Assembly: GCA_903857265.1 (NCBI GenBank)
Contig: CAIODZ010000056.1
Location: 16,081 to 80,080 of the forward strand
DNA: 64,000 nt
Source of the DNA: an uncultured Phycisphaerales bacterium
GTDB lineage: Bacteria > Planctomycetota > Phycisphaerae > Sedimentisphaerales > Anaerobacaceae
Direction of reading: 5' to 3'
Shown here: in pieces, positions 1-64,000 of the stretch
Numbering within the stretch: the stretch's first letter is position 1
Layout of the letters: each line of letters starts with the position of its first letter
Notes under the pieces: model-generated
The model's database searches: none
Told to the model about the DNA's origin: nothing
The model's input: the letters and a program-made list of their open reading frames with translations, nothing else
Made by a program: the position numbers and the translations under genes

Positions 1-470
1 TGGTGCTGACGACGGGAAACAAAAGCGAAATCGCGGTGGGTTATACAACACTTTACGGGGATACGGCTGGGGGGTTCGCGGTTATCAAAGACGTCTTCAA
101 GACGATGGTTTACAAGCTCGCGCGTTATATCAACGAAATAAACGGCAGGGAGGTAATACCAGGAAGCGTTATAGACAGGGTGCCGACCGCGGAACTGCGT
201 CCTAACCAGAAGGACAGCGATTCACTGCCTGAATATGACCTGTTAGACAAGATTCTCAAGGGATACGTTGAGGAAGATAAATCTGCCCAGCAGCTGATTG
301 ACGAGGGATTGCCCAAAGAGGCGGTGAACAGGGTCATTCGTATGGTTGACCGCAACGAATATAAAAGAAGACAGTCGCCGCCGGGTGTAAAAATAACGCA
401 CAAGGCATTTGGCAGGGACAGGCGTCTGCCGATTACAAACCGCTATAATCACTGCATTACCTCGGTGTAG
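1..470 (+). CDS. nadE: NAD+ synthase, C-terminal part (5' end outside window)
   Basis: C-terminal portion of the ATP-dependent amidotransferase that converts nicotinic acid adenine dinucleotide to NAD+. The visible part opens with LTTGNKSE, the hallmark of the synthetase domain, followed by VGYTTLYGD and a [12 protein letters not shown] block; both bind ATP and the deamido-NAD substrate in this family. The terminal ITNRYNH is also typical. The reading frame is open at base 1 (codons in phase with base 3), so the gene continues upstream, and whether it carries the N-terminal glutaminase domain cannot be seen. Its 3' end overlaps the convergent minus-strand gene by 22 bp. Confidence 0.93.
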
Positions 471-1777
471 GGACGCCCATATGGCCTTGTCGGTGTTTTG
501 TCGGATTTCGGCTGGTTTGCTTTAAGCGCAGTAACAATCGTGCGGGCAAATTGCACGGCAACCGATGAATCGTTGGCGGTTATAATCGGGCCATCCCGTT
601 CAACAGGGGAGCCGGTATATTGTGCCCCGGCTTTTTTCATTTGCTCCCGCTGTTGCGGCAGGCCGGTTGCCCGGATACCGCGCAGGATGCCGGCATTTGC
701 CAGAATCCTGGGGGCGGCGCTGATAGCCGCGATGACTTTGTTCCTGGCGGAGGCCTCACGCGCAATGGTGAGCACGGCCGGATTATTAAAATAATCCGCG
801 ACGCCAGGCCCTCCTATAAAGATGACCGCGTCGAAATCATCAATGTTTAATTTGTCGAAGGTAATCTCAGAGGAGGCAATACCGCCAAAGGCCCCCTGTA
901 ACGCCCCAATCTTTGAACTGGCGACAACGGTTATGATACCCGCTTCTTTCAAAACTCGCTGGGTATCTAAAAGCTCCGCATCTGCATACTGGGCGGCGGG
1001 AACAATGATGGCGGTTTTTTTTGTGGTTTGGACGGCGGACTGGTTCTGGTCCTGAGGTTTTTGCTGCATAAAGGGATAGCCGGCACAGACAATCAAAAAC
1101 GGCTCAAGCTCGCCGGGCAATTCGCAGATTCTTGAGATGTTTCTCGGTTCAAACGAGCTGGCTGATAATGATGTCAGGCCCATTGACACGGCTTGCAATT
1201 CGATGTTTTCGGCGACGTGGCCCGCCTCAAGCAACATAAATTTCTGGGCTTTATTACCATATTTGGTCGCAACCTTTCGAGTGGAGCCGGCGATAACTAT
1301 ATCGCAGGCGGCGTCTTCTACCGGTCCCTGTCCGGAGGCGGCAGCCGAGAGCTGTTTTCGCAGGTCCAGGGTGGAAATCTGCTTAAGCGAATGCCCTTCG
1401 GAATTATAAATGAACAGGCCTTCAGGCGTAACGAGATAAAGCTCGATTGGGTATAAGGCATCAGCCGAAGGGGCGGCCCGAAGCATCTGCTGCATGTCGG
1501 TTATGCCTTGGCCCGCCCAGAGCAATTGTCCAATCTGAGCGTAATTGAGCGGCTTATCGGCGAACTGCCGAGCGATGCGCCTGGTATTAATCGCTGTTTC
1601 CACACTGACCGCACCCGACTTGTTTGGTTCCGGGAGTTGAATGACTTTCGTCTCGGCCGAACGGGTTCGTCTCGGGGCTTCTCCAAACGCGGGTAATGTT
1701 ATGGCGAGTAAAACCGCCAGGCAGCAGCCGGCGGATAGAACGCCATTCATGATTTTTGAATCTCCGTTTAATCTCAT
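449..1777 (-). CDS. Secreted SagB-type nitroreductase fused to a DJ-1/PfpI-like domain
   Basis: 442 residues. An N-terminal signal peptide (about 34 residues, hydrophobic core [12 protein letters not shown]) predicts export. Residues about 55-235 form a SagB/ThcOx-like nitroreductase (FMN) domain, with [12 protein letters not shown] near its start and [15 protein letters not shown] near its end. A Gln-rich linker leads to a DJ-1/PfpI domain (about 255-425) containing FIGGPGV. The nucleophile elbow reads [10 protein letters not shown], so Ser (about residue 353, codon at 719-721) replaces the usual Cys of AICxGP; protease or glyoxalase activity is therefore doubtful. The start was set at the ATG at 1777, because GGAGG lies 8 nt upstream of it and a TTG-started longer form would cover that site. 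Exact activity is unknown. Confidence 0.75.
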
Positions 1778-1812
1778 AACTTTAACCTCCAAATTTTAGT
1801 GTTGCAAGTTTT

Positions 1813-2148
1813 CTAACCCGGGCTGCCGGCTGGCTCTTTTGTCCCATGCTTGTGAATCAGGTGAAGATTTCGCACGTAAATCAGGGTGTTAAGAGAAAGG
1901 CCAAGTATAAAAATAAGGTCCCTGCGGTGAATCGAATAAGTCAGCAGAATGACGCTGCCAAGGATAGAAATGTACCAGAAGGCAACCGGGACGTGAGAGC
2001 GTTTTTTGTATTCGCTGACTATCCACTGGAGAATAAATCTCGCGCCGAAGACCATTTGGCCGGTAAACCCAACGATGAACCAGACCGGATTACCTGCCAC
2101 CTGTTCGGTAATTGTGCTTCTGAAAAACTCGACTATCGATTGCAACAT
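1813..2148 (-). CDS. LAB_N domain small membrane protein
   Basis: 111 residues matching the 'lipid-A-disaccharide synthase N-terminal domain' family, a small three-helix membrane protein. Family signatures seen are FIVGFTGQMVFGARFILQW, then VPVAFWYISILGS and LGLSLNTLIYVRNLHLI. Stand-alone copies usually sit near GT39 or GT2 glycosyltransferases that modify lipid-linked sugars, and a role in lipid or lipid A sugar modification is inferred. AGGAG lies 8 nt upstream of the ATG. It lies 35 bp downstream of the start of the nitroreductase/DJ-1 gene on the same strand and diverges from the VanZ-like gene. Confidence 0.75.
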   Translation of the reverse strand: MLQSIVEFFRSTITEQVAGNPVWFIVGFTGQMVFGARFILQWIVSEYKKRSHVPVAFWYISILGSVILLTYSIHRRDLIFILGLSLNTLIYVRNLHLIHKHGTKEPAGSPG

Positions 2149-2161
2149 AGCGTTGCTCCTT

Positions 2162-2232
2162 ATTGATAATTTATGTTTAATAATTGATAATCAATTATTA
2201 TGACCGTCGGCGGCAAATTATCAATTATCAAT
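2162..2232. repeat. Cluster of ATTGATAAT inverted repeats in a divergent intergenic region
   Basis: Five copies of the 9-mer ATTGATAAT occur in 71 bp: forward at 2162 and 2183, inverted at about 2189, 2217 and 2224. The central pair forms a perfect palindrome with 11-bp arms and a 1-nt centre (2178-2200). The outer copies (2162-2172 and 2215-2225) also pair. It lies between two divergently transcribed genes, so a terminator is unlikely; an operator or a miniature repetitive element fits better. Confidence 0.6.
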
Positions 2233-2256
2233 ATTCAATAAAAATCAGAGGCGGCT

Positions 2257-2970
2257 GTGGGGCTGACTGGCAGACATAAGATAACAATTGCAGTTGCAGT
2301 GTCTTATTTTATTGCGCTGTTTGTCTCAACGCATATACCGATACCGAAAATTGTTTACAAGGCAGGGGTGTCGGACAAATGGCTTCATTTTCTGGCATAT
2401 ATGAACCTATTTTTTCTGCTGTGGTTTTCGGTCTTTAACGACAAAAAAGCCAATTGGCGTAAACTGGCGGTATGGGTGATTTTTCTGGGGGCCATTATAT
2501 GCGGCGGGGTCGATGAAATATCGCAGCCATATACGGGAAGGACGTGTGATTTTTGGGACTTCATGGCAGATGCAAAGGGGGTATCGGCGGGATTGATTAT
2601 TGTTACTTTTCTGACATTCTGGCCGTCATTGCTGGCGGTTTGGGCCATATCAATTTTCGGGGAGGCAACGCTTATAAGCGCTGACCTATCAGAAATAGCG
2701 CCGATTTTAGATGCTGTTTATCACGTCGTTGCTTATGCCGGCTTCACGCTAATATGGGCGCAACTGATTAATCTTTACCTCTCGACCAGGACAATAATCA
2801 GTCGATTTTTGCTGATGATAAGCTTGCCTTTTGGCCTGATGTTTTTCGTTAAGGTCTCGTCTATACTTCTGGGCAGATATTTTACGACAATGGAGATGCT
2901 GCTTTCAGGGGGCGCAATCATCGTTGCTGCGATAGCAACGTGGTTGTCCGCGAGAAAACGGTATCAGTAA
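2257..2970 (+). CDS. VanZ-like integral membrane protein
   Basis: 237 residues, about six to seven membrane segments. The N-terminal half matches the VanZ-like family: a hydrophobic helix ending STHIPIP, then DKWLHFLAYMNLFFLLW, then DEISQPYTGRTCDFWDFMAD, which carries the conserved D-E-x-x-Q and D-x-x-D positions. The second half (about residues 140-237) begins again with DAVYHVVAYAGFTLIW, echoing the DKWLHF helix, so the protein may be an internal duplication with a degenerate second copy. Starts with GTG after an AGAGGCGG ribosome site. Its 3' end overlaps the convergent TIGR03790 gene by 7 bp. Function unknown; VanZ relatives are linked to lipoglycopeptide tolerance. Confidence 0.65.
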   Translation: MGLTGRHKITIAVAVSYFIALFVSTHIPIPKIVYKAGVSDKWLHFLAYMNLFFLLWFSVFNDKKANWRKLAVWVIFLGAIICGGVDEISQPYTGRTCDFWDFMADAKGVSAGLIIVTFLTFWPSLLAVWAISIFGEATLISADLSEIAPILDAVYHVVAYAGFTLIWAQLINLYLSTRTIISRFLLMISLPFGLMFFVKVSSILLGRYFTTMEMLLSGGAIIVAAIATWLSARKRYQ

Positions 2971-4190
2971 CCTTTTTTGGCGAAGGGGGTATAAAGGGGG
3001 TCGCCAATCAGCATCATTTGCCAGGAGCAAAACGGCTGTGAGCGGTAGAATGCCTCGACGAGGCATTTGCCTTCTATTAATTCAAGAAAGAACTCTTCCG
3101 GATCCGGGAATGTGCTGAGATATGGTTCCGCCACGGGGCCAAAAGTTGCAGTAACGCCGTGAACCAGCATCGAAGGGCACCATTCGGTGCTGTTTGGATC
3201 TCGAATGTCAATCGCCTCGAAGCTGGCGATATGAGCACCTATTGCGCCATCCACGAAGTCAAAGGAATCGACGTATTTTTTCAAGCTGTACCAGCCACAG
3301 TAAATCGCCGTTTGGGGGCAACTGTGCGGCCCAAAAAGCTTTTCGGTTCGTTCCTCCCTTACCTGCAAAGTCGTGCGAAAACGCAATAAAACCGCGAGAT
3401 TGCGCAGCTTCTGGTCGAAATTACCCCAAGAGCCGGGCTGTTTGTCGTCGGGTTTTCCGCGAGAATCGATGTAAGCGAAGCCGTGCAGGCCGGTTTTTTC
3501 GGCATATATCGCCTTATCGATGAGTCCGCGGGCAATCTGCGGAGAGGGGCCGTCGAGGCGAGAAACCATAACATCCAGAATCAAACCTTCGGGATATCCG
3601 CTATGCCTGTTCCACTGGTTTGGCTGCCAGCGATAAAGCTCATAAGGGCTGAACAATACCATCGACAACTCATTGTCAACGCTCGCATCTGTATCCTTGC
3701 CTGAAATCAAGTCAATTTCGCTTTTTAACCTGCTAAGCTCATTGTTAATTCTGGCGTTCACATCCGCCAGATGCGAATCCTTGAGTTGTTTTTCATATTG
3801 CCCGGCGGTTGCTTCGAGTTGTTTGAGGCGTTCCTGCTGGTCTTTTAGTGGCCCGCGAGGCCCTACCTTGTATGGCACGCCGTATGTTGTAAGCAGGCAG
3901 CGGATTGGTTGTCCGGGTGTTTGGTCAGCAATGCGTTTTCGAATCGGCTCGGCGATATTTTTGTCGTAATCATCCCGGCTAATCGAATCAGCAAGTGTTT
4001 TGCCAAGAGACAAGGCCAGGATATTTTCTTTCGGAACATTTCGTTGTCGGCAATAATATTGCCCCAGCTCTTCTGACGCCGGGATATCTTTATTGACGAT
4101 AACCAGTATCTCGTTGGGCTCTAGGGCCGCAGCAATTGCGCAAAAAAGCAACCCGATTAGTATTACGAAGCCGGCTGAATATCTACTCAC
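2964..4190 (-). CDS. TIGR03790 family secreted protein
   Basis: 408 residues with a signal peptide (IGLLFCAIAAAL). The mature start EPNEILVIVNKDIPASEELGQYY and the later blocks CLLTTYGVPYKV, VMVSRLDGPS and GFAYIDSRGK are characteristic of TIGR03790, a family of unknown function frequent in planctomycetes and other environmental bacteria. Residues about 112-165 form a Lys/Glu/Leu-rich segment with coiled-coil character inserted in the domain. The C-terminal half contains the family's conserved HG(V/A)TA block and an LIGDPLYTPF ending. Nothing in the neighbourhood fixes a role. Confidence 0.75.
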   Translation of the reverse strand: MSRYSAGFVILIGLLFCAIAAALEPNEILVIVNKDIPASEELGQYYCRQRNVPKENILALSLGKTLADSISRDDYDKNIAEPIRKRIADQTPGQPIRCLLTTYGVPYKVGPRGPLKDQQERLKQLEATAGQYEKQLKDSHLADVNARINNELSRLKSEIDLISGKDTDASVDNELSMVLFSPYELYRWQPNQWNRHSGYPEGLILDVMVSRLDGPSPQIARGLIDKAIYAEKTGLHGFAYIDSRGKPDDKQPGSWGNFDQKLRNLAVLLRFRTTLQVREERTEKLFGPHSCPQTAIYCGWYSLKKYVDSFDFVDGAIGAHIASFEAIDIRDPNSTEWCPSMLVHGVTATFGPVAEPYLSTFPDPEEFFLELIEGKCLVEAFYRSQPFCSWQMMLIGDPLYTPFAKKGY

Positions 4191-4236
4191 TGATGATACC
4201 TCTTAACTGGAAATGTTCTGACCGCACACGAGAGTA

Positions 4237-5241
4237 TTAAACGGCTTTTGGGCCATGTTCGCCGGCAATGTTTTTCAGTTCGTCGGCAGTGGGGGATATT
4301 ATTTCATCCTGTTTGAACATATAAACGCCGGCGGGATAATTACCAATGTCCGGCGAAAGTTTCTGCCCTTTGCATAAGGCAATCAGCTTGGCGGGGAAAT
4401 CGGCTCCGCACAGATGCGAGCAGGGATAGCCGCCTCCAAAACGCGGATTAACCTCCAGCAACATTGGGCCATTTTTACCTATTTTGACATCTGCATCGGC
4501 CGGCCCAAACATGGGAAAGGCCTGGGCAATTTTAACACCCAAATCCATAAGTTTTTTATCGTTGACGCTGACCGCTTTATCAGTTTCGCCTGCCCGCATA
4601 GCAATTTTCTGCTTGCAGAAAACACTAACGGGTTTGAAATCGCCGTCGCAGAAGATATCGTAACCGTATTCCTCGCCGGAAACAAATTCCTGAATCAATG
4701 GCCTCGGGCAGTTCTGAAATGCCAGTTTCAGCTCGCTTTCATTGTGACAACAATTGATAAACATCGATGCGCTGCCCTTTCGTGGCTTTACCATAACGGG
4801 CCAGGACAGTTTCCCATCGGCGATAAGCTTAAGGGCATCTTTTATAGTCGTAACCGTTTCAGGGGTGGCAATACCCGCCTGTTTTGCGTGAATATAAGTT
4901 TGATATTTATCGAAAGTGATTTCAATAGTTTTGGCAGGTGAAACTACCGCCATAATGCCTTTGCTGCGGAACTCGTCACGCTGTGGCGCAAGAACTTCCA
5001 GAGTAGGGTCTATCAGCGGCACGACCATATCAATCTTGTTTTTAATGCACAGAGAGAGGAGTTTATCGGCATAGTCTGCTGCCTCCACCTTCTGCGCCAG
5101 CATAACATTGTCGCAATATCGGAACGCAGGGGTATAAGGACTGATGTCCGACCCCCATACTTCGCCGGCATCTCCTAATGCCTGCTTGAAGTACTTTACC
5201 AGATAACCACGTCTCCCAACGCTGGAAAGCAAAATACGCAT
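4237..5241 (-). CDS. ATP-grasp ligase, carbamoyl-phosphate-synthase-like
   Basis: 334 residues. A pre-ATP-grasp Rossmann domain (1-110, starting MRILLSSVGRRGYLVKYF) is followed by an ATP-grasp fold: WPVMVKPRKGSAS for phosphate binding near residue 150, LIQEFVSGEEYGYDIF near 185, and the Mg-binding LLEVNPRFGGG near 262. Such stand-alone ligases join a carboxylate to an amine or another nucleophile through an acyl-phosphate. Those near capsule loci are thought to make amide decorations of sugars; that role is inferred here from proximity to the WecA-like gene and the polysaccharide locus. Substrate unknown. Confidence 0.75.
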   Translation of the reverse strand: MRILLSSVGRRGYLVKYFKQALGDAGEVWGSDISPYTPAFRYCDNVMLAQKVEAADYADKLLSLCIKNKIDMVVPLIDPTLEVLAPQRDEFRSKGIMAVVSPAKTIEITFDKYQTYIHAKQAGIATPETVTTIKDALKLIADGKLSWPVMVKPRKGSASMFINCCHNESELKLAFQNCPRPLIQEFVSGEEYGYDIFCDGDFKPVSVFCKQKIAMRAGETDKAVSVNDKKLMDLGVKIAQAFPMFGPADADVKIGKNGPMLLEVNPRFGGGYPCSHLCGADFPAKLIALCKGQKLSPDIGNYPAGVYMFKQDEIISPTADELKNIAGEHGPKAV

Positions 5242-5465
5242 TTACGATTCGTTCCCTGTATTACGCATAAATCTGGACTGTTAGACGCATCTGGCGGCTG
5301 TTTATTGCAATTTTCCACCCAGCAGCCACCACATACTAATCTGCCCGCGGATTATATATCAAAATCGCATAGTGTGCAAAGGTTTTTTCTGGACGAGTCA
5401 GCGTAAAATTGTAGAATCTTATATGATGGGCAATGGAAGGTTTTGTGCTTGAATGAGGATTTAGC

Positions 5466-6665
5466 GTGAACGATATGTTAAACGAACTGCTTGGGCCTAA
5501 AAGGCCGCTCGACTGGTCTGTTCAGTTTTGGCCCGTCCTGTTATCGTCTTTTGCCTGTGCGTTGATTGCCACGTGGTTATGCAAAGCGATTGCGCTTCGG
5601 TTCAACATAGTTGACAAACCGGACGACTTTGTCAAAACACATAAAAAACCCGTTGCTTACCTTGGCGGCGTCGGGGTGTTAATCGGTTTTTTCGTCGGTA
5701 TATTGTGCAGTATTTATCTTGTTCGCAATGAACCCATTCTGCCAATAGTAATGCGGCGGTTTTTCGGTGTAATTGCCGGGGCCGCTATATCCTGTTTCGT
5801 TGGCATTATCGATGACATTTTCAATATCAGTCCTGCGAAAAAGATACTCGGTCAGATTCTTGCGGCTGTGCCCATTATGCAGGCAGGAATCCTGCCGGAC
5901 TTTAGCGAAATTGTCGGGCCTTTTGGCTGGCAGATGTCGGATGCCACCGAAATAGCGATTGGTATTCCGGTCGTTATTTTTTTTGTTATTGGCGCGACCA
6001 ACTCGCTAAATCTTTTAGACGGGCTTGATGGTCTCTGCGGCGGAGTAACTGTTATAATTACAGTCGGAATGTTTTTGCTTGCGATCCAGCGTTCCACTTT
6101 CGCATTCAGCGACCAGGGTGATATTGTCAGAGTTGTAGTTTGTCTTGCCCTGGTAGGCGGAGTTCTCGGTTTTCTGCCCTTTAATCGGTATCCCGCCAAG
6201 ATTTTTATGGGTGATGCGGGCTCCATGCTGCTCGGGTTTGTCGTCGCAGCAATGATGATGATGTTCGCCCGTAAAGCTCCGCGATGGTGGATTGCCGCTA
6301 TAATAGTGTTCGGACTGCCGATAGTGGATACAGGCACCGCTTTGTTAAGACGACTGCTCAACAAAAGGCCATTGTTTGTCTCGGACCGCGGCCACATTTA
6401 TGACCAGATGATTGACAGGGGCATATCCCTGAAACGAACGGTTGGTATATGCTATCTGCTGGCCGGCCTGTATGCATTAGCGGGCCTTTTAACCTCTATG
6501 CTTTCGACGCCGTATAACCTAATTCCATTAACTGTGATTTTTGTCGTATCGTTTTTAGTTGTTTGGTGGATGGGTTTTCTGAAAATGGAGGGCCTGCGAG
6601 GAGCAAAGCGAAAAAACGTCAGCGATGCTCAAAGTGGTCCGTCCGAGCTACACACACATTACTGA
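5466..6665 (+). CDS. Polytopic phosphoglycosyl transferase (WecA/TagO/MraY superfamily)
   Basis: 399 residues, about 10-11 membrane helices. Motifs of the UDP-sugar:undecaprenyl-phosphate sugar-1-phosphate transferases are in order: DDFVKTHKKPVAYLGG, GIIDDIFNISPAKK (Asp pair), NSLNLLDGLDGL, FMGDAGSMLLGF and FVSDRGHIYDQMIDRG, the last equivalent to the HxxH loop. It would load GlcNAc-1-P or a similar sugar phosphate on the lipid carrier to initiate a polysaccharide. It begins at a GTG with an in-frame ATG three codons later. It is the first of a two-gene plus-strand run with the HAD phosphatase, facing the main minus-strand polysaccharide locus. Confidence 0.88.
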   Translation: MNDMLNELLGPKRPLDWSVQFWPVLLSSFACALIATWLCKAIALRFNIVDKPDDFVKTHKKPVAYLGGVGVLIGFFVGILCSIYLVRNEPILPIVMRRFFGVIAGAAISCFVGIIDDIFNISPAKKILGQILAAVPIMQAGILPDFSEIVGPFGWQMSDATEIAIGIPVVIFFVIGATNSLNLLDGLDGLCGGVTVIITVGMFLLAIQRSTFAFSDQGDIVRVVVCLALVGGVLGFLPFNRYPAKIFMGDAGSMLLGFVVAAMMMMFARKAPRWWIAAIIVFGLPIVDTGTALLRRLLNKRPLFVSDRGHIYDQMIDRGISLKRTVGICYLLAGLYALAGLLTSMLSTPYNLIPLTVIFVVSFLVVWWMGFLKMEGLRGAKRKNVSDAQSGPSELHTHY

Positions 6666-6707
6666 CGACGCCGGAGTTGTCCATTTGCAGGAGTTCACGG
6701 AATCTTT

Positions 6708-7289
6708 ATGCAGGTTGACGTTATAGATGTATTCGACTTTGACGGAACTATTATCAAAGCCAACAGCTTCCGCGAGATAACCAAAAAAACGCTGCTGTTA
6801 TTGCTTAAAAAATTCAGGTTCAACCCCCTTTGTGTTCTGGCTGGCGTCCTCATTCTCAGAAAAACAGGCGTTCTGTCTTATAATGATTTTAAGACGCGTG
6901 CCATAAGCATTTTCGAAGGAAAATTGACCCGGGAAGAAAAAAGTAACATCTGTAAATCGGTATTCGACGAAAACATCAATGCTGGCGTATTAGAGCGATT
7001 AATTGCATCCAAATGCGGCGTTATAAGTACGGCTTCTCCTTACGCGTATATATCGCGTATGTCTTTCGGCAAGGATATTACAATTATAAGCGCTTTTGAC
7101 CCGCGGGGACTTCTGCCGGACGCTGCTAATCTTGGTGAGGGCAAAGTTAAAAATCTGATTGCATATTTCGGCAGCGACAAGATACGGGTCGCCAATTTCT
7201 ATACCGACAGCTTTGAAGACCAGCCGATGATAGATTTCGCGGAGAACGCTTTTATGTGCAGCGGCGGCCAAATCCGCAAAATTAAATAA
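6708..7289 (+). CDS. HAD-superfamily phosphatase (HAD-IB type)
   Basis: 193 residues. The N-terminal VFDFDGTIIKANSF supplies the DxDGT nucleophile motif (D9/D11), VISTASPYAYIS supplies the motif II Ser/Thr, and a Lys in LGEGKVKNL with YTDSFEDQPMIDFA provides motifs III/IV. The organisation resembles SerB/HAD-IB phosphatases that act on phospho-amino acids or sugar phosphates. It follows the WecA-like gene by 42 bp on the same strand, so cotranscription is likely and a dephosphorylation step in polysaccharide precursor supply is plausible. Substrate not determinable. Confidence 0.8.
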   Translation: MQVDVIDVFDFDGTIIKANSFREITKKTLLLLLKKFRFNPLCVLAGVLILRKTGVLSYNDFKTRAISIFEGKLTREEKSNICKSVFDENINAGVLERLIASKCGVISTASPYAYISRMSFGKDITIISAFDPRGLLPDAANLGEGKVKNLIAYFGSDKIRVANFYTDSFEDQPMIDFAENAFMCSGGQIRKIK

Positions 7290-7370
7290 CGCCTCAGATC
7301 CTGTTCGTAACGATTACAGTTTGTCTGTTAGCATTTATTTCCGGGACACGCAAGACCTTTGAGGACATTG

Positions 7371-8570
7371 CTACCCAAGAGCGCCGCGATCCACGGGATT
7401 TGTCGAGCCGGATTTGACAAAGCGGAAAAAATACGATGCAAACTCACCCAAACTTGCCTTTATGTCATCCCAAAGAATGTCGTCGTACACATTTTTTCCA
7501 CCAGGCCACAGGGACCTAAGGGCCTCACGAAAACGACCCTTTGCAAGAAGGTTGAAACTTAATATCACGTCGCCCAGATACCAGCGAGCAACGATGCCAT
7601 CCGGATAATCGCCACACATTTTAAGGGCGGCCTCAGGGCCCCTGGTGGCGCATACGTAAGTTAAAGCCGGGAAGTCAATCCCGCAGGCAATAGGCAGGGC
7701 GATACTGCCCCAGAGCCGAGGGTTTATCTCCAAAAACCACGCTTTCTTAAGCTGCGGATTCCATTTAAATTCCACCATTGCCAGGCCATGCCATCGAAGG
7801 GTATCCAGCAAACGGTGCGCATATTCTTCCATAATCGGGTTATGTGCGGATTCTCGAAGCGTGCTGGTTCCGCCGGTAAGCGTTTTCTCCCGCAGACGTC
7901 GATGCGTAAACGAGGCGATTCGTTTCCCTTCCCAATAGAGACAGGAAACTCCCCAGCCCTCGCCTTCTACTCGCTCTTGAATAATCGGGTAGCGCTCAGG
8001 GGTGAGGCCGAATTTTGTAATAAGATTTTGTGTTATTTCGTCTGCCTGCCGAGCGTCGGCGGGGTAGAAGACGCCCTTGGCGCTATTGCCGCGGAGAAGT
8101 TTAATAACGCCCTCTCCACCCATTTCATTGATAATGCGTCCAGCATCTTTTATCAGCTTTATTTGTTCAAACCTCGGTGTAGAAACACCGATATCTGAAG
8201 CGAACTTTGTCATTCTTAACTTGTCGTTTGCCAGCGACAAAAGCTCGTAGTCGGCAAGTGGAAGTATAACATTGCCGGGCAAACGGTTTCGGAATTTTGC
8301 AATAACCTCGCCCTCATCATGGCTTGGTAGGTAAAAATGAGCGCCGCACCGTTTAAGTATATCCGCGATATCTTCCACGAATTGCTCCGGGGCCGCCTGA
8401 GGATCTGAGTGCCGGTAAAACGCCGAAGTGTATTTTGAACACTGGCCCATACCAAGGCGTGTGCTGTCTGCAGCGGCAACCCGCAGACCAAGCTTTGCCA
8501 AGCTTCTTATTGCCGCGTAACTCGACCGGCACCACGCATATCCTATAAGTGCATCGCAATTGTTATGCAT
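7371..8570 (-). CDS. ATP-grasp domain ligase
   Basis: 399 residues, unrelated in detail to the ATP-grasp protein at 4237-5241. N-terminal Rossmann-like domain (ALIGYAWCRSSYAAIRSLAKLG), then an ATP-grasp core: GEGVIKLLRGNSAKGVFY, YPIIQERVEGEGWGVSCLY, and the metal-binding FLEINPRLWGSIALP. The family resembles 'carboxylate-amine ligase' ATP-grasp proteins common in surface polysaccharide clusters. It is the promoter-distal gene of the minus-strand locus and converges on the HAD gene. An amide-forming decoration is inferred, not shown. Confidence 0.75.
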   Translation of the reverse strand: MHNNCDALIGYAWCRSSYAAIRSLAKLGLRVAAADSTRLGMGQCSKYTSAFYRHSDPQAAPEQFVEDIADILKRCGAHFYLPSHDEGEVIAKFRNRLPGNVILPLADYELLSLANDKLRMTKFASDIGVSTPRFEQIKLIKDAGRIINEMGGEGVIKLLRGNSAKGVFYPADARQADEITQNLITKFGLTPERYPIIQERVEGEGWGVSCLYWEGKRIASFTHRRLREKTLTGGTSTLRESAHNPIMEEYAHRLLDTLRWHGLAMVEFKWNPQLKKAWFLEINPRLWGSIALPIACGIDFPALTYVCATRGPEAALKMCGDYPDGIVARWYLGDVILSFNLLAKGRFREALRSLWPGGKNVYDDILWDDIKASLGEFASYFFRFVKSGSTNPVDRGALG

Positions 8571-8784
8571 TTTGTATTCATCTGTAGATGTTGGATTTCA
8601 GATCATCTCTAGGCATACACCCAAATATCTCTTGTGCAGCAAAAAGTTATTCAACCTTCTTTCTGCCTTTCTGACTCGTATTTTTCTCTATGTAAATCAG
8701 ATATTTCATTAAGAAGTACTGCCATTCCTTGACTTATTCCTTAACGGGGAGGGGCAGCATATTTGTCGATGTTGCGGTATTTAT
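8571..8784 (-). other. Gap with a possible short gene remnant
   Basis: No complete gene. On the minus strand 8651-8740 is a stop-terminated open stretch of 29 codons (GISQGMAVLLNEISDL, then charged residues) that begins straight after an in-frame stop and has no start signal. Its composition is protein-like and it may be the tail of a lost gene, but I cannot name a family. Confidence 0.2.
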
Positions 8785-10170
8785 TTATCCGCCCCAACTC
8801 TTGGATATACGCCCTGAACACAACTTCAAAGATATGCCGTTGAAAAATCGCACAACTCCCGTTGCCGACAGAATGCAAAGAAGGGGTATTGTGCCGAAAG
8901 TATAAAGATTATGCCCTATAAATGAGCCAAAAGGGAAATACCAGACAGCATAGATGAATATTCCAACCAGAAGCAGCGTCCCCTTTGACCGACAATAAAA
9001 GACTCCCGCTATTGCCCAAAGCCAGAGAAAAAAATGAAAAATAGTAAATACCCACTGCTCGGTGCTTACATTCTTTATAGCAAGAAAGTGTTTTGTGAAA
9101 GCAGGGAAGTAATATTCTATCGCGTTTACAATGACTTTTTTTATGAGTAAAGCCGGATGATTCTTAATATGTTCGACCATCTTCTTGTTGGCAAATACTT
9201 GATATTTGACATCTTTAAACCCTTGCCAGGATATATAGGTTTCTTCTGTTCCATCAATTCCCATAACTCGCAGGCTCGCAGCAGTATAAGTTTCGCCTTG
9301 TCTTTGGGGTTGTTGTTCAATAAAATTCCAGTGCACATTACCGTTAAAATACGCGAGCCCACTGTTGCCTCCCACAGGGATGAATCTACCAAAAACAACC
9401 CAGTTTCTGTAAGTCCATGGAGCAATAAGGCAAACCGCGACCATTACAGCTATCAGCGGTGTCAGCAGATGCTTTGTGTTTTTGAAAATGGCCACAATAC
9501 CCAAGATAAATATAGAAACAAAAACAACTGGCAGCATTGCCGGATGTGTAAGTACCAAAGCTGCCCCTACAATGCCAATAACAAGGCCACGAAGCAGCAA
9601 TCCTAACTTACGCGTATCTTGCCGTAAACCAAAGACAGATAGCAGTTCACCCGCCGCAAAACAAGAAAATATCAGATACAGAGCCGTCTGCAAAATGGGA
9701 GTCATAGGATTTTTCGCGTTCCAGTACACCCAAGGATTAACCCAAAAAAGCAAAAGCGCAACCACTGCCACGGTCTGGTTGTAGAGCTTGTTAGCTATCT
9801 TGAATATCATCATTCCAATAAAGCCAACAAGGAGACTCTGTGGAATTACAATAAGATATCGCTGCAGGGATTCCGGAAAAATCGCAATCGGCACAAGGAA
9901 TATAGGGTATAATGGCGGCCGATGAAAAACCGGGGGGCCATCTTTTTCAAACACATACCCATAACCGGCGACAAGACTTCTTGCAAGCTGGATATAGCCG
10001 TCATTGCGTTCACCAAAATGGCTGCTCAAACCTGTAAGCGGCGAAACCACAAAAAGCATAAAAAAACACAAAACAAAACAAAGCAAGAATGAAATTAGAA
10101 ATGCCTGCCGACTATTTTGTGGTAACAGCTTTTTTAAAGACTCAAGCTCTTTCCCGCAAGAACCACACAT
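8785..10170 (-). CDS. GT39/ArnT-like membrane glycosyltransferase
   Basis: 461 residues with about 11-12 membrane helices. The first periplasmic loop holds GERNDGYIQLARSLVAGYGYVFEKDGPPVFHRPPLYPIFL, with the acidic residue and the H-RPPLYP motif of the PMT/ArnT (dolichyl- or undecaprenyl-phosphate sugar dependent) transferases. These enzymes transfer a sugar from a polyprenyl-phosphate donor on the outer face of the membrane. AAGGA precedes the ATG. Likely adds a sugar to the locus product or to lipid A; donor and acceptor unknown. Confidence 0.78.
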   Translation of the reverse strand: MCGSCGKELESLKKLLPQNSRQAFLISFLLCFVLCFFMLFVVSPLTGLSSHFGERNDGYIQLARSLVAGYGYVFEKDGPPVFHRPPLYPIFLVPIAIFPESLQRYLIVIPQSLLVGFIGMMIFKIANKLYNQTVAVVALLLFWVNPWVYWNAKNPMTPILQTALYLIFSCFAAGELLSVFGLRQDTRKLGLLLRGLVIGIVGAALVLTHPAMLPVVFVSIFILGIVAIFKNTKHLLTPLIAVMVAVCLIAPWTYRNWVVFGRFIPVGGNSGLAYFNGNVHWNFIEQQPQRQGETYTAASLRVMGIDGTEETYISWQGFKDVKYQVFANKKMVEHIKNHPALLIKKVIVNAIEYYFPAFTKHFLAIKNVSTEQWVFTIFHFFLWLWAIAGVFYCRSKGTLLLVGIFIYAVWYFPFGSFIGHNLYTFGTIPLLCILSATGVVRFFNGISLKLCSGRISKSWGG

Positions 10171-10372
10171 AAATTTTATCCTTGAACTAATAGTTTATCA
10201 TATTAGACACTTGGCAACATCATCGAACGATTCAATATAAAAACACCAAAATCTTGTTTGTAATACAACAGTTTTGACTTGCTTTTCCTAATAGATAGGG
10301 GCTCTCTATTTTTCAACACATTCAGGACATCGTAGTTAAGTACTGCCTGCTTCTTCTGTGTTGGGCACAGGG

Positions 10373-11611
10373 TCAGCCATTGCCCCCAACGATGAAACAG
10401 ACGTTTGTAGTTGCGCTGCCGCCGATGTTGAGCGTGGCAACCCGTTTGGCATTCGGCACCTGATACTCCCCGGCTGTGCCGGCGACTTGTTTGTAAGCAT
10501 CCAGCAGTTGTCTGACGCCCGTGGCTCCAACGGGATGGCCACAGCCGATGAGTCCGCCCGAAGGATTAATCGGCAGTTTGCCATCTTTTTCTATTATTCC
10601 ATCTTCAATTGCTTTCCAGGATTCACCCGGTTTTGTCAAGCCAAAGTGGTCTATCGCCATATACTCTGAGGTTGTGAAGCAGTCGTGGGTTTCAATCGCA
10701 TCCAGTTCCCAGCAATCTTTTATACCGGCACGATGATACGCGTCCGTTATCGCTTTACGAGTCATCGGCAAAACATATTGACCTTTGGCGGAATCGGCGA
10801 TTTTCCTGGCAAATTCCATAGGAGCGGTGGTATGTCCCCAGCCCTCTATTTTTGGGATGCCATCAATCTTCAAACCGCGGCTTGCGGCATATTTGGCAGC
10901 ATAACTTTGCGAAGCGAGATAAAGGCACGCGGCGCCATCGGTTATCTGGGAGCAATCTGTAACCTTGATTCTCCCGATGATGACTGAATTGTATTTTCCC
11001 GTTGTGCATGCGTGGTCAAAACTCATATACCAATCGCGGGTCTGGGCATTGGGATTGTTTTTCGCATTGGAATAGTTTATCTCGGCAATCCGGGCGAGAT
11101 ATTTGTTATCAAGCCTGTATCTCTTATCGTATTCATCGCCTAATTTGCCGAATAATTTGGGAAACGGGAACTCTATACCGACGCACTCTTTTTCATACCA
11201 GGCGGCAGTCCCAAGAAAATCCCCGCCTTTGGCGGAATCCACGGATTTCATCAGCTCAACGCCTATAACGCATATCAGATCGTAAATTCCCGCCTCAATA
11301 TGCGCCATCGCGGACAATAATGCCATTGCACCGGAGGCACAGGCGGCTTCGAACCTCATTGTAGGCAGGCCCGCAAACCGTCGGTCAAAATCGACGAAGA
11401 ACGCACCCAAATGCCCCTGGGTGCAATACAACTCGCCCGCGAAGTTGCCGATGAATGCCGCTTTAATATCACCGGCGTCAAGTTTTGTTGCCTCGACGCT
11501 GCCCTGATATGCCTCACGCATCATCGCAGCTATGTGTTTATTTTCTCTTGCCCAGTTGCGGGCAAAATCCGTTTGATAACCACCGATAATATAAACCGCA
11601 TCGTTTTTCAT
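10373..11611 (-). CDS. Thiolase / acetyl-CoA C-acyltransferase family protein
   Basis: 412 residues. Thiolase-fold signatures are all present: nucleophilic Cys in FEAACASGAMALL (about residue 90), ETHDCFTTSEY, and the C-terminal catalytic GGLIGCGHPVGATG. Subfamily features (IIGGYQTDFARNW start, SCP2-like) suggest a degradative or acyl-transfer thiolase rather than the biosynthetic acetoacetyl-CoA enzyme. It lies 20 bp downstream of the 3-hydroxyacyl-CoA dehydrogenase gene on the same strand, so the two probably form an acyl-CoA chain-processing pair. Finding it inside a polysaccharide locus is unusual. Confidence 0.85.
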   Translation of the reverse strand: MKNDAVYIIGGYQTDFARNWARENKHIAAMMREAYQGSVEATKLDAGDIKAAFIGNFAGELYCTQGHLGAFFVDFDRRFAGLPTMRFEAACASGAMALLSAMAHIEAGIYDLICVIGVELMKSVDSAKGGDFLGTAAWYEKECVGIEFPFPKLFGKLGDEYDKRYRLDNKYLARIAEINYSNAKNNPNAQTRDWYMSFDHACTTGKYNSVIIGRIKVTDCSQITDGAACLYLASQSYAAKYAASRGLKIDGIPKIEGWGHTTAPMEFARKIADSAKGQYVLPMTRKAITDAYHRAGIKDCWELDAIETHDCFTTSEYMAIDHFGLTKPGESWKAIEDGIIEKDGKLPINPSGGLIGCGHPVGATGVRQLLDAYKQVAGTAGEYQVPNAKRVATLNIGGSATTNVCFIVGGNG

Positions 11612-11631
11612 CTGCCTACTCTCTTATACGT

Positions 11632-12927
11632 TTATTTTGCTACGAAGTATTTGCCGGAGTTTATGATGTTGAAGTGTGATTTTAGCCCTGCTTTGAGCGC
11701 ATCGGGAATCTCAAAACCATTTTGGGAAAGCAATCGAGCCGTTGCATCGGGGCCGCCGAGAACCTCAACTATAATGCTCGGCGCCGCCCAGTGGAATCCA
11801 TAAGACATCACATCGTCAATGCCTTCTATGCCCACTCGGCTGTCGGTAACTTCGCCAACGAGAGAATACGAATAAGCAACATAAGCACATAGGATATTCT
11901 TAACAACCTCGGCTTCTCTGCCCTGGGCCGATAGAATCGTCTCAAAGGCCTCTCTGTACATACCCATACGAGTAAAATGCTTTGCCTTTTCCACAAATGC
12001 CACGTGCGGCTCTATAGCAGGAATATAATCGCAAGTGGCGGGGTCAAAAAACACATATTTGCCGCTTTCCAGCTTCTTGTAAAAACCACCTTTGGTTTTG
12101 TAGCCAAGCAGCTTACGCTGGAGCATCGTGTTGATATAGCCCGGGACGGCAAGCCAGCTGTGCATCGCGTCCTTGGTATGTTTATTCAAACTGTCGATAA
12201 TCGCCTTGTGGATATCCAGCCCGACCAAATCGATTGTCGCTAAAGGTGCCATAAGACGGCCGGTGTACGGTCCAATCAGGTAGTCCGTCATTTCCACGCC
12301 GAATTCGAGGACAAGGGATGTAATTCGGCCAAAAAGCACAAAGCCAATCCGGTTGCCTGCAAACGCCGGGATATTTTTCACGGGGATAATCGCGCGACGA
12401 AGCTGGTTGACCAAAAAAACCTTCATAAAATCAACGATGGCCGGATCTGTTTCTTCTATACCAGTTATCTCACAGGCAGGCATTCTTCCGGGTGGGTTAT
12501 AAAAATGCGTCGAAAGAAAATTCTTTTTGAACTCAGCGCTTCGTCCTTTCACCAGCTCCGACAATGGCAAGCTCGATGTCGTAGAACTGACAATCGTCTG
12601 TGGTTTTTTATATACCTCGACCCGCTCATGCATCTGCTGCTTTATGCCGACATCTTCGGCTACCGCTTCAACCACCCAGTCGGCTTCAGCAACGGCCTCT
12701 TTAAGCAGATGTTCATAGTCGCCGCACACAATGTTGTGTGCTATCAATTCCGAACGGGCCTGAGATATCGCCTTTTGCAGTCCTCGTTCCGAACCCTGTT
12801 GTGTTCGGCTCAAAAAATACACCTTTAAGCCATTCTGCGCCATTAACCCGCCGGACAAACTGCCTACGGTGCCGCTTGCGCCGAGAATAGCTACTGTTTT
12901 GATTGAATTCACTGCGCCTATCTCCAT
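11632..12927 (-). CDS. 3-hydroxyacyl-CoA dehydrogenase
   Basis: 431 residues. N-terminal Rossmann domain with VAILGASGTVGSLSGGLMAQNG (a variant GxxGxxG; G-A-S-G-T-V-G), the HFYNPPGRMPACEI block containing the catalytic His, then AFAGNRIGFVLFG and a C-terminal 3HCDH domain. It oxidises 3-hydroxyacyl-CoA to 3-ketoacyl-CoA using NAD+, the step before thiolysis by the next gene. The longest start (ATG, 12927) is given; a GTG five codons in, with GGAG about 9 nt upstream, is an equally good start. It shares the strand and close spacing with the GNAT gene upstream (12 bp). Confidence 0.85.
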   Translation of the reverse strand: MEIGAVNSIKTVAILGASGTVGSLSGGLMAQNGLKVYFLSRTQQGSERGLQKAISQARSELIAHNIVCGDYEHLLKEAVAEADWVVEAVAEDVGIKQQMHERVEVYKKPQTIVSSTTSSLPLSELVKGRSAEFKKNFLSTHFYNPPGRMPACEITGIEETDPAIVDFMKVFLVNQLRRAIIPVKNIPAFAGNRIGFVLFGRITSLVLEFGVEMTDYLIGPYTGRLMAPLATIDLVGLDIHKAIIDSLNKHTKDAMHSWLAVPGYINTMLQRKLLGYKTKGGFYKKLESGKYVFFDPATCDYIPAIEPHVAFVEKAKHFTRMGMYREAFETILSAQGREAEVVKNILCAYVAYSYSLVGEVTDSRVGIEGIDDVMSYGFHWAAPSIIVEVLGGPDATARLLSQNGFEIPDALKAGLKSHFNIINSGKYFVAK

Positions 12928-12939
12928 GTTATGTTTGAC

Positions 12940-13509
12940 TTAAGGCCTTTCTTTTAACTCAGGATGCTTCTGATAAAACTCGTCTTCCAAAATACTGTAT
13001 CGATGAAAATCATAATACATGCCATCTGCAAAATATTCGTCTCTCGATGTCCCGTCATGGTGAAATCCTATTTTGTTTATTACGGCAATGCTTGCCGGAT
13101 TGTTTTCAAGGGCTCCCCCCAGTACTCTGTGAAGTTTAAGATGCTTAAACCCGTAATGTATTGCCAACAGTTCTGCCTCATAGCCCAAACCCTTTCCCCA
13201 GTAATTTTTGTCACCGATGACTATGTATAATAAGCCCGATTTGTTATTTTCATTTATTTCCTTTATGCCTATGAGTCCTATTGCTTTTCCGTCCAACGTC
13301 TCAATTATCCAATCTTCGCGACTGTCGCCCTGTTGAACCCGTTCAAACCATTCATACGTCTTCTTCAATTCAAGCTTTTCAGGAAGTACCAGTGTCTTGT
13401 TGACTTCCGGGTCGTTATACCACCTGACTTTCAACTCCATATCTTCTCTGACTGTTTTGCGCAGCTGAATACGCTGGCCTCTGATTATCACTTTTTTCTC
13501 TTCTTTCAT
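12940..13509 (-). CDS. GNAT-family N-acetyltransferase (RimJ/RimL-like)
   Basis: 189 residues. A GNAT fold with RGQRIQLRKTVREDME at the N-terminus, IGDKNYWGKGLGYEAELL (the acetyl-CoA pyrophosphate-binding loop, Q/RxxGxG/A-like) near residue 100, and ENNPASIAVINKIGF near 145. RimJ/RimL-like relatives in surface polysaccharide loci acetylate amino sugars (for example PseH-type enzymes). Located between the acyl-CoA genes and the initiating sugar transferase, it probably decorates a nucleotide sugar. Specific substrate not visible. Confidence 0.8.
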   Translation of the reverse strand: MKEEKKVIIRGQRIQLRKTVREDMELKVRWYNDPEVNKTLVLPEKLELKKTYEWFERVQQGDSREDWIIETLDGKAIGLIGIKEINENNKSGLLYIVIGDKNYWGKGLGYEAELLAIHYGFKHLKLHRVLGGALENNPASIAVINKIGFHHDGTSRDEYFADGMYYDFHRYSILEDEFYQKHPELKERP

Positions 13510-13541
13510 TAATATCCCTGCCGAGTCAATGTTTTCAAAAT

Positions 13542-14192
13542 TTACTGCTCACTACAATCCGATTTTTCCACCGGCTTGACAAGATCGAAGGCAGGCCCTT
13601 TCTTTTCATAGTCATAATAAACGTTTTTGCGTGCGATAACTATCCATAATGTTTGAACAAGTATCTTAAAATCGAGCCACAAGCTGAAATTGTCGATATA
13701 TTCGACGTCGTATTTTATCCGCACCGACCAGGGCACGGAACCCCGGCCTCTAACCATGGCAAGGCCTGTGATTCCCGGCTTGACCTCAAGCCGGCGGCGT
13801 TCAAACTCGCCGTAATGCTCCAGATGCTGAGGGACTGTGGGGCGAGGCCCTACAAGAGATATGTCGCCTTTAAGAACATTAAAAAGCTGCGGTAGCTCAT
13901 CCATGCTTGTTTTTCTTAATATCGCCCCTATTTTTGTTATACGCGCATCGTTGCCTGTAACCGAAAGGCCGGCTCCAATGTTCTCCGCCCCCACCACCAT
14001 TGTCCTGAACTTGTACAGCTTGAATATCTTTCCGTATCTGCCTATGCGGTTCTGCCGAAAAAATACTGGGCCTTTGCTTGTCAGCTTTATCGATATCGCT
14101 ATGCACAACAATAACGGACTTAAAATAACAATGCCAACCAGCGACGCAAAAAAGTCAGTTAGCATTTTAATAAAAAGCGGAAATAGTTTCAT
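13542..14192 (-). CDS. Monotopic phosphoglycosyl transferase (PglC/WcaJ-type sugar transferase)
   Basis: 216 residues, the length of the minimal catalytic PglC-type unit. An N-terminal re-entrant hydrophobic helix (ILSPLLLCIAISIKLTSKGP, positions about 23-42), VFFRQNRIGRYGKIFKLYKFRTM, the catalytic Asp-Glu pair in SMDELPQLFNVLKG, and SLVGPRPTVP are all diagnostic. It transfers a sugar-1-phosphate from a UDP-sugar to undecaprenyl phosphate, initiating the repeat unit. The locus therefore has two initiating enzymes, this one and the polytopic WecA-like enzyme at 5466-6665. Confidence 0.92.
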   Translation of the reverse strand: MKLFPLFIKMLTDFFASLVGIVILSPLLLCIAISIKLTSKGPVFFRQNRIGRYGKIFKLYKFRTMVVGAENIGAGLSVTGNDARITKIGAILRKTSMDELPQLFNVLKGDISLVGPRPTVPQHLEHYGEFERRRLEVKPGITGLAMVRGRGSVPWSVRIKYDVEYIDNFSLWLDFKILVQTLWIVIARKNVYYDYEKKGPAFDLVKPVEKSDCSEQ

Positions 14193-14212
14193 TTTATCAG
14201 TTATTAATTATC

Positions 14213-15499
14213 TCATAATTTTTTATATTCATTGATAACATAAGGCCTTTTGCCCGAGGGCAAAGGAGGAATAGAATCGACATATTCATATGTTATTTTG
14301 GCATCAGGTCCAAGTGCTTGCTGGAATCGCTCTCGTATTAAATCGCCCTGCTGAAATGACGGCATTACGTGAAGTCGGCAAACATAGCCATCCCTGCTTT
14401 TTTGTATCATTTGAAATCTCAGAATCCCCTCCAAGTCCTTTGTTTCTCTGTCAAACACAATCGCGTTTACCATCCTGCCGTCCGGGTCGTATAAAACCTC
14501 TATCGTTCGTCCCTCAATATTTTTCAACGTCGGTATACTAAGGCCACATTTACACTCCGGCCCGAGGCGGGCAAGGTCGCCCGTGTCATAACGAATCAGA
14601 GGCATCGCGTGAGAAAAGTAGTCCGTCACAACAATTCGGCCGACTGCTCCGGCTTCCGCCGGCTCATCCCGATCTATTGCGAGCAACTCCAGCTTGTGGC
14701 TCCCTATATTAATATGATGTGTTTTGCACTTTGCACATTCATGAGACATAACACCAAACTCATTCGAAGAATAGCGGTCCAGCACCATCCCCCCAAATAC
14801 CTCCTCAAGTTTTTCCTTGGCTACGGAGGTGAGCGACTCTGCTCCAGTTATTATGCCCTCGATGAGGAAATCATCCGGTCGATCGCCCTTCATCCTGCAG
14901 TATTCTGCAAGCGGTCCAACCGCGGACGGATAACCAATGATAAACCGTATCTTCTGACTTTTAAGAGACTGGCGCTGCTGTTCAAGCCACCTTTCGTCGA
15001 TTGTGCTTGGATTCATCAGAGCACCGTTTTGCATAAAGAGCAGCCATTTGCTGCGAGGATATACCCGAACCTGTGCATAACGCATTCCGACTCGATAACC
15101 TGCCCAGCCGTTGAAGAATATAACCTCTGCGGTATGACGCGCTCGCTTGTCCTTAGTTTGATAAAACTTGAAAGGTGTCCCATATGAACCACTCGTCGTT
15201 GTCGACACCAAGTTCTTCCTATCATATTTCGAAGAAAAGAAATCTTCGTAGTTTTCTTTGACAGTTTGTTTTTGAATAACCGGAAAGTCTTTAAGGCTTG
15301 CTCCTTTGAATTGTTTGTAGAAACGTGTTGTCTCGCAAGCGTGATTGAGTATATTATCAAGTCTTTGCTTTGCCAGTTGCTGCGAATCCTGCGGATTTGC
15401 AAAGACCCTCTTCAAATCGCTTATATGTCCGGCAATAAGAGATCCTTTGCTGAAATCATAACCCCAGAAAACGGCTCGTCTAAGTAATTCCGGGAACAT
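14213..15499 (-). CDS. PaaK/CapK-type adenylate-forming ligase
   Basis: 428 residues of the phenylacetate-CoA ligase / CapK family. Seen are the AMP/phosphate loop TTTSGSYGTPFKFYQT, YSSNEFGVMSHEC, RYDTGDLARLG, and the C-terminal LPSGKRPYVINEY containing the catalytic Lys position. A Cys set (CAKCKTHH, CKCG) may bind a metal. CapK-like proteins are common in capsule loci and are presumed to activate an acid for transfer to the glycan. It is the first gene of the acyl block ending with the thiolase. GAAGGAG lies 6-7 nt upstream of the ATG. Confidence 0.85.
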   Translation of the reverse strand: MFPELLRRAVFWGYDFSKGSLIAGHISDLKRVFANPQDSQQLAKQRLDNILNHACETTRFYKQFKGASLKDFPVIQKQTVKENYEDFFSSKYDRKNLVSTTTSGSYGTPFKFYQTKDKRARHTAEVIFFNGWAGYRVGMRYAQVRVYPRSKWLLFMQNGALMNPSTIDERWLEQQRQSLKSQKIRFIIGYPSAVGPLAEYCRMKGDRPDDFLIEGIITGAESLTSVAKEKLEEVFGGMVLDRYSSNEFGVMSHECAKCKTHHINIGSHKLELLAIDRDEPAEAGAVGRIVVTDYFSHAMPLIRYDTGDLARLGPECKCGLSIPTLKNIEGRTIEVLYDPDGRMVNAIVFDRETKDLEGILRFQMIQKSRDGYVCRLHVMPSFQQGDLIRERFQQALGPDAKITYEYVDSIPPLPSGKRPYVINEYKKL

Positions 15500-15841
15500 T
15501 TAAATCTCCTTCAAATACAAAAATTATTGAAAAATCATAAATTTTTAGGAGTCCTGTTTTGCTTGTTACTTTAAAACTGGTTGTTAACAGAAAAGCAGAA
15601 TCCGATGAAAAAGTCAAGCCTTTTGTGGGCCAGTTTTATCTCAACCGCAATCATAACAAACACGACCCGTTATTTTATATCCAAGATGAGAGCGAAGGTT
15701 CGATGCGAACATCCATGCTGCGATAACAATCAAAAACCGCTTTAAAAAGGAATGGAATTTTTTTCTTTTTTTTATTGCTGTCGCTGGTGTTACTTTTCAA
15801 TGATTCTGCTCTAAATTAAAAGTTGGATTGCATTAGTAAGT
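15500..15841. other. 342-bp gap, no gene seen
   Basis: AT-rich region between the PaaK-like and CapA-like genes. It should hold the promoter of the downstream PaaK-to-thiolase group, but no convincing promoter pair, hairpin or gene remnant was recognised on either strand. Confidence 0.5.
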
Positions 15842-16921
15842 TTACTCTGCGGGATTTTCTTTATTTTTTCCCCTGCTACTAAAAAGGAATTTGGTTAATT
15901 TCCAGATGCCGGCTATTGTGTTTTTGTCGATTTTTCGCCAATTAAAAATGTTTATCCAATAAAGTATCCTGTGTATTATATACCTTGTAACACAACGCCG
16001 CCAGGCAGCGGGGTAGTTAGAACTCGAAAGAGAATCACAGCGTCTAGTGAACTTTTTGGTTCTTTCTGATGTGTTATCAAGTACAACTTCAAGATTCTGC
16101 TGTAATGTAAAGAATACCTGATAATCCGAGATGCCGTCTTTTCGTAAATGCAAAAGTAATACAATCCCTTCTAAATTTTCCCCGTGAGGGTGTACAACTG
16201 AACCACGATCCATATAATCTTGGAAAATAAAATCGCCCAGATTATATGCAATTATCTTATTTCCAAATCGCCTTATTCCTTGCACAACATGAGCATGATG
16301 ACCGATTACGGCATCAGCTCCTGCTTCAAGAATTTTGGCTCCTAAAACCATTTCTTTAGGGACTGGCATATCATACTCACCGAATCCCCAATGCGGCTGA
16401 ACAATCACCAAATCTGCTTTTTTATTCAAATATTTAACCTGAGAGATTACAAGCTGTTCACTAAATGGAGCAACGCCGAAAGCATTCTCCTTTGCATGTT
16501 GAGGTTTATGATATCTACAGGAATATGATAGAAAACCAATTTTGAGATGATTTACGTCTAATATCTTAGGATTTGAGGCTTCAGCCAAGTTTTTCCCAGC
16601 GCCAATATATGAAATGCCAGACTCAGAAAGTGCATGACAGGTATCTTCAAATCCCTGTAAGCCATAATCAAAAATGTGATTATTAGCCAATGAAACTAAA
16701 TCTATATGCCATGATTTCAGAATTTTTGCAGTTTTCGGTGCGGACCTAAGGCAAATCTTGCCATATGTCGAACACTCGTGTTTGGTCAATGGACTTTCCA
16801 GGTTAGCTACGACTAAATCGGCGCTTTTAAAAATATCATTTACCTGTGGGGATAAAGATACTCGAGGATTATCCCCCAGGAAAGTGTCCCCTAAAAATGC
16901 TATAGTAGTTTTCTCGTTCAA
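15842..16921 (-). CDS. CapA/PgsA-like metallophosphatase-fold protein
   Basis: 359 residues. Blocks of the CapA family (poly-gamma-glutamate capsule protein, calcineurin-like fold) occur in order: FLGDTFLGD, VVANLESPLT, VSLANNHIFDYG, IVQPHWGFGEYDMP and GHHAHVVQGI. No signal peptide is present and the C-terminus is basic (RRCVTRYIIHRILYWINIF, then Lys-rich), so peripheral membrane attachment is possible. Start is a TTG with GAAAGG 7 nt upstream, preferred because the family motif begins eight residues later. Such proteins are common in exopolysaccharide loci, where their reaction is not established. Confidence 0.8.
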   Translation of the reverse strand: MNEKTTIAFLGDTFLGDNPRVSLSPQVNDIFKSADLVVANLESPLTKHECSTYGKICLRSAPKTAKILKSWHIDLVSLANNHIFDYGLQGFEDTCHALSESGISYIGAGKNLAEASNPKILDVNHLKIGFLSYSCRYHKPQHAKENAFGVAPFSEQLVISQVKYLNKKADLVIVQPHWGFGEYDMPVPKEMVLGAKILEAGADAVIGHHAHVVQGIRRFGNKIIAYNLGDFIFQDYMDRGSVVHPHGENLEGIVLLLHLRKDGISDYQVFFTLQQNLEVVLDNTSERTKKFTRRCDSLSSSNYPAAWRRCVTRYIIHRILYWINIFNWRKIDKNTIAGIWKLTKFLFSSRGKNKENPAE

Positions 16922-17052
16922 TGCGCTGCCTTTCTCTGTAAAAACTTGATTATTAGCAAATTAATTAGTTGTTATATCGTATATAGTTTCTTATTCGACA
17001 TCGATACTTTAAGGAGACCAACGTTTTTTTGGTTATTGTTCATTTTTCTTGC

Positions 17053-18111
17053 TTAATGTTCAGGCACGCGCCATATTTTTATTGTTCCTCCCTGGCGCAT
17101 GGCCGAAGTGGCCGCGAATCGCCCGTCCGGGGAGAAAATAAGCCCGCTTTCAATTATATGACCCGGCGCCAGGTTGAAAATTATTTTGCCGGTTTGAGTG
17201 TCCCACATATAAAGGGTTTTGAAAACTATCGAAGCAACAACCCGACCATCCGAACTTATCACCATATCCTGGGTCGAGTGTTGTCCCACAGTGCTTTTCT
17301 GGTTTTCGATCAGCGGTTTCAGGCGTCCAGTGATTTTTCCGGAAAGCGTCTCTATCTTCCAGATGTCGCCGTCGCTGCCTCTTGCGTAAATGAGATTCCC
17401 ATCCGGTGAAAAGGCGCCGCTGTGAAATCTCTCGACATCCGTAACCTGCTTTTCCCATACCACCTTACGGTTTTTTACATCGACAAGCACAATCCATCCC
17501 TTTTTATCCTGCTCGCCCGTCATCAGCGCCAGAGAGTCATCGTCGGATACTGCCACCTTAAACAACTGGGTCGCCGAGGATGGGGTGATTTCCGCTACCG
17601 TTTCGACACGACCAAGATTCGGGTCCACGGTCACAAGTTGATAGTTTTCCATGGAACCGTTATTGCCGACTAAACGGCTCAGTGATGCTACTACATAATT
17701 TTTGTCGCGGCTTGCTCCCATCAAAGCGCGGTTAATATCGGGTTTCAGTGAAATATCCCTGAGCTGCTGTTGATTGTGCATATCGGTGATTACAATGGCT
17801 TTCGGTTGTGATCGCTTCAGTGAAATCACAAGGCCCGAGTTTGTTACAAATGCCTGGTCTGAATCTAAAGTCAAAATCTGCGGTTTTTGGGCCGGCTTCG
17901 ACCATTCCCAAACATAGAATTTTCCATCCTGACAGGCGGCTGCAATCGAATCATTATTGCTCGACAGCTCTGCCACGCCGTTATTGAAAGGAAAACGCAA
18001 CTCGTAGGCCAGCAGGGAGTTTCGCCTGCTCGCTATCATTACCAAGGTGATAACTGCGATAGCGGCAACGAAAAATATTATAACAGATTTATTGTTGTTG
18101 ATATTACGCAT
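17053..18111 (-). CDS. Membrane-anchored WD40-like beta-propeller protein
   Basis: 352 residues. One N-terminal membrane helix (SVIIFFVAAIAVITLVMIA) followed by an outside propeller domain of repeated four-strand blades. Blade signatures include GKFYVWEWSKP, FSPDGNLIYARGSDGDIWKIE, SSDGRVVAS, FKTLYMWDTQTGKI and FSPDGRFAATSAMRQGGTIKIW. Likely a binding scaffold on the periplasmic side. Being inside a polysaccharide locus is unusual, and no catalytic role can be assigned. Confidence 0.75.
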   Translation of the reverse strand: MRNINNNKSVIIFFVAAIAVITLVMIASRRNSLLAYELRFPFNNGVAELSSNNDSIAAACQDGKFYVWEWSKPAQKPQILTLDSDQAFVTNSGLVISLKRSQPKAIVITDMHNQQQLRDISLKPDINRALMGASRDKNYVVASLSRLVGNNGSMENYQLVTVDPNLGRVETVAEITPSSATQLFKVAVSDDDSLALMTGEQDKKGWIVLVDVKNRKVVWEKQVTDVERFHSGAFSPDGNLIYARGSDGDIWKIETLSGKITGRLKPLIENQKSTVGQHSTQDMVISSDGRVVASIVFKTLYMWDTQTGKIIFNLAPGHIIESGLIFSPDGRFAATSAMRQGGTIKIWRVPEH

Positions 18112-18112
18112 A

Positions 18113-18223
18113 TTAATTTTTACCTTTACGACCTATCATGCTCTCGTAAAACTGAATATGCTTCTCAGCCATAATCTTCTCATCGAAAGACCGCCGCAAA
18201 TAAAATAACAGGGTATTTTTTTG
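18113..18223 (-). pseudogene. C-terminal remnant of a GT4 glycosyltransferase
   Basis: An open stretch ending in TAA (18113-18115) reads RRSFDEKIMAEKHIQFYESM, then IGRKGKN. The pattern F-D-x3-M-x2-x-H-x2-F-Y-E resembles the last helix of GT4 enzymes. It directly follows, in the same frame, the stop codon of the intact GT4 at 18224-19423, which already has its own complete C-terminal helix. It has no start or catalytic part, so it looks like debris of a deleted glycosyltransferase gene. Similarity judged by eye only. Confidence 0.45.
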
Positions 18224-19423
18224 TTAATACAAGCCATTTCCCAACCTCAGTAAAGGAGGAAGACCCTTAGCAGATAACAGGTGATTGTAGGTTTCAATAA
18301 CTATTTTACATACCCGCCTTTCGTCAAATTCTTTCCTGGCTTTATGATATCCAGCGCATCCCATATTGTGTCTCATCTCTGGATCATCAATAAGTTTTTT
18401 TAATGCTGCTTCAAGCTGACGCACATCATGAACAGGCACCAAGAAACCATTAATGCCGTCTGCAACAACCTGCCGACAACCACGTATGTTAGTCGCTACT
18501 ATCGGCAGCGCCATCGCAGCGGCCTCTATCGCAGAACGGGGAAACCCTTCTCGCCACGAAGGTAATGTATATATGTCACAGCAGCTAAGCAACTCAGGTA
18601 TATCATCGCGTCTGCCCAACCATAGAGTTCGGTGGGCAATACCATATTTTACAAAAGCATCGTGAGAAATCCTGTCCGCCTTTTCCGGTTCTTTAATGCC
18701 AATTATAATCAGCCACACTTTATCGTAGGTTGATATTAGAGTTTTTATGGCCTCATAAAGTTCGAGGTATCCTTTTTCCTTAACCAAACGTCCGATTATA
18801 CCAACAACAATAGCGTCTTCCGGCAGACCTATTTCTCTTCTCTTCTTATTTCTACAATCACTATCAAATCGAGATGGTTCGAATTTAAATAAATCGACGC
18901 CATTGCCAAGCAGTTTTATTTTATTATGCTTACATATACCAAGCTTTATGGCCGTTTCAACGTCTTCGGGATTCTGGCTAAGTATCATTGTTGAACACCT
19001 TGCTGAAATCCATTCCATAAAAATATAGAACCACCTAGTTAACGGTTTCATATTTTCGTGAAAGTAATAACCATGAACGGTATTTATTATTATTGGCACG
19101 CCCGCCAGCTTGGCAGCAAGCTGTCCCAACAAACCGGCCTTTGGGGTGTGCGTATGGACTATCGTGATTTTCTCTCGTCTGAAATACCTGTACATATCCC
19201 AAATCGTCACAAGGTCGCTGAAAGGACTTATGGAACGCTTTATACGAAGATTATACATCAAAACGCCGTTTTTTTGTAACATATCAAAATCATTTCCCCG
19301 AGCGCACAACCCATGTACTTGAAAACCCGCCTGTTGCGCACTTTTAATTTGCGCAAAAAGCAATTTTCCGAGCGTCCCGCTTATCGCTGCCACAACCGCA
19401 ATTTTGCCTTTTGGGTACTTCAT
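18224..19423 (-). CDS. GT4 family glycosyltransferase
   Basis: 399 residues, GT-B fold. N-terminal glycosyltransferase_4 domain with IVHTHTPKAGLLGQLAAKLAGVP and a C-terminal glycosyl_transf_1 domain with VVGIIGRLVKEKGY near residue 205 and the donor-binding EGFPRSAIE (E-x7-E) near 295. Resembles WbpH/Cps14-like GalNAc or GlcNAc transferases by the 'TVHGYYFHE' block. Adds one sugar to the lipid-linked repeat unit at the cytoplasmic face. It is 11 bp downstream of the beta-helix gene on the same strand. Confidence 0.88.
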   Translation of the reverse strand: MKYPKGKIAVVAAISGTLGKLLFAQIKSAQQAGFQVHGLCARGNDFDMLQKNGVLMYNLRIKRSISPFSDLVTIWDMYRYFRREKITIVHTHTPKAGLLGQLAAKLAGVPIIINTVHGYYFHENMKPLTRWFYIFMEWISARCSTMILSQNPEDVETAIKLGICKHNKIKLLGNGVDLFKFEPSRFDSDCRNKKRREIGLPEDAIVVGIIGRLVKEKGYLELYEAIKTLISTYDKVWLIIIGIKEPEKADRISHDAFVKYGIAHRTLWLGRRDDIPELLSCCDIYTLPSWREGFPRSAIEAAAMALPIVATNIRGCRQVVADGINGFLVPVHDVRQLEAALKKLIDDPEMRHNMGCAGYHKARKEFDERRVCKIVIETYNHLLSAKGLPPLLRLGNGLY

Positions 19424-19434
19424 GTGCTATATGT

Positions 19435-20724
19435 TTATTTTATTCCAGACCCCGCAGGAGAGTCGCTTTTTACAACTATATCTACATTTACCAACTCGGC
19501 TTTCCTCCAATCAACAAGGGGGCCATTGTAATTGATACTATTTACATCTATGTCACCATGTATATCATATAAAGGATTCCCTCCGCTGTATATTATTACG
19601 GGACGGCCAAAACTATCAAATATTTTACACCTGTTGAATTTAATGCCCCCAGGCCTAACGGTATTCTCGTCATTTCTAAATATAGACAATGGCGGGTTTT
19701 CCTTTTTGATATTTCTCCATGTGCAGTCTTCGAATATCAAATCGAGGTATTTCGAAGATTTTCCTATCCACGTCCCAAATGTTGTATTTTCAACCAGAAG
19801 ATTTTTAAATTTAATGACTCCATCTGGCCCATCATCACTAAAATAAGACACATAAACCCCTTGCCCATCCCGCACAGTCACGTTTTCAAACAAGACATCA
19901 ATATATTTCTTCCTAGTAGTTTTATCCGTATTTCTTAACATCACCGGATATATTATTATAGCGTAACCTTCATTACCAAACACAAGCGTATTGCTGATAA
20001 CTATATGATTCAGTCTATGAATAAACTTATTTGGTTCCAAATCTATCCCGGCGCCAGGTTTTTTACCGTTGGTATTTTTAAGAACGCAATTTTCTATTTT
20101 CAGGCCATCAACACTGATCACGGAAATGGCATTCCTCATGTTATTATCACAGGTTATATCTTTTATTAAAATATCCTTACAATACTCCTGATGGGTACCT
20201 GGGCTTATATCAATTCCATCGCCTCCCGCATCCTTCAAAGTTAATCCAAGCAACTGTACATTTGAGCATCCAAATAGCGTTATACAGGCGCGCCATTCTC
20301 CTGGAAGTTTTTCATACTCCTCTTTTCGCATCTGAATAGTTACGCCGTAGGCCAGTATAGATATATTATTCCTGTCTTTAATATTGAAAAGTGTTGCGCC
20401 AGGCGCGCTGAAAGGCCCATTATTATTGAAACCTTTATTGCTTTTAGCGATAATCGTTGTGCCATCTTCAATAAATAAGCCCTGATTATCATGATTAAAG
20501 TAGATCGGTTCCGTGAAATACACTCCTTTTTTAACTCTTACAATATCATAATTGTTTGGTTCGCCATTTCTGGCCTTATTAATCGCCTGCTGAATTGTCG
20601 CAAAGGTGCGATTAATACTTCCTTCGTCAGAATCGTTACCTGTGGGACTGACGTAATAGACATTGGCAAAAAGCAAAGGTTGAATAGATAATAAAATTAT
20701 CAGTATATATTTATCTTTACCCAT
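19435..20724 (-). CDS. Secreted right-handed parallel beta-helix protein
   Basis: 429 residues. Signal peptide (ILIILLSIQPLLFA), then YYVSPTGNDSDEGS and FATIQQAINKARNG, the opening typical of pectate-lyase-like beta-helix proteins with PbH1 repeats. Repeated short strands follow (for example ISVISVDGLKIENCVLKN, HIVISNTLVFGNEGYAI). No clear catalytic Asp/Lys set is evident by eye. Candidates are a polysaccharide lyase, epimerase or binding protein acting on the locus product, as AlgG/AlgL-like proteins do in alginate loci. Function inferred only. Confidence 0.75.
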   Translation of the reverse strand: MGKDKYILIILLSIQPLLFANVYYVSPTGNDSDEGSINRTFATIQQAINKARNGEPNNYDIVRVKKGVYFTEPIYFNHDNQGLFIEDGTTIIAKSNKGFNNNGPFSAPGATLFNIKDRNNISILAYGVTIQMRKEEYEKLPGEWRACITLFGCSNVQLLGLTLKDAGGDGIDISPGTHQEYCKDILIKDITCDNNMRNAISVISVDGLKIENCVLKNTNGKKPGAGIDLEPNKFIHRLNHIVISNTLVFGNEGYAIIIYPVMLRNTDKTTRKKYIDVLFENVTVRDGQGVYVSYFSDDGPDGVIKFKNLLVENTTFGTWIGKSSKYLDLIFEDCTWRNIKKENPPLSIFRNDENTVRPGGIKFNRCKIFDSFGRPVIIYSGGNPLYDIHGDIDVNSINYNGPLVDWRKAELVNVDIVVKSDSPAGSGIK

Positions 20725-20733
20725 AGTCGCCTT

Positions 20734-21855
20734 TTACTTTATTGCTTCTGTAAGTTTTTTCTCATAATATTCGATTAGCTCCTTAGCCATCCGCTCAATA
20801 GTAAAATTCTCATGAACCCTCTTTTTGCCCGCCTTACCCATTTCCATTCTCATTATTTCATTCTGTTCAATGTCCTGCAAAGCATTTGTCAGCGCCTCTA
20901 TATTTCCCGAAGGAACAAGCAGGCCGGTCTGTCCTTCTACCACCAATTCTGGTATTCCGCTCACCATACTTGCAACTATGGGCAATTCCATACTCATTGC
21001 CTCAATCAAGCATATAGGCAAACCTTCACGAAGAGAAGGCAACACAGCAGCGTCGACTGCCTGATAAATGGCATGAATATCTCGCCTAAATCCGGTAAAA
21101 GTAACCGCGTTTTCGATACCCAGTTGTTTGCACCTATTTTGTAATTTGCCACCCATCCAGTCGCTGCCCACCAGAACAAAGCGTGACTTCGGCTGTTTAT
21201 CAAGCACCGCTGGTATTGCCTCAATTAAAAACTGGACCCCTTTGTCGGGGCGAAGATTCGCAACCGTAACAAAAACAACATTATCTTCAGAAAAGCCCCA
21301 TTCTCTGCGTAATCTTTCTCTATCAGAAGTTCCATCAGCTTTTGTCCAATATGATATATCAATCCCATCATATATAACACTAATACGTTCAGGAGGATAT
21401 TTTTCGCGATCGACAATGCTTTTTTTACAAGCCTGCGAGTTGGCAATCCAGCTGTCCACAACCCAACCGGTTGCCCTGTCGAGCCATACATGATACCATT
21501 TGCGCCAGTCGTCCGTACTCAGAACACCCGTAATAATAACTGGCACGCCCGCAAGCTTACCGGCCAGACGTCCGATTATGTTGGCTCTCAAGCCATATAT
21601 CTCTAAAATATCCGGCCTTTCCTTACGCAGCAATTTTATCAAACCAAAAATACTGCCTAATAATAACTTGCTTGGTGTTTTGAGCTTGCAATAGGGCACA
21701 TTTGTTTTATCCCAGAGATGATAAGCTTTTGATTCGCTACGCATATTAACCACACGCATATCACATCTGTTTTTATCAATTTTAGGTATCAATTCAGAGA
21801 GCATCCCCTCAATACCGCCAATACCAGGATTACTTAGAATATGAAACACTTTCAT
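20734..21855 (-). CDS. GT4 family glycosyltransferase
   Basis: 373 residues. N-terminal MKVFHILSNPGIGGIEGMLSEL with the Gly-rich donor-site loop, DILEIYGLRANIIGRLAGKLAGVP, then the C-terminal domain VFVTVANLRPDKGVQFLIEA and the E-x7-E motif in REGLPICLIEAMSMELPIVAS. A retaining GT-B glycosyltransferase acting at the cytoplasmic face on the growing lipid-linked oligosaccharide. It sits 10 bp upstream of the beta-helix gene on the same strand; sugar specificity cannot be read from sequence. Confidence 0.88.
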   Translation of the reverse strand: MKVFHILSNPGIGGIEGMLSELIPKIDKNRCDMRVVNMRSESKAYHLWDKTNVPYCKLKTPSKLLLGSIFGLIKLLRKERPDILEIYGLRANIIGRLAGKLAGVPVIITGVLSTDDWRKWYHVWLDRATGWVVDSWIANSQACKKSIVDREKYPPERISVIYDGIDISYWTKADGTSDRERLRREWGFSEDNVVFVTVANLRPDKGVQFLIEAIPAVLDKQPKSRFVLVGSDWMGGKLQNRCKQLGIENAVTFTGFRRDIHAIYQAVDAAVLPSLREGLPICLIEAMSMELPIVASMVSGIPELVVEGQTGLLVPSGNIEALTNALQDIEQNEIMRMEMGKAGKKRVHENFTIERMAKELIEYYEKKLTEAIK

Positions 21856-21898
21856 TTTATTATTTGAAATTGAACTCGTGCTGGACTTATACCTTGGT

Positions 21899-22684
21899 TT
21901 ATCTTTTTATGAACTTACAAAAAGCATTATAGGCAATCGCAATGGCTCTGCTGCGCGTGAATACGTAATTATATTCTTCAATAACTTTGCCGCCAAAACT
22001 GAGCTTGAATTTAGATATGCCGTGCGTTTCAGCATCTGGACTTAGATCGACACCTCCCATATCGTACTTAAGAAAACCATTTTTTTTATACTTTTTCACC
22101 ATAGTCTGCCAATGCAAATATCTCATTAAGGGGCCCGATAGCTTTTGTAACTGCTCAGCCTCAAATCGATCGTTAAATGAGTAAAGCAGCCTTACTCTGG
22201 ACGGATGGTCCATTATGTAAAAGTTTCCGCCGATTAGTCTGCCATTATGGTAAAGGGTAATCAGCTCTCCACAATTGTTCTCGATATATCTTTGAAAGTG
22301 ATTTAGCGTAAGAGGTTTGGAGTATCCTTTTTTACGGATATAATTATTGGCCAGATTCAGGAACTGTTTTAAATCTGAGTCGTTTCTTATTTCCACATTT
22401 TCCCCACCATCAAGCATCTTCAGCACTTTGCGTATTTCATACCGGCATGATTTGGGATCAAGAGTTTCCCACAGTTGTTCCTCTGGTAGTGTCAAGTCGA
22501 TTATACTTGTAGTTGACTTGTATTCCTTAACACAGGGGTAATGTTTTATGTCGTCAAGAGGATTACTTTGTCGTAAAATATAAAATAAGCTTTTTGCGTC
22601 ATATTCAAAAGCAGGCTCAGTGTTAAACCACTTTACTGTTATAGGAATTAGGCTAAATTTTTTATATAATACTGTTATCGACAT
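21899..22684 (-). CDS. FemAB/BioF2-like acetyltransferase (GNAT fold)
   Basis: 261 residues. The middle of the protein has DPKSCRYEIRKVLKM, the R-x-x-I-R-K motif seen at the start of FemAB-like double-GNAT domains, followed by ELITLYHNGRLIGGNFYIMD, LYSFNDRFEAEQLQKLSGPLMRYLHW and a KYDMGGVDLSPDAETHGISKFKLSFGG block typical of the 'acetyltransf_6/BioF2-like' family of polysaccharide loci. Such enzymes transfer acyl or aminoacyl groups to sugars. It lies 16 bp from the polysaccharide deacetylase gene, which suggests sequential deacetylation and re-acylation. Confidence 0.75.
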   Translation of the reverse strand: MSITVLYKKFSLIPITVKWFNTEPAFEYDAKSLFYILRQSNPLDDIKHYPCVKEYKSTTSIIDLTLPEEQLWETLDPKSCRYEIRKVLKMLDGGENVEIRNDSDLKQFLNLANNYIRKKGYSKPLTLNHFQRYIENNCGELITLYHNGRLIGGNFYIMDHPSRVRLLYSFNDRFEAEQLQKLSGPLMRYLHWQTMVKKYKKNGFLKYDMGGVDLSPDAETHGISKFKLSFGGKVIEEYNYVFTRSRAIAIAYNAFCKFIKR

Positions 22685-22700
22685 TTCACTCTCTCACAAC

Positions 22701-23678
22701 TTACGTTATTTGACTCACAAAATGCTCATAATATTGCCGACAAGTCACCCCTTTTACCCCGTTGTTTTTCAGGAAATCGAAGAACTGCTCAATATCTTCA
22801 TAAAGCATTTCAATGTCTTTTTCATTTCGAAACGTTGGGTTGCCGCCGGGCATAAATTCCGATGAATGAAGCATAAACATTATGTAATCCGCCTTTTGTT
22901 TAATTTTGTACTTAGCTACACGCAGTAATTCGCGATATATTCTGTGTGGTCTGCACCAACTGGCCGGCCTGCCCAAAACCGCCCGCATTGCTTGCCGAAT
23001 ATGTTTTTGCGGAATAGCAGAATATAGCCGTAGCAGTATTTTACCGTAATGCGGGATGATAGTCATAGGCACTTCCAGTAAGCCTTCACTATTGCGTTTT
23101 GAAATATCTTCAGCGTTGAGAAAATATGCTTCGGATGGAAAGTTTCTAAAATCCAAAACTGGTGCCTGTGATTCACTTCTGGGTCTTTCGCCCCGAGGCC
23201 AGACTTGACCTGGAGTTACGGAACAGTCCACAATATAACCGAATTCTCGCAAGATTTTAACATATGTTCCATTCAAAGCCCATCTGCCTGCTCGGTGAGA
23301 ATACATCTTATCGCCGAATTTATCTTCCAGCAACTCCGTGTGTATCTTGATTTTTCCACGCATAATATCTTCAGGAAACTCAATCAAATACGGCTTATAT
23401 GCTATATCATCGGAAGTTAGCGGAACAATTGGAGGAGATGTCCATGCATGCGGATGAAGCCCTATTTCGCACATGCCTCGTTTCAACGCATTATTGGCAA
23501 ACTCAACAAAAAAGTCATCTGCCGCCATTTCATACGCTGTCAAATATGTTGGCTTAAAACCGTATCGTTCACACAGCTGCTGGAAACGGGGCAAATACTT
23601 TGCGTTCTCGGTTGCAATACCGCCGTGCCTGTTCCACGCGTTATCAGATTCTGTATCAATTGTTATTAGCAGTTTCAT
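22701..23678 (-). CDS. Polysaccharide deacetylase-like protein (WbmS-type)
   Basis: 325 residues. NodB-like fold: LLITIDTESDNAWNRHGG supplies the metal-binding Asp, GLHPHAWTSPP supplies the two His of the H-x-x-x-H-like motif (about residue 77), YSHRAGRWALN the catalytic Arg block, and FMLHSSEFMPGG a late catalytic His. Probably removes N-acetyl groups from a sugar of the repeat unit or its nucleotide precursor. Overlaps the GT gene upstream by 23 bp, so translational coupling is likely. Confidence 0.8.
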   Translation of the reverse strand: MKLLITIDTESDNAWNRHGGIATENAKYLPRFQQLCERYGFKPTYLTAYEMAADDFFVEFANNALKRGMCEIGLHPHAWTSPPIVPLTSDDIAYKPYLIEFPEDIMRGKIKIHTELLEDKFGDKMYSHRAGRWALNGTYVKILREFGYIVDCSVTPGQVWPRGERPRSESQAPVLDFRNFPSEAYFLNAEDISKRNSEGLLEVPMTIIPHYGKILLRLYSAIPQKHIRQAMRAVLGRPASWCRPHRIYRELLRVAKYKIKQKADYIMFMLHSSEFMPGGNPTFRNEKDIEMLYEDIEQFFDFLKNNGVKGVTCRQYYEHFVSQIT

Positions 23679-24786
23679 TTAAAAATGCCACATACCTACG
23701 GACGATATCATCAATATCTATTTCTTTTTTTACATACTCAGCAACATTAGCTTTCATTTGTTCTACATCTTTGCGGCGCATCTGCATAATCTTTTTCATA
23801 CATTCATACAAGGCGTCTGTGTTTTCGGGTTCAAAAAGAAAACCTTCCCTCCCATTTGTGATATATTCTCTAAAGCCAGGAAGGTCGCTGGCGATTATGG
23901 GAACATTATATCTAAATGCTATCAATAGAGGCCCGCTCTGTGTAACATCACGATAGGGCAGAACCATAAAATCTGCCTGGCTGAATAATAGCGGAACCTG
24001 TTTCTCAGGAATTTGATATAACTTTATTTCGAAAGCATCCTGTTCTTCAACCAAACTGGTATAGTAATCTGGATTTTCACATTTACCTGCGACAGTTATC
24101 TTAAAATTATTGTATTCTTTTGCCAGTTTGTTTCCAGCTTCAATCAGAAAATTAAGACCTTTATTGTAACGAACAATGCCGAAAAAAAGGAATTTTACCT
24201 TATTTGATATGGGAGAGTCGTCTTTGTTGTCGGGTTGTAAACCGATATTTTTAAGAAATATATTCAGGAATAACCGGGCAACAAATACATTCTTGTTTGG
24301 ATATTTGCGAATAAGCACATCTTTTTGGTTGTTGGAAAAAATATGAAAGTTGCTAAATAGGCGATAGCATAACTCGTCTGTGAGTTTGTTAAAAATCGAC
24401 CCGAATTTCTTGTGAAATACAACATCGTGCATACCAACCACTACTTTCCTGTAATCCAAAAACAGCCTGGTCAAAATCAAAAAATAAGGATCAGTAAATG
24501 TTTCAACATAAATCAGGTCCGGCTTGAATCCCTTGACTTTCTGCAACAAACGAAAACATGAAATAATCCTGTTTGGATTCCTGGCACGGGCTGACTGCGT
24601 AAAGATTTCTACGCTGATATTATTCTCTGTACAAAAATTGAAAATATCGTTTGGAGCATAGTGATAATTCAAATGATTATTAAATATAACAATCCAGTGA
24701 AGATTAAAATGCTTATTAAGTCCTCTTAAAATACCAAATTCATGGTCCAAGAAACCAGCTGGACAAATATAAAGCAGCTTTTTCAT
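23656..24786 (-). CDS. Glycosyltransferase, GT4-like
   Basis: 376 residues. The N-terminal LLYICPAGFLDHEFGILRGL and C-terminal domain with VKFLFFGIVRYNKGLNFLIEAGNKL place it in the GT-B class. The acceptor/donor region reads LPYRDVTQSGPLLIAFRYNVPIIASDLPG, in which the E-x7-E pair is not obvious, as in some planctomycete and cyanobacterial GT4 members. GAGGAA precedes the start. The 3' end overlaps the deacetylase gene by 23 bp. Sugar specificity unknown. Confidence 0.82.
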   Translation of the reverse strand: MKKLLYICPAGFLDHEFGILRGLNKHFNLHWIVIFNNHLNYHYAPNDIFNFCTENNISVEIFTQSARARNPNRIISCFRLLQKVKGFKPDLIYVETFTDPYFLILTRLFLDYRKVVVGMHDVVFHKKFGSIFNKLTDELCYRLFSNFHIFSNNQKDVLIRKYPNKNVFVARLFLNIFLKNIGLQPDNKDDSPISNKVKFLFFGIVRYNKGLNFLIEAGNKLAKEYNNFKITVAGKCENPDYYTSLVEEQDAFEIKLYQIPEKQVPLLFSQADFMVLPYRDVTQSGPLLIAFRYNVPIIASDLPGFREYITNGREGFLFEPENTDALYECMKKIMQMRRKDVEQMKANVAEYVKKEIDIDDIVRRYVAFLNETANNN

Positions 24787-24851
24787 GCCAATTCCTCTTG
24801 AGATACTGATTTATTGTGCCGCCAGACCGTAAGTAATGATATGGTAAATTA

Positions 24852-25982
24852 TTACAGAAACCTTTGCAAAGTGTTATAAACCTGGTCAACTTCAAGGCTG
24901 TCCATACAGTTGTTTTTTTTGTCACAAAAGTTCAAATAGCACACAAGACAATCAATGTCAGAATGAATAACTTCTCCTTTCCCAAATACATCTATCTCTG
25001 TATAAGATGTTGGGCCTGTATAAACAATCACATCCTTATCCAGTGCGATTCCCACATGCATACCCAAGCTGTCAGGTGTAAGCAATACATCAACAATATC
25101 TATCAGGGAAAAGAATTCCCTTAAAGAATTTTCTGTTCCTGTATCTATAATTCTTGCATCCAAAGCCGTCTTCAATCGACTATTGAATTCCCTTTCCTCG
25201 GGGCCGCCAAACAAAACAATTCCAACCTCTGGATTATTCTTTATTATCCGCTCCATCAGTAATACATGATTTTCAAAGGTCCATTTTTTAAGCGGCCATC
25301 TTGGCCCTGAGCCTGTATTTACACCAAGAAGCTTTTTATATCGTTGCAATTGATGTTTGGCAAAAAAATCTTTCGCAAATATCTTTTCCGAATCTGTTAA
25401 ATACAATATGGGCTTATGAATAGGACCCTTCAGTCCTATTATCTTATATATGTGTTCAAAATAGTTTTTTTCATTAGCTTTTTTAAGATGATCATTAATT
25501 CCCAGCATAAACCAGGTTTCAGCTTTGTTGTCAGCAGGTTTAATATACCCTTTTTTGTCTAACACAAAGCCCTTTTTTTGTTTAGCTGAAGCAACAGAAG
25601 CTATCGCGCTGCTTTTCATATCCGCATCAAGATTGATAACCACATCGAATATCATACTGGACAAAAACGGAATATATTCTTCTGGATCAGCCCAGACTTT
25701 GTCAACATGGGGATTATTATTCAAAATAGGCGTTGCTGATTTTGAAGTAATCCAGTATATAAGACTTTGATCGTATTTCTGTTTTAATGCCGGCAGAATT
25801 GATGTCGTGCGCAAAACATCTCCAACAGCAGCAAATTTAATAATTAATATCCTGGTCTTCACTCGATCAAAAAAGCTGCACTTGTCGCAAAAAACGCCGT
25901 TCTTCTTATGGTGCTTACAGGGTTTAGAACCATCGAAATATCGACAGTTATATTTTATCTGACTTATCATGTTGTCTTTCAT
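24852..25982 (-). CDS. GT9 (heptosyltransferase-like) glycosyltransferase with Cys-rich N-terminus
   Basis: 376 residues. Residues about 8-37 carry C-x-Y-F-D-G-x-K-P-C-K-x-H and C-x-x-C, a short Cys/His segment that precedes some GT9 proteins and may bind a metal. The GT9 body starts ILIIKFAAVGDVLRTTSILPAL, then has GVNTGSGPRWPLKKW and LLTPDSLGMHVGIAL, the donor-binding Gly-rich loop. Family members add heptoses or related sugars to lipid A-core. Here it probably adds a sugar to the surface glycan. Confidence 0.85.
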   Translation of the reverse strand: MKDNMISQIKYNCRYFDGSKPCKHHKKNGVFCDKCSFFDRVKTRILIIKFAAVGDVLRTTSILPALKQKYDQSLIYWITSKSATPILNNNPHVDKVWADPEEYIPFLSSMIFDVVINLDADMKSSAIASVASAKQKKGFVLDKKGYIKPADNKAETWFMLGINDHLKKANEKNYFEHIYKIIGLKGPIHKPILYLTDSEKIFAKDFFAKHQLQRYKKLLGVNTGSGPRWPLKKWTFENHVLLMERIIKNNPEVGIVLFGGPEEREFNSRLKTALDARIIDTGTENSLREFFSLIDIVDVLLTPDSLGMHVGIALDKDVIVYTGPTSYTEIDVFGKGEVIHSDIDCLVCYLNFCDKKNNCMDSLEVDQVYNTLQRFL

Positions 25983-26353
25983 TTTAAAACCATATTGTTA
26001 CGAAATATGATATGTTTTTATTCTTCTGATTTAGTGAATAGTTCTGCCCGATCTGCCAACAATATGTTCTCTTCATAGTTCCCTTGTGCAAAAAACCAGT
26101 ATTAAATAAAATTGCCGCCACATAAAACCACTATTTTATCTTTGCTCCGTAAGTGGTAAGATGTTCTGGGTAAGCTGTTTCAGCTTTATAACCACAGTAC
26201 CCTGGTCGTAAAGATAATCCAAGGCAGATAATAAAAGTATTACGTTACCCAGCTCATGACATCGCTTGACTCTTATTAAGGTCGATTTACCCATTTATTT
26301 AGCTTTGTTCTAATAAAAAGAATCCCACCTTTCCTTCCCAATTGCTTTCCCCC
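25983..26353 (-). other. 371-bp gap with possible short remnants
   Basis: AT-rich gap between the GT9 gene and the CysE-like gene. On the minus strand 26131-26244 is open and stop-terminated (reads IICLGLSLRPGYCGYKAE, then TAYPEHLTTYGAKIK), and a second open tail of about 25 codons ends near 26030 (GNYEENILLADRAELF). Neither has a start or ribosome site. They may be tails of lost transferase genes; I cannot identify families. Confidence 0.25.
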
Positions 26354-26956
26354 CTATTTGAGTGCCTCCGTTACCCTAATGCCATTTTTCCTTACAATAT
26401 AGGCCGGTACTCCTACAACAGTACAATTTGGTGGAATATCTTTAACAACCACAGCATTAGCTCCTATTACGCAGTTGTCGCCAACAGTCACCTTGCCTAT
26501 AACTTTAGCGCCGGCGTAAATAGTTACATTGTTGCCAATCGTTGGGCAATCGGTAGAGTTTGAGTACCCGATAGTCACCTGCTGATTTATCCAACAGTTA
26601 CTACCCACGCGTTTTGCCGCAATCATTGTACTGAAAGAATGTTGCAAAAATAATCCTGGTCCGATCTCCTTAGTAGATAAATATAATGTAGGCAGCGGGC
26701 GGCATAGCCATTTTAATAAATATGAAATCCGACCAATCCGTTTATAAAAAAGGTTCCGGAATTCGGGATAAAGTGACATTATCTCTATAAACGCGAAAAC
26801 ATTTCTCATTAAATCCGTAATTTTTCGGTTGCGTAATAGTTGATACCATCTTTCGAGGTCATATGTAATAATTGTTCTGTTTTGTGATATAAGATAACAC
26901 AGCAAGTGTGGTATTAACCTTGCCGAACCAATTATTATATATAACGACTTCCACAT
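26354..26956 (-). CDS. Serine acetyltransferase-like (LbH) acyltransferase
   Basis: 200 residues. N-terminal helical domain followed by a left-handed beta-helix of hexapeptide repeats (for example TIGNNVTIYAGAKVIGKVTVGDNCVIGANAVVV), with LFLQHSFSTMIAAKRVG holding the catalytic-type His, and KDIPPNCTVVGVPAYIV at the end. This is the CysE/WcaB-type arrangement. In a polysaccharide locus it more likely acetylates a sugar hydroxyl than makes O-acetylserine, but both remain possible. Confidence 0.8.
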   Translation of the reverse strand: MWKSLYIIIGSARLIPHLLCYLISQNRTIITYDLERWYQLLRNRKITDLMRNVFAFIEIMSLYPEFRNLFYKRIGRISYLLKWLCRPLPTLYLSTKEIGPGLFLQHSFSTMIAAKRVGSNCWINQQVTIGYSNSTDCPTIGNNVTIYAGAKVIGKVTVGDNCVIGANAVVVKDIPPNCTVVGVPAYIVRKNGIRVTEALK

Positions 26957-27046
26957 ACTTGATTATTTTTTCCTGGTTATGATAACCGCCATTTAATTTT
27001 CCGCCACTGCGGTTATAATATAAGTTGTTCAAACCAAAACCAAAGA

Positions 27047-27064
27047 GTAACCGTGAACGGTTAC
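27047..27064. repeat. Perfect 18-nt inverted repeat
   Basis: GTAACCGT, a 2-nt centre, then ACGGTTAC: a perfect 8-bp-arm palindrome in the 264-bp gap between the methyltransferase and the CysE-like gene. It could be a regulator site or hairpin. No T-run follows, so it is not a typical terminator. Confidence 0.5.
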
Positions 27065-27220
27065 TAATTACAGCACGGTATTAATTGGCCCGTTACATTG
27101 TTTGGCGAATATCGACGAATCTCTATTAACAGCTTAATAACTTCAATAAATATTCTTATGTAACTAACAATTGTCAAAACGCTCTTGGTTAAAACAAACT
27201 TCGGCCGTTTTTTGACCTGC

Positions 27221-28336
27221 TTATATACTGCTATATTTTTTGGTTCCATAAATTGTAAAAAATGGTGATATTTTAATGCCCTGCTTTTTCAATACGCTAA
27301 TAAATATATTCAAGAAACCACCTAAAGATCTCGTAATCATGTTTTTTGAGCTTCCAGAATAGTAACCAGCTAATAGCTCCACTTTAAATCCGGTATTCGA
27401 TAAAATTCGGACTAAATTATTTAAATCCATTAAATGCTCTGCCCAATTACCTGTATATGGGTCACATGTATTGGTCGGATGGCTTGGTTCTTGAGGCAGC
27501 TTTCCCGTCTTTAGATAATCATCTACACTTTTTTGAATATCAGCTTTTATCATACCTCGTGTGTTCCTTGCCAGTTTTTCCACTTCATTATTATCTAATT
27601 TCCTGTTAAGTGATTGAAGATATTTGAGAATTATATCTTTTCTCGCATGCAAAAGAGCTTTAGAGCAATCTCTTTCATCCCACCCCCACACTCTTTCCTT
27701 ATCTTCGTACTCTGCTATAAGTTGCCGTCTCATCAATTCCTTTCTCATCCTTGGATTAAAGGTATTAGCTCCAGATGCCACGGCTACGGTCAAAGTGTTG
27801 TTTGAAAGAAATTGAAGTTTTTCCAAAAAAGATTCAATGTCATATATGTGCTCAAGAGCGTCAAAAGATGAAATTGCATTACAGCTGATATTTTTTCCCC
27901 TCAGGAATGCAATCACATCATCAATATCTCCACATATATAATAATCCGCTTCATTCCCAACAGATTTTGCTATTTCTTTAGCATCATGGCAACAAACAGG
28001 ATTAATATCAATGTATATTACAGTTCCTATACCTAATTCCTTGGCTAATAAAGACAGCATTCCCGATCCGCCCCCATAATCGAGGAAAATAAATTTATCT
28101 ATTGGTGTTTCAGACTTTGCAAGAGACAATGCCAAAAGATATGCGTTTAGCTTCAAATTGGCAGGCAGACAAGTTAGTTTATCTCCAAAATAATGCTTAA
28201 TAAAATCGGATATGTTCACAGCGTTAACATCATAAGATTTCAACTTGTTAAATAGCCTCTCTGCCGCAGAGTTTATGTTTTTCAATAGTTGCTCTTCACC
28301 CTTTGGTAATCGCGCGCATCTGTACATTAGTTTCAT
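27221..28336 (-). CDS. SAM-dependent methyltransferase
   Basis: 371 residues. FIFLDYGGGSGMLSLLAKELG (motif I, SAM-binding, about residues 82-102) and YIDINPVCCHDAKEIA (motif II) identify a class I methyltransferase; ISSFDALEHIYDIESFLEKL matches motif IV of the Methyltransf_11/23 type. The long C-terminal extension (about residues 200-371) is not recognised. Position in the locus suggests methylation of a sugar or lipid-linked intermediate. AAAAGGAAAG precedes the ATG. Confidence 0.78.
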   Translation of the reverse strand: MKLMYRCARLPKGEEQLLKNINSAAERLFNKLKSYDVNAVNISDFIKHYFGDKLTCLPANLKLNAYLLALSLAKSETPIDKFIFLDYGGGSGMLSLLAKELGIGTVIYIDINPVCCHDAKEIAKSVGNEADYYICGDIDDVIAFLRGKNISCNAISSFDALEHIYDIESFLEKLQFLSNNTLTVAVASGANTFNPRMRKELMRRQLIAEYEDKERVWGWDERDCSKALLHARKDIILKYLQSLNRKLDNNEVEKLARNTRGMIKADIQKSVDDYLKTGKLPQEPSHPTNTCDPYTGNWAEHLMDLNNLVRILSNTGFKVELLAGYYSGSSKNMITRSLGGFLNIFISVLKKQGIKISPFFTIYGTKKYSSI

Positions 28337-28482
28337 AGTTTCTTTCCTTTTGCTTTTAATAAGACGCTTTGCATCCTTAATTGGATCATAAAACGCCGTT
28401 TACCTTAACAACTGCCTGAGTTTCGTCACAGCATCTCAGATTTTTATTGCCATTCTTTCCATCTTCACACCGGCATCAGTTA

Positions 28483-29043
28483 TCATTCGAAGAAAGGAAA
28501 GTGCTTAATTTTGTATTGCAGCTTAGATTTTCTCTCGCCAATCTTGCGGGCCGGCACACCTGCTACAATAGTCATGGGAGGCACATTTTTGGTTACTACT
28601 GCTCCCGCGGCAACAACCGCTCCTCGCCCTATTGTCACGCCGGGTAAGATAATCGCACGGGCAGCAATCCAAACATAATCTTCGATTATTACATCCGCGC
28701 TTCTTCCTCCGTGGTCGTCTGAATTAGGATCATGTTCCCGCGTAAAGATGAAGGTATCTCTGGCTATGTCAACACAATTGCCGATTCGGATACTTCCTAT
28801 TCGGCCATCCAGCAGACAATAGGAGTTAACAACAGAATTATTGCCTATGACAATCTGGGACCTGCTCAGCGAACCGTTGAGAATTTGTACGTTCGTCATT
28901 ACATTTGAATCTTTACCGATGGTGATATAGCACCTTAAGAGGGGAATTCTTATACAGGCAAATGGTATCCTGTTAATCACCTTATTGCACAAGAAGAGCT
29001 TTAAGCCCTTAACGCAGTCACGGATAGTTTGCATGGAAGCCAT
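28483..29043 (-). CDS. Hexapeptide-repeat acyltransferase (WcaF/maltose-O-acetyltransferase type)
   Basis: 186 residues. Left-handed beta-helix repeats ([37 protein letters not shown]) with the catalytic His in [17 protein letters not shown], then [50 protein letters not shown], the standard coenzyme A-binding tail of the family. Probably O-acetylates a sugar of the surface polysaccharide. It is 42 bp from the polymerase gene on the same strand. Confidence 0.85.
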
Positions 29044-29084
29044 TGTTGTTTTGCCTGGAATTAAAAAAGACCCGAAATAATTGG

Positions 29085-30455
29085 CTAAGTTAAAAGGACT
29101 TCGTCGTTTAATACGTCTTCGGCGTAGAAATTCTCATCCTGCAAATTGGATTCAATGATGTATCGGTTTGCTATTATAATAAAAGGGCAAATAAAAAAGG
29201 GTCCTGAACGGTCATGCAGGAATGTCGGCACGAATACGCTGCAGGCGCTCACACCGACCGTGAACAAGAAAGCTAATGTGCCGTAATACGACAAATATGG
29301 CATATTACCTCGTGCCATTTGGAATCCCGTCTTTAGACAGGCGAACAACATAATAATCAATGCTATAAACCCGATTAAACCGAACTTGTCGAGCCAACCT
29401 AAATATTCCGAGTGATAAAAATCCTGTTCCAGCGATGAAAATTGTCCCCCGTGTTCCCCGATGGTGGTCATGGGCAAGTAATGTGTAGCTCCTGTTCCTC
29501 TGCCCGTTAATATGAAATAGGGTTCCTTTTGGTAACTCTCAATGATGCAGGAGTATTCAGCACTTCTGACTCTGTCTATTGCCTTTAACGGATTGAGCGT
29601 CGTTTCGTGCCCTCTGCCCATTTGGAATCGTTCAAATAAATTAAAACCTACCTTCTGGGCAAAGGTAATGGCCAGAATTGCTCCAAGTCCGTATATCAGT
29701 AGAACTTTACCCCGCCCTGGCATCATAAGCAATGCCGCCATAGCCATAACTGCAATACCGCCGTAATAGGTACGTGTCTCGCTCAGGGTTATGCCAAGAA
29801 AACCTATTGCCAGAAGCAAAGCGGCAACGGTATAAGGTCGTTTCTTCGAACTAAATCTGGCGATAGCCATACTCACCAGCATAAGATATATTGATGGAGT
29901 AAGGCTCATCTCGCCTCTTTCACCGGCCAACTGCCCAGCAGCTTGCAGTTCTGCACTTGGTGGGGAATACACGCCAAATCGAATCAGGACTTGGACTGCG
30001 AACATCACAATTGCAAGGACCGCTACAACACGGAGGAAATCTTCTACTCGCTTTGTGTCCGTAAAATATCTAAAGGCAAAAAGTATTACAACCGCGAAAT
30101 GCAACTGCCGTGATGCCGTGAGCGCTACGTGGAAGTACAACGCTAACCCCAATGCCAGGGAAAAGATGCTTATAGCAGCGATAACAATCAGACACTTTTT
30201 AATCGTATTGGCGGGAAATCCTTTCTGAGAAGGTAAAAGAAGAGTAGCCAATAATAAAGACAAAGCGATCATATCTATGGGCTCCCAGACGCGTGAAGCG
30301 CCGAGATTTCCGGCTTCGCGGATGTAACCAACGATAAGGTTGCCGAAAAGAGCCGATGCCAGAAACAAATAAAAGACCCACTTAGGTTTCAATACTGCAA
30401 GCGGTATTGAAATTATGGCTGCCAATAAACAAAATACTGCAATATAGAATGCCAT
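29085..30455 (-). CDS. O-antigen polymerase/ligase-like membrane protein (Wzy_C superfamily)
   Basis: 456 residues, about 11-12 membrane helices with one large periplasmic loop (about 290-360). The loop contains [23 protein letters not shown] and [13 protein letters not shown] with the conserved His/Arg setting of Wzy/WaaL proteins. Predicted to polymerise the flipped repeat units (Wzy) or ligate the glycan. It is the only polymerase candidate in the locus and belongs with the Wzx flippase at 33153-34538. Wzy versus ligase cannot be decided by sequence alone. Confidence 0.75.
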
Positions 30456-30468
30456 CTGATTGCTTTTA

Positions 30469-31290
30469 CTATGTTTTTTCCTGTTTAATTATCAATTGGC
30501 TGAGCTCAAGAGCCGTTTTTCTTTTAGGGTATCTATAAGCCAACTTGCCCCATATAACCTGGCAAACGAAAAAGAAGTTTCTACGTAATGATGAAACTTT
30601 TCTGTTCCATTGGCCATTCACCAACTCCATCTCCTTTTTTCCTATGTGCTGTAAGCTGGATGTTTTCGATTCGGCGTGTACTCTAAAGGCGCTGAGATTT
30701 CTTGATGTTGACTTAGGTTTTTGGAGGTGGCAAAACCTCAGGAACAGATCTTGGTCAAAGCAGAGCTGCAGTTTTGTATCAAAACCTTTTACCTTTTCAT
30801 AGAAGCTCTTTCGCCAGAATGCGCTAGGCTGGGCGAAAACGCAGCCTACGGAAATCATAGCATCGAAACAGACCGGCAAAGCTTTGCGATAGCGCAAAAT
30901 GCAGTCGTTTTCGTCAATATCAATCGTCCCTCCTATCAACCATTGAAGCTTGTCGCCGTAATTCATGAATAACCGCCCCACGTGCAAAAGAGCTCCAGGC
31001 AACAATAAATCATCAGAGTTGACCCAGCACAATATTTCCCCTTTGGCCATAGCAAATCCCTCGGCAATAGCAGCAGCCTGGCCCTCATCCGGCGCACTCC
31101 TCCAAAAACTAAGGTGATCCGAATATTTTTTAATTATCTGAGGGCTTGCGTCTTTGCTGCCCCCATCAAGAACTATATATTCAAAATCAGGATACTCTTG
31201 GGTTAATACAGAGATTATTGTTTTTTCCAGAAATTTGCCCTGATTATACGACGGAGTCACAACACTAATTTTGGGTAACACATTGTTCAT
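30469..31290 (-). CDS. GT2 family glycosyltransferase
   Basis: 273 residues, GT-A fold. ISVVTPSYNQGKFLEKTIISVL at the N-terminus, YIVLDGGSKDASPQI, and the metal-binding D-x-D equivalent CWVNSDDLLLPGAL near residue 92; QPSAFWRKSFYEKVKGFD follows, as in bactoprenol-linked oligosaccharide transferases. Adds a sugar to the lipid-linked repeat unit. It is 13 bp from the polymerase gene on the same strand. Confidence 0.88.
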   Translation of the reverse strand: MNNVLPKISVVTPSYNQGKFLEKTIISVLTQEYPDFEYIVLDGGSKDASPQIIKKYSDHLSFWRSAPDEGQAAAIAEGFAMAKGEILCWVNSDDLLLPGALLHVGRLFMNYGDKLQWLIGGTIDIDENDCILRYRKALPVCFDAMISVGCVFAQPSAFWRKSFYEKVKGFDTKLQLCFDQDLFLRFCHLQKPKSTSRNLSAFRVHAESKTSSLQHIGKKEMELVNGQWNRKVSSLRRNFFFVCQVIWGKLAYRYPKRKTALELSQLIIKQEKT

Positions 31291-31357
31291 ATTGTCTTCC
31301 TTTACTCCGTGCGCCGCGGCTAAATCCTATACCATAACGTATCCGACCTTAAGCTGG

Positions 31358-32092
31358 TTATTTCTGGCGCATAAATATGGCATCGGCTTGAATTGGCAAC
31401 CCCGTCTGCGACTCGCACATTTGGGACACAAACCCGCAGAAGTGAAACCCCAATTGATATAGGAGGCCGTAAACAGTATGAAAGTCGCCTTGGGCCTCGT
31501 AAAGTTTCTCAAAGCTCACTTCTGTAATCACAATTTTGGCGAGCTTAAACGTTTTATGCCCACCTCTTATCACCCTGTCCTCAAAGCCCTGGACATCCAT
31601 TTTAACCAATACTTCCTTTTCTAAATCCAACGGACCTACTACATCATCCAAAGGTCTGACGCTTACTGTCTCACTGCTAATATTGGCTGTCTGTGGGAAC
31701 AGTTCCTTATGTTTGTCCGCCATCTTCAGCAAAGAAGAACTCGGACTAAATTCAGAACGATACATTTTAACTTGTTCTGCCTTTTCCCCACATGCAAAAG
31801 GAAACACTTTCCAGTTTTCATAATCACGGCACAATCGGTTTAGCTCCTCGCAACAATGAGAAAGCGGCTCAAAAGAATATACATTGGCCTGAGGAAGCGC
31901 CTTGAGAATGGTTTTCGCAAATTGCCCCACATTTGCTCCGACATCTATCACCGTACATATGCCAGAGTTCTTTAACCACAAATAATTATCAGTTGCTGTT
32001 ATCGGTATTGTTCTTAGCTCATATCCGAACAAACCCAATGGTGTATTCACAACAGCGGAAACAATTCTTCGTAACTGTACAAATTTCTTCAT
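31358..32092 (-). CDS. FkbM family methyltransferase
   Basis: 244 residues. VIDVGANVGQFAKTIL is the SAM-binding motif I near residue 50 and VYSFEPLSHCCEELNRL is motif II. DLEKEVLVKMDVQGFEDRVIRGG is the FkbM-family signature (D-x-x-G-x-E). FkbM proteins O-methylate sugars or polyketides; here a sugar hydroxyl of the exopolysaccharide is the likely acceptor. A second, divergent FkbM gene lies just upstream. Confidence 0.85.
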   Translation of the reverse strand: MKKFVQLRRIVSAVVNTPLGLFGYELRTIPITATDNYLWLKNSGICTVIDVGANVGQFAKTILKALPQANVYSFEPLSHCCEELNRLCRDYENWKVFPFACGEKAEQVKMYRSEFSPSSSLLKMADKHKELFPQTANISSETVSVRPLDDVVGPLDLEKEVLVKMDVQGFEDRVIRGGHKTFKLAKIVITEVSFEKLYEAQGDFHTVYGLLYQLGFHFCGFVSQMCESQTGLPIQADAIFMRQK

Positions 32093-32248
32093 CCTGTTAC
32101 CTCATATAATTTTCTAATTGTTACCCACTTACCCTTTAACGTATGCGATAGCAGATATCCTCTTGCTACTGTTCGGCGCACCAAGTCAAACACCTGATAA
32201 AGTCACCTGCAGCATGTATTAGCCAGCTTAGCGAGTATCATAGGAATC

Positions 32249-33166
32249 CTAATGATGCTTTATTGCCACAAGATTTTGAGCACAGGCAAAGTTTAAGGGA
32301 CGCTTTGCTGGCCCAGCAAGATTGCCATGTTTGTCAAAACTGTGCAAAGAAAAATCAAGGCTTTTTAAATAATCCCACATCTCCATGGCCTTATACCCAA
32401 AACCATCCGTGGTTATATCAGCCATTTCAAGAACAATTGTTGGTGCATCCGAACGATTTAACAGTTGATTAGCACCTCTAAGGGCCAGCAGTTCTGCACC
32501 TTCTATGTCTATCTTAATTAAATCAACGTGGCTGATATTGTATTTTTTAATATACCCGTTTAAGGTTATCGTTTTGACCTCTTCGTGGCCAATAATGGAC
32601 TTACCCGATTCCGCCCAGTTCTGGTTTCCGAGGGAACCGTAAACTTCGCCGCCAGCTTCGTATTTCGACAATTTGGCTGTGCCCTCTTTGTCTGAAACAG
32701 CTACATTATTCAGAATACAAATGTTGGACAGGTTATTAAGCTCGATATTAAACTTTAGTTCAGAAAACATCCTGCTGCTCGGCTCAAAACTGTGCACACG
32801 CCCATTGGTCCCCACACAATGCGCAGACAACAACGTGTATTGCCCGAGATTTGCTCCGACATCCAAGAAAGTCATCCCTGGCTTAAGAAATCTCGTTACA
32901 AAATTGCTTTCTGATTTCTCGAACACGCCATTTATATAGATATCTTTACCAATGACATCATATGGATATATTCTGATTTTAAGATGCCTCCCTAACTTGG
33001 TTATTATCGCTTTTTTGGGATGTCGCTTTTTAATATATCTCCATGCAATAGCTCTGGGGTTCAGTAAATTCCAAGTCCGCCTAATAACATAGCGAAAACC
33101 GCGATAAAAAAAAGATGGCATCAAAAAAATCCTTTCAAATAAGTTTATTAATTTAAACGATCTCAT
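32249..33166 (-). CDS. FkbM family methyltransferase (second copy)
   Basis: 305 residues. Motif I FLDVGANLGQYTLLSAHCVG and VHSFEPSSRMFSELKFNI, then HVDLIKIDIEGAELLALRGA, the family signature. About 60 residues longer at the N-terminus than the neighbour and only distantly similar, so it probably methylates another position. Its 5' end overlaps the flippase gene by 14 bp, so translational coupling is likely. Confidence 0.85.
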   Translation of the reverse strand: MRSFKLINLFERIFLMPSFFYRGFRYVIRRTWNLLNPRAIAWRYIKKRHPKKAIITKLGRHLKIRIYPYDVIGKDIYINGVFEKSESNFVTRFLKPGMTFLDVGANLGQYTLLSAHCVGTNGRVHSFEPSSRMFSELKFNIELNNLSNICILNNVAVSDKEGTAKLSKYEAGGEVYGSLGNQNWAESGKSIIGHEEVKTITLNGYIKKYNISHVDLIKIDIEGAELLALRGANQLLNRSDAPTIVLEMADITTDGFGYKAMEMWDYLKSLDFSLHSFDKHGNLAGPAKRPLNFACAQNLVAIKHH

Positions 33167-34538
33167 TTAAGCTTGGGATCATATTGTTGTGTTTAACTTC
33201 AAGCAGCCTGTTTTGCATGGCACGGTGCTTCTGCCACAATAGATAAAAGCATGTTATAACCATAGAAAACATTATCGATATCGCGACTGATTGAATTGAT
33301 ATTTTACCTTTTATCTCTACAATTATTGCTATGACGGCAGCGTTGGCTATTCCCTGAACCACGCTGGAAAAGAAACAATAGCGTGCTTTACCTAAACCAA
33401 GCAATGTGTAAAAAGCGGGCACGCATACCAAACTAAACAAAGTTCCAATAAAAATAATACGGAATGCTGCCGGCAGGGTGTCAACGAAGTTCTTTTGTAA
33501 CCATAACTTCAGCAACACAGGAGCGAAAACAAATAAGATAATATACAGCGGAACGCCGCAAATAAAGATAAATTTCATTGACCTTCGGTTTATAGCAGCA
33601 ATCCTCTCGTGTGCCTCTGAAGTCGTATTGGTACAGATACGGCTGATCTCTGGCATAATGGCACGAATCCCTGCCTCCATGAATCCTCGAACCTGCATTG
33701 AACCCCTGTATGCAATGTCATAAACAGGAATAGCAGCTACACCTGTATACCGTGACAGCATCAGCTTATTGAACGGATCTAATAACATATTCATCAACGC
33801 CCCGCCGAATATTGCGCTGCTGAAACTAAGCAGTTTTTTGAGCCGCTGTAAATCCCAGTTATCTCGCCGCAAAAATCCCAGTTTGTTAATCTGCTTGCGG
33901 ATGAAAAAGAGGCTGGCAATATGAACAACAACATATGAAGATGTATTCCCGATAAGCAGGCCTTCTATTCCACGACCCGACCAAAGCAATGATGTAGATA
34001 TCAAGACGGCGGAGAGTTGGCCGATTACCAGAATATAGTTGGATAGGTCCATCCGACCCAGCCCTGCAAGAGTTGCATTGAGGGACTGAACCAAAAATAT
34101 ATATATTGTAAGCACGCCCATATAAGGCAACAGCCAGGATACGAGTTCAGCGTTTTCGCCGCTTAGCTTGAACGCGACGACAATCTGACTTTTGAAAAGG
34201 AATATGACCAGTAAAGCTATGGAGCCCGTAATGGTCAGTACTGTCCATGCCATCGTTACATAACTTCTTATACCCTGGGAGTTCCCTTGCCCATGCTCTT
34301 CGGCTACCAATTTCATTATTGCCTGGTTGATTCCCAAGTTTCCCAGTTGGGCGAAACTCAGGACCACGGCCAAAATGAGCCACAAGCCGTATTTTTCGTA
34401 TCCGAGATAGTGCAGGTATATTGGGTACGATGCTAATATGATGAACATATTTATTCCTGTGGTCAGCATACCGGAAGTCATGTTGCGACGTAATTGGGAA
34501 CCCAACGCCTCTCGGATAATCTTAGATGGCAAATTCAT
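33153..34538 (-). CDS. wzx: Wzx-type oligosaccharide flippase
   Basis: 461 residues with 12-14 membrane helices, a MATE/MOP-fold lipid-linked oligosaccharide flippase. SGMLTTGINMFIILASYPIYL at the N-terminus, LGIFINQAIMKLVA-like acidic/polar helices, and RYTGVAAIPVYDIAYRG and MQVRGFMEAGIRAIMPEISR near the centre are typical. Moves the undecaprenyl-PP-linked repeat unit across the membrane for polymerisation. Wzx genes are diverse, so the symbol rests on fold and locus context. Confidence 0.82.
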   Translation of the reverse strand: MNLPSKIIREALGSQLRRNMTSGMLTTGINMFIILASYPIYLHYLGYEKYGLWLILAVVLSFAQLGNLGINQAIMKLVAEEHGQGNSQGIRSYVTMAWTVLTITGSIALLVIFLFKSQIVVAFKLSGENAELVSWLLPYMGVLTIYIFLVQSLNATLAGLGRMDLSNYILVIGQLSAVLISTSLLWSGRGIEGLLIGNTSSYVVVHIASLFFIRKQINKLGFLRRDNWDLQRLKKLLSFSSAIFGGALMNMLLDPFNKLMLSRYTGVAAIPVYDIAYRGSMQVRGFMEAGIRAIMPEISRICTNTTSEAHERIAAINRRSMKFIFICGVPLYIILFVFAPVLLKLWLQKNFVDTLPAAFRIIFIGTLFSLVCVPAFYTLLGLGKARYCFFSSVVQGIANAAVIAIIVEIKGKISIQSVAISIMFSMVITCFYLLWQKHRAMQNRLLEVKHNNMIPSLNEIV

Positions 34539-34823
34539 ATTTTATTGTGAAACCCTTAATAAATCGGAATCTAAAATCCTTGCCTCGGTTTTTTGTCGCC
34601 TATACCTTGTTATAAACTGATTTAATTTTTTATGTTCCGTTCTGCTCAATAATGCCAGCAATTCTTTCGGCAGTTTTACAACATCAGAATTGAGAAGTTT
34701 GAGCAAAATGTATACCCCTGCTGTTAATTATATCGCGATATTTGCTAAGAACATGACTGGCAATCATACTAACAAGATGGTTGATCTCTTCTGTGATTAT
34801 TACAGTTTGACTCGGCTATTACC

Positions 34824-35029
34824 GACAATGATACGCAAGGTGGTATTCAGTTCTGTATTGGGTTGCCAGTCGATTTCTTTTTTAATGCGTTCAAGGCAGG
34901 GGACGCGGCGCATCATATCTTCAATTGGCCTGCCGTATGCGTTTCGTATGGGATGAATTCTTTTTTGTTTTTGCTGCCTGTGATTTCAATTATCTTGTCG
35001 GCAAGGGCTTCAATGGTAATCTCTTCATC
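34824..35029 (-). pseudogene. 3' remnant of an NAD-dependent epimerase, duplicated from the gene at 36747-37715
   Basis: About 200 bp closely match the 3' third of the intact epimerase gene, offset by about 1950 bp (for example 34891-34980 and 36841-36931). Matching peptides are DEEITIEALADKIIEITG and MMRRVPCL. One base is missing near 34940 (a GCGTTTCG for GCGATTTCG change), so the frame is broken; it has no N-terminal part. It overlaps the last 12 codons of the GT39 gene, whose stop lies inside it. Interpretation: a recombination between tandem epimerase copies, or an insertion, left this scar. Confidence 0.85.
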
Positions 35030-36354
35030 CGACTGATTTCATAAAAAGCGCAGATTACAATTATCCCTTCTACGGGTAGGCGCATTCGCCCTGTCGAAGC
35101 CGCTACAAATGTAGGAACTAGGAAGTAACACACTAAGATGAATATTGTGAACAAAAACAGCCACTGTCGCTCCTTAATTAATCGCACGAAGTAACGTAAG
35201 AAAAACACATATATTACAGCATAAATAACACACCAGATCACAAGGAGAGCAAATACCAATTTCGATACCTTAAAGTACCCTTCTTGGCCAGGACGCCAAC
35301 TGTATCCCCAGAATTTTGGTACGAGCACCCAGTGACCATGCATACAAGTGCCAATCGCCGCTATTGCGAGTCGTTTTACGGCGGTAGCTGGATATTTCCG
35401 ACATATCTCCAAAACGTATTTATTTTGTAGAGCCATTCGCTCCCGAACTGCTCGAGTTCCTGTCTCGGATCCATACATATCTTCTATGTGCCTGCTCATC
35501 ACTTCGTATGAGTCTTGTTTGCCTCTGTCGAACATCGTCTCTTTACCAAGATACATAAAGAGATTGCGAGATAAAATATCTGTCGGTGCAAAAAAACCAT
35601 AGTTAACATAATTTCGGATAGAAGGAGCGCTGCACGGCAACAGGAGTGCCGCCGAAGAAGTGATAATCATTATTTTAATCTTCCTGCGATCCGATATGCC
35701 ATACTGTCGGGCTACCAACCATAAGACAAAAACATTCAAAATCGGATAAAGAGCAAGCATCGGCCTAACCTGTGCTGCATAACCAATAATCACTAACTGT
35801 AAAATGAGATACTTCCATCTCTGTTTGACAATAGATAACATACCGAAACACAAACCTATTGTGAACAAAACCGCAAAAAACGTATCGGTAAGCAGGTCTG
35901 GGACTTGTGCGATATATGCTCCGGAAATCAGATAAAAGCAAAAAGCCGGCACGACTATGGATGTGTTGTTCGGGAATAAAATCCGTGCAATTTTTGACAG
36001 GGCAGGATAAATACAGGCATAAAGCGCCGCCTGCACAAAAAAAACCCAAATGAGCCAACTATCGCCAAATAGTCTCATTGATAAAGCCAGAAAGAGAGGG
36101 TATCCGACTGTGCGGTGACAATCTGGTATATTTCCCCAACCGAATACCCCATACTCTAGATAATTCCGAGCAGGCAGTAAATAGGTTATTACGTCGGAGC
36201 CTTTTTGTATATTGTCTTGGTATTCACCCTCAGGAAGTTGCAGATTCCGATAAGATAAATCCGTGCTCAGCAAAATAATCACAAATGCAACATTTACCAC
36301 TAAACCAATAAAATATTGGATAATAGGAGATTCAAGACTTACTTTGCTTTTCAT
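34990..36354 (-). CDS. GT39-like membrane protein with a chimeric C-terminus
   Basis: 454 residues, about 11 membrane helices. The ArnT/PMT-type first loop is partly visible: DVITYLLPARNYLEYGVFGW, then CHRTVGYPLFLALSMRLFG. Relatives transfer sugars from polyprenyl phosphate on the outer membrane face. The last 12 residues (MKRLPLKPLPTR) and stop are encoded by the out-of-frame epimerase remnant at 34824-35029, so the native stop was lost and the tail is acquired. Whether the enzyme still works cannot be told. Confidence 0.7.
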   Translation of the reverse strand: MKSKVSLESPIIQYFIGLVVNVAFVIILLSTDLSYRNLQLPEGEYQDNIQKGSDVITYLLPARNYLEYGVFGWGNIPDCHRTVGYPLFLALSMRLFGDSWLIWVFFVQAALYACIYPALSKIARILFPNNTSIVVPAFCFYLISGAYIAQVPDLLTDTFFAVLFTIGLCFGMLSIVKQRWKYLILQLVIIGYAAQVRPMLALYPILNVFVLWLVARQYGISDRRKIKIMIITSSAALLLPCSAPSIRNYVNYGFFAPTDILSRNLFMYLGKETMFDRGKQDSYEVMSRHIEDMYGSETGTRAVRERMALQNKYVLEICRKYPATAVKRLAIAAIGTCMHGHWVLVPKFWGYSWRPGQEGYFKVSKLVFALLVIWCVIYAVIYVFFLRYFVRLIKERQWLFLFTIFILVCYFLVPTFVAASTGRMRLPVEGIIVICAFYEISRMKRLPLKPLPTR

Positions 36355-36746
36355 AAAGGCTTACCTTCTGGTATCAGCGATTAAAAAATTCAGATAAATG
36401 ACTAAATTTTCCTTACAACATCAGGTTGGGTACAGTTCCATAAGCTAAAAGGTAAATATCGGATAAAAGTAAAGCAATTTCTGAAATAAAATGGTTTCAC
36501 CCATAATAATTGTTTCTACACAGTTGAAAAATATTGCCTATTGCTGTCTATTTTAGTGGTCTTTAAATATCTTTTCCTGCTCTGCGATTTTCATATCCGA
36601 ATCGGTTGTCGCCAGCACGGCGATGCTCTTGAGGCAGTGGAACTCCATATGCCCTGCTGACTCATATTTTCATCATAATGCTATCACACACACGGTTCAT
36701 ACTATACACACTAATTCCTGCTTACACGAGGTTTTTCATTTCCCGC
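36355..36746. other. 392-bp gap with a possible gene tail
   Basis: Between the GT39 and epimerase genes. On the minus strand 36553-36669 is a 38-codon open stretch, stop-terminated (reads EFHCLKSIAVLATTDSDM, then KIAEQEKIF), preceded in frame by a stop and lacking a start. It looks like a truncated reading frame; family not recognised. Nothing else was seen. Confidence 0.3.
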
Positions 36747-37715
36747 TCAATCTGGTTGTTTTTTGAAGTCATCGATAATATTCGACAGCGTTTCCTTAAG
36801 ACCTGTTTTGGGCTCCCAGCCGATTGTTTTTTGTATTCGGTCAAGACAAGGCACGCGGCGCATCATATCCTCGATCGGCCTGCCGTATGCGATTTCGTAT
36901 GGGATGAATTCTTTTTTGCTTTTGCTGCCTGTGATTTCAATTATCTTGTCGGCAAGGGCCTCAATGGTAATCTCTTCATCTGAACCGATGTTAAACACCT
37001 CGCCCATCGCATTACTGCAGTTCATCAGCCGGATAACGGCGTCCACGATGTCCCCAACATAACAAAAGCACCGGCTTTGTTTGCCGGTACCGTATATTCG
37101 TATAGGTTCGTTTTTGAGGGCCGATTCGATAAACCTCGGCACTACCATCCCGTACCTGCCTGTCTGTCGCGGGCCTATCGTATTGAAAAACCTCCCTATC
37201 ACCACATCAAGTCCGTATTGCTGATGAAACGCGAAACCCAGAAACTCATCTACCGCCTTGCTGCACGCGTAAGCCCATCTCGGCATACTCGTGCTGCCCA
37301 GGACTATGTCGTCATTTTCACGAAACGGCACTGATTCGCTCTTGCCGTAAACCTCACTGCTCGATGCGATGAAAACCGGGCATTTGTATTTATTCGCGAT
37401 TTCGAGAACGACCTGTGTGCCTGCGATATTCGTCTCAATGGTATGCACGGGGCTATCAGCTATCAACTGAACGCCGACTGCTGCCGCCAGGTGGAATATC
37501 CTGTCACACCTTCTTACAGCCGACTCAATTACCGATTCATCGCGGATATCGCCCTTTACGAATTCAAAACCCGGCTTACCGACAAGGGCTGTGATATTTT
37601 TCAAACTGCCCGTGCTGAGGTTATCGACGACAATCACTTCGTTGCCATCTGCGACCAATCTTTGCGCCAAATGGGAACCTATAAAACCGGCTCCTCCCGT
37701 AACCAACGCCTTCAT
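36747..37715 (-). CDS. NAD-dependent sugar-nucleotide epimerase/dehydratase (extended SDR)
   Basis: 322 residues. MKALVTGGAGFIGSHLAQRL with the NAD-binding G-x-x-G-x-x-G, then FIASSSEVYGKSE and the catalytic Y-x-x-x-K in YACSKAVDEFLGF, and RFFNTIGPRQTGRYGMVVPRF as in UDP-glucose 4-epimerase and UDP-glucuronate decarboxylase relatives. It makes a nucleotide sugar for the locus. It is the first gene of the minus-strand locus, and a broken copy of its 3' end lies about 2 kb downstream. Exact reaction not determinable. Confidence 0.88.
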   Translation of the reverse strand: MKALVTGGAGFIGSHLAQRLVADGNEVIVVDNLSTGSLKNITALVGKPGFEFVKGDIRDESVIESAVRRCDRIFHLAAAVGVQLIADSPVHTIETNIAGTQVVLEIANKYKCPVFIASSSEVYGKSESVPFRENDDIVLGSTSMPRWAYACSKAVDEFLGFAFHQQYGLDVVIGRFFNTIGPRQTGRYGMVVPRFIESALKNEPIRIYGTGKQSRCFCYVGDIVDAVIRLMNCSNAMGEVFNIGSDEEITIEALADKIIEITGSKSKKEFIPYEIAYGRPIEDMMRRVPCLDRIQKTIGWEPKTGLKETLSNIIDDFKKQPD

Positions 37716-38022
37716 TAATCCTCACTCAAAACAGGCAAAACAGTAAACCGAGGAATTCCGTCCAGACTCCGTCCCCTTCGGGTGCGCAAAAAAACACCCA
37801 TCGCATCCCTGCGAGGGACTCAACATATCAAACCGTCAACATCCTGATAAACAGGCAATTATAGCATCCGGCAGTACTTTAGCCAAGACACAAAATCGCC
37901 CCCTGATTCATAACATAAGCATCGGCGTATCAAGGAGATAGCTTTAGCTCCTCCTCTACTAAAAACCTACATTATAAGACCCAAAGTATACGCCAAAATC
38001 ATGCCCTAAGTTCACCGCCGTC
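37716..38022. other. 307-bp gap upstream of the polysaccharide locus
   Basis: No gene seen. It separates the epimerase (first minus-strand gene of the locus) from the UroD-like gene, so the locus promoter probably lies here, but no clear -35/-10 pair was recognised. Short G+C-rich patches (such as CCTTCGGGTGCGC) are present. Confidence 0.4.
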
Positions 38023-39072
38023 CTATTTGACAGCATCTTTTGTTCTGATGCAGTCAATCATCGCAAGATAGTTGCAATAAGGCACATATTCTGGGACGCT
38101 GTTGCCTGTTCCCAGGGCATAGCCACCTCTTGTTGCGGCCTTAGCCAGCATTGCTTCGCAGCGTTGCCTTATCTGCTCAGGCGTTGACCGGCACATAAAA
38201 TCCATATCTATGCCGCCCAATATTGCGATTCTGCCGCCCCATTTGTCGTATGCCTGTTCAACGGGAATAATAACGTCTTCAAAGGAGTGTTTGGCGTCGA
38301 AGTTCATATCGTCGATGATGTCGTCCATAACCCTGTCAAGATTACCGCAAGAATGAAGAATCGCTGGTTTCCCCGCCTTGTGGATGGCTTTGACTATTTC
38401 TTGTGTCCATCCGAACACATACCGCCTCAAATCCGCGGGCGAAAGCATCGTAGCCGTCTTGAACCCCCAGTCATCGTTTACTATCAAAGCGCCAACAGTA
38501 TCGAAAGCGGCGCATATTTCATAATATCGGACCAGCCGGCTGCCAACCGCGTCAAATATGTCCTTCGCCAAATCCGCATCGTCGGCCAGCAGCATACACA
38601 ACCGTTCAAACCCGACGAGCGAAATCACATTCTCCAAGACGCCGCACGGGCCATAAACTATCAGTTTCATCCCGGCAGGCAGCGAGTCCTTCGCCGATTC
38701 CAAACTGGAATAATCAAACGCATCGGCGTCGGGCCAGCGGTATGACTCAAAACTTTCCCGGTCGGTGATTGCGCTGCCCGCGTTCAGTGAAATAGTCGCC
38801 TTCCTTTCGATATCAGGCGTCTCAAACTTCATCTGCGAACCCATAACGGTAACATAATCGTATCCGGCAACCCTGAACGCCTCTGTTACCACGGGATTGA
38901 ACGCCCCCCATTTCCAGTCCTTACCCTCCGCTCCAAGAAACCGGCCCGTGAGCTTCTCATAAAAAGGCCCGTTGAGAAAAAACTCAAACAGCGTCGGCCT
39001 GTCAGGTATCTGGCGGCGCAGTACTTTTAGTAGATTTTCGAAATCCGGCTTTCTCGTCACGCGTTGCCCCAT
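38023..39072 (-). CDS. Uroporphyrinogen decarboxylase-like protein (MtaA/CmuA superfamily)
   Basis: 349 residues, URO-D TIM-barrel fold. Blocks seen are VIVYGPCGVLENVISLVGFERLC, FDTVGALIVNDDWGFKTATML, and KPAILHSCGNLDRVMDDI (the H-x-C-G-N metal-site motif typical of methyltransferase-type members, not heme enzymes), ending ALGTGNSVPEYVPYCNYLAM. True HemE members have an N-terminal R-x-P-x-W-x-M-R motif, not seen here. Probably a corrinoid-related methyltransferase or a heme-unrelated relative; no partner corrinoid protein is in the window. Confidence 0.75.
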   Translation of the reverse strand: MGQRVTRKPDFENLLKVLRRQIPDRPTLFEFFLNGPFYEKLTGRFLGAEGKDWKWGAFNPVVTEAFRVAGYDYVTVMGSQMKFETPDIERKATISLNAGSAITDRESFESYRWPDADAFDYSSLESAKDSLPAGMKLIVYGPCGVLENVISLVGFERLCMLLADDADLAKDIFDAVGSRLVRYYEICAAFDTVGALIVNDDWGFKTATMLSPADLRRYVFGWTQEIVKAIHKAGKPAILHSCGNLDRVMDDIIDDMNFDAKHSFEDVIIPVEQAYDKWGGRIAILGGIDMDFMCRSTPEQIRQRCEAMLAKAATRGGYALGTGNSVPEYVPYCNYLAMIDCIRTKDAVK

Positions 39073-39112
39073 TCAAATAGTTGGCCTGCCATTTTTTCGT
39101 GGCAGGAAATCG

Positions 39113-39910
39113 TTACCCGTAATATGAGCTGTATGTCTTATCGGTTTCCCATACGGTAACGCAATGTAATGCGGCCGATTTGCCGAATTTGCCGACAATC
39201 CTGTCCCACGCGAATACGGCTATGTTCTCGACAGTGGGGGTTATCTGTTGAAACTCAGGCAAATCTTCGTTGAGATTCTTGTGGTCCACGACCTTTATCA
39301 GTTCCTGATTCACGACTTTTTCAAATCCTGCTGTCCGCAGCGCCTGGTCTGAAGGCCACTTAACCGTTACCTCGACAATGTAGTTATGCCCGTGGCCGGC
39401 GGGATTGGCGCACCTGCCAAAAACCTCGATATTCCGCTCCTCACTGAATTTTTCATTCCACAGTTTATGAGCCGCTGCAAACTCGAATTTTTCACTATAA
39501 TAGACCATCGCACAATCCTTATCATCTACCGCCAGCGTTCTGAAAGGGCTTAGCTTCAAGCTCAATTTTGATAATTGCGCCGAGCCGAACCCGTCGGCAA
39601 GTTTTCCCCACACAATTTTCAAAAGCCGGGCCAGCTCATCATAACCCGTATGCCGGGCCTCTCGATAGTCGGCTTTTATCTTCTCCGCAAAAACACCGAC
39701 CGCGCAGTCCCGCACCTTCTGGTCGATGTCGCTGACGTTTACAATCAGTCCGGTTGCTTTATCCGCTTCGCCCTCCAGTTCGACCCCCAGTTCGAGAAAT
39801 ACAGCCAGCCCCTCGCCGGCCGGCTTCGAGGCAAACGAATTGAATCCCGCCTCGTCGGCAGGCAAAAACGGATTTATCGAAAATCGAACGTAGCGGCACA
39901 GCTTGTGCAT
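39113..39910 (-). CDS. queD: Two-domain 6-carboxytetrahydropterin synthase-like protein (QueD type)
   Basis: 265 residues, double T-fold. The C-terminal half (from about residue 140) is a normal QueD domain: FEFAAAHKLW with the first zinc His, GRCANPAGHGHNY with catalytic Cys and the two zinc His, VVDHKNLNEDLP and TPTVENIAVF. The N-terminal half has similar secondary-structure blocks (RYVRFSINPF, GLIVNVSDIDQKV) but lacks the His ligands and Cys, so it looks degenerate. The active domain would make carboxytetrahydropterin from dihydroneopterin triphosphate for queuosine. The ATG at 39910 (MHKLCRY) was chosen because the longer frame reads through a hairpin repeat. It follows folE. Confidence 0.82.
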   Translation of the reverse strand: MHKLCRYVRFSINPFLPADEAGFNSFASKPAGEGLAVFLELGVELEGEADKATGLIVNVSDIDQKVRDCAVGVFAEKIKADYREARHTGYDELARLLKIVWGKLADGFGSAQLSKLSLKLSPFRTLAVDDKDCAMVYYSEKFEFAAAHKLWNEKFSEERNIEVFGRCANPAGHGHNYIVEVTVKWPSDQALRTAGFEKVVNQELIKVVDHKNLNEDLPEFQQITPTVENIAVFAWDRIVGKFGKSAALHCVTVWETDKTYSSYYG

Positions 39911-39930
39911 AATTTCGTCGCCCGTTGCTC

Positions 39931-39979
39931 GTGACTCGTTACTCGAACTACGAGGCACGGGTCACGAGACACGAGTCAC
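39931..39979. repeat. Imperfect hairpin between folE and queD
   Basis: Arms of 15 nt (39931-39945 and 39965-39979) pair at 13 positions, with a 19-nt loop that itself contains TCGA/ACGAG echoes of the same GTGACTCG unit. No T-tract follows, so it is probably a REP-like intergenic element or a processing site rather than a terminator. Confidence 0.55.
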
Positions 39980-39980
39980 A

Positions 39981-40565
39981 TTATTTGTTCCCGTGGTGTA
40001 TCAAGCTCATAATTTCGTTTCTGCTTCTCGGGTCTTTTCTGAACAGCCCGCGAACTGCGCTTGTTACCATCACTGAGCCGGGCTTTTTTATCCCGCGAAT
40101 TGTCATACAACTGTGTGCCGCTTCAAGCACAACCGCGACGCCCTGTGGTTTCAGATTAGTCATCAGGCAATCGGCTATCTGGTAAGTCAGCCGTTCCTGT
40201 GTCTGCAATCGACGCGCGAAGCAATCTACAATTCGCGCCAGCTTGCTTACGCCCAGGATTTTGCCCGAGGGCAGATACGCGACGTGAGCAGAACCGATGA
40301 AAGGCATCAAATGGTGTTCGCAAATACTGTAAAAAGGTATGTCACGCAAAAGCACGATTTCATCGTAGTTCTCGTTGAAAACCCGGCTGATGTGCGTATT
40401 CGGGTCGTCGTGCATACCGGCCAGAAGCTCGCCATACATCCTCGCTACCCTGGCGGGCGTGTCCTTCAGACCATCGCGGTTAAGGTCCTCGCCGACCGCC
40501 GAAAGAATTTCTCTGACTGCCTTTTCAATTTTTGCCTCATCAATTTTTTTCTTTTGTTTTGTCAT
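39981..40565 (-). CDS. folE: GTP cyclohydrolase I
   Basis: 194 residues. Converts GTP to 7,8-dihydroneopterin triphosphate, feeding both folate and queuosine routes. Zinc-site motifs are intact: [18 protein letters not shown] (Cys and His ligands) and [11 protein letters not shown] (second Cys and substrate-binding His). [23 protein letters not shown] is the family signature. It lies directly upstream of queD on the same strand, so the pair probably supplies the QueD substrate. Confidence 0.95.
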
Positions 40566-40580
40566 ATCAATCAGCCAATA

Positions 40581-42125
40581 TCACTTTCTTTTTTTTCCGC
40601 CTGTAAGATTCATAAGATACGTTGTCAATAGGCGCACGCCGAATGCGCTTGCGCCCTCTGCCGCCGATGCCGTCGGCTTTTCGAAACAATCAACCCCCGC
40701 GATGTCTAAGTGCGCCCATTTTTTGTCGCCGACGAACTGCCTCAAAAACGCCGCCGCTGTGCACGCTCCGCCCCACCTGCCTCCGCTGTTTTTCAGGTCC
40801 GCTATTTTACTTTTCATTTCCTCCGCGTAGTCGTCCCCGCAGGGAAGCTGCCAGACCTTTTCGCCGCTGGTTTTCGCTGCTTCTTCGAGGTCTTTGTTCA
40901 ATTGTTCATTGTTGCCCATCAGCCCCGCCATAAATGTCCCCAAGGCGACGACGCAGGCGCCGGTCAGCGTTGCAACATCTATAATAACGTCGCAGTTTTG
41001 TTTTACGGCGTAATGCAGCGCGTCGCAAAGTATCATTCTTCCTTCGGCATCGGTATTTTGAATCTCAACCGTTTTGCCTGAGTATGTCGTAACGATATCG
41101 CCGGGCCTGTAGCTTGTGCCGCTTGGCATATTCTCCGCTGAGGGCACTATCGCCATCAGGTTCACGGGCAGTTTCAATTCCGCTGCCGCCTTTGCCGCAG
41201 CCAGCACCGTGATGCCCCCCGTCTTGTCGAGCTTCATCTGCTCCATATTCTGTGCCGGCTTTATGCTTATCCCGCCCGAATCAAACGTTATCGCCTTGCC
41301 CACAAAAGCGACTGTTGGCAGTTTGCTCGCTTTGCCTTTCGGGGAGTATTTCACGATTATCAATCTCGGCGGCGTCTTTGACCCGCTGCCAACCGCCAGA
41401 ATCCCGCCCATGCCCAATTTAGCCAATTGCTTTTCGTCGAGCACCGTGCAGCTAAGCCCTTTTGTGTTTCTTGCGAGCTTTTTCGCCTCCGCCGCAAGCG
41501 ATGGGGGGTTTATAACGTTGCCGGGCCTGTTAGCAAGCGCCCGTGCGTAACTCTGGGCCTTACCGATAATGGCCCCTTTGAATAATCCGTCTTCGAGCTG
41601 TTTGGTTTTCGCAGCGTTATCGTCAATCACCTCGACAACGAGCGAATCCGTCCTGCCGTCCTCATCAGACGTAATATATTCGTCGTAACGGAAACTTCCG
41701 TAATATATTCCTTCAGCCATTGCCTGCGCCAAAAGCCCCGGCTCGAACTTCGCGCCAAAAGCCCGGTGAAGTGCGACTGCCATTGTCTTCGCTTTCATTC
41801 CAACCGCTTTATTAGCTGCCAATGCAGCCGCTTGTCTGATAGTGTCGATTGTCGCCTCTTTCTGTTCACCTAATCCAACGATAAGCACGCGTTGCGCGCC
41901 TATATGATTGTTGCCGTATATAAGGGCGCTGGTCCCGGTTTTTCCTTTGAAGTCGCCGAGTTTTACGACCTGCTCGATAGCCCCGCCGAGTTTTTTACAC
42001 AGTTCGATGATTTCCGGCAGAGGTTTTTTACCGTCCGAGAAATGACCTATCGCCAGCATCTGAGTTTTACATTCGGCCAATGCCGCCGACCTGGTTTTCA
42101 ATTCAACCTCAATTATTTTCTTCAT
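40581..42125 (-). CDS. pepA: Leucyl aminopeptidase (M17)
   Basis: 514 residues. The two-metal M17 catalytic domain is complete: VAFVGKAITFDSGGISIKPAQNM, the active-site Lys block MKLDKTGGITVLAAAKAAAEL, NTDAEGRMILCDALHYA (the NTDAEGRL signature) and VDVATLTGACVVALG. The N-terminal 160 residues form the macro-type domain of the family. Removes N-terminal residues from peptides in the cytosol. Its start codon lies inside the 3' end of prfB (17-bp overlap), so the two are likely coupled. Confidence 0.95.
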   Translation of the reverse strand: MKKIIEVELKTRSAALAECKTQMLAIGHFSDGKKPLPEIIELCKKLGGAIEQVVKLGDFKGKTGTSALIYGNNHIGAQRVLIVGLGEQKEATIDTIRQAAALAANKAVGMKAKTMAVALHRAFGAKFEPGLLAQAMAEGIYYGSFRYDEYITSDEDGRTDSLVVEVIDDNAAKTKQLEDGLFKGAIIGKAQSYARALANRPGNVINPPSLAAEAKKLARNTKGLSCTVLDEKQLAKLGMGGILAVGSGSKTPPRLIIVKYSPKGKASKLPTVAFVGKAITFDSGGISIKPAQNMEQMKLDKTGGITVLAAAKAAAELKLPVNLMAIVPSAENMPSGTSYRPGDIVTTYSGKTVEIQNTDAEGRMILCDALHYAVKQNCDVIIDVATLTGACVVALGTFMAGLMGNNEQLNKDLEEAAKTSGEKVWQLPCGDDYAEEMKSKIADLKNSGGRWGGACTAAAFLRQFVGDKKWAHLDIAGVDCFEKPTASAAEGASAFGVRLLTTYLMNLTGGKKRK

Positions 42126-43264
42126 TTTTTTCCACCTTTATTTTTGATGCCCTTGCGTTTGGTTTGCCTTTAGCGCGATGATGCAGGTATGCCTCAATAA
42201 ATTCCTCGATATCCCCGTTGAGCACCGCGTCAACTTTTCCCGTCTCACAATCGGTGCGATGGTCTTTTATTAACTGGTATGGCTGCAACACATAGCTGCG
42301 AATCTGGTTGCCCCAGGCAATCTCGCCCTTTGCGTCGTATTGCTTCGCAGTCTCGGCATCACGTTTTTGCTGCTCAATCATATACAATTTCGCCTTGAGC
42401 ATTTTCATTGCGTATGCGCGGTTTTTGTGCTGGCTCCGCTCGTTCTGGCACTGAACAACAATACCCGTTGGCTTGTGCAGCATCCGGACCGCCGAGCTTG
42501 TCTTGTTGACGTGCTGACCGCCAGCCCCGCCCGCTCGGTAATAATCAATCTTTAAATCCTCTTCCTTTATCTCGATATCAATGTCCTCATCAAATTCAGG
42601 AATACAATCGACCGCCGCGAAGCTCGTATGCCTGCGTTTGTTGGAATCAAAAGGACTTATTCTGACAAGCCGATGCACGCCAACTTCGCATGACAGTTTC
42701 CCGTATGCGAAAGGTCCTTTTACCTGGAGCGTTATCGACCGTATCCCCGCCTCTTCGCCGGGCGTAATATCCATCTCGCTATACTGATATTTGTTGGCGT
42801 CGAAGTAGCGGGTGTACATTCTTAAAAGCATACTCACCCAGTCGCAGCTTTCGGTCCCGCCCGCGCCGGCGTGAATACTGAAAAAGCAATTCTTCGTATC
42901 GTTCGGTCCGCTGAGCAAACCCGTTAATTCTATCTGCTCGCAGCGTTTTGCAATCGTCGCCAAATCGTCTTCTAATTGTGCCAGCTCCTCAGGGTCCGAT
43001 TCAACGGCCATTTCAAAAAGCTCAGTCAAATCCTGCGCTTCCCTGCTGACTTCCTCTACCGGCTCAATTATCGCTTTCAATGCGCTTAGCCGGGAAACAA
43101 CCCCCTGTGCTACTTCCTGATTGTCCCAGAAACCCGGACTGCTCATTTTCTCCTGTAGTTGCGCAAACTCCGCTCTTTTGCCAGCCAGGTCAAAGCCAGT
43201 CCCGGATATTTTCCACCCGGGCCTTCAACTCCGCTATTCCGCTTTTTAATTGCGCAACTTCCAT
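42109..43264 (-). CDS. prfB: Peptide chain release factor 2 (programmed +1 frameshift)
   Basis: Recognises UGA and UAA stop codons and triggers peptide release. The frame is split: a 24-codon first part (43264 to the TGA at 43190-43192) begins MEVAQLKSGIAELKARV and ends with CTT-TGA-C, then a +1 shift reads 360 more residues beginning DLAGKRAEFAQLQEKM. Diagnostic RF2 residues are the SPF tripeptide in RISPFDSNKRRHTSF and the catalytic GGQ in RAGGAGGQHVNKT. Total about 384 residues, somewhat longer than the E. coli protein. The 3' end overlaps pepA. Confidence 0.94.
43189..43195 (-). promoter_or_regulatory. prfB autoregulatory frameshift site
   Basis: CTTTGAC: Leu codon CTT, in-frame stop TGA, then C, the conserved RF2 slippery site. 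Low RF2 slows termination at this TGA and favours the +1 shift that makes more RF2. Upstream, only a weak Shine-Dalgarno-like CGGG is present where E. coli has AGGGGG, so shift efficiency may differ. Confidence 0.9.
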
Positions 43265-43361
43265 AATTCTCGTGCTTATAACACATTAAGCCGCAATATG
43301 CAATCCCGCCGGATGATTAGTAGTGTCCTAATTTTTGAAAATTTACACTAAAACAAGAAAT

Positions 43362-43745
43362 TTATTGCGGGTGATTAGTGATGATTATCTTCGTCTTGCA
43401 TTCGGGGCAAATCGCACTACTACCGTAATCTGTAATGACGTGTATGGCCTTGCCATCCAACTCAAAACAACGCGGGCAATAAGAAGCTTTCTCGATTTTA
43501 CCATCCGCATCCTTGGCCCAGTACACATTACCGAAGAGGAACATCCTTCCCGCTTTTATTGCAGCGTCTTTGGCAAGTTGCTTCTCTGTTTCTTCCAGCC
43601 TGCTTTGCGTTTCAGAAAGCTTTTGTTGGAGTTCGAGGTACTTGTTTATGCTGGCTACTTTGGCAAGATTAGCGGGGAGGGCTATGAGTTGTTTAAGCCA
43701 CACCCAGATTATATTGAGAAGGCCCATTGCATTATCCCTGAACAT
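43362..43745 (-). CDS. Small orphan protein with C-terminal zinc ribbon
   Basis: 127 residues. An N-terminal hydrophobic/amphipathic region (MGLLNIIWVWLKQLIALP), a central Gln/Glu-rich coiled coil (about residues 35-65), and a C-terminal CPRCFEL...CPECKTKI zinc ribbon (C-x2-C, 29 residues apart). A downstream ATG (MGLLNI) with AGGGA upstream is an alternative start. Lies between copies of the AGTGTCCTAATTT repeat, so probably acquired. No homologue recognised; function unknown. Confidence 0.6.
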   Translation of the reverse strand: MFRDNAMGLLNIIWVWLKQLIALPANLAKVASINKYLELQQKLSETQSRLEETEKQLAKDAAIKAGRMFLFGNVYWAKDADGKIEKASYCPRCFELDGKAIHVITDYGSSAICPECKTKIIITNHPQ

Positions 43746-43869
43746 TAAATGAATGTAGCCTAATATAGCAGGTTTTAGCTTTTTGACAAGTAAAGATGGG
43801 TGTTGGTAGTGTCCTAATTTGAAAATAAATGCTTTACGGGGCCTATATGCTTGTTTATGCTTTTAGGGT

Positions 43870-44439
43870 ATGTCCGGCTTTCTTCAATACTATTGGGATG
43901 TTTTCTGCTTGGCCTTTCAGGGGGCTTGGGCAATTACTGAAGTTATTGCGGGCGTTATTGCGATTATTGGTGGTTTTATCGTATGGAAGCGTCCAGGCTG
44001 GGAATCAACTATGAAAAATTTACTATGGATGATTCCCGTGGGTATTTTTACTTTATTGTTACTCATAAGGTTGGCAATAGCCCCATATACCATACATCAA
44101 AATCAACAACAGCAAATAATTGAATTGCAAAAGAGAGAAGAAGTGGCAATGACTTCTAAGCAAGACATAAGGTCTTTTCTTGAATCTATCAATCCGGAAA
44201 TTTTAAAAAAAATAGATGTAGGACAAAAAGAAATTCGTATATTTATTGGCAAACCAAACGCAATGAAACTGGTTGATTTTTCCACATATCCAAACTTCTA
44301 TAAGTTTTTATTTTTCCAGCAGAGTGATGACAAAACTTTTCCAGACCTTCCAAAAGATGGTTTTATAAATCAATTAGACGCAAATGAAGTTTGGTTGTAC
44401 GGATATTATCTTTACCCAAGAGATGCGATTAAAAAATAA
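43870..44439 (+). CDS. Orphan membrane protein inside the inverted-repeat unit
   Basis: 189 residues. Two N-terminal membrane helices (AITEVIAGVIAIIGGFIVW and LLWMIPVGIFTLLLLIRLAI), then a Gln-rich coiled-coil stretch (about residues 78-95) and a soluble C-terminal domain (about 100-189) of unknown fold. Bounded by near-perfect inverted repeats (43807 and 44509-44524). Base composition is more AT-rich than neighbouring genes. The opposite frames carry no better coding sequence. Function unknown. Confidence 0.6.
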   Translation: MSGFLQYYWDVFCLAFQGAWAITEVIAGVIAIIGGFIVWKRPGWESTMKNLLWMIPVGIFTLLLLIRLAIAPYTIHQNQQQQIIELQKREEVAMTSKQDIRSFLESINPEILKKIDVGQKEIRIFIGKPNAMKLVDFSTYPNFYKFLFFQQSDDKTFPDLPKDGFINQLDANEVWLYGYYLYPRDAIKK

Positions 44440-44616
44440 CAAAGATTTAAGGCTTGAAAGAGTCAACCCCATTCCCATCGTCCGTCTTATGCTTTAGTAA
44501 TTATTTTATTCAAATTAGGACACTGCCGGAGGATTATTGATTCCCAAAAACAACCCAATAATGTATGATTACTTTTTTAGATAAGATATGGAACCCAGGT
44601 TTTGAAAGGTTTATCA

Positions 44617-45261
44617 ATGAGCGAAGTTAATAAAACAAGCTCTTCAGCCCTGAAATCATTGTTTATCCCCTGTGCGACGGTGTTCATATCGAGCTTCTGC
44701 ATTATGGTTATTGAGCTTGTCGCGGGTCGAATAATCGCGCGGTTCCTCGGCTCGTCGCTTTACACCTGGACCAGCGTCATAGGCGTCGTCCTGGCGGGCA
44801 TCACCATCGGCAACTATACGGGCGGACGGCTCGCAGACCGATTCAAGCCCGTCAAAGTGCTATCCATATTTTTCGCGATTTGCGCCTTCGCCTGCGTTGC
44901 CACCATCGTATTAAACAACCTCGTGGGCGGGTGGACATGGCTTTGGCAGTTTAACTGGCCTGCAAGAATACTCCTTCACGTCACAGTTGTATTCCTGCTC
45001 CCCTCGGCGCTTCTGGGCACAATCAGTCCGGTGGTGGCTAAAATGGCGCTCGAAAGGGGACTCCCAACGGGCAGGACAGTAGGCGACATCTACGCCTGGG
45101 GTGCAGCGGGCAGTATCGCAGGGACATTTGCCGCCGGCTATTACCTCATCGCGCTGATGGGAACAATATCAATAATCTATTGTATAGCCGCGGTTATGAT
45201 TGTGATGGCGTTGTTCTATGGTGCGGCCTTGCGTGCGGGCAAGGCAAAAGTCGCTTTATAA
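44617..45261 (+). CDS. Spermidine-synthase-like membrane domain protein without catalytic domain
   Basis: 214 residues, about 6 membrane helices. FISSFCIMVIELVAGRIIARFLGSSLYTWTSVIGVVLAGI and NYTGGRLADRF are hallmarks of the MFS-like N-terminal domain of 'fused MFS/spermidine synthase' proteins. LLGTISPVVAKMALERGLPTGRTVGDIYAWGAAGSIAGTFAAGYYL also matches that domain. The C-terminal aminopropyltransferase half is absent; the next gene is convergent. Start set at the ATG at 44617 (AAAGG upstream) rather than the TTG five codons earlier. Role unknown. Confidence 0.75.
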   Translation: MSEVNKTSSSALKSLFIPCATVFISSFCIMVIELVAGRIIARFLGSSLYTWTSVIGVVLAGITIGNYTGGRLADRFKPVKVLSIFFAICAFACVATIVLNNLVGGWTWLWQFNWPARILLHVTVVFLLPSALLGTISPVVAKMALERGLPTGRTVGDIYAWGAAGSIAGTFAAGYYLIALMGTISIIYCIAAVMIVMALFYGAALRAGKAKVAL

Positions 45262-45280
45262 TATCTATCCCCACAGGCAG

Positions 45281-46675
45281 TTATTTGTCATCGCCGAAAG
45301 TACGTTTGATGTGCTCATACTTCGACGGCTTCTGCCGCGAAAACGTTATCCCTCGGCCCGTAACAATCTCGTGTTCCTCCCGCAGAAAATCGATATATTG
45401 CAGCAATGCCCATGCGGTATTGTTCCAGCTCATCTGGTAGCCGCGCTGGTGCGCCTGTTTTTCCATAAACAGCCGGCGCTGTTTATTAAATACGATGTAA
45501 TCCAGCCCCGCTGCAATCTGCTCGACCGACGGCTCCGCCGGGTCAACCAGGATACCGCGAGCGTAACGGCCCATCACAAGACCTTCGGGGCATCGCTTGT
45601 TTGAGTAAATCAGTTCGCGGGCATACCTGAATTTTGTCGCAATCGCCGCTCTGCCCGAGCCGAGCGTGTCGGCCAGCACCCCGCTTGATATCTGCTGCAT
45701 ATTCAGATAAGGCAATACCATCACGTTGGTTGCGCCATACAACTTCAGCAGCGCTCCCTCGTCGAGATAGGTATCGAGAAACACAACGTCGTAATTTTCC
45801 AGGTTCGTTCCTCGCAGGTCTTTGACCTTGCACCACCTGACCTTTGCCTGCTCCAGCGATACCGCCAGAGACGCCTGAAAACGCCTGTATGACTCGCCGC
45901 CGTCGGCCTTCGCAAACTCCGGATGACATTCGCCCGCGATAAGGTAAAGTATGCCTTTTCGCTGCTCATCTGTGCAGGACTCCTCTAAAAATCTGCCGAA
46001 CCCGCGTATGCCGTATTCAAGCCCCTTGTCGGGCGACAACAAACCGAGCGTCGTAACGAGAAACTGGCGCTCAAGGCCTAATTCGCTCTTTATTTCCAGC
46101 CGGTCGTAATGCGACGGGTGGTGCATTCGTATCCCGTGGTCGATGTGCTTGATTTTGTCCTGCTCTATGCCGTATGTATCCGATTCGAGTATTTCAATCG
46201 CGCTTTCGGTGGTAACAATCAGGCCGTCGCAAACCTTCGCAAGGTTTTGCACGACGGCCTTTTGATGCTCGTTGGGGTCATCCAAGACCGTATGCAGATA
46301 CACAACCGTAGTAAGTTTTGCCGCAGTAAGCGCTTTGGCCATCTCAATATAATTTGTTCCCTGCCCGTCGTTGCCGTTTTTGTCCGGGTCCAGGCCATAC
46401 TCATGCTGAAGCAAAACTATTGTTGGGTTGCTGCCTTCCTGCGCCCTTTTGATTATGTGCTTTGTGGTGTCCGTCCATGACCGCGGATTATACTCGTCGA
46501 TAACAAGGTCAACCGGAATATTATAAGGCCCGTTGCTGTTATCTATCGCGGCGACCCTTATGTGGCCCACCTCGCTGGTAAAATTAGACAAGGCATTGGC
46601 AAGATTTTTTGAAAACGTCGCTATCCCGCATCGCCTCGGCGGATATGTGCTGACTATTCGAACATTGTATGGCAT
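45281..46675 (-). CDS. GT4-type glycosyltransferase
   Basis: 464 residues. RIVSTYPPRRCGIATFSKNLANAL at the N-terminus and LLQHEYGLDP, then the C-terminal GT-B domain with LVTTLGLLSPDKGLEYGIRGF and VLPYLNMQQISSGVLADTLGSGRAAIATKF. This class (D-x-Y-x-P-R-C-G-I-A-T-F start) is common as a stand-alone glycosyltransferase in many bacteria and acts on sugars outside the main polysaccharide locus. Converges on the spermidine-synthase-like gene with a 19-bp gap. Substrate unknown. Confidence 0.83.
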   Translation of the reverse strand: MPYNVRIVSTYPPRRCGIATFSKNLANALSNFTSEVGHIRVAAIDNSNGPYNIPVDLVIDEYNPRSWTDTTKHIIKRAQEGSNPTIVLLQHEYGLDPDKNGNDGQGTNYIEMAKALTAAKLTTVVYLHTVLDDPNEHQKAVVQNLAKVCDGLIVTTESAIEILESDTYGIEQDKIKHIDHGIRMHHPSHYDRLEIKSELGLERQFLVTTLGLLSPDKGLEYGIRGFGRFLEESCTDEQRKGILYLIAGECHPEFAKADGGESYRRFQASLAVSLEQAKVRWCKVKDLRGTNLENYDVVFLDTYLDEGALLKLYGATNVMVLPYLNMQQISSGVLADTLGSGRAAIATKFRYARELIYSNKRCPEGLVMGRYARGILVDPAEPSVEQIAAGLDYIVFNKQRRLFMEKQAHQRGYQMSWNNTAWALLQYIDFLREEHEIVTGRGITFSRQKPSKYEHIKRTFGDDK

Positions 46676-46842
46676 ACGATAACCCCGTTTTATCGTCGCT
46701 TCGCCGTAATGGCTTGGCCATCCCTACACGGGAGGCGTCCCTTTCGGGAGTGGTTTATCACTTAGATATATGACTATTAAATCACTGGCTGCGGCCAAAG
46801 TCAATCGATTTGGACGTATCTGGGCTAAACCGTCTTGCCCGG

Positions 46843-49230
46843 TTACGTTTCGGCTTTTACCGTCTTTTTCCTGCCGAGAATCTCGTCGGCGGCATCAGCT
46901 GTTTTGGGCGGCCATTTGCCTTCCGATTGAAGCTTCAGCAGGTTTTCCTTTTGCTTGATGCTGACTATCGTCCGGCATCGCGGGAACCTGTTGCAGCCCA
47001 TAAACGGGCCTTTCTTGCTCTGCCTGATGACAAGCTCACCCTCCCGGCATTTATAACACTTCAATCCCGTCGGCTCAGCAGGCGGCTTCGGCGGCGCGAT
47101 ATTGCCATCCTTATCAAGCTTAACGATTGTCTTGCAGTTGGGATAATCGCTGCATCCGAGGAATGGGCCGAATCGCCCGTTTTTGTGGACCAACGGCTTG
47201 CCGCAGTTGGGACATTTGTGTTCGCTGACTTTCTGCTCTACCATTTTGCCTTCCTTATCGCATTGCCATGCGAACTTGCACTCCGGATAACTGGAACAAC
47301 TCAGGAATTTGCCTTTTTTGCCGAAACGATAAACTAACGGCGCACCGCATTTGGGGCACTCATATTCACTTGGCGTGGTCTCGGCCTTCGCGTGTTTCAT
47401 GTCCGAGGTAGCGGTCTCCATACTTTTCTTGAACGGGCCGTAAAACTCATTCAAAACGTGAACCCAGTCGAGGTGCTGCTCCTCGATTTTATCAAGCTCC
47501 TCTTCCATATAACGGGTAAACGCCAAATCCATTACCTTGGGGAAGTATTCTTCGAGCTTGTCCGTAACCACCTCGCCGAGGTCGGTCGCGTAAAGCTTCT
47601 TTTCTCTCTGCTCGACGTATTCCCTGTCCTGGATTGTGCTGATGATGCTGGCGTATGTGCTGGGCCTGCCGATACCTTCTTTTTCCAGCGCCTTGACCAA
47701 TGACGCCTCGGTGTATCTTGCGGGCGGCTTTGTGAAATGCTGGTCGGCTTTTATATCCACCGCGTTAAGCTCCTGACCGGTTTTGACGGGTGGCAGTTGC
47801 TGCTCACCTGCCGTCGATGAGCCGGGCGACCAGACCTTGGTAAAACCGTCGAAAACAATCGCCCTGCCCGTCGTTTTGTACAAGACCCTTCCAATCGCGG
47901 TATCAGCCGTAATATCAAGATTCGTTACGTCCCACTTCGCCGCGGACATCTGGCAGGCGACAAACCGCCGCCATATCAAATCATAAAGCTTATACTGTTC
48001 CTCGCTGACAAGCGCACGCACGTCCTCCGGCATAAGGTCGGCGTCGGTAGGCCTGATCGATTCGTGTGCGGCCTGGGCGTTTTTCTTGTCGGCGAACATA
48101 TTCGCCTTTTCGGGAACATACGCGTCGCCAAAACGCTTGCGAATAAAATTGCGAGCATCGTTAATCGCTTCGGGCGATATATACGTGCTGTCGGTTCTCA
48201 TATAAGTAATCAGGCCCAGCCGGCCCATTTCCTCGCCGAGGTCAACGCCCTCATATAACTGCTGCGCAATCGACATCGTGCGTTTCGTGGAAAACCCGAG
48301 CCGATTCGACGCCGCCTGCTGAAGCGTTGACGTTATAAACGGCGGCCCCGCCCTCGATGACGATTCCTTCTTCTCAACCTGCGCAACCTTAAAGTTCGCG
48401 TCCTTTACGGCTTCGTAAATCCGTTTCGCCTGCTGGTCGTTCGACGCCTTGTAATTTTCGTCTCCAACCTTATGAATCTCCGCCTTGAAGGCATTGTGCC
48501 CCGCAAGCCATTTATTCTGCTGTTCAAGAGTAGGTCCCTGGTCGGGCTTTTCGCCCTTTGAGATAAAGTCCTGCCACTCCTGCCCATAATGACTTCCCAG
48601 TTCAGTCGTAAAAATCGCTGGGATAAGCCAGTATTCATCGGGCTTGAAGCTGCGTATCTCCCGCTCGCGTGTGACAACTATTTTTACCGCGACCGACTGC
48701 ACACGCCCCGCGCTTAATCCCCTGGCAACCTTCTTCCACAAAAGAGGACTTATCTGGTAGCCCACGATGCGGTCGAGTATGCGCCTTGCCTGCTGCGCCA
48801 TAACCTTATCGATATCGATACGTCCGGGATTGGCAAACGCCTGCTGTATCGCCGTCTTTGTTATCGCGTTGAATATCACGCGATAGACCTTGTCCTCGGA
48901 TAATCCAAGTATATGCGCAAGATGCCAGGCAATCGCCTCGCCCTCACGGTCCATATCGGTCGCCAGATATACTTCTTTACAGTTTTTCGCCGCCGCCTTT
49001 AGAGCGGCAACAACCTTGGATTTGCCCTGCATAATCGTATATGTTGGCTCAAAATCCTTTTCCAGATCAACGCCGAATTCCTTCGCGGGCAAATCGCGGA
49101 TGTGGCCCATCGACGCCTTGACCTCGTAGCCGGGGCCGAGATATTTGTTGATTGTCCGCGACTTTGCCGGCGACTCAACTATCACCAGCGACTTGCCGTC
49201 CGGATTTGCCTTTGCCTTTGTCTTCGCCAT
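46843..49230 (-). CDS. topA: DNA topoisomerase I (type IA)
   Basis: 795 residues. Relaxes negative supercoils. TOPRIM: VIVESPAKSRTINKYLG near residue 14 and TDMDREGEAIAWHLA. The catalytic Tyr lies in GLITYMRTDSTYIS. The C-terminus has three four-Cys zinc-finger modules (YECPKCG...CSSYPEC, HKCPNCG...CSDYPNC, LKCYKCR...CNRFPRC), as in many full-length TopA proteins. It is single-copy here and faces the AT-rich 632-bp gap upstream. Confidence 0.97.
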   Translation of the reverse strand: MAKTKAKANPDGKSLVIVESPAKSRTINKYLGPGYEVKASMGHIRDLPAKEFGVDLEKDFEPTYTIMQGKSKVVAALKAAAKNCKEVYLATDMDREGEAIAWHLAHILGLSEDKVYRVIFNAITKTAIQQAFANPGRIDIDKVMAQQARRILDRIVGYQISPLLWKKVARGLSAGRVQSVAVKIVVTREREIRSFKPDEYWLIPAIFTTELGSHYGQEWQDFISKGEKPDQGPTLEQQNKWLAGHNAFKAEIHKVGDENYKASNDQQAKRIYEAVKDANFKVAQVEKKESSSRAGPPFITSTLQQAASNRLGFSTKRTMSIAQQLYEGVDLGEEMGRLGLITYMRTDSTYISPEAINDARNFIRKRFGDAYVPEKANMFADKKNAQAAHESIRPTDADLMPEDVRALVSEEQYKLYDLIWRRFVACQMSAAKWDVTNLDITADTAIGRVLYKTTGRAIVFDGFTKVWSPGSSTAGEQQLPPVKTGQELNAVDIKADQHFTKPPARYTEASLVKALEKEGIGRPSTYASIISTIQDREYVEQREKKLYATDLGEVVTDKLEEYFPKVMDLAFTRYMEEELDKIEEQHLDWVHVLNEFYGPFKKSMETATSDMKHAKAETTPSEYECPKCGAPLVYRFGKKGKFLSCSSYPECKFAWQCDKEGKMVEQKVSEHKCPNCGKPLVHKNGRFGPFLGCSDYPNCKTIVKLDKDGNIAPPKPPAEPTGLKCYKCREGELVIRQSKKGPFMGCNRFPRCRTIVSIKQKENLLKLQSEGKWPPKTADAADEILGRKKTVKAET

Positions 49231-49862
49231 ATTCCTTATTCCCGCGTTTTACGCAGGGTTCGAATAACATATCTTATTGACACTATCGGTAAAATGTTTG
49301 AAAGAAAACGACAAATAAAGCCACAGCACTCGATTGTCAAGAAAATTAGGAGGGGATTCAAACCGCCTGTTTAGAGTTCGAAGTCAAGAAATTAAATTTT
49401 TCTTTCCTCACAGATAAATAAATATCAACCCGATAAACGCCAGCCCGCGACACAGCGAAAATGCAATCCTGTAAGGTTTAGGCGTTCATAATCCGCTCTC
49501 CTTTACTTAAAAATCTCTTGTTTTTAAGCTCTTTTGTAATATTCCTCGATCCGCGAATTATAATACCTCCGTCGTTCCACAATCGAATTATTTTAACGCC
49601 CTGTTACTATCCGGCAGTCGATACGGATTATTTTTCGACGATTTACTGGTTATCGAGTTTTAACTTCTGTCTCCCGCCATACCCGTCAAAACCGTGTTTT
49701 TAACTTAAAAACACAGGATTAGTCATCCTGATGCCGGCTATCCTGAAAATAATTTTGAAAAATTTTCAGATTTTTATTGCTCTCGCCTGAAAAATGTATA
49801 TGATTTTAGGACGTATCTAAGCCGATTCAGGCTAAACTTTACTCAAGATTTTTAAGGATGAT
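49231..49862. other. 632-bp intergenic region upstream of topA and the repeat protein
   Basis: Contains divergent promoters by inference: a candidate for the plus-strand gene is listed separately at 49777-49804. A T-arm-like GGTTTGAATCC-like stretch near 49340 was tested and does not fold as a tRNA. No gene on either strand was recognised. Confidence 0.5.
49777..49804 (+). promoter_or_regulatory. Candidate sigma70-type promoter for the repeat protein gene
   Basis: TTGCTC (-35-like) at 49777-49782 and TATGAT (-10-like) at 49799-49804 with a 16-bp spacer, about 60 nt before the ATG. Imperfect match, chosen by eye. Confidence 0.4.
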
Positions 49863-50444
49863 ATGGGAATGAATACAAGAACACTATTAACAGTACTGGC
49901 AGTCGTGGCCGTCGCTTTCGTTGCGACAAACTGCCTTGCGGCAACAGTTGACGCCAATAAACCTGGCGATGCCAATAAGCCCGCTGAACCAAACAAGGTA
50001 ACCGTCATCAGCGCAAGCGATTTCGGCACATACGCTGCCGAAGCCAATAAGCCCGCTGAAAAAGGCAAGGGTCATCATCATAAGAAAGACCCGAACGGCG
50101 TTGAGCCCAACAAACCGGCAGAGCCGAACAAGGCCACCATCATCAGCGCAAGCGATTTCGGCACATACGCTGCTGATGCCAATAAGCCCGGTGAAAAAGG
50201 TAAGAAGGGTCATCATCACAAGAAAGACCCGAACGGCGTTGAGCCCAACAAACCGGCAGAGCCGAACAAGGCCACCATCATCAGCGCAAGCGATTTCGGC
50301 ACATACGCCGCCGAAGTCAATATCCCCGCCGATGCGAACAAGCCCGCTGAGCCGAACAAGAGCAAAATGTGCGCAGTTGAACTTGCAAAAGATGTAAACA
50401 GTTGCGAACCGAACAAACCAGCGGACGCTAACGACAAGAAATAA
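49863..50444 (+). CDS. Secreted Asn/Pro/Lys- and His-rich repeat protein
   Basis: 193 residues. Signal peptide ending CLAATVDANKP. The rest is low-complexity EPNKP/ANKP repeats plus three copies of a 45-46-residue unit containing ATIISASDFGTYAA. DNA copies of ATCAGCGCAAGCGATTTCGG start at 50007, 50142 and 50280 (periods 135 and 138). Two copies end with a KGHHHKKDPNG-like His/Lys cluster, a possible metal or anion binding site. AAGGA precedes the ATG; a strong terminator follows. No family recognised; likely a cell-surface or matrix protein. Confidence 0.8.
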   Translation: MGMNTRTLLTVLAVVAVAFVATNCLAATVDANKPGDANKPAEPNKVTVISASDFGTYAAEANKPAEKGKGHHHKKDPNGVEPNKPAEPNKATIISASDFGTYAADANKPGEKGKKGHHHKKDPNGVEPNKPAEPNKATIISASDFGTYAAEVNIPADANKPAEPNKSKMCAVELAKDVNSCEPNKPADANDKK

Positions 50445-50513
50445 TTTCACGATATCCCGCCATCATTACTATGAGACGGTCTTAGTGAAAGAACAGTGTT
50501 CTTGATGAATTTC

Positions 50514-50546
50514 AGGCCCGGACAATAACCTCCGGGCCTTTTTTTT
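50514..50546 (+). terminator. Rho-independent terminator after the repeat protein gene
   Basis: Perfect 9-bp stem AGGCCCGGA / TCCGGGCCT (50514-50522, 50531-50539) with an 8-nt loop, followed by an eight-T tract (50539-50546). Ends the transcript of the gene at 49863-50444. Confidence 0.95.
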
Positions 50547-50560
50547 GATTTGCCGCCGGC

Positions 50561-50836
50561 TTGATTTTATCGGTCCAGCCCACATCCCTCAGTAAAAAGT
50601 CGGGGCAAAAAACCCCTTTTGCCGAAAGCATTTCTTGCAATTTAGATGGGAAAATTAAGCGGATAGTTGACCTCGATAAATCCACCTTCAATATAACCGC
50701 TAAAAAGGCCTCGCTCGATATTATGCAGGGGCACGGTTGGGTCCCCGGTTTAAGCTTCGTCGAGTTAGACGGGGCAGCCCACTTTAATTCACCTATAGAG
50801 CATATTTACGCTAAAGTCGCGCTGCCAGATTGCTGA
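50561..50836 (+). pseudogene. Fragment of a GH5-associated C-terminal domain
   Basis: An open stretch of about 92 codons with no proper start (first codon a TTG just after the terminator). Residues SCNLDGKIKRIVDLDKSTF and KASLD...PGLSFVELD align by eye with the C-terminal module of the GH5 protein 170 bp downstream (YKCTNIR...DKCTFTLSVKNTTL...FGLAFATFD). Its missing front and position suggest a duplicated remnant of that module. Confidence 0.5.
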
Positions 50837-51004
50837 TATAGCCAGAAAAAGGCAGAAAAGACCAATTATGACACCAAAAGTGGATTTCGTAATTGACCTA
50901 TCTGCATATTCTAAAGGGCCAACGAAGAACGTTTATCGGGAAGTACCATTTAGCTCTTTTTTGAACCAAAATCAGATATTCCGATTGTTTTGGAGATAAC
51001 GACA

Positions 51005-54000
51005 ATGAATTCTAAAACGGAGAAAATGCCTGTTATAGGACGTATTACCAAAGGTATTCACGCTTGGGCCGGCAAGATTGCTGTTGTGTGTTTTGTCCTG
51101 GTGTTGGCCTCCGCCAGCTATGCCGCCGACCTGGTGATTGGTAATTTTGAAACCGGCCTGGACGGTTGGATGAACAGAGACGGCAGTACAGGCGATTTTG
51201 GGACATCCACAACACACGGAGTTACTCTGGACACCCATAGCTTGACTGTAGTGGTAGGTCCTGCCGACAACTTCTGGAAACTTCAGCACGATGGGCAGTT
51301 GAATCTCATCGGTGCCTCGAGTGTTTCGATGGATGTAACATTTGTCGCTTCGGAATGGCCGGCAGATGCCTGGTTGGCCTTCAGCAAGATTGCCTTCCAG
51401 GACCACACCGTTTGGAACTGGCAAGAGGTACAGTCCAGCAGTATGACGGTAACAAAAATCAGCGGCGCTGACCCGCCGGCTCTTGATGGCAGTGGAAATC
51501 TCGCTTGGGTCCCTTCGATGGGCGACACGACATGGAACATTTCCTGGCCACTGGCAAGTATAGGTAAAGCAAACACTGTTTACAGCTTTCTTATAGCCTT
51601 ACTACAGACCGAAATCGCGAAGAGTAGCGCAGGGCATGTCTATATCGACAATATACGTATTAAATACGGTCCTGCTGTAACTACTACAGTTATAGGCGAC
51701 TGGGAAAACCCCGACAGCAACGATGGCTGGGTTCCCGGGTGGGATGGTGCCGTTCTTGTCCCCGGTAATACAAACGGAGTCACACGGGGCAGTGGTTCGC
51801 TCAGTGTAACAACCAACGGCGGCTACTGGTGTCTTCAAAGAAACGGGTTGCTAGACCTGACCGACGCGACTTTAAAATTTGACCTGACGATGCTCGCCTC
51901 GGAATGGCCCAGCCAGCCGTGGACCAAGGTCGCCGACAAAATCCTTATATACAGCAACGGTGTCTCCGGCTGGAAAGAATATAACAATCTCGCCAAGGCT
52001 ACAAACATAAGCGACGGCAGTGCGACGGGCCTCGACTGGGGCGCCTGGGCGGGCGACGCGCAAAAAACCTATTCTCTTGACGTCTCGGACTACGATGCCA
52101 GGGGCGCTACCTGGATGCAGATTGTCATTACCATACAGGGAGGTAACGGCGCAGGGCATTTCTATTTCGATAATGCCAGGCTTGTTAAGCCGGAGCCGAT
52201 TCCGCCGCCAACCCGGCTGCATGTTGAAGGAAATAAAATCAAAAACACTGATGGAACTGTTGTCGTTCTAAGGGGCGTTTCTCTGATTGATTTGGGCTTC
52301 CTTGAGGAATGGGAGGGCGGCGCAATTAATATGGTCAACCGACTGACAAAGGAAAATGATCCCTGCGGCAATTCGCCTGGATGGTACACAAAAATCATCA
52401 GGATTCCGATTGCTCCGACAGATTCGAATACGACTAGATGGCCCCACCGCTTCAACACAAATAACCTTAGTGACCCTAATAATGACACTTTGTACATTCT
52501 CCTGCGATCTGTTGTTGACCGCTGCGCCGCAAAAGGCGTTTACGCGGTTATTGACTGGCACGGCATAGCCGATACTCATGGCATGGTTGCCGATACGAAC
52601 GCATTTTGGACGTATATGGCGCCGAAATTTGCGGATGATGACCACGTCATTTTTGAGCTTTTCAACGAACCGATTAACGATATCGGCACGGATGCGCAAA
52701 ACTGGGCCAGCGTTAAAGCTGATATGCAGACGTGGATTAATACTGTGCGAAGTTATGCGCCTCATACCTTACTCTTTGTCGGCACAGCGAGGTGGTGCCA
52801 GATTATTGGGCCGACAGCTAACAATCCCGTTGACGATCCCAACGTCGTTTATGTCACCCATATCTATCCCTGGCATTGGCTTAACGAAAATCAATACTAC
52901 AGGGAGACTATTGCCGCCGCTGCTGCCGTCCATCCGGTCATTTTGGGTGAATGGGGGTTCACCACATCCGATCCGGCGTTTAACGGCACGATTTCTAACT
53001 ACGGCCTGCCATTACAGGATTTTGTTGAGGCGCTGGGCATAAGCAATATGGCCTGGGTTGCCAGTTATGACTGGGGCCCACCGATGTTTACCGACGGTTT
53101 GAACTACAAACTCCGCATCGGTGAAGGTGAAATGGGCGGCTTTGCAAAAGATTGGCTTTATGGAACAAGAGATGTCGGGCAGCCTTCATATCTGACATTC
53201 AACAGGTGTAAGGTCACGACTGACTCCTTTGATGCATCAGCCACTTTCACTGTCCCCCCGTCAGACTTTGCTGGGGTGAATAAGATGGGAGTTGAAATTA
53301 TCTCGCTTACCGATGGGAAGACTATTTACTCTGAGAATTGCGATTTATCTTGGGATTTGCAGAATAACAGGTTCATCTGGTCGTATAAGATTCCCAAGGG
53401 TGGCGCGGGGAGAATTACTTTATTGATAATCGATTTCCGCAACAAGACTGTAGTGATACAGGCCAGCAAAATCAACCTGACCGGCCTGGGCTGCCCGCTA
53501 CGGCTGAAGATTACTTTGGGCGATTTTGTGTTTTCAGGCGATGCCGATGAAACGATAGTCAACGGCAAAGATCCCATCCCGCTCAGCCTTATGGGAGCGT
53601 ATAAAAACACTCTCGCCGTCAGTAAGATAAGTGTCCGTAACAGCACCAAACCATTGAAAGATTCATTCTCCGCCAAAGGCAGTATTACGGTGGGAGATAT
53701 TAACGGGTCGAACCTGGCCAACTCAGCTCTTGTAATTACCTGGGCCGACGGAAACGGGGCATCCGTCCAGACCTTCACAATTCCGGCACACAGCTTTAAG
53801 GCGCCCAAAAAGAAGCATTCGTACAAATGTACGAATATCCGGGCTACCGAAGCCGGCGGCGGGAAAGTGAGCGCGAATATTAACATGGACAAATGCACAT
53901 TTACGTTATCGGTAAAGAATACCACTCTTAGTCCGACGTCAGGCGATGTGAGGTTCGGTTTAGCTTTCGCTACGTTTGACGAAACAGCTGATTATCGGGT

Positions 54001-54013
54001 TCCACGAAAGTAG
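51005..54013 (+). CDS. Secreted modular glycoside hydrolase family 5 (cellulase-type) protein
   Basis: 1002 residues. Signal peptide (about 40 residues), two CIA30/CBM-like beta-sandwich modules of about 170 residues each, related to each other (ADAWLAFSKIAF and SQPWTKVADKIL blocks, both with S-E-W-P), then a GH5 domain from about residue 403. Its acid/base Glu lies in FELFNEPIND (about 555) and the nucleophile Glu in VHPVILGEWGF (about 649). The C-terminus holds a tandem pair of similar ~110-residue domains of unknown type. The ATG at 51005, with GGAG 10 nt upstream, was chosen over an upstream TTG. Likely a beta-1,4-glycan hydrolase; substrate not determinable. Confidence 0.85.
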   Translation: MNSKTEKMPVIGRITKGIHAWAGKIAVVCFVLVLASASYAADLVIGNFETGLDGWMNRDGSTGDFGTSTTHGVTLDTHSLTVVVGPADNFWKLQHDGQLNLIGASSVSMDVTFVASEWPADAWLAFSKIAFQDHTVWNWQEVQSSSMTVTKISGADPPALDGSGNLAWVPSMGDTTWNISWPLASIGKANTVYSFLIALLQTEIAKSSAGHVYIDNIRIKYGPAVTTTVIGDWENPDSNDGWVPGWDGAVLVPGNTNGVTRGSGSLSVTTNGGYWCLQRNGLLDLTDATLKFDLTMLASEWPSQPWTKVADKILIYSNGVSGWKEYNNLAKATNISDGSATGLDWGAWAGDAQKTYSLDVSDYDARGATWMQIVITIQGGNGAGHFYFDNARLVKPEPIPPPTRLHVEGNKIKNTDGTVVVLRGVSLIDLGFLEEWEGGAINMVNRLTKENDPCGNSPGWYTKIIRIPIAPTDSNTTRWPHRFNTNNLSDPNNDTLYILLRSVVDRCAAKGVYAVIDWHGIADTHGMVADTNAFWTYMAPKFADDDHVIFELFNEPINDIGTDAQNWASVKADMQTWINTVRSYAPHTLLFVGTARWCQIIGPTANNPVDDPNVVYVTHIYPWHWLNENQYYRETIAAAAAVHPVILGEWGFTTSDPAFNGTISNYGLPLQDFVEALGISNMAWVASYDWGPPMFTDGLNYKLRIGEGEMGGFAKDWLYGTRDVGQPSYLTFNRCKVTTDSFDASATFTVPPSDFAGVNKMGVEIISLTDGKTIYSENCDLSWDLQNNRFIWSYKIPKGGAGRITLLIIDFRNKTVVIQASKINLTGLGCPLRLKITLGDFVFSGDADETIVNGKDPIPLSLMGAYKNTLAVSKISVRNSTKPLKDSFSAKGSITVGDINGSNLANSALVITWADGNGASVQTFTIPAHSFKAPKKKHSYKCTNIRATEAGGGKVSANINMDKCTFTLSVKNTTLSPTSGDVRFGLAFATFDETADYRVPRK

Positions 54014-54077
54014 GTCTTCGACTCACCGCTTTCTGCGACATTGAGCGAGGCGCACGGCATCAGGAGCCGCGTGTTCA

Positions 54078-54096
54078 GGTGTGGCCACTCCACACC
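54078..54096 (+). other. Perfect hairpin downstream of the GH5 gene
   Basis: GGTGTGG, 5-nt loop, CCACACC: a 7-bp perfect stem about 65 nt after the GH5 stop. No T-run follows, so it may be a transcript-end or stability hairpin rather than a full terminator. Confidence 0.4.
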
Positions 54097-54192
54097 ACTT
54101 GCTTATATGACGTTTGAAACATTTGATTCCCCGGTCAATGCCGGGTATTATCCCGTCTGATTATTATCTCGAATTGATGGGGTAAACCCACA

Positions 54193-54909
54193 GTGGCATT
54201 AATTACAGGCAATTTCGATAATCCTCTCATACTGGCCATCGAGACCAGCGGCCGGCTGGGTTCGGTTGCGCTCGCCCAGGGCGACAAGCTCCTGGCTGAG
54301 AGCCACTTCTCCGGCCCAATGCGTCATAGTGCGGAAATTTTCCCCGCTATCACCGAATTGTTAAGCAAATTCAGCAAAAAGCCAGACCAAATAGAACAGG
54401 TCTATATCTCCGCTGGCCCAGGCAGCTTCACAGGCCTGCGCATAGCCGTTACCTTCGCAAAAACACTTGCCTTGGCCAATAACTCTAAAATCGTAGCCGT
54501 CGATACCCTCGATTGTATCACCGCCAATGTAACTCCCCAGGACGACAAATCTGAACAACTGGGCGTAGTTCTTGACGCCAAACGAGGCCAGTTCTTCATC
54601 GCCGTTTATGAAAAGACCCAAAGCGCAATCTGGCACAAGATTCTTCCGGATTGTTTAATGACCGCTGAGGAATTTATCAACCGCTTCACAAATCAACCGA
54701 TTTCTCTGGCTGGCGAAGGATTAGTTTTCTACAAAGACAAATTTACTCATAAAAACATTCTCGTGCTTGATGAAAAGTTTTGGAATCCCTGCGCCGCGAA
54801 TGTTCACAAACTTGGCTGGCGTAAAGCCCAAAACGGCGAATTTGCCGACCCGCTTACTCTCACCCCAAATTATATCCGCGGCCCAGACGTAACGGTTAAG
54901 CAAATATAA
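54193..54909 (+). CDS. tsaB: tRNA threonylcarbamoyladenosine biosynthesis protein TsaB
   Basis: 238 residues. Partner of TsaD/TsaE in making t6A on tRNAs that read ANN codons. ILAIETSGRLGSVALAQG at the start is the nucleotide-binding P-loop of the actin-like ATPase fold, followed by ISAGPGSFTGLRIAVTFAKTLAL and AVDTLDCITAN. Begins with GTG. The next gene is convergent (20-bp gap). TsaD and TsaE are not in the window. Confidence 0.93.
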   Translation: MALITGNFDNPLILAIETSGRLGSVALAQGDKLLAESHFSGPMRHSAEIFPAITELLSKFSKKPDQIEQVYISAGPGSFTGLRIAVTFAKTLALANNSKIVAVDTLDCITANVTPQDDKSEQLGVVLDAKRGQFFIAVYEKTQSAIWHKILPDCLMTAEEFINRFTNQPISLAGEGLVFYKDKFTHKNILVLDEKFWNPCAANVHKLGWRKAQNGEFADPLTLTPNYIRGPDVTVKQI

Positions 54910-54929
54910 ATGAGGAGCGGGCTATCGGC

Positions 54930-56198
54930 TTAAGAAGCCCTTAGCCAGCGGTATATTTCACGCAGAGAAGGACGTTTGCCATACATCAGGATGCCCGTCC
55001 TGAAAATCTTGCCCGCAAGCCACATCATTAGAAATATCGCCATTACCAGCAAAACAATCGAAGCGAGAATCTCAAAGTTGCTGACGTTTGAACCTGCCGA
55101 AATCCGCAAAGGCATCACCAAAGGCGATATGGGCGGAACCAGCGATAATACCCTGGCAAATACGCCGTCGGGACTTTGAACGAGCTTGAACCACGCTATC
55201 ATCGGAAATATCAGGATTAAAACGACGGGCCTCATAAACTCCTGTGTTTCCTTTAGCGTATTGCAAACCGAGCCAATCGCTGCCAGCAGCGCGCTGAAAA
55301 AAAGGAACCCGAGAATATAATAAACCACAAAGCAAAACAGCAGCTTACCGGTGATGTCCACGCTGATACCCTGCCACAGAATCGGGCCATAAGACACCGC
55401 TGTCCACAACCCAATAATCGTCAGGCCTATCGCCCCCAGCCCCAGAATCTTGCCCGCCATAAGCTCAAACGGGCTAACCGCCGAAAGCAGCATCTCGATA
55501 ATCCTCGAATTTTTCTCCTCGATTACACTGCTCAGCATCTGCTGGCCTATGCCGAGGATTCCCATGTATATCATAAACATAAAAAAGAACGGGACCATCA
55601 TCTTGACCGTCGTTTGCCCCCGACTTTGCACATGCTGCTCATTGCCCGTTTCGCCAATCTCGACCCGCTCGATTGAAACATTACGAATATCATCGAGAAG
55701 TTTTTGAGAAACGTTCTGGACTTTGCACCTCTGCGCGACTACGGCGTTACGGATGAATTCCTCGACGGCCCATGTCGCGTCCAGCATCGTTGGTTTCGAC
55801 TTGTAAGTATAGACGTGTGTCCTGCCCGCGCCGTCGATAATGTTCTGGTCGATAACAATATATGCATCGGCCTTGCCCGAACGCAGTTGTTTTCTGCCTT
55901 GTTCTTCGACCGCATTTGTATCATCCCGGGCCGGCAGCGACTCAAAAATAATCTGCCTTTTGGGATTTGACTGGTTATGTTTGCCCATCGCCGCTTCTAT
56001 TTGGCTCGCCAGTTGTGTGGTCAGGTCCGTTACAGCCACCCTGACCGGGGGACGCCCCCCCTCAACCTGGGAAATCCTGCTCGTAAAAAAGCCAATGCCG
56101 ACGATAAGAATAGGGGTGAACAGCAAGCTAATCAAAAACGTCTTGGTTTTGACGGTATCAATGTATTCTCGTCGGGCTATTTCAATAATTTTCCGCAT
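54930..56198 (-). CDS. ABC-2 type exporter permease (NatB-like)
   Basis: 422 residues. One N-terminal helix (ISLLFTPILIVGIGFF), a large soluble domain of about 160 residues, then six C-terminal helices, the layout of NatB/ABC-2 permeases with an N-terminal extracytoplasmic domain. MEKNSRIIEMLLSAVSPFELMAGKILGLGAIG-type EKNSR/IEMLLS blocks are typical. Start moved to MRKIIEI at 56198 because the longer start overlaps the ATPase gene by 41 bp instead of 17. It pairs with the ATPase upstream on the same strand to export ions or small molecules. Confidence 0.85.
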   Translation of the reverse strand: MRKIIEIARREYIDTVKTKTFLISLLFTPILIVGIGFFTSRISQVEGGRPPVRVAVTDLTTQLASQIEAAMGKHNQSNPKRQIIFESLPARDDTNAVEEQGRKQLRSGKADAYIVIDQNIIDGAGRTHVYTYKSKPTMLDATWAVEEFIRNAVVAQRCKVQNVSQKLLDDIRNVSIERVEIGETGNEQHVQSRGQTTVKMMVPFFFMFMIYMGILGIGQQMLSSVIEEKNSRIIEMLLSAVSPFELMAGKILGLGAIGLTIIGLWTAVSYGPILWQGISVDITGKLLFCFVVYYILGFLFFSALLAAIGSVCNTLKETQEFMRPVVLILIFPMIAWFKLVQSPDGVFARVLSLVPPISPLVMPLRISAGSNVSNFEILASIVLLVMAIFLMMWLAGKIFRTGILMYGKRPSLREIYRWLRAS

Positions 56199-57102
56199 TG
56201 CTCGCTCCGACAAGCGTAACAAAAATCTCGTGCAGCGAAGGCCTTTTCACCTCGAACTTCCGTACACGCACCTTACCCACAATCGCCTTGAGCAAATCCT
56301 GCGGGTCGGTCCCTTTGCCGAGAGTGATTTCCAGCGTATCTTTTTGCTGCACGACATTCGTTACTATAGGAAGTGTTTTTATGAAACCGGTTTCTCCCTC
56401 AACCTCGACAATAACCGCATTGGACGCTTTTTGTGAACGGATATCGCCCAGTTTGCCGTCGAGGATGATTTTGCCCTTGTTTATGAGCAGAATATAATCA
56501 CAAAGCGTTTCTGCCCCGTGCATATCGTGAGTGGAAAAAATGACGGTTTTGCCTTTATCTCTCATATCAAGGATAATGCCCTTGATTAAATCCAGGTTCA
56601 GCGGGTCAAGCCCTGAAAACGGCTCATCGAGTATCAGCAAATCCGGCTCATTGATTATCGTCGCCGCGAATTGCAGCTTCTGATGCATACCCCGCGAAAG
56701 GTCCTCGACTTTTTTATTCGCCCGGTCGCTCAGCTCGATTCGCTTTAGCCACGAGGGGACAACTCGGCTAAGCTCGCTCGAAGTCAATCCCTTGAGAGCG
56801 CCGAAAAAGGCGAGTATCCCGCGGACCGTCATCTTTCGATAAAGGCCTCTTTCTTCGGGCATATAACCAATATGGCTCTTCGCCTGTTCGGTTAAATTAT
56901 TGCCGAATACGCTTATATTGCCTGCGTCCGGGCGGATAATGTTCATTATCATCCGCAAAGTCGTGGTTTTGCCCGCGCCATTAGGCCCAAGAAAACCATA
57001 AATACTCCCGGCCGGAATCTTCGCCGTTAGGTTATCGACCGCGCGGACCTGCCCGAATGTTTTGCATACACTATTAAGCTCCAACGCATCCATCGCCGTC
57101 AA
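56182..57102 (-). CDS. ABC transporter ATP-binding protein
   Basis: 306 residues. Walker A GPNGAGKTT (about residue 38), signature LSRGMHQKLQF (about 133), Walker B LLILDEPFSGLDP (about 155) and the switch-His loop STHD near 186. The C-terminal 80 residues form a regulatory extension seen in NatA-type exporters. It overlaps the permease gene by 17 bp, so the two are translationally coupled. Together they drive ATP-dependent export; substrate unknown. Confidence 0.93.
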   Translation of the reverse strand: MTAMDALELNSVCKTFGQVRAVDNLTAKIPAGSIYGFLGPNGAGKTTTLRMIMNIIRPDAGNISVFGNNLTEQAKSHIGYMPEERGLYRKMTVRGILAFFGALKGLTSSELSRVVPSWLKRIELSDRANKKVEDLSRGMHQKLQFAATIINEPDLLILDEPFSGLDPLNLDLIKGIILDMRDKGKTVIFSTHDMHGAETLCDYILLINKGKIILDGKLGDIRSQKASNAVIVEVEGETGFIKTLPIVTNVVQQKDTLEITLGKGTDPQDLLKAIVGKVRVRKFEVKRPSLHEIFVTLVGASNAENY

Positions 57103-57167
57103 AATACCAGAATTCTTTCCTCAACGCAAATAATCCAGCCGGAAACCCGGCGGATTTGGAATTTTGT

Positions 57168-57197
57168 TTGGTATGATTGCCGGCACAGGTGTATAAT
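57168..57197 (+). promoter_or_regulatory. Candidate promoter of the paralogue pair
   Basis: TTGGTA at 57168-57173 and a consensus TATAAT at 57192-57197 with an 18-bp spacer, about 70 nt upstream of the ATG at 57269. The -10 matches consensus; the -35 matches at four of six. Confidence 0.5.
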
Positions 57198-57218
57198 CCG
57201 GGCAATATGGAAACAATG

Positions 57219-57243
57219 CTGCCCCGGTAATACGGGGGAGCAG
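57219..57243 (+). promoter_or_regulatory. Leader hairpin followed by a T-rich tract
   Basis: Arms CTGCCCCG (57219-57226) and CGGGGGAGCAG (57233-57243) form a stem with a GA bulge and a 6-nt loop in the predicted leader of the gene at 57269. TTATTTTTT then follows, ending next to the GGAGG ribosome site, so it resembles an attenuator or a terminator that would stop read-through. No known ligand element recognised. Confidence 0.4.
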
Positions 57244-57268
57244 GTATTATTTTTTGGAGGATATGACG

Positions 57269-57652
57269 ATGGCGTTTGGGATCGGAGATAGAAAATTCGA
57301 AGTCCGTAAAAGCACCGGAACAAGAATTGTTGAACTGGGCGGTGCGGAAGAAACCGCAGGAGAAGTGACGATGGAAAAAAAGACAAGGAACTCGCGGAAC
57401 CTGGCGGGCGGTATGGATTTGCTCGAAATGGACTTCCTGCTGGGCGTAATCGAAAACACCGACGGCGAAGACAAAAACGACGTTGCGATGCGCCGGCTAA
57501 GCTTCAACGAGGTGCTCCGCCGCAATCAGCAAAGCGAAATTGACAGCGCCTCGATGACTGTTTACGCTGTCGATGAAAAAGACCTCTACGGTAAAGACAT
57601 TCAGTGCGCTGCGATGAAAGAGCTTACCCGTAGAACCGAACAAAAGGGTTAA
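57269..57652 (+). CDS. Protein of unknown family (tandem paralogue A)
   Basis: 127 residues, soluble, no signal peptide. Shares with the next gene a conserved C-terminal pattern: GGMDLLEMDFLLGVIE, then VAMRRLSFNEVLRR, VYAVDEKDLYGKDIQCAAM and KELTRRT. The N-terminal half is variable (charged, Thr/Lys-rich). The ATG at 57269 was chosen because GGAGG lies 8 nt upstream; an earlier ATG at 57263 is too close to it. Preceded by a candidate promoter and leader hairpin. Function unknown. Confidence 0.65.
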   Translation: MAFGIGDRKFEVRKSTGTRIVELGGAEETAGEVTMEKKTRNSRNLAGGMDLLEMDFLLGVIENTDGEDKNDVAMRRLSFNEVLRRNQQSEIDSASMTVYAVDEKDLYGKDIQCAAMKELTRRTEQKG

Positions 57653-57677
57653 TCGATTTTTCGCCGTGTGAGGGATT

Positions 57678-58262
57678 GTGAGTTGGTATCTTGCCGTTAT
57701 TGTTATGGGGGCGGTTGAGGACGAGAAGACATTCTGGATTCAACTGCTGATGGTGGTCATATTAGCTGCCGGCGTCGGTGTCTATGGCTCAGTCAAATCC
57801 CGCGCTAAACGCATTGAGCAACAGGCACGCGACGAAACAATTGAGGCCGTCATTGCTCCAGCAAAACCGCTCGCAACAGCACACGCTTCCCACGAAAAAC
57901 ATGTAATTAGCGAAATCAAACCGCGTCAAAGAGACCTTTCCGGCGGCATGGAGCTTTTAGCCAGAAACTTTTTAACAGGCGTCGTTGAGCAAACCAATTC
58001 GCCCGACCAGAGGGATATCGAAATGCGCCGCCTGTGTTTCACCGAGCTTAAACGCAGAGGCGAACTCTGGGCGATTGCAAGTACCGCCCTGAAGGTTTAC
58101 ACCCTCGATGAAGACGGGTTCTACGGCAAAATTATCCGCTGCGAGGCGATGGCGGAATTGGCTGGCCGGACCACCGACAAACCGCAAAATACCGCTGAAG
58201 CTCCCCCTGCCTCGCCCCAAAACCAGGAGCAGGCCGAATCGGCCTCACGTCGCACCGGCTGA
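57678..58262 (+). CDS. Protein of unknown family (tandem paralogue B, membrane-anchored)
   Basis: 194 residues. Starts with GTG. An N-terminal membrane helix (about residues 15-35, IQLLMVVILAAGVGVYGSV), then a domain matching paralogue A: GGMELLARNFLTGVVE, IEMRRLCFTELKRR, VYTLDEDGFYGKIIRCEAM and AELAGRTT. The tail is Pro/Gln/Ala-rich and disordered. It starts 25 bp after paralogue A on the same strand. Function unknown; a membrane-bound and soluble pair is suggested. Confidence 0.65.
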   Translation: MSWYLAVIVMGAVEDEKTFWIQLLMVVILAAGVGVYGSVKSRAKRIEQQARDETIEAVIAPAKPLATAHASHEKHVISEIKPRQRDLSGGMELLARNFLTGVVEQTNSPDQRDIEMRRLCFTELKRRGELWAIASTALKVYTLDEDGFYGKIIRCEAMAELAGRTTDKPQNTAEAPPASPQNQEQAESASRRTG

Positions 58263-58566
58263 TTTCGCACGCCGAAACACCCTAAACCAAATTTCACACA
58301 TTATTTACCTCTCGTCTTTATCGCTTGGGCAGACGAATTCTATGTTACAAATTGGAGGAATCCCGCGGAATTTGTGCCCTTTCAGAGGGTTTTTTCGGAC
58401 GTTGAAAACTTGGGTGCAAATAAAACTTATGCCTGAAAACGAATTTTAAGAGCGAGAGAAATAATGCCGATTGGTTATTAATGGCGTGTTTGGACGCAAA
58501 ATTTTATAGGAGAGGCACAGGTCTTATTTCCTTGAGCTGCTGAATGGTCTGCCTGAATTGAATCTT
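58263..58566 (+). other. 304-bp gap, weak hairpin only
   Basis: No gene seen. A weak hairpin with a six-T tail near 58377-58398 (GCCCTTTCAGAGGG then TTTTTT) is a possible terminator. A plausible promoter for the gene at 58567 was not recognised. Confidence 0.35.
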
Positions 58567-58923
58567 ATGGACAAAAGTACATTAAAATGGCTTGTGTTGG
58601 CTGCAATTGCCGTCTGCGGAATGCTCGGCTGGAAAGTCGCCACACAGGCGTCGAAAGACGGCAAAAAAGACGTGGTCGTCGAACGCCCCGAACCCAGGTT
58701 CGGCGTCGTAACCGCTATCCTGTATTGTGAGGACTCCCCAAGCGTAATGATTGAAGACAAGATGCTTCACAGGGGGGATGTGATTCATGACGTCAAGGTG
58801 CTGGATATAAAGGCCGACAAGGTCCAGTTTGACAAACAGGGTGTGCAGTGGGAGCAGGGCGTGCAGGAGTCGGCCAAACCCGAGTGGTGGAAAAGAAGCA
58901 AGGACAAAGATTCCTCCATCTAA
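58567..58923 (+). CDS. Small membrane-anchored protein, GspB/GspC-like domain
   Basis: 118 residues. One N-terminal helix (WLVLAAIAVCGMLGWKVA) then a periplasmic domain. AILYCEDSPSVMIEDKMLHRGD and VIHDVKVLDIKADKVQFDKQG resemble the inner-membrane GspB/GspC or PilP-like modules of type II secretion and pilus systems, in which a short beta-barrel binds the outer-membrane secretin. No other secretion genes are in the window, so the assignment is tentative. The start is the ATG at 58567; a TTG three codons earlier is possible. Confidence 0.55.
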   Translation: MDKSTLKWLVLAAIAVCGMLGWKVATQASKDGKKDVVVERPEPRFGVVTAILYCEDSPSVMIEDKMLHRGDVIHDVKVLDIKADKVQFDKQGVQWEQGVQESAKPEWWKRSKDKDSSI

Positions 58924-58968
58924 CCCCCTAACGTAATAATTCGCCTCGGCCCAGGCCGAGTTGATTGA

Positions 58969-59012
58969 CAACCGGTATTCCCGGCTTTTCGGGGCTTCCG
59001 GTTGTTTTTTTT
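58969..59012 (+). terminator. Rho-independent terminator
   Basis: Stem CAACCGG (58969-58975) / CCGGTTG (58998-59004) with a 22-nt inner region that can form its own small hairpin, followed by an eight-T tract (59005-59012). A second perfect 6-bp hairpin (58945-58950/58955-58960) precedes it. Ends the transcript of the gene at 58567-58923. Confidence 0.85.
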
Positions 59013-59156
59013 GCATATCACCACCCCTTGCCTGCCGGATAAGCCAAAAAATCCTCGAAAACCAGCCCGCGTAAGCTAAAATCATTGTAAAACAGGCCCA
59101 ACATTAGCGGGTCATCCCCGCACGACCTGTTTCTCGACTGGATACAAAAAACAGAT

Positions 59157-60233
59157 ATGCGAAAAAAAGTATTGGTTGCTGTTAGTGGCGGTGTTGATTC
59201 AGCGGTTGCTGCGGCGTTGCTCCTTAAAGAAGGATTCGACGTTACAGCCGTATTCCTTTGTTTGCAAATGGAACGCGCTGCCGAAAACAATTCGCGTTCC
59301 TGCTGCACTCCACAGGATGCTGCCGACGCCAGGCGAGTCGCCGCAAAGCTCGGCGTAAAATTCATTTCACTCTCCGCCTCCAAAGATTTTGAAACCATAA
59401 TCAAAAGCTTCATTGACGATTACGAAAGAGGAAGAACGCCAAACCCCTGCGTTCGGTGCAATGAGAAAATAAAGTTCGGCAAACTCTTCGAGCTGGCGGA
59501 CTCCTTAGGCGTGCAATACGTTGCGACGGGGCATTATGCGCGAATTATAAATCATAATGGATGTCCGGCTATCGCTCCCGCTCTCGCGCCGGGCAAAGAC
59601 CAGTCATACGTTTTATTCAGCATGCCACGCGAAAAATTAGACAGGATTATTTTCCCCCTCGGCGAATTGAAAAATAAACAAGCCGTAAGAGATATCGCCA
59701 AAGAGCTGGGACTGGAGGTCCACGACAAACCCGACAGCCAGGATATTTGTTTTGTCCCGGATGGCGACTACGCGAAACTGCTTGAAACGCACAATAGCAA
59801 AGCGCTTCGGGCGGGAAATTTCATAGACACGTCCGGCAAAATTATCGGCAAACACGACGGCTACGGCAGATTCACCATCGGCCAGCGTCGCGGCACCGGC
59901 ATCGCGGCGGGACACCCGGTATATGTTACCGATATAAACCCACAAACAGCCGACGTAACCATAGGCGAAAAAAGTGACCTCCTCGCAGTCGGCTTGACCG
60001 CCGACGGCGCAAACTGGCAGGTGGATATGCCCGCTTCATTCGACGCGACGGTAAAAATCCGCTATAATCATCGCGGCGCCCCGGCAAAGGTTAGTATTAC
60101 CGGCAAAGACACCTTCGAAGTTCACTTTGAAAAACCTCTGGAGGCGGTTACTCCCGGCCAGGCGGCTGTGGTTTACTCCGGGGATTGTCTTCTCGGAGGC
60201 GGGTGGATAAAAGAAAAAGTGCCTCCCGTATAA
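59157..60233 (+). CDS. mnmA: tRNA-specific 2-thiouridylase MnmA
   Basis: 358 residues. Adenylates U34 of tRNA and transfers sulfur to make s2U. PP-loop VAVSGGVDSAVAAALL (SGGVDS), SCCTPQDAADAR region, the first catalytic Cys block RTPNPCVRCNEKIKFG, and the second catalytic-Cys block DSQDICFVPDG; ATGHYAR is also seen. First of three closely spaced plus-strand genes (mnmA, thiF-like, nifS) that form a sulfur-transfer cluster. Confidence 0.96.
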   Translation: MRKKVLVAVSGGVDSAVAAALLLKEGFDVTAVFLCLQMERAAENNSRSCCTPQDAADARRVAAKLGVKFISLSASKDFETIIKSFIDDYERGRTPNPCVRCNEKIKFGKLFELADSLGVQYVATGHYARIINHNGCPAIAPALAPGKDQSYVLFSMPREKLDRIIFPLGELKNKQAVRDIAKELGLEVHDKPDSQDICFVPDGDYAKLLETHNSKALRAGNFIDTSGKIIGKHDGYGRFTIGQRRGTGIAAGHPVYVTDINPQTADVTIGEKSDLLAVGLTADGANWQVDMPASFDATVKIRYNHRGAPAKVSITGKDTFEVHFEKPLEAVTPGQAAVVYSGDCLLGGGWIKEKVPPV

Positions 60234-60272
60234 CGGATTGCGTCGAATCAAAAACAGGTATCGACCCCGCAA

Positions 60273-61052
60273 ATGAAGAATCAGGATTTATCACGCTACG
60301 CAAGGCAAATTACCTTCAAGCCCTTCGGCGAAGAAGGCCAGCGTCGGCTCGCCGGCAGCAGCGCCCTCATTGTCGGCGCAGGCGGTCTTGGCTCGTGGGT
60401 TGCGGAACTGCTCGTCCGCGCAGGTGTTGGCCGTCTCCGGCTCGTGGACGATGACTACGTTGAACTGACCAATATTCACAGACAGTCGCTTTTTACTGAA
60501 AAAGACGCGAAGGAACGCACGCTCAAAATAGACGCCGCGGCAAATCACCTGCGTGAAATCAACAGCAATTGTGAAATCGAGACGGTCTTCGCTCGAATCG
60601 ACCGGCTGACCGCGGACCGGCTTACCAGTAACGTCGATTTGATTATCGATGGCACGGATAATTTTCCCGCGAGGTTCATCTTTAACGACTGCGCGATAAA
60701 AAAATCAAAACCCTGGGTATTCGCCGGCGTCCTCGGCACAGAATCGCAGGTAATGGCCATAATCCCCGGCAAAACTCCCTGCCTGCGATGCCTGCTCGGT
60801 TCACCTCCCGCCTGCGATGGCCAGACCTGCAGACAGGCCGGCGTCCTCGGCCCGGCGGTAGCAATGGTGGCTGCGGTTGAGGCGTCGGAGGCATTAAAAA
60901 TTCTCTCCGGCAACTCAGACAAGGCAGGGCAATGCCTGTTTGTTTTTGACGTCTGGAATAACGTCGCCAAACAGATTGATGTCTCGAAACTCACCAAAAA
61001 CGCAGATTGCCCCTGCTGTGTTCATAAAAATTTTGAATTCCTTGAGCCATAG
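60273..61052 (+). CDS. ThiF/MoeB/HesA family adenylyltransferase
   Basis: 259 residues. E1-like fold: ALIVGAGGLGSWVAELLVRAGVG for ATP, DDDYVELTNIHRQSLF (D-x5-N-x2-R-Q) for adenylation. Zinc Cys are paired: PCLRCLLG and CPCC near the end. CRQAGVLGPAVAMVAAVEASEALKIL matches the ThiF/MoeB crossover region. These enzymes adenylate the C-terminal Gly of a ThiS/MoaD-like sulfur carrier. No carrier is encoded nearby. It sits 39 bp after mnmA and 8 bp before nifS. Confidence 0.88.
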   Translation: MKNQDLSRYARQITFKPFGEEGQRRLAGSSALIVGAGGLGSWVAELLVRAGVGRLRLVDDDYVELTNIHRQSLFTEKDAKERTLKIDAAANHLREINSNCEIETVFARIDRLTADRLTSNVDLIIDGTDNFPARFIFNDCAIKKSKPWVFAGVLGTESQVMAIIPGKTPCLRCLLGSPPACDGQTCRQAGVLGPAVAMVAAVEASEALKILSGNSDKAGQCLFVFDVWNNVAKQIDVSKLTKNADCPCCVHKNFEFLEP

Positions 61053-61060
61053 GACTCTTG

Positions 61061-62245
61061 ATGGAAGCTAAAATAAATAAGCCCGTATATCTCGATTACA
61101 ACGCGACGACGCCTTTGGATAAACGCGTGCTGGAAAGTATGATGCCCGCCCTGACTTCTGCGTTCGGAAATCCTTCAAGCGAAAGTCATTTGCTGGGACG
61201 CCAGGCGCGGGATATGGCTGAGGCCGCCCGCAATCAGACCGCCAAACTCATCGGCGCCTCCGCCAGGGAAATTATTTTCACGTCCGGTGCAACGGAGGGC
61301 TGCAATCTCGCGATTAAAGGCGCAGCCGAGGCGTATCGCGAAAGGGGCAATCATATTATCGTCTCTGCCATCGAGCACAAAGCCGTCCTCGAACCCTGCA
61401 AGCGGCTCGAACAACAGGGCTTTACACTAACTGTGCTTCGTCCCGATTCTTTTGGTCGTATTTCACAGGAGCAAGTGGCTGAAGCGATTACAAAACAAAC
61501 TATACTTGTCTGCGTTATGCTCGCCAATAACGTCGTCGGAACTATTAACCCCGTGGACGAAATTGGCGCGATATGCAAAAAATACGGAATACTGTTCTTT
61601 TGCGATGCCACCCAGGCAATCGGGAAACTCGCGGTAAACGTCAATCAAATAAACGCCGATTTGCTGGCGTTTTCGGCGCATAAAATATACGGCCCCAAAG
61701 GCGTCGGCGCTCTTTACGTGCGGGGCAAAAGCCCTACCGTCCGGCTGGCGGCCCAAATCGACGGCGGCGGACAGGAACATTTCCTCCGTAGCGGAACACT
61801 CAACGTCCCCGGAATTGTCGGACTGGGCGAGGCCTGCGAATTGTGTGCAGAGGAACTGGGCGATAAACCATCGGCATCTTCCGCGCTGCGAGATAAACTG
61901 GAAACCGGCCTGAGAAAAGCTATTCCCGATATACAGATAAACGGGCATCCCGAACAACGTCTGCCCAATACCACGAATATCTCGTTCAAAGGCATTGATG
62001 CGGTTTCTTTACTCGGTAAAACTCCGGATGTCGCCGCCTCGGCCAGCTCGGCCTGTGAATCCGGAACTTCCGGCTCGAATTACGTCCTTCGAGCAATGGG
62101 CGTAAGTGAGGACTTGGCGGCCTGCGCAGTCAGGTTCAGCATGGGACGCTTTACAACGGAAAATGAAATTGATTATGTGATAGACCGAATTGGCGGCTCT
62201 GTTTCGTTACTACGAGGGAAAACCCCGGACCGGCAGCACAATTAA
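61061..62245 (+). CDS. Cysteine desulfurase (NifS/IscS class V PLP enzyme)
   Basis: 394 residues. Takes sulfur from cysteine as a protein persulfide. PLP Lys lies in LLAFSAHKIYGPKGVGALYV; N-terminal YLDYNATTPLDKRVLESM and NPSSESHLLGRQARDM match NifS. The persulfide Cys lies in ASASSACESGTSGSNYVL. The ATG at 61061 was chosen; the longer TTG start lacks a ribosome site. Third gene of the mnmA-thiF-nifS group and probable sulfur donor for MnmA. Confidence 0.94.
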   Translation: MEAKINKPVYLDYNATTPLDKRVLESMMPALTSAFGNPSSESHLLGRQARDMAEAARNQTAKLIGASAREIIFTSGATEGCNLAIKGAAEAYRERGNHIIVSAIEHKAVLEPCKRLEQQGFTLTVLRPDSFGRISQEQVAEAITKQTILVCVMLANNVVGTINPVDEIGAICKKYGILFFCDATQAIGKLAVNVNQINADLLAFSAHKIYGPKGVGALYVRGKSPTVRLAAQIDGGGQEHFLRSGTLNVPGIVGLGEACELCAEELGDKPSASSALRDKLETGLRKAIPDIQINGHPEQRLPNTTNISFKGIDAVSLLGKTPDVAASASSACESGTSGSNYVLRAMGVSEDLAACAVRFSMGRFTTENEIDYVIDRIGGSVSLLRGKTPDRQHN

Positions 62246-62271
62246 AACACGCGATATTTTACGCTGTTCGA

Positions 62272-62607
62272 TTATCTAACGAATTGCAAACCCGCCAGCG
62301 CTACAAACTTGTCATCGGCTATCTTGAAGATGCCCTCAAGACCCGTCACGGAAAAGATGCCTTTTGTGGCAGGTGCGACGTTGCAGAAGATAAGCTCATG
62401 GTTCGCGTCCATAAGCGTTTTTCGCAGCTTCAAAAACTTGGACAAGCTCGATGATGTTATGATGTCAACCGCGGAGAAATCCACCACCACGTCGCAGTCG
62501 TCTCTGTCTTTTATAATATCTGTGATGGTTTTCAGCTCATCGCCCATCAGCGGTTCAGCAGGCAAATCAACGAGTATTATATTTTCTGACCAGTTCTGAA
62601 TTCCCAT
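62272..62607 (-). CDS. STAS domain anti-anti-sigma-like protein
   Basis: 111 residues, the length of a single STAS domain. VVVDFSAVDIITSSSLSKFLKLRKTL contains the conserved Ser (in SSSLS) that RsbV/SpoIIAA-like proteins have phosphorylated, within D-x-S-x2-x-x-S-S. ELIFCNVAPATKGIFSVTGLEGIF ends the fold as in these antagonists. No kinase or sigma factor is adjacent, so its partner is elsewhere. Converges on nifS with a 26-bp gap. Confidence 0.82.
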   Translation of the reverse strand: MGIQNWSENIILVDLPAEPLMGDELKTITDIIKDRDDCDVVVDFSAVDIITSSSLSKFLKLRKTLMDANHELIFCNVAPATKGIFSVTGLEGIFKIADDKFVALAGLQFVR

Positions 62608-62790
62608 TTTTTAACCCTCGGCTATTAGAAAAATCGCTTCTCTTTTACGGCATTCTATCTATCGACACCAAAACAGGACAAGTTAAGTAAAAAATACAAG
62701 AACGTAACTGCTTACAAATAAAGGGGTTATATGTTGACGTTTGCCGGTAAAATCGGATAATTTCAAGAGTGGGACCAACCGGCGGACAAC

Positions 62791-64000
62791 TTAAAGTTTT
62801 CTGTCTAATTTCCGATAGCCCACGGCTTCAGCCACATGCTCCGGCCTTATATCCTCACAGCCCGCAAGGTCCGCTATCGTGCGGGCAACTTTGCAGATTT
62901 TGTCGTGCGCGCGGGCCGACAAGCCGAATTCCATCATCGCTTCTTTGAGAAGCATCTCGCCCGATTCATCCAGCTTGCAGAACTTCTCGACCTGCTTGTG
63001 TGTCATCCTCGCGTTGGTTATTAATTTGCCGTCGTCGAATCGCTTTGCCTGAATCACCCGCCCCCTCATCACGTCACCCCTTATCGTTGCCGAATCAAGC
63101 TGGTTCGCTTTTGAGCGCAGTTTGTAAAAGCTTACCGCTGGCACATCTATATGAATATCGATTCGGTCAATAAGCGGACCTGAGATTTTCGACAAATATC
63201 TCTCTACCTGCCCCGGCGTGCATTTGCACCGCCGAGTATCCGACCCGAAATACCCGCAGGGACACGGATTGCACGACGCCACCAAAAGAAACGCGGCGAA
63301 ATACTTTATGGATTTTTTGGCACGCGAAACCGTAACCGCGCCATCCTCCAACGGCTGGCGTATCATCTCAAGAACGTGACGCGGAAACTCCGCGAACTCA
63401 TCGAGAAACAATATCCCGTGATGCGCAAATGATAATTCGCCTGGCCTGGCGTTTACGCCGCCGCCCACCAGCGCTGGGCCGCTCGCCGTATGATGAGGCA
63501 TACGAACAGGCCTCGTCGCTAATAATGCCTTGCCTTTACCCAGAAGCCCTGCTGATGAGTATATGCGCGTCGTCTCAAGCGATTCCGCTAATGTCAAAGG
63601 AGGCAGAATCGTCGCTAACCGCTGCGCGAGCATCGTCTTGCCTGCCCCGGGCGGCCCAATCATTAAAATATTGTGCCCGCCCGTTGCTGCCACAGTAAGC
63701 GCACGCTTGACGCTTTCCTGTCCCTTAACATCCGAAAAGTCAAAGTCGTATTTGCTTTCTGCCCCGAATATTTTGTCTATATCAATCGTTGTGGTATGCA
63801 AAGGTAATTTCCCGCCCAGAAAATCGACCGCCTGCGTCAATGACCCCACGCCATAAACCTCCAGCTCCTCAACGACCGCTGCCTCTGCCGCGTTATCCAA
63901 TGGAACGATTATCCCGCGAAAGCCCGCTGCCTTCGCTGTCATCGCCATACTCAAAACGCCGTTGACCGGCCTTACCCTGCCGTCGAGCGCAAGTTCGCCC
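62791..64000 (-). CDS. comM: Mg-chelatase-like AAA+ ATPase, YifB/ComM family (5' end outside window)
   Basis: The frame is open to the right edge, so the N-terminal Lon-like part is cut; visible is GELALDGRVRPVNGVLSM, typical of ComM. The AAA+ core has Walker A GPPGAGKTMLAQ, Walker B ILFLDEFAEFPRHVLEM, a zinc-type NPCPCGYFGSDTRRC, and the C-terminal Mg-chelatase helix RARAHDKICKVARTIADLAG. ComM is a hexameric helicase aiding branch migration during transformation. The symbol rests on family resemblance. Confidence 0.88.
   Translation of the reverse strand, partial: GELALDGRVRPVNGVLSMAMTAKAAGFRGIIVPLDNAAEAAVVEELEVYGVGSLTQAVDFLGGKLPLHTTTIDIDKIFGAESKYDFDFSDVKGQESVKRALTVAATGGHNILMIGPPGAGKTMLAQRLATILPPLTLAESLETTRIYSSAGLLGKGKALLATRPVRMPHHTASGPALVGGGVNARPGELSFAHHGILFLDEFAEFPRHVLEMIRQPLEDGAVTVSRAKKSIKYFAAFLLVASCNPCPCGYFGSDTRRCKCTPGQVERYLSKISGPLIDRIDIHIDVPAVSFYKLRSKANQLDSATIRGDVMRGRVIQAKRFDDGKLITNARMTHKQVEKFCKLDESGEMLLKEAMMEFGLSARAHDKICKVARTIADLAGCEDIRPEHVAEAVGYRKLDRKL

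What the first reader, a model, noticed from the sequence alone, without database searches (positions are those of the whole stretch)
43308..44536. Possible undescribed non-autonomous element carrying two orphan genes
A repeat of about 16 bp (core AGTGTCCTAATTT) is present three times and the outer segment is flanked by near-identical 12-bp direct repeats (GCCGGATGATTA and GCCGGAGGATTA). Two small genes with no recognised homologues lie between the copies, in an AT-rich stretch, with no transposase. Each gene sits after one copy of the repeat, as if the repeat delimits cassettes. This resembles a MITE or a cassette array and fits a mobile unit acting in trans.
Basis: partly seen in the sequence, partly recalled or inferred. 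Interest (0 to 1): 0.7.

Follow-up and report, generated by a model that had tools for sequence, protein, structure and literature searches.

The report
Transposase-less two-gene mobile insertion cassette
In a bacterial chromosome, a 1.2-kb segment with two small genes lies between end repeats of the kind used by IS1-family jumping genes and near-identical copies of an 8-base target, is absent at the same place in a sister species, and is likely a mobile cassette that a transposase made elsewhere would have to move.

Summary
The repeat is a terminal inverted repeat (TIR), GGTAGTGTCCTAATTTG: two copies point right (43319, 43805), one left (44511-44527). The "12-bp repeats" contain an 8-bp target duplication, GGATGATT/GGAGGATT. 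A same-genus genome has the empty site with one copy.

The same TIR bounds elements in at least five phyla. Of 33 nearest TIR pairs, 25 have a target duplication, against 1 of 1056 mismatched flank pairs. Of 36 elements with a duplication, 14 encode an IS1-family transposase or a piece of it; 22 do not. The window's draft genome shows no such transposase and no further exact repeat copy.

So this is a non-autonomous IS1-type mobile insertion cassette. The internal TIR is best explained (inferred) by nesting: one element entered another, then the outer left and inner right ends moved together.

The genes are not orphans. Gene 1 has 23 further relatives; one sits between IS1595-type ends. Parts of gene 2 match passengers of IS1595-type elements in a sister species. 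So related cargo rides two transposon families.

Side finding: such elements repeatedly sit exactly 8 bp from another element's end.

The parts
43311..43318 (.). left copy of the 8-bp target duplication, GGATGATT
   Evidence: 7 of 8 identical to 44528-44535; single GGGGGATT at the empty site of G194
43319..43335 (+). outer left terminal inverted repeat (AGTAGTGTCCTAATTTT, 2 mismatches to the consensus)
   Evidence: same ends in 33 nearest inverted pairs in other loci
43362..43745 (-). gene 1: 127 aa, predicted long helix plus a small four-cysteine beta domain (zinc-ribbon-like, inferred)
   Evidence: 24 rows of relatives; C90, C93, C113, C116 invariant in the 23 sequences aligned; model mean pLDDT 80.7
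43762..43789 (-). promoter-like site upstream of gene 1 (TTGTCA, 16 nt, TATATT)
   Evidence: 10 of 12 consensus matches, but 3 sites found in the region against 4.6 expected in shuffles, so no evidence by itself
43771..43803 (.). stretch 88% alike to the inside of an IS1-type element of a same-family genome (L283 4481-4514); the likeness stops at the middle TIR
43805..43821 (+). middle terminal inverted repeat, perfect 17 of 17; left end of the inner element B
   Evidence: forms a 24-nt inverted repeat with 44504-44527
43870..44439 (+). gene 2: 189 aa, two hydrophobic helices near the N-terminus (starts about 21 and 52) and a C-terminal domain of unknown fold
   Evidence: relatives
44511..44527 (-). 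right terminal inverted repeat (GGCAGTGTCCTAATTTG read on the minus strand, 1 mismatch)
44528..44535 (.). right copy of the 8-bp target duplication, GGAGGATT

Best explanation
The segment 43319-44527 is a transposase-less insertion with IS1-type ends that carries two passenger genes, likely moved in trans by an IS1-family transposase and likely assembled from two nested elements. Shown: the IS1-type ends, a target duplication matching at 7 of 8 positions, an empty site in a same-genus genome, no transposase inside, and no match to this transposase group in the draft genome. Inferred: an element A (left TIR, gene 1 and its upstream region, then more) received an element B (TIR, gene 2, TIR) just upstream of gene 1; a transposase then paired A's left end with B's right end and placed the joint 1,209-bp unit between prfB and a membrane-protein gene, leaving A's remainder behind. 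Also inferred: such cargo passes between IS1-type and IS1595-type vehicles, because relatives of both genes lie inside IS1595-type elements of related genomes.
For: Ends and duplication. Empty site. Same ends with target duplications in 25 of 33 nearest pairs, against 1 of 1056 mismatched flank pairs. 14 of 36 duplication-bearing elements hold the transposase or a piece of it, 22 do not. The transposase is IS1-type: over the Pfam DDE_Tnp_IS1 cut-off in 3 of 3 tested and in L283. No match in the own genome, matches in 17 of 89 genomes of the family including it. Nesting: L075 holds an inner element inside an outer one, each with its own 8-of-8 duplication; 43771-43803 resembles the inside of an IS1-type element and the likeness stops at the middle TIR (39.5 bits, 1 of 200 control pieces scored higher). 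Cargo: the G405 relative of gene 1 lies between IS1595-type ends; all 4 matches to gene 2 in G280 lie in IS1595-type elements with 8-of-8 duplications.
Against: Movement was not shown, and the draft genome is 94.28% complete, so a transposase could be missed. The target copies differ by one base and the outer ends by 1-2, so the element is not recent. 8 of the 33 nearest pairs have no duplication. The 8 bp before the middle TIR (TGGGTGTT) occur there only as a presumed old duplication; its other copy was not found. The 33-bp likeness is short, and one control piece scored higher. NCBIfam's IS1 model is the best hit for all 4 transposases tested but only L241 passes its cut-off. Gene 2 relatives in G194 and G116 show neither end type, so the gene is not always in such an element. 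The match of gene 2 to the C99 passenger is weak (E 1e-4).
Confidence: 0.72

Rival explanations
1. Two elements inserted one after the other at the same site (duplication, A, duplication, B, duplication), and A's right end with the middle duplication later decayed or was deleted.
For: Such arrays exist: L214 and L283 show the same 8 bp three times; L185 has the same order of ends as the window (TIR right, TIR right, TIR left) with a decayed right end of A (5 mismatches) at the expected place.
Against: The middle 8 bp TGGGTGTT match the outer copies at only 3-4 of 8 positions while the adjacent middle TIR is perfect. No decayed right TIR with up to 5 mismatches lies left of the middle TIR.
Confidence: 0.25
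2. One element only: the whole 1,209 bp is a single old cassette and the middle TIR is a chance or captured solo repeat that serves, for example, as a promoter or spacer.
For: The outer ends and outer duplication are enough to define one insertion.
Against: The middle TIR is the best of the three (17 of 17) and its inverted-repeat match with the right end extends over 24 nt; an exact 13-nt core occurs nowhere else in the genome.
Confidence: 0.1
3. An integron-like or other site-specific cassette array in which each repeat is a recombination site.
Against: The third copy is inverted and the insertion has a target duplication and an empty site; larger members of the family encode a DDE transposase. 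An integrase gene or attC site was not searched for.
Confidence: 0.02

Closest known systems
Mobile insertion cassettes (MICs), e.g. MIC231 of Bacillus cereus (name seen in the reference list of PMC2266710; MICs described in passages of PMC3129680)
   Same: IS-type ends, no transposase of its own, cargo genes; can be activated by a cognate transposase (passage of PMC3129680)
   Different: IS1-type ends, three TIRs and two cargo genes; cargo relatives also found under IS1595-type ends. That MIC231 has IS231 (IS4-family) ends is recalled
Transporter IS (tIS): IS with passenger genes (passages of PMC3129680 and PMC9330008)
   Same: Passenger genes between IS ends; relatives of gene 2 are such passengers in IS1595-type elements of G280
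   Different: This one has no transposase
IS1 family
   Same: TIR-sharing elements encode a transposase over the Pfam DDE_Tnp_IS1 cut-off
   Different: Window element has no transposase; of four transposases tested only L241 passes NCBIfam's cut-off; passengers and sizes up to 3.4 kb
IS1595 family (8-bp duplications; passage of PMC8101967)
   Same: 8-bp duplication; related cargo
   Different: Other ends (GGGAATTATRCACTTGACAAAG) and another transposase family, PF12762
MITEs
   Same: Non-autonomous, TIRs, target duplication; several short elements with the same ends (151-257 bp) fit
   Different: 1,209 bp with two reading frames that have relatives

Membership tests
Mobile insertion cassette | no transposase inside | tested here: met
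   reading frames and Pfam; transposase profile finds nothing in the genome
Mobile insertion cassette | ends shared with an autonomous IS | tested here: met
   same 17-nt ends in 14 duplication-bearing elements with the IS1-type transposase or a piece of it, none of them in this genome
Mobile insertion cassette | cargo genes unrelated to transposition | tested here: met
   two reading frames with relatives; no transposase-type hit above cut-off
Mobile insertion cassette | mobilised in trans | not testable with these tools
   needs a transposition assay
IS1 family | encodes an IS1-type DDE transposase | tested here: not met
   not in the window element; met by other elements with these ends. 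The element is therefore not filed as an IS1-family IS
IS1 family | target duplication of about 8-9 bp (length recalled) | tested here: met
   8 bp with 7 matches, 9-bp reading possible; 22 of 33 nearest pairs with 8 bp and 3 with 9 bp elsewhere
IS1595 family | IS1595-type ends or transposase | tested here: not met
   the IS1595 ends do not occur in the window within 5 mismatches of 22
MITE | short and non-coding | tested here: not met
   1,209 bp, two reading frames with relatives
Integron-type cassette array | site-specific recombination without target duplication | tested here: not met
   near-identical 8-bp duplication and empty site

The most novel reading that the evidence does not exclude
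Bacteria run a cassette-shuffling system with ordinary DDE transposases in place of an integrase: small gene cassettes stack by inserting into exactly the 8 bp that abut a resident element's end or by nesting, are re-cut into new multi-gene units by pairing ends of different elements, and the same kinds of cargo genes pass between IS1-type and IS1595-type vehicles. The window's element is a product of that process.
Probability: 0.25. Interest if true: 0.75.

Novelty: new variant of a known kind. Interest (0 to 1): 0.5.

Why it matters
It gives a concrete, testable route by which cassettes without a transposase could gain several genes: nested insertion followed by pairing of ends from different elements. 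Related cargo under two different end types suggests that the cargo itself is worth carrying. The exact 8-bp abutment of neighbouring elements makes a direct prediction about how transposases of this IS1-type group choose targets.

Tried and rejected
Function of the proteins: Pfam, NCBIfam and PADLOC gave nothing above cut-off for the two genes (PADLOC listed no family at E 0.05 for either). The gene 1 model had no PDB match at E 0.001 or better; the gene 2 model was too poor to search (mean pLDDT 54.4). Gene 1 was not found in viral contigs (57 stretches matched a pattern, none confirmed) or in plasmid records. Other copies of the whole element in the own genome: none. A fuzzy TIR search of the own genome (21-mer, up to 3 mismatches) gave only the window's two plus-strand copies, and 1 match to the reversed control. 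An exact 14-mer search of 397 genomes of the class matched 3, the own one included; the other two (L005, L006) show a single copy each and were not followed.

An early guess, not written to the notebook, that these ends were IS1595-type was wrong: the own-genome IS1595 element has other ends. A likeness between 43783-43799 and the inner flank of the G405 IS1595-type TIR was dropped as a clue to the vehicle: the orientation is wrong and the stretch overlaps the promoter-like site of gene 1.

One junction of 11 bp (L265) came from a search made for such junctions.

Literature: eight searches listed no paper that I recognised as describing this TIR or IS1-type cassettes of this kind. Only open-licence PMC papers are held, so this is weak. 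Of six papers passages were seen, of the rest listings and starts of abstracts; none was read whole.

Rows dropped: from the 36-element census two outer spans over arrays (L214 1684-3652, L185 4154-5245). The census was chosen on having a duplication (7 of 8 or 8 of 9) and ends with at most 3 mismatches, so its proportions are not those of all copies. In alignment A1 two of the 24 rows (P0004, P0027) were left out.

Full report
What was claimed. A 13-nt repeat present three times, near-identical 12-bp flanks, two genes without homologues and no transposase, read as a MITE or cassette array acting in trans.

What is there. The repeat is the terminal inverted repeat GGTAGTGTCCTAATTTG. Copies: 43319-43335 (+, 2 mismatches), 43805-43821 (+, 0) and 44511-44527 (-, 1). 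The last two extend to a 24-nt inverted repeat, 88% complementary. Outside the outer pair lie GGATGATT (43311-43318) and GGAGGATT (44528-44535), 7 of 8. A same-genus genome, G194, aligns with the window up to the left copy and resumes at the right copy, with a single GGGGGATT between. G232 also lacks the segment between the matching flanks; in G280 only the left flank matches and another gene follows. So 43319-44527 (1,209 bp) is an insertion between prfB and a gene for a membrane-type protein (no Pfam family above cut-off).

The family. Many single matches of the 14-mer will be chance; the inverted pairs are not. Elements with ends and a target duplication lie in records titled as Acidobacteria, Verrucomicrobia, Proteobacteria, Armatimonadetes and Bacteroidetes. 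In the 241 stretches examined, 33 nearest inverted pairs have at most one mismatch per end. Of these, 25 have a duplication (22 of 8 bp with 7 or 8 matches, 3 of 9 bp with 8 or 9) and 8 do not; flanks of different elements match at 7 or more of 8 in 1 of 1056 pairings. With looser ends (up to 3 mismatches) and a duplication required, 36 elements of 151 to 3,385 bp were examined: 14 contain the transposase or a piece of it, 22 do not. The transposase passes the Pfam cut-off for DDE_Tnp_IS1 in three of three tested and in L283 (24.7 against 24.1 bits). NCBIfam's IS1 model is the best hit for all four tested, but only L241 passes its cut-off. In one search, 7249 relatives of one transposase were found; the 120 listed carry PF03400, and many are named 'IS1 family transposase' by their sources.

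The partner. The transposase profile finds nothing at E 0.001 in the window's genome and something in 17 of 89 genomes of its family, 7 of which reach E 1e-50 or better. The genome has the three exact TIR cores and no more. If the element moves, it must be by a transposase from elsewhere or by one in the part missing from the draft (completeness 94.28%). Movement itself is not shown.

Why three ends. Nested pairs exist: in L075 an inner pair with duplication TTGTAGTT lies inside an outer pair with duplication GCCGGGTG. If a transposase paired the outer left with the inner right end of such a pair, the product would be TIR, cargo, TIR, cargo, TIR, as in the window. The stretch left of the middle TIR (43771-43803) is 88% alike over 34 columns to 4481-4514 of L283, inside an IS1-type element of a same-family genome (G414), and the likeness stops at the middle TIR. 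The match scores 39.5 bits; 1 of 200 GC-matched control pieces scored higher. In L283 the stretch lies upstream of a minus-strand gene predicted as tRNA-Ser, in the window upstream of minus-strand gene 1, so both could be the upstream region of a left-end, minus-strand passenger. This supports the nesting model and does not prove it. The rival, two insertions at one site with later loss of the middle junction, remains possible: L185 has that order of ends with a decayed middle one. But the 8 bp before the window's middle TIR (TGGGTGTT) match the outer copies at only 3-4 positions.

The cargo, gene 1. The 127-aa protein has 24 rows, one 98% identical over its full length and 23 others at 56-80%. 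C90, C93, C113 and C116 are invariant in the 23 sequences aligned; the model is a long helix followed by a small beta domain. Apart from the own genome, 3 of 160 genomes of the order and 5 of 396 of a class sample have a match, most of them distant. The closest, in G405 (62% over 120 aa), lies in an 843-bp element with no transposase-like frame, with the TIR GGGAATTATRCACTTGACAAAG and the duplication TAATTTTG/TAATTTTT. The same TIR bounds an IS1595 element of the window's own genome (G000 C10; duplication CTCAAAAT twice; transposase over the PF12762 cut-off), which itself carries a 236-aa membrane-type passenger. For the other matches in those two searches no such ends were found where looked for (L280-L282 for the IS1595-type end; L412 for both); L413-L415 were not looked at.

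The cargo, gene 2. Besides its own record, the protein search gave 2 relatives. Apart from the own genome, 3 of 160 genomes of the order match. In same-genus G280 four places match, and all four lie in IS1595-type elements with 8-of-8 duplications: three with a transposase (alike by sequence to the one in the own genome; not run against Pfam) and one, C99, without. The relation is modular: gene 2 residues 1-73 match the passengers of C83 (44%) and C50 (36%), residues 6-60 that of C2 (29%), residues 96-189 proteins of G194 (41%) and G116 (36%), and residues 97-153 that of C99 (30%, E 1e-4). In G194 and G116 neither end type was found around the gene. So relatives of both cargo genes ride IS1595-type elements in related genomes, while here both lie between IS1-type ends.

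Abutting elements. Among 264 distinct ends with at most 2 mismatches, the facing heptamer of another element lies exactly 8 bp outside in 4 (three junctions: L019, L054, and L214 seen from both sides), at 30 bp in 1, and at no other spacing from 0 to 40; about 0.016 is expected per spacing. With one mismatch allowed, spacing 8 gives 5 and the next highest, spacing 1, gives 3 (expected 0.35). Two more 8-bp junctions came from the transposase search (L283, L447). In L214, L283, L447 and L025/L054 the first element is flanked by the same 8 bp on both sides and the next element's end follows at once (L025 and L054 are neighbouring pieces of one contig). In L019 the flanks of the first element do not match, one junction is 11 bp (L265), and the bare heptamer scan shows no peak. 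The likely reading is insertion into exactly the 8 bp that abut a resident end.

Verdict. A new variant of a known kind: a mobile insertion cassette with IS1-type ends, two cargo genes and an extra internal end. The insertion and the family of ends are shown; mobilisation in trans, nesting and cargo trading are inferred.

Noticed in passing
L214 2472-2493; L283 4115-6851; L447 2254-5895; L025 12164-12188 with L054 2188-2220: IS1-type elements abut another element's left end with exactly 8 bp between, and the 8 bp equal the first element's target duplication; ends of different subtypes are combined.
   Followed up: partly
L283 4390-4462: A gene predicted as tRNA-Ser (anticodon ACT) lies inside an IS1-type element with transposase, next to an SDH-type serine protease gene (4831-5751) as passenger.
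   Followed up: no
L416, L417, L419, L442 (G280) and L284 (G000): IS1595-type elements of this genus have a regular layout: a membrane-type passenger whose end meets the start of the transposase gene; two of them (L417, L442) add a small coiled-coil, cysteine-rich protein gene on the other strand.
   Followed up: partly
L412 1474-1836: A distant gene 1 relative overlaps the 3' end of a gene that looks like a type I restriction methylase subunit (named from its sequence, not searched); PADLOC gives a weak LmuB match (E 9.4e-07).
   Followed up: no
L041, L161, L163, L173, L185, L206, L222, L233, L248: A protein of about 91-128 aa recurs as passenger in nine of the elements with these ends; the two tested gave no Pfam match.
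   Followed up: no
L010 8659-10798: A 2,140-bp transposase-less element with these ends in a viral contig carries a DNA methylase (N6_N4_Mtase).
   Followed up: no
L408 359-1348 and 1492-2064: In G116 a gene 2 relative lies next to an SDH/Clp-type serine protease gene, the same protease type as in the IS1-type element of G414.
   Followed up: no
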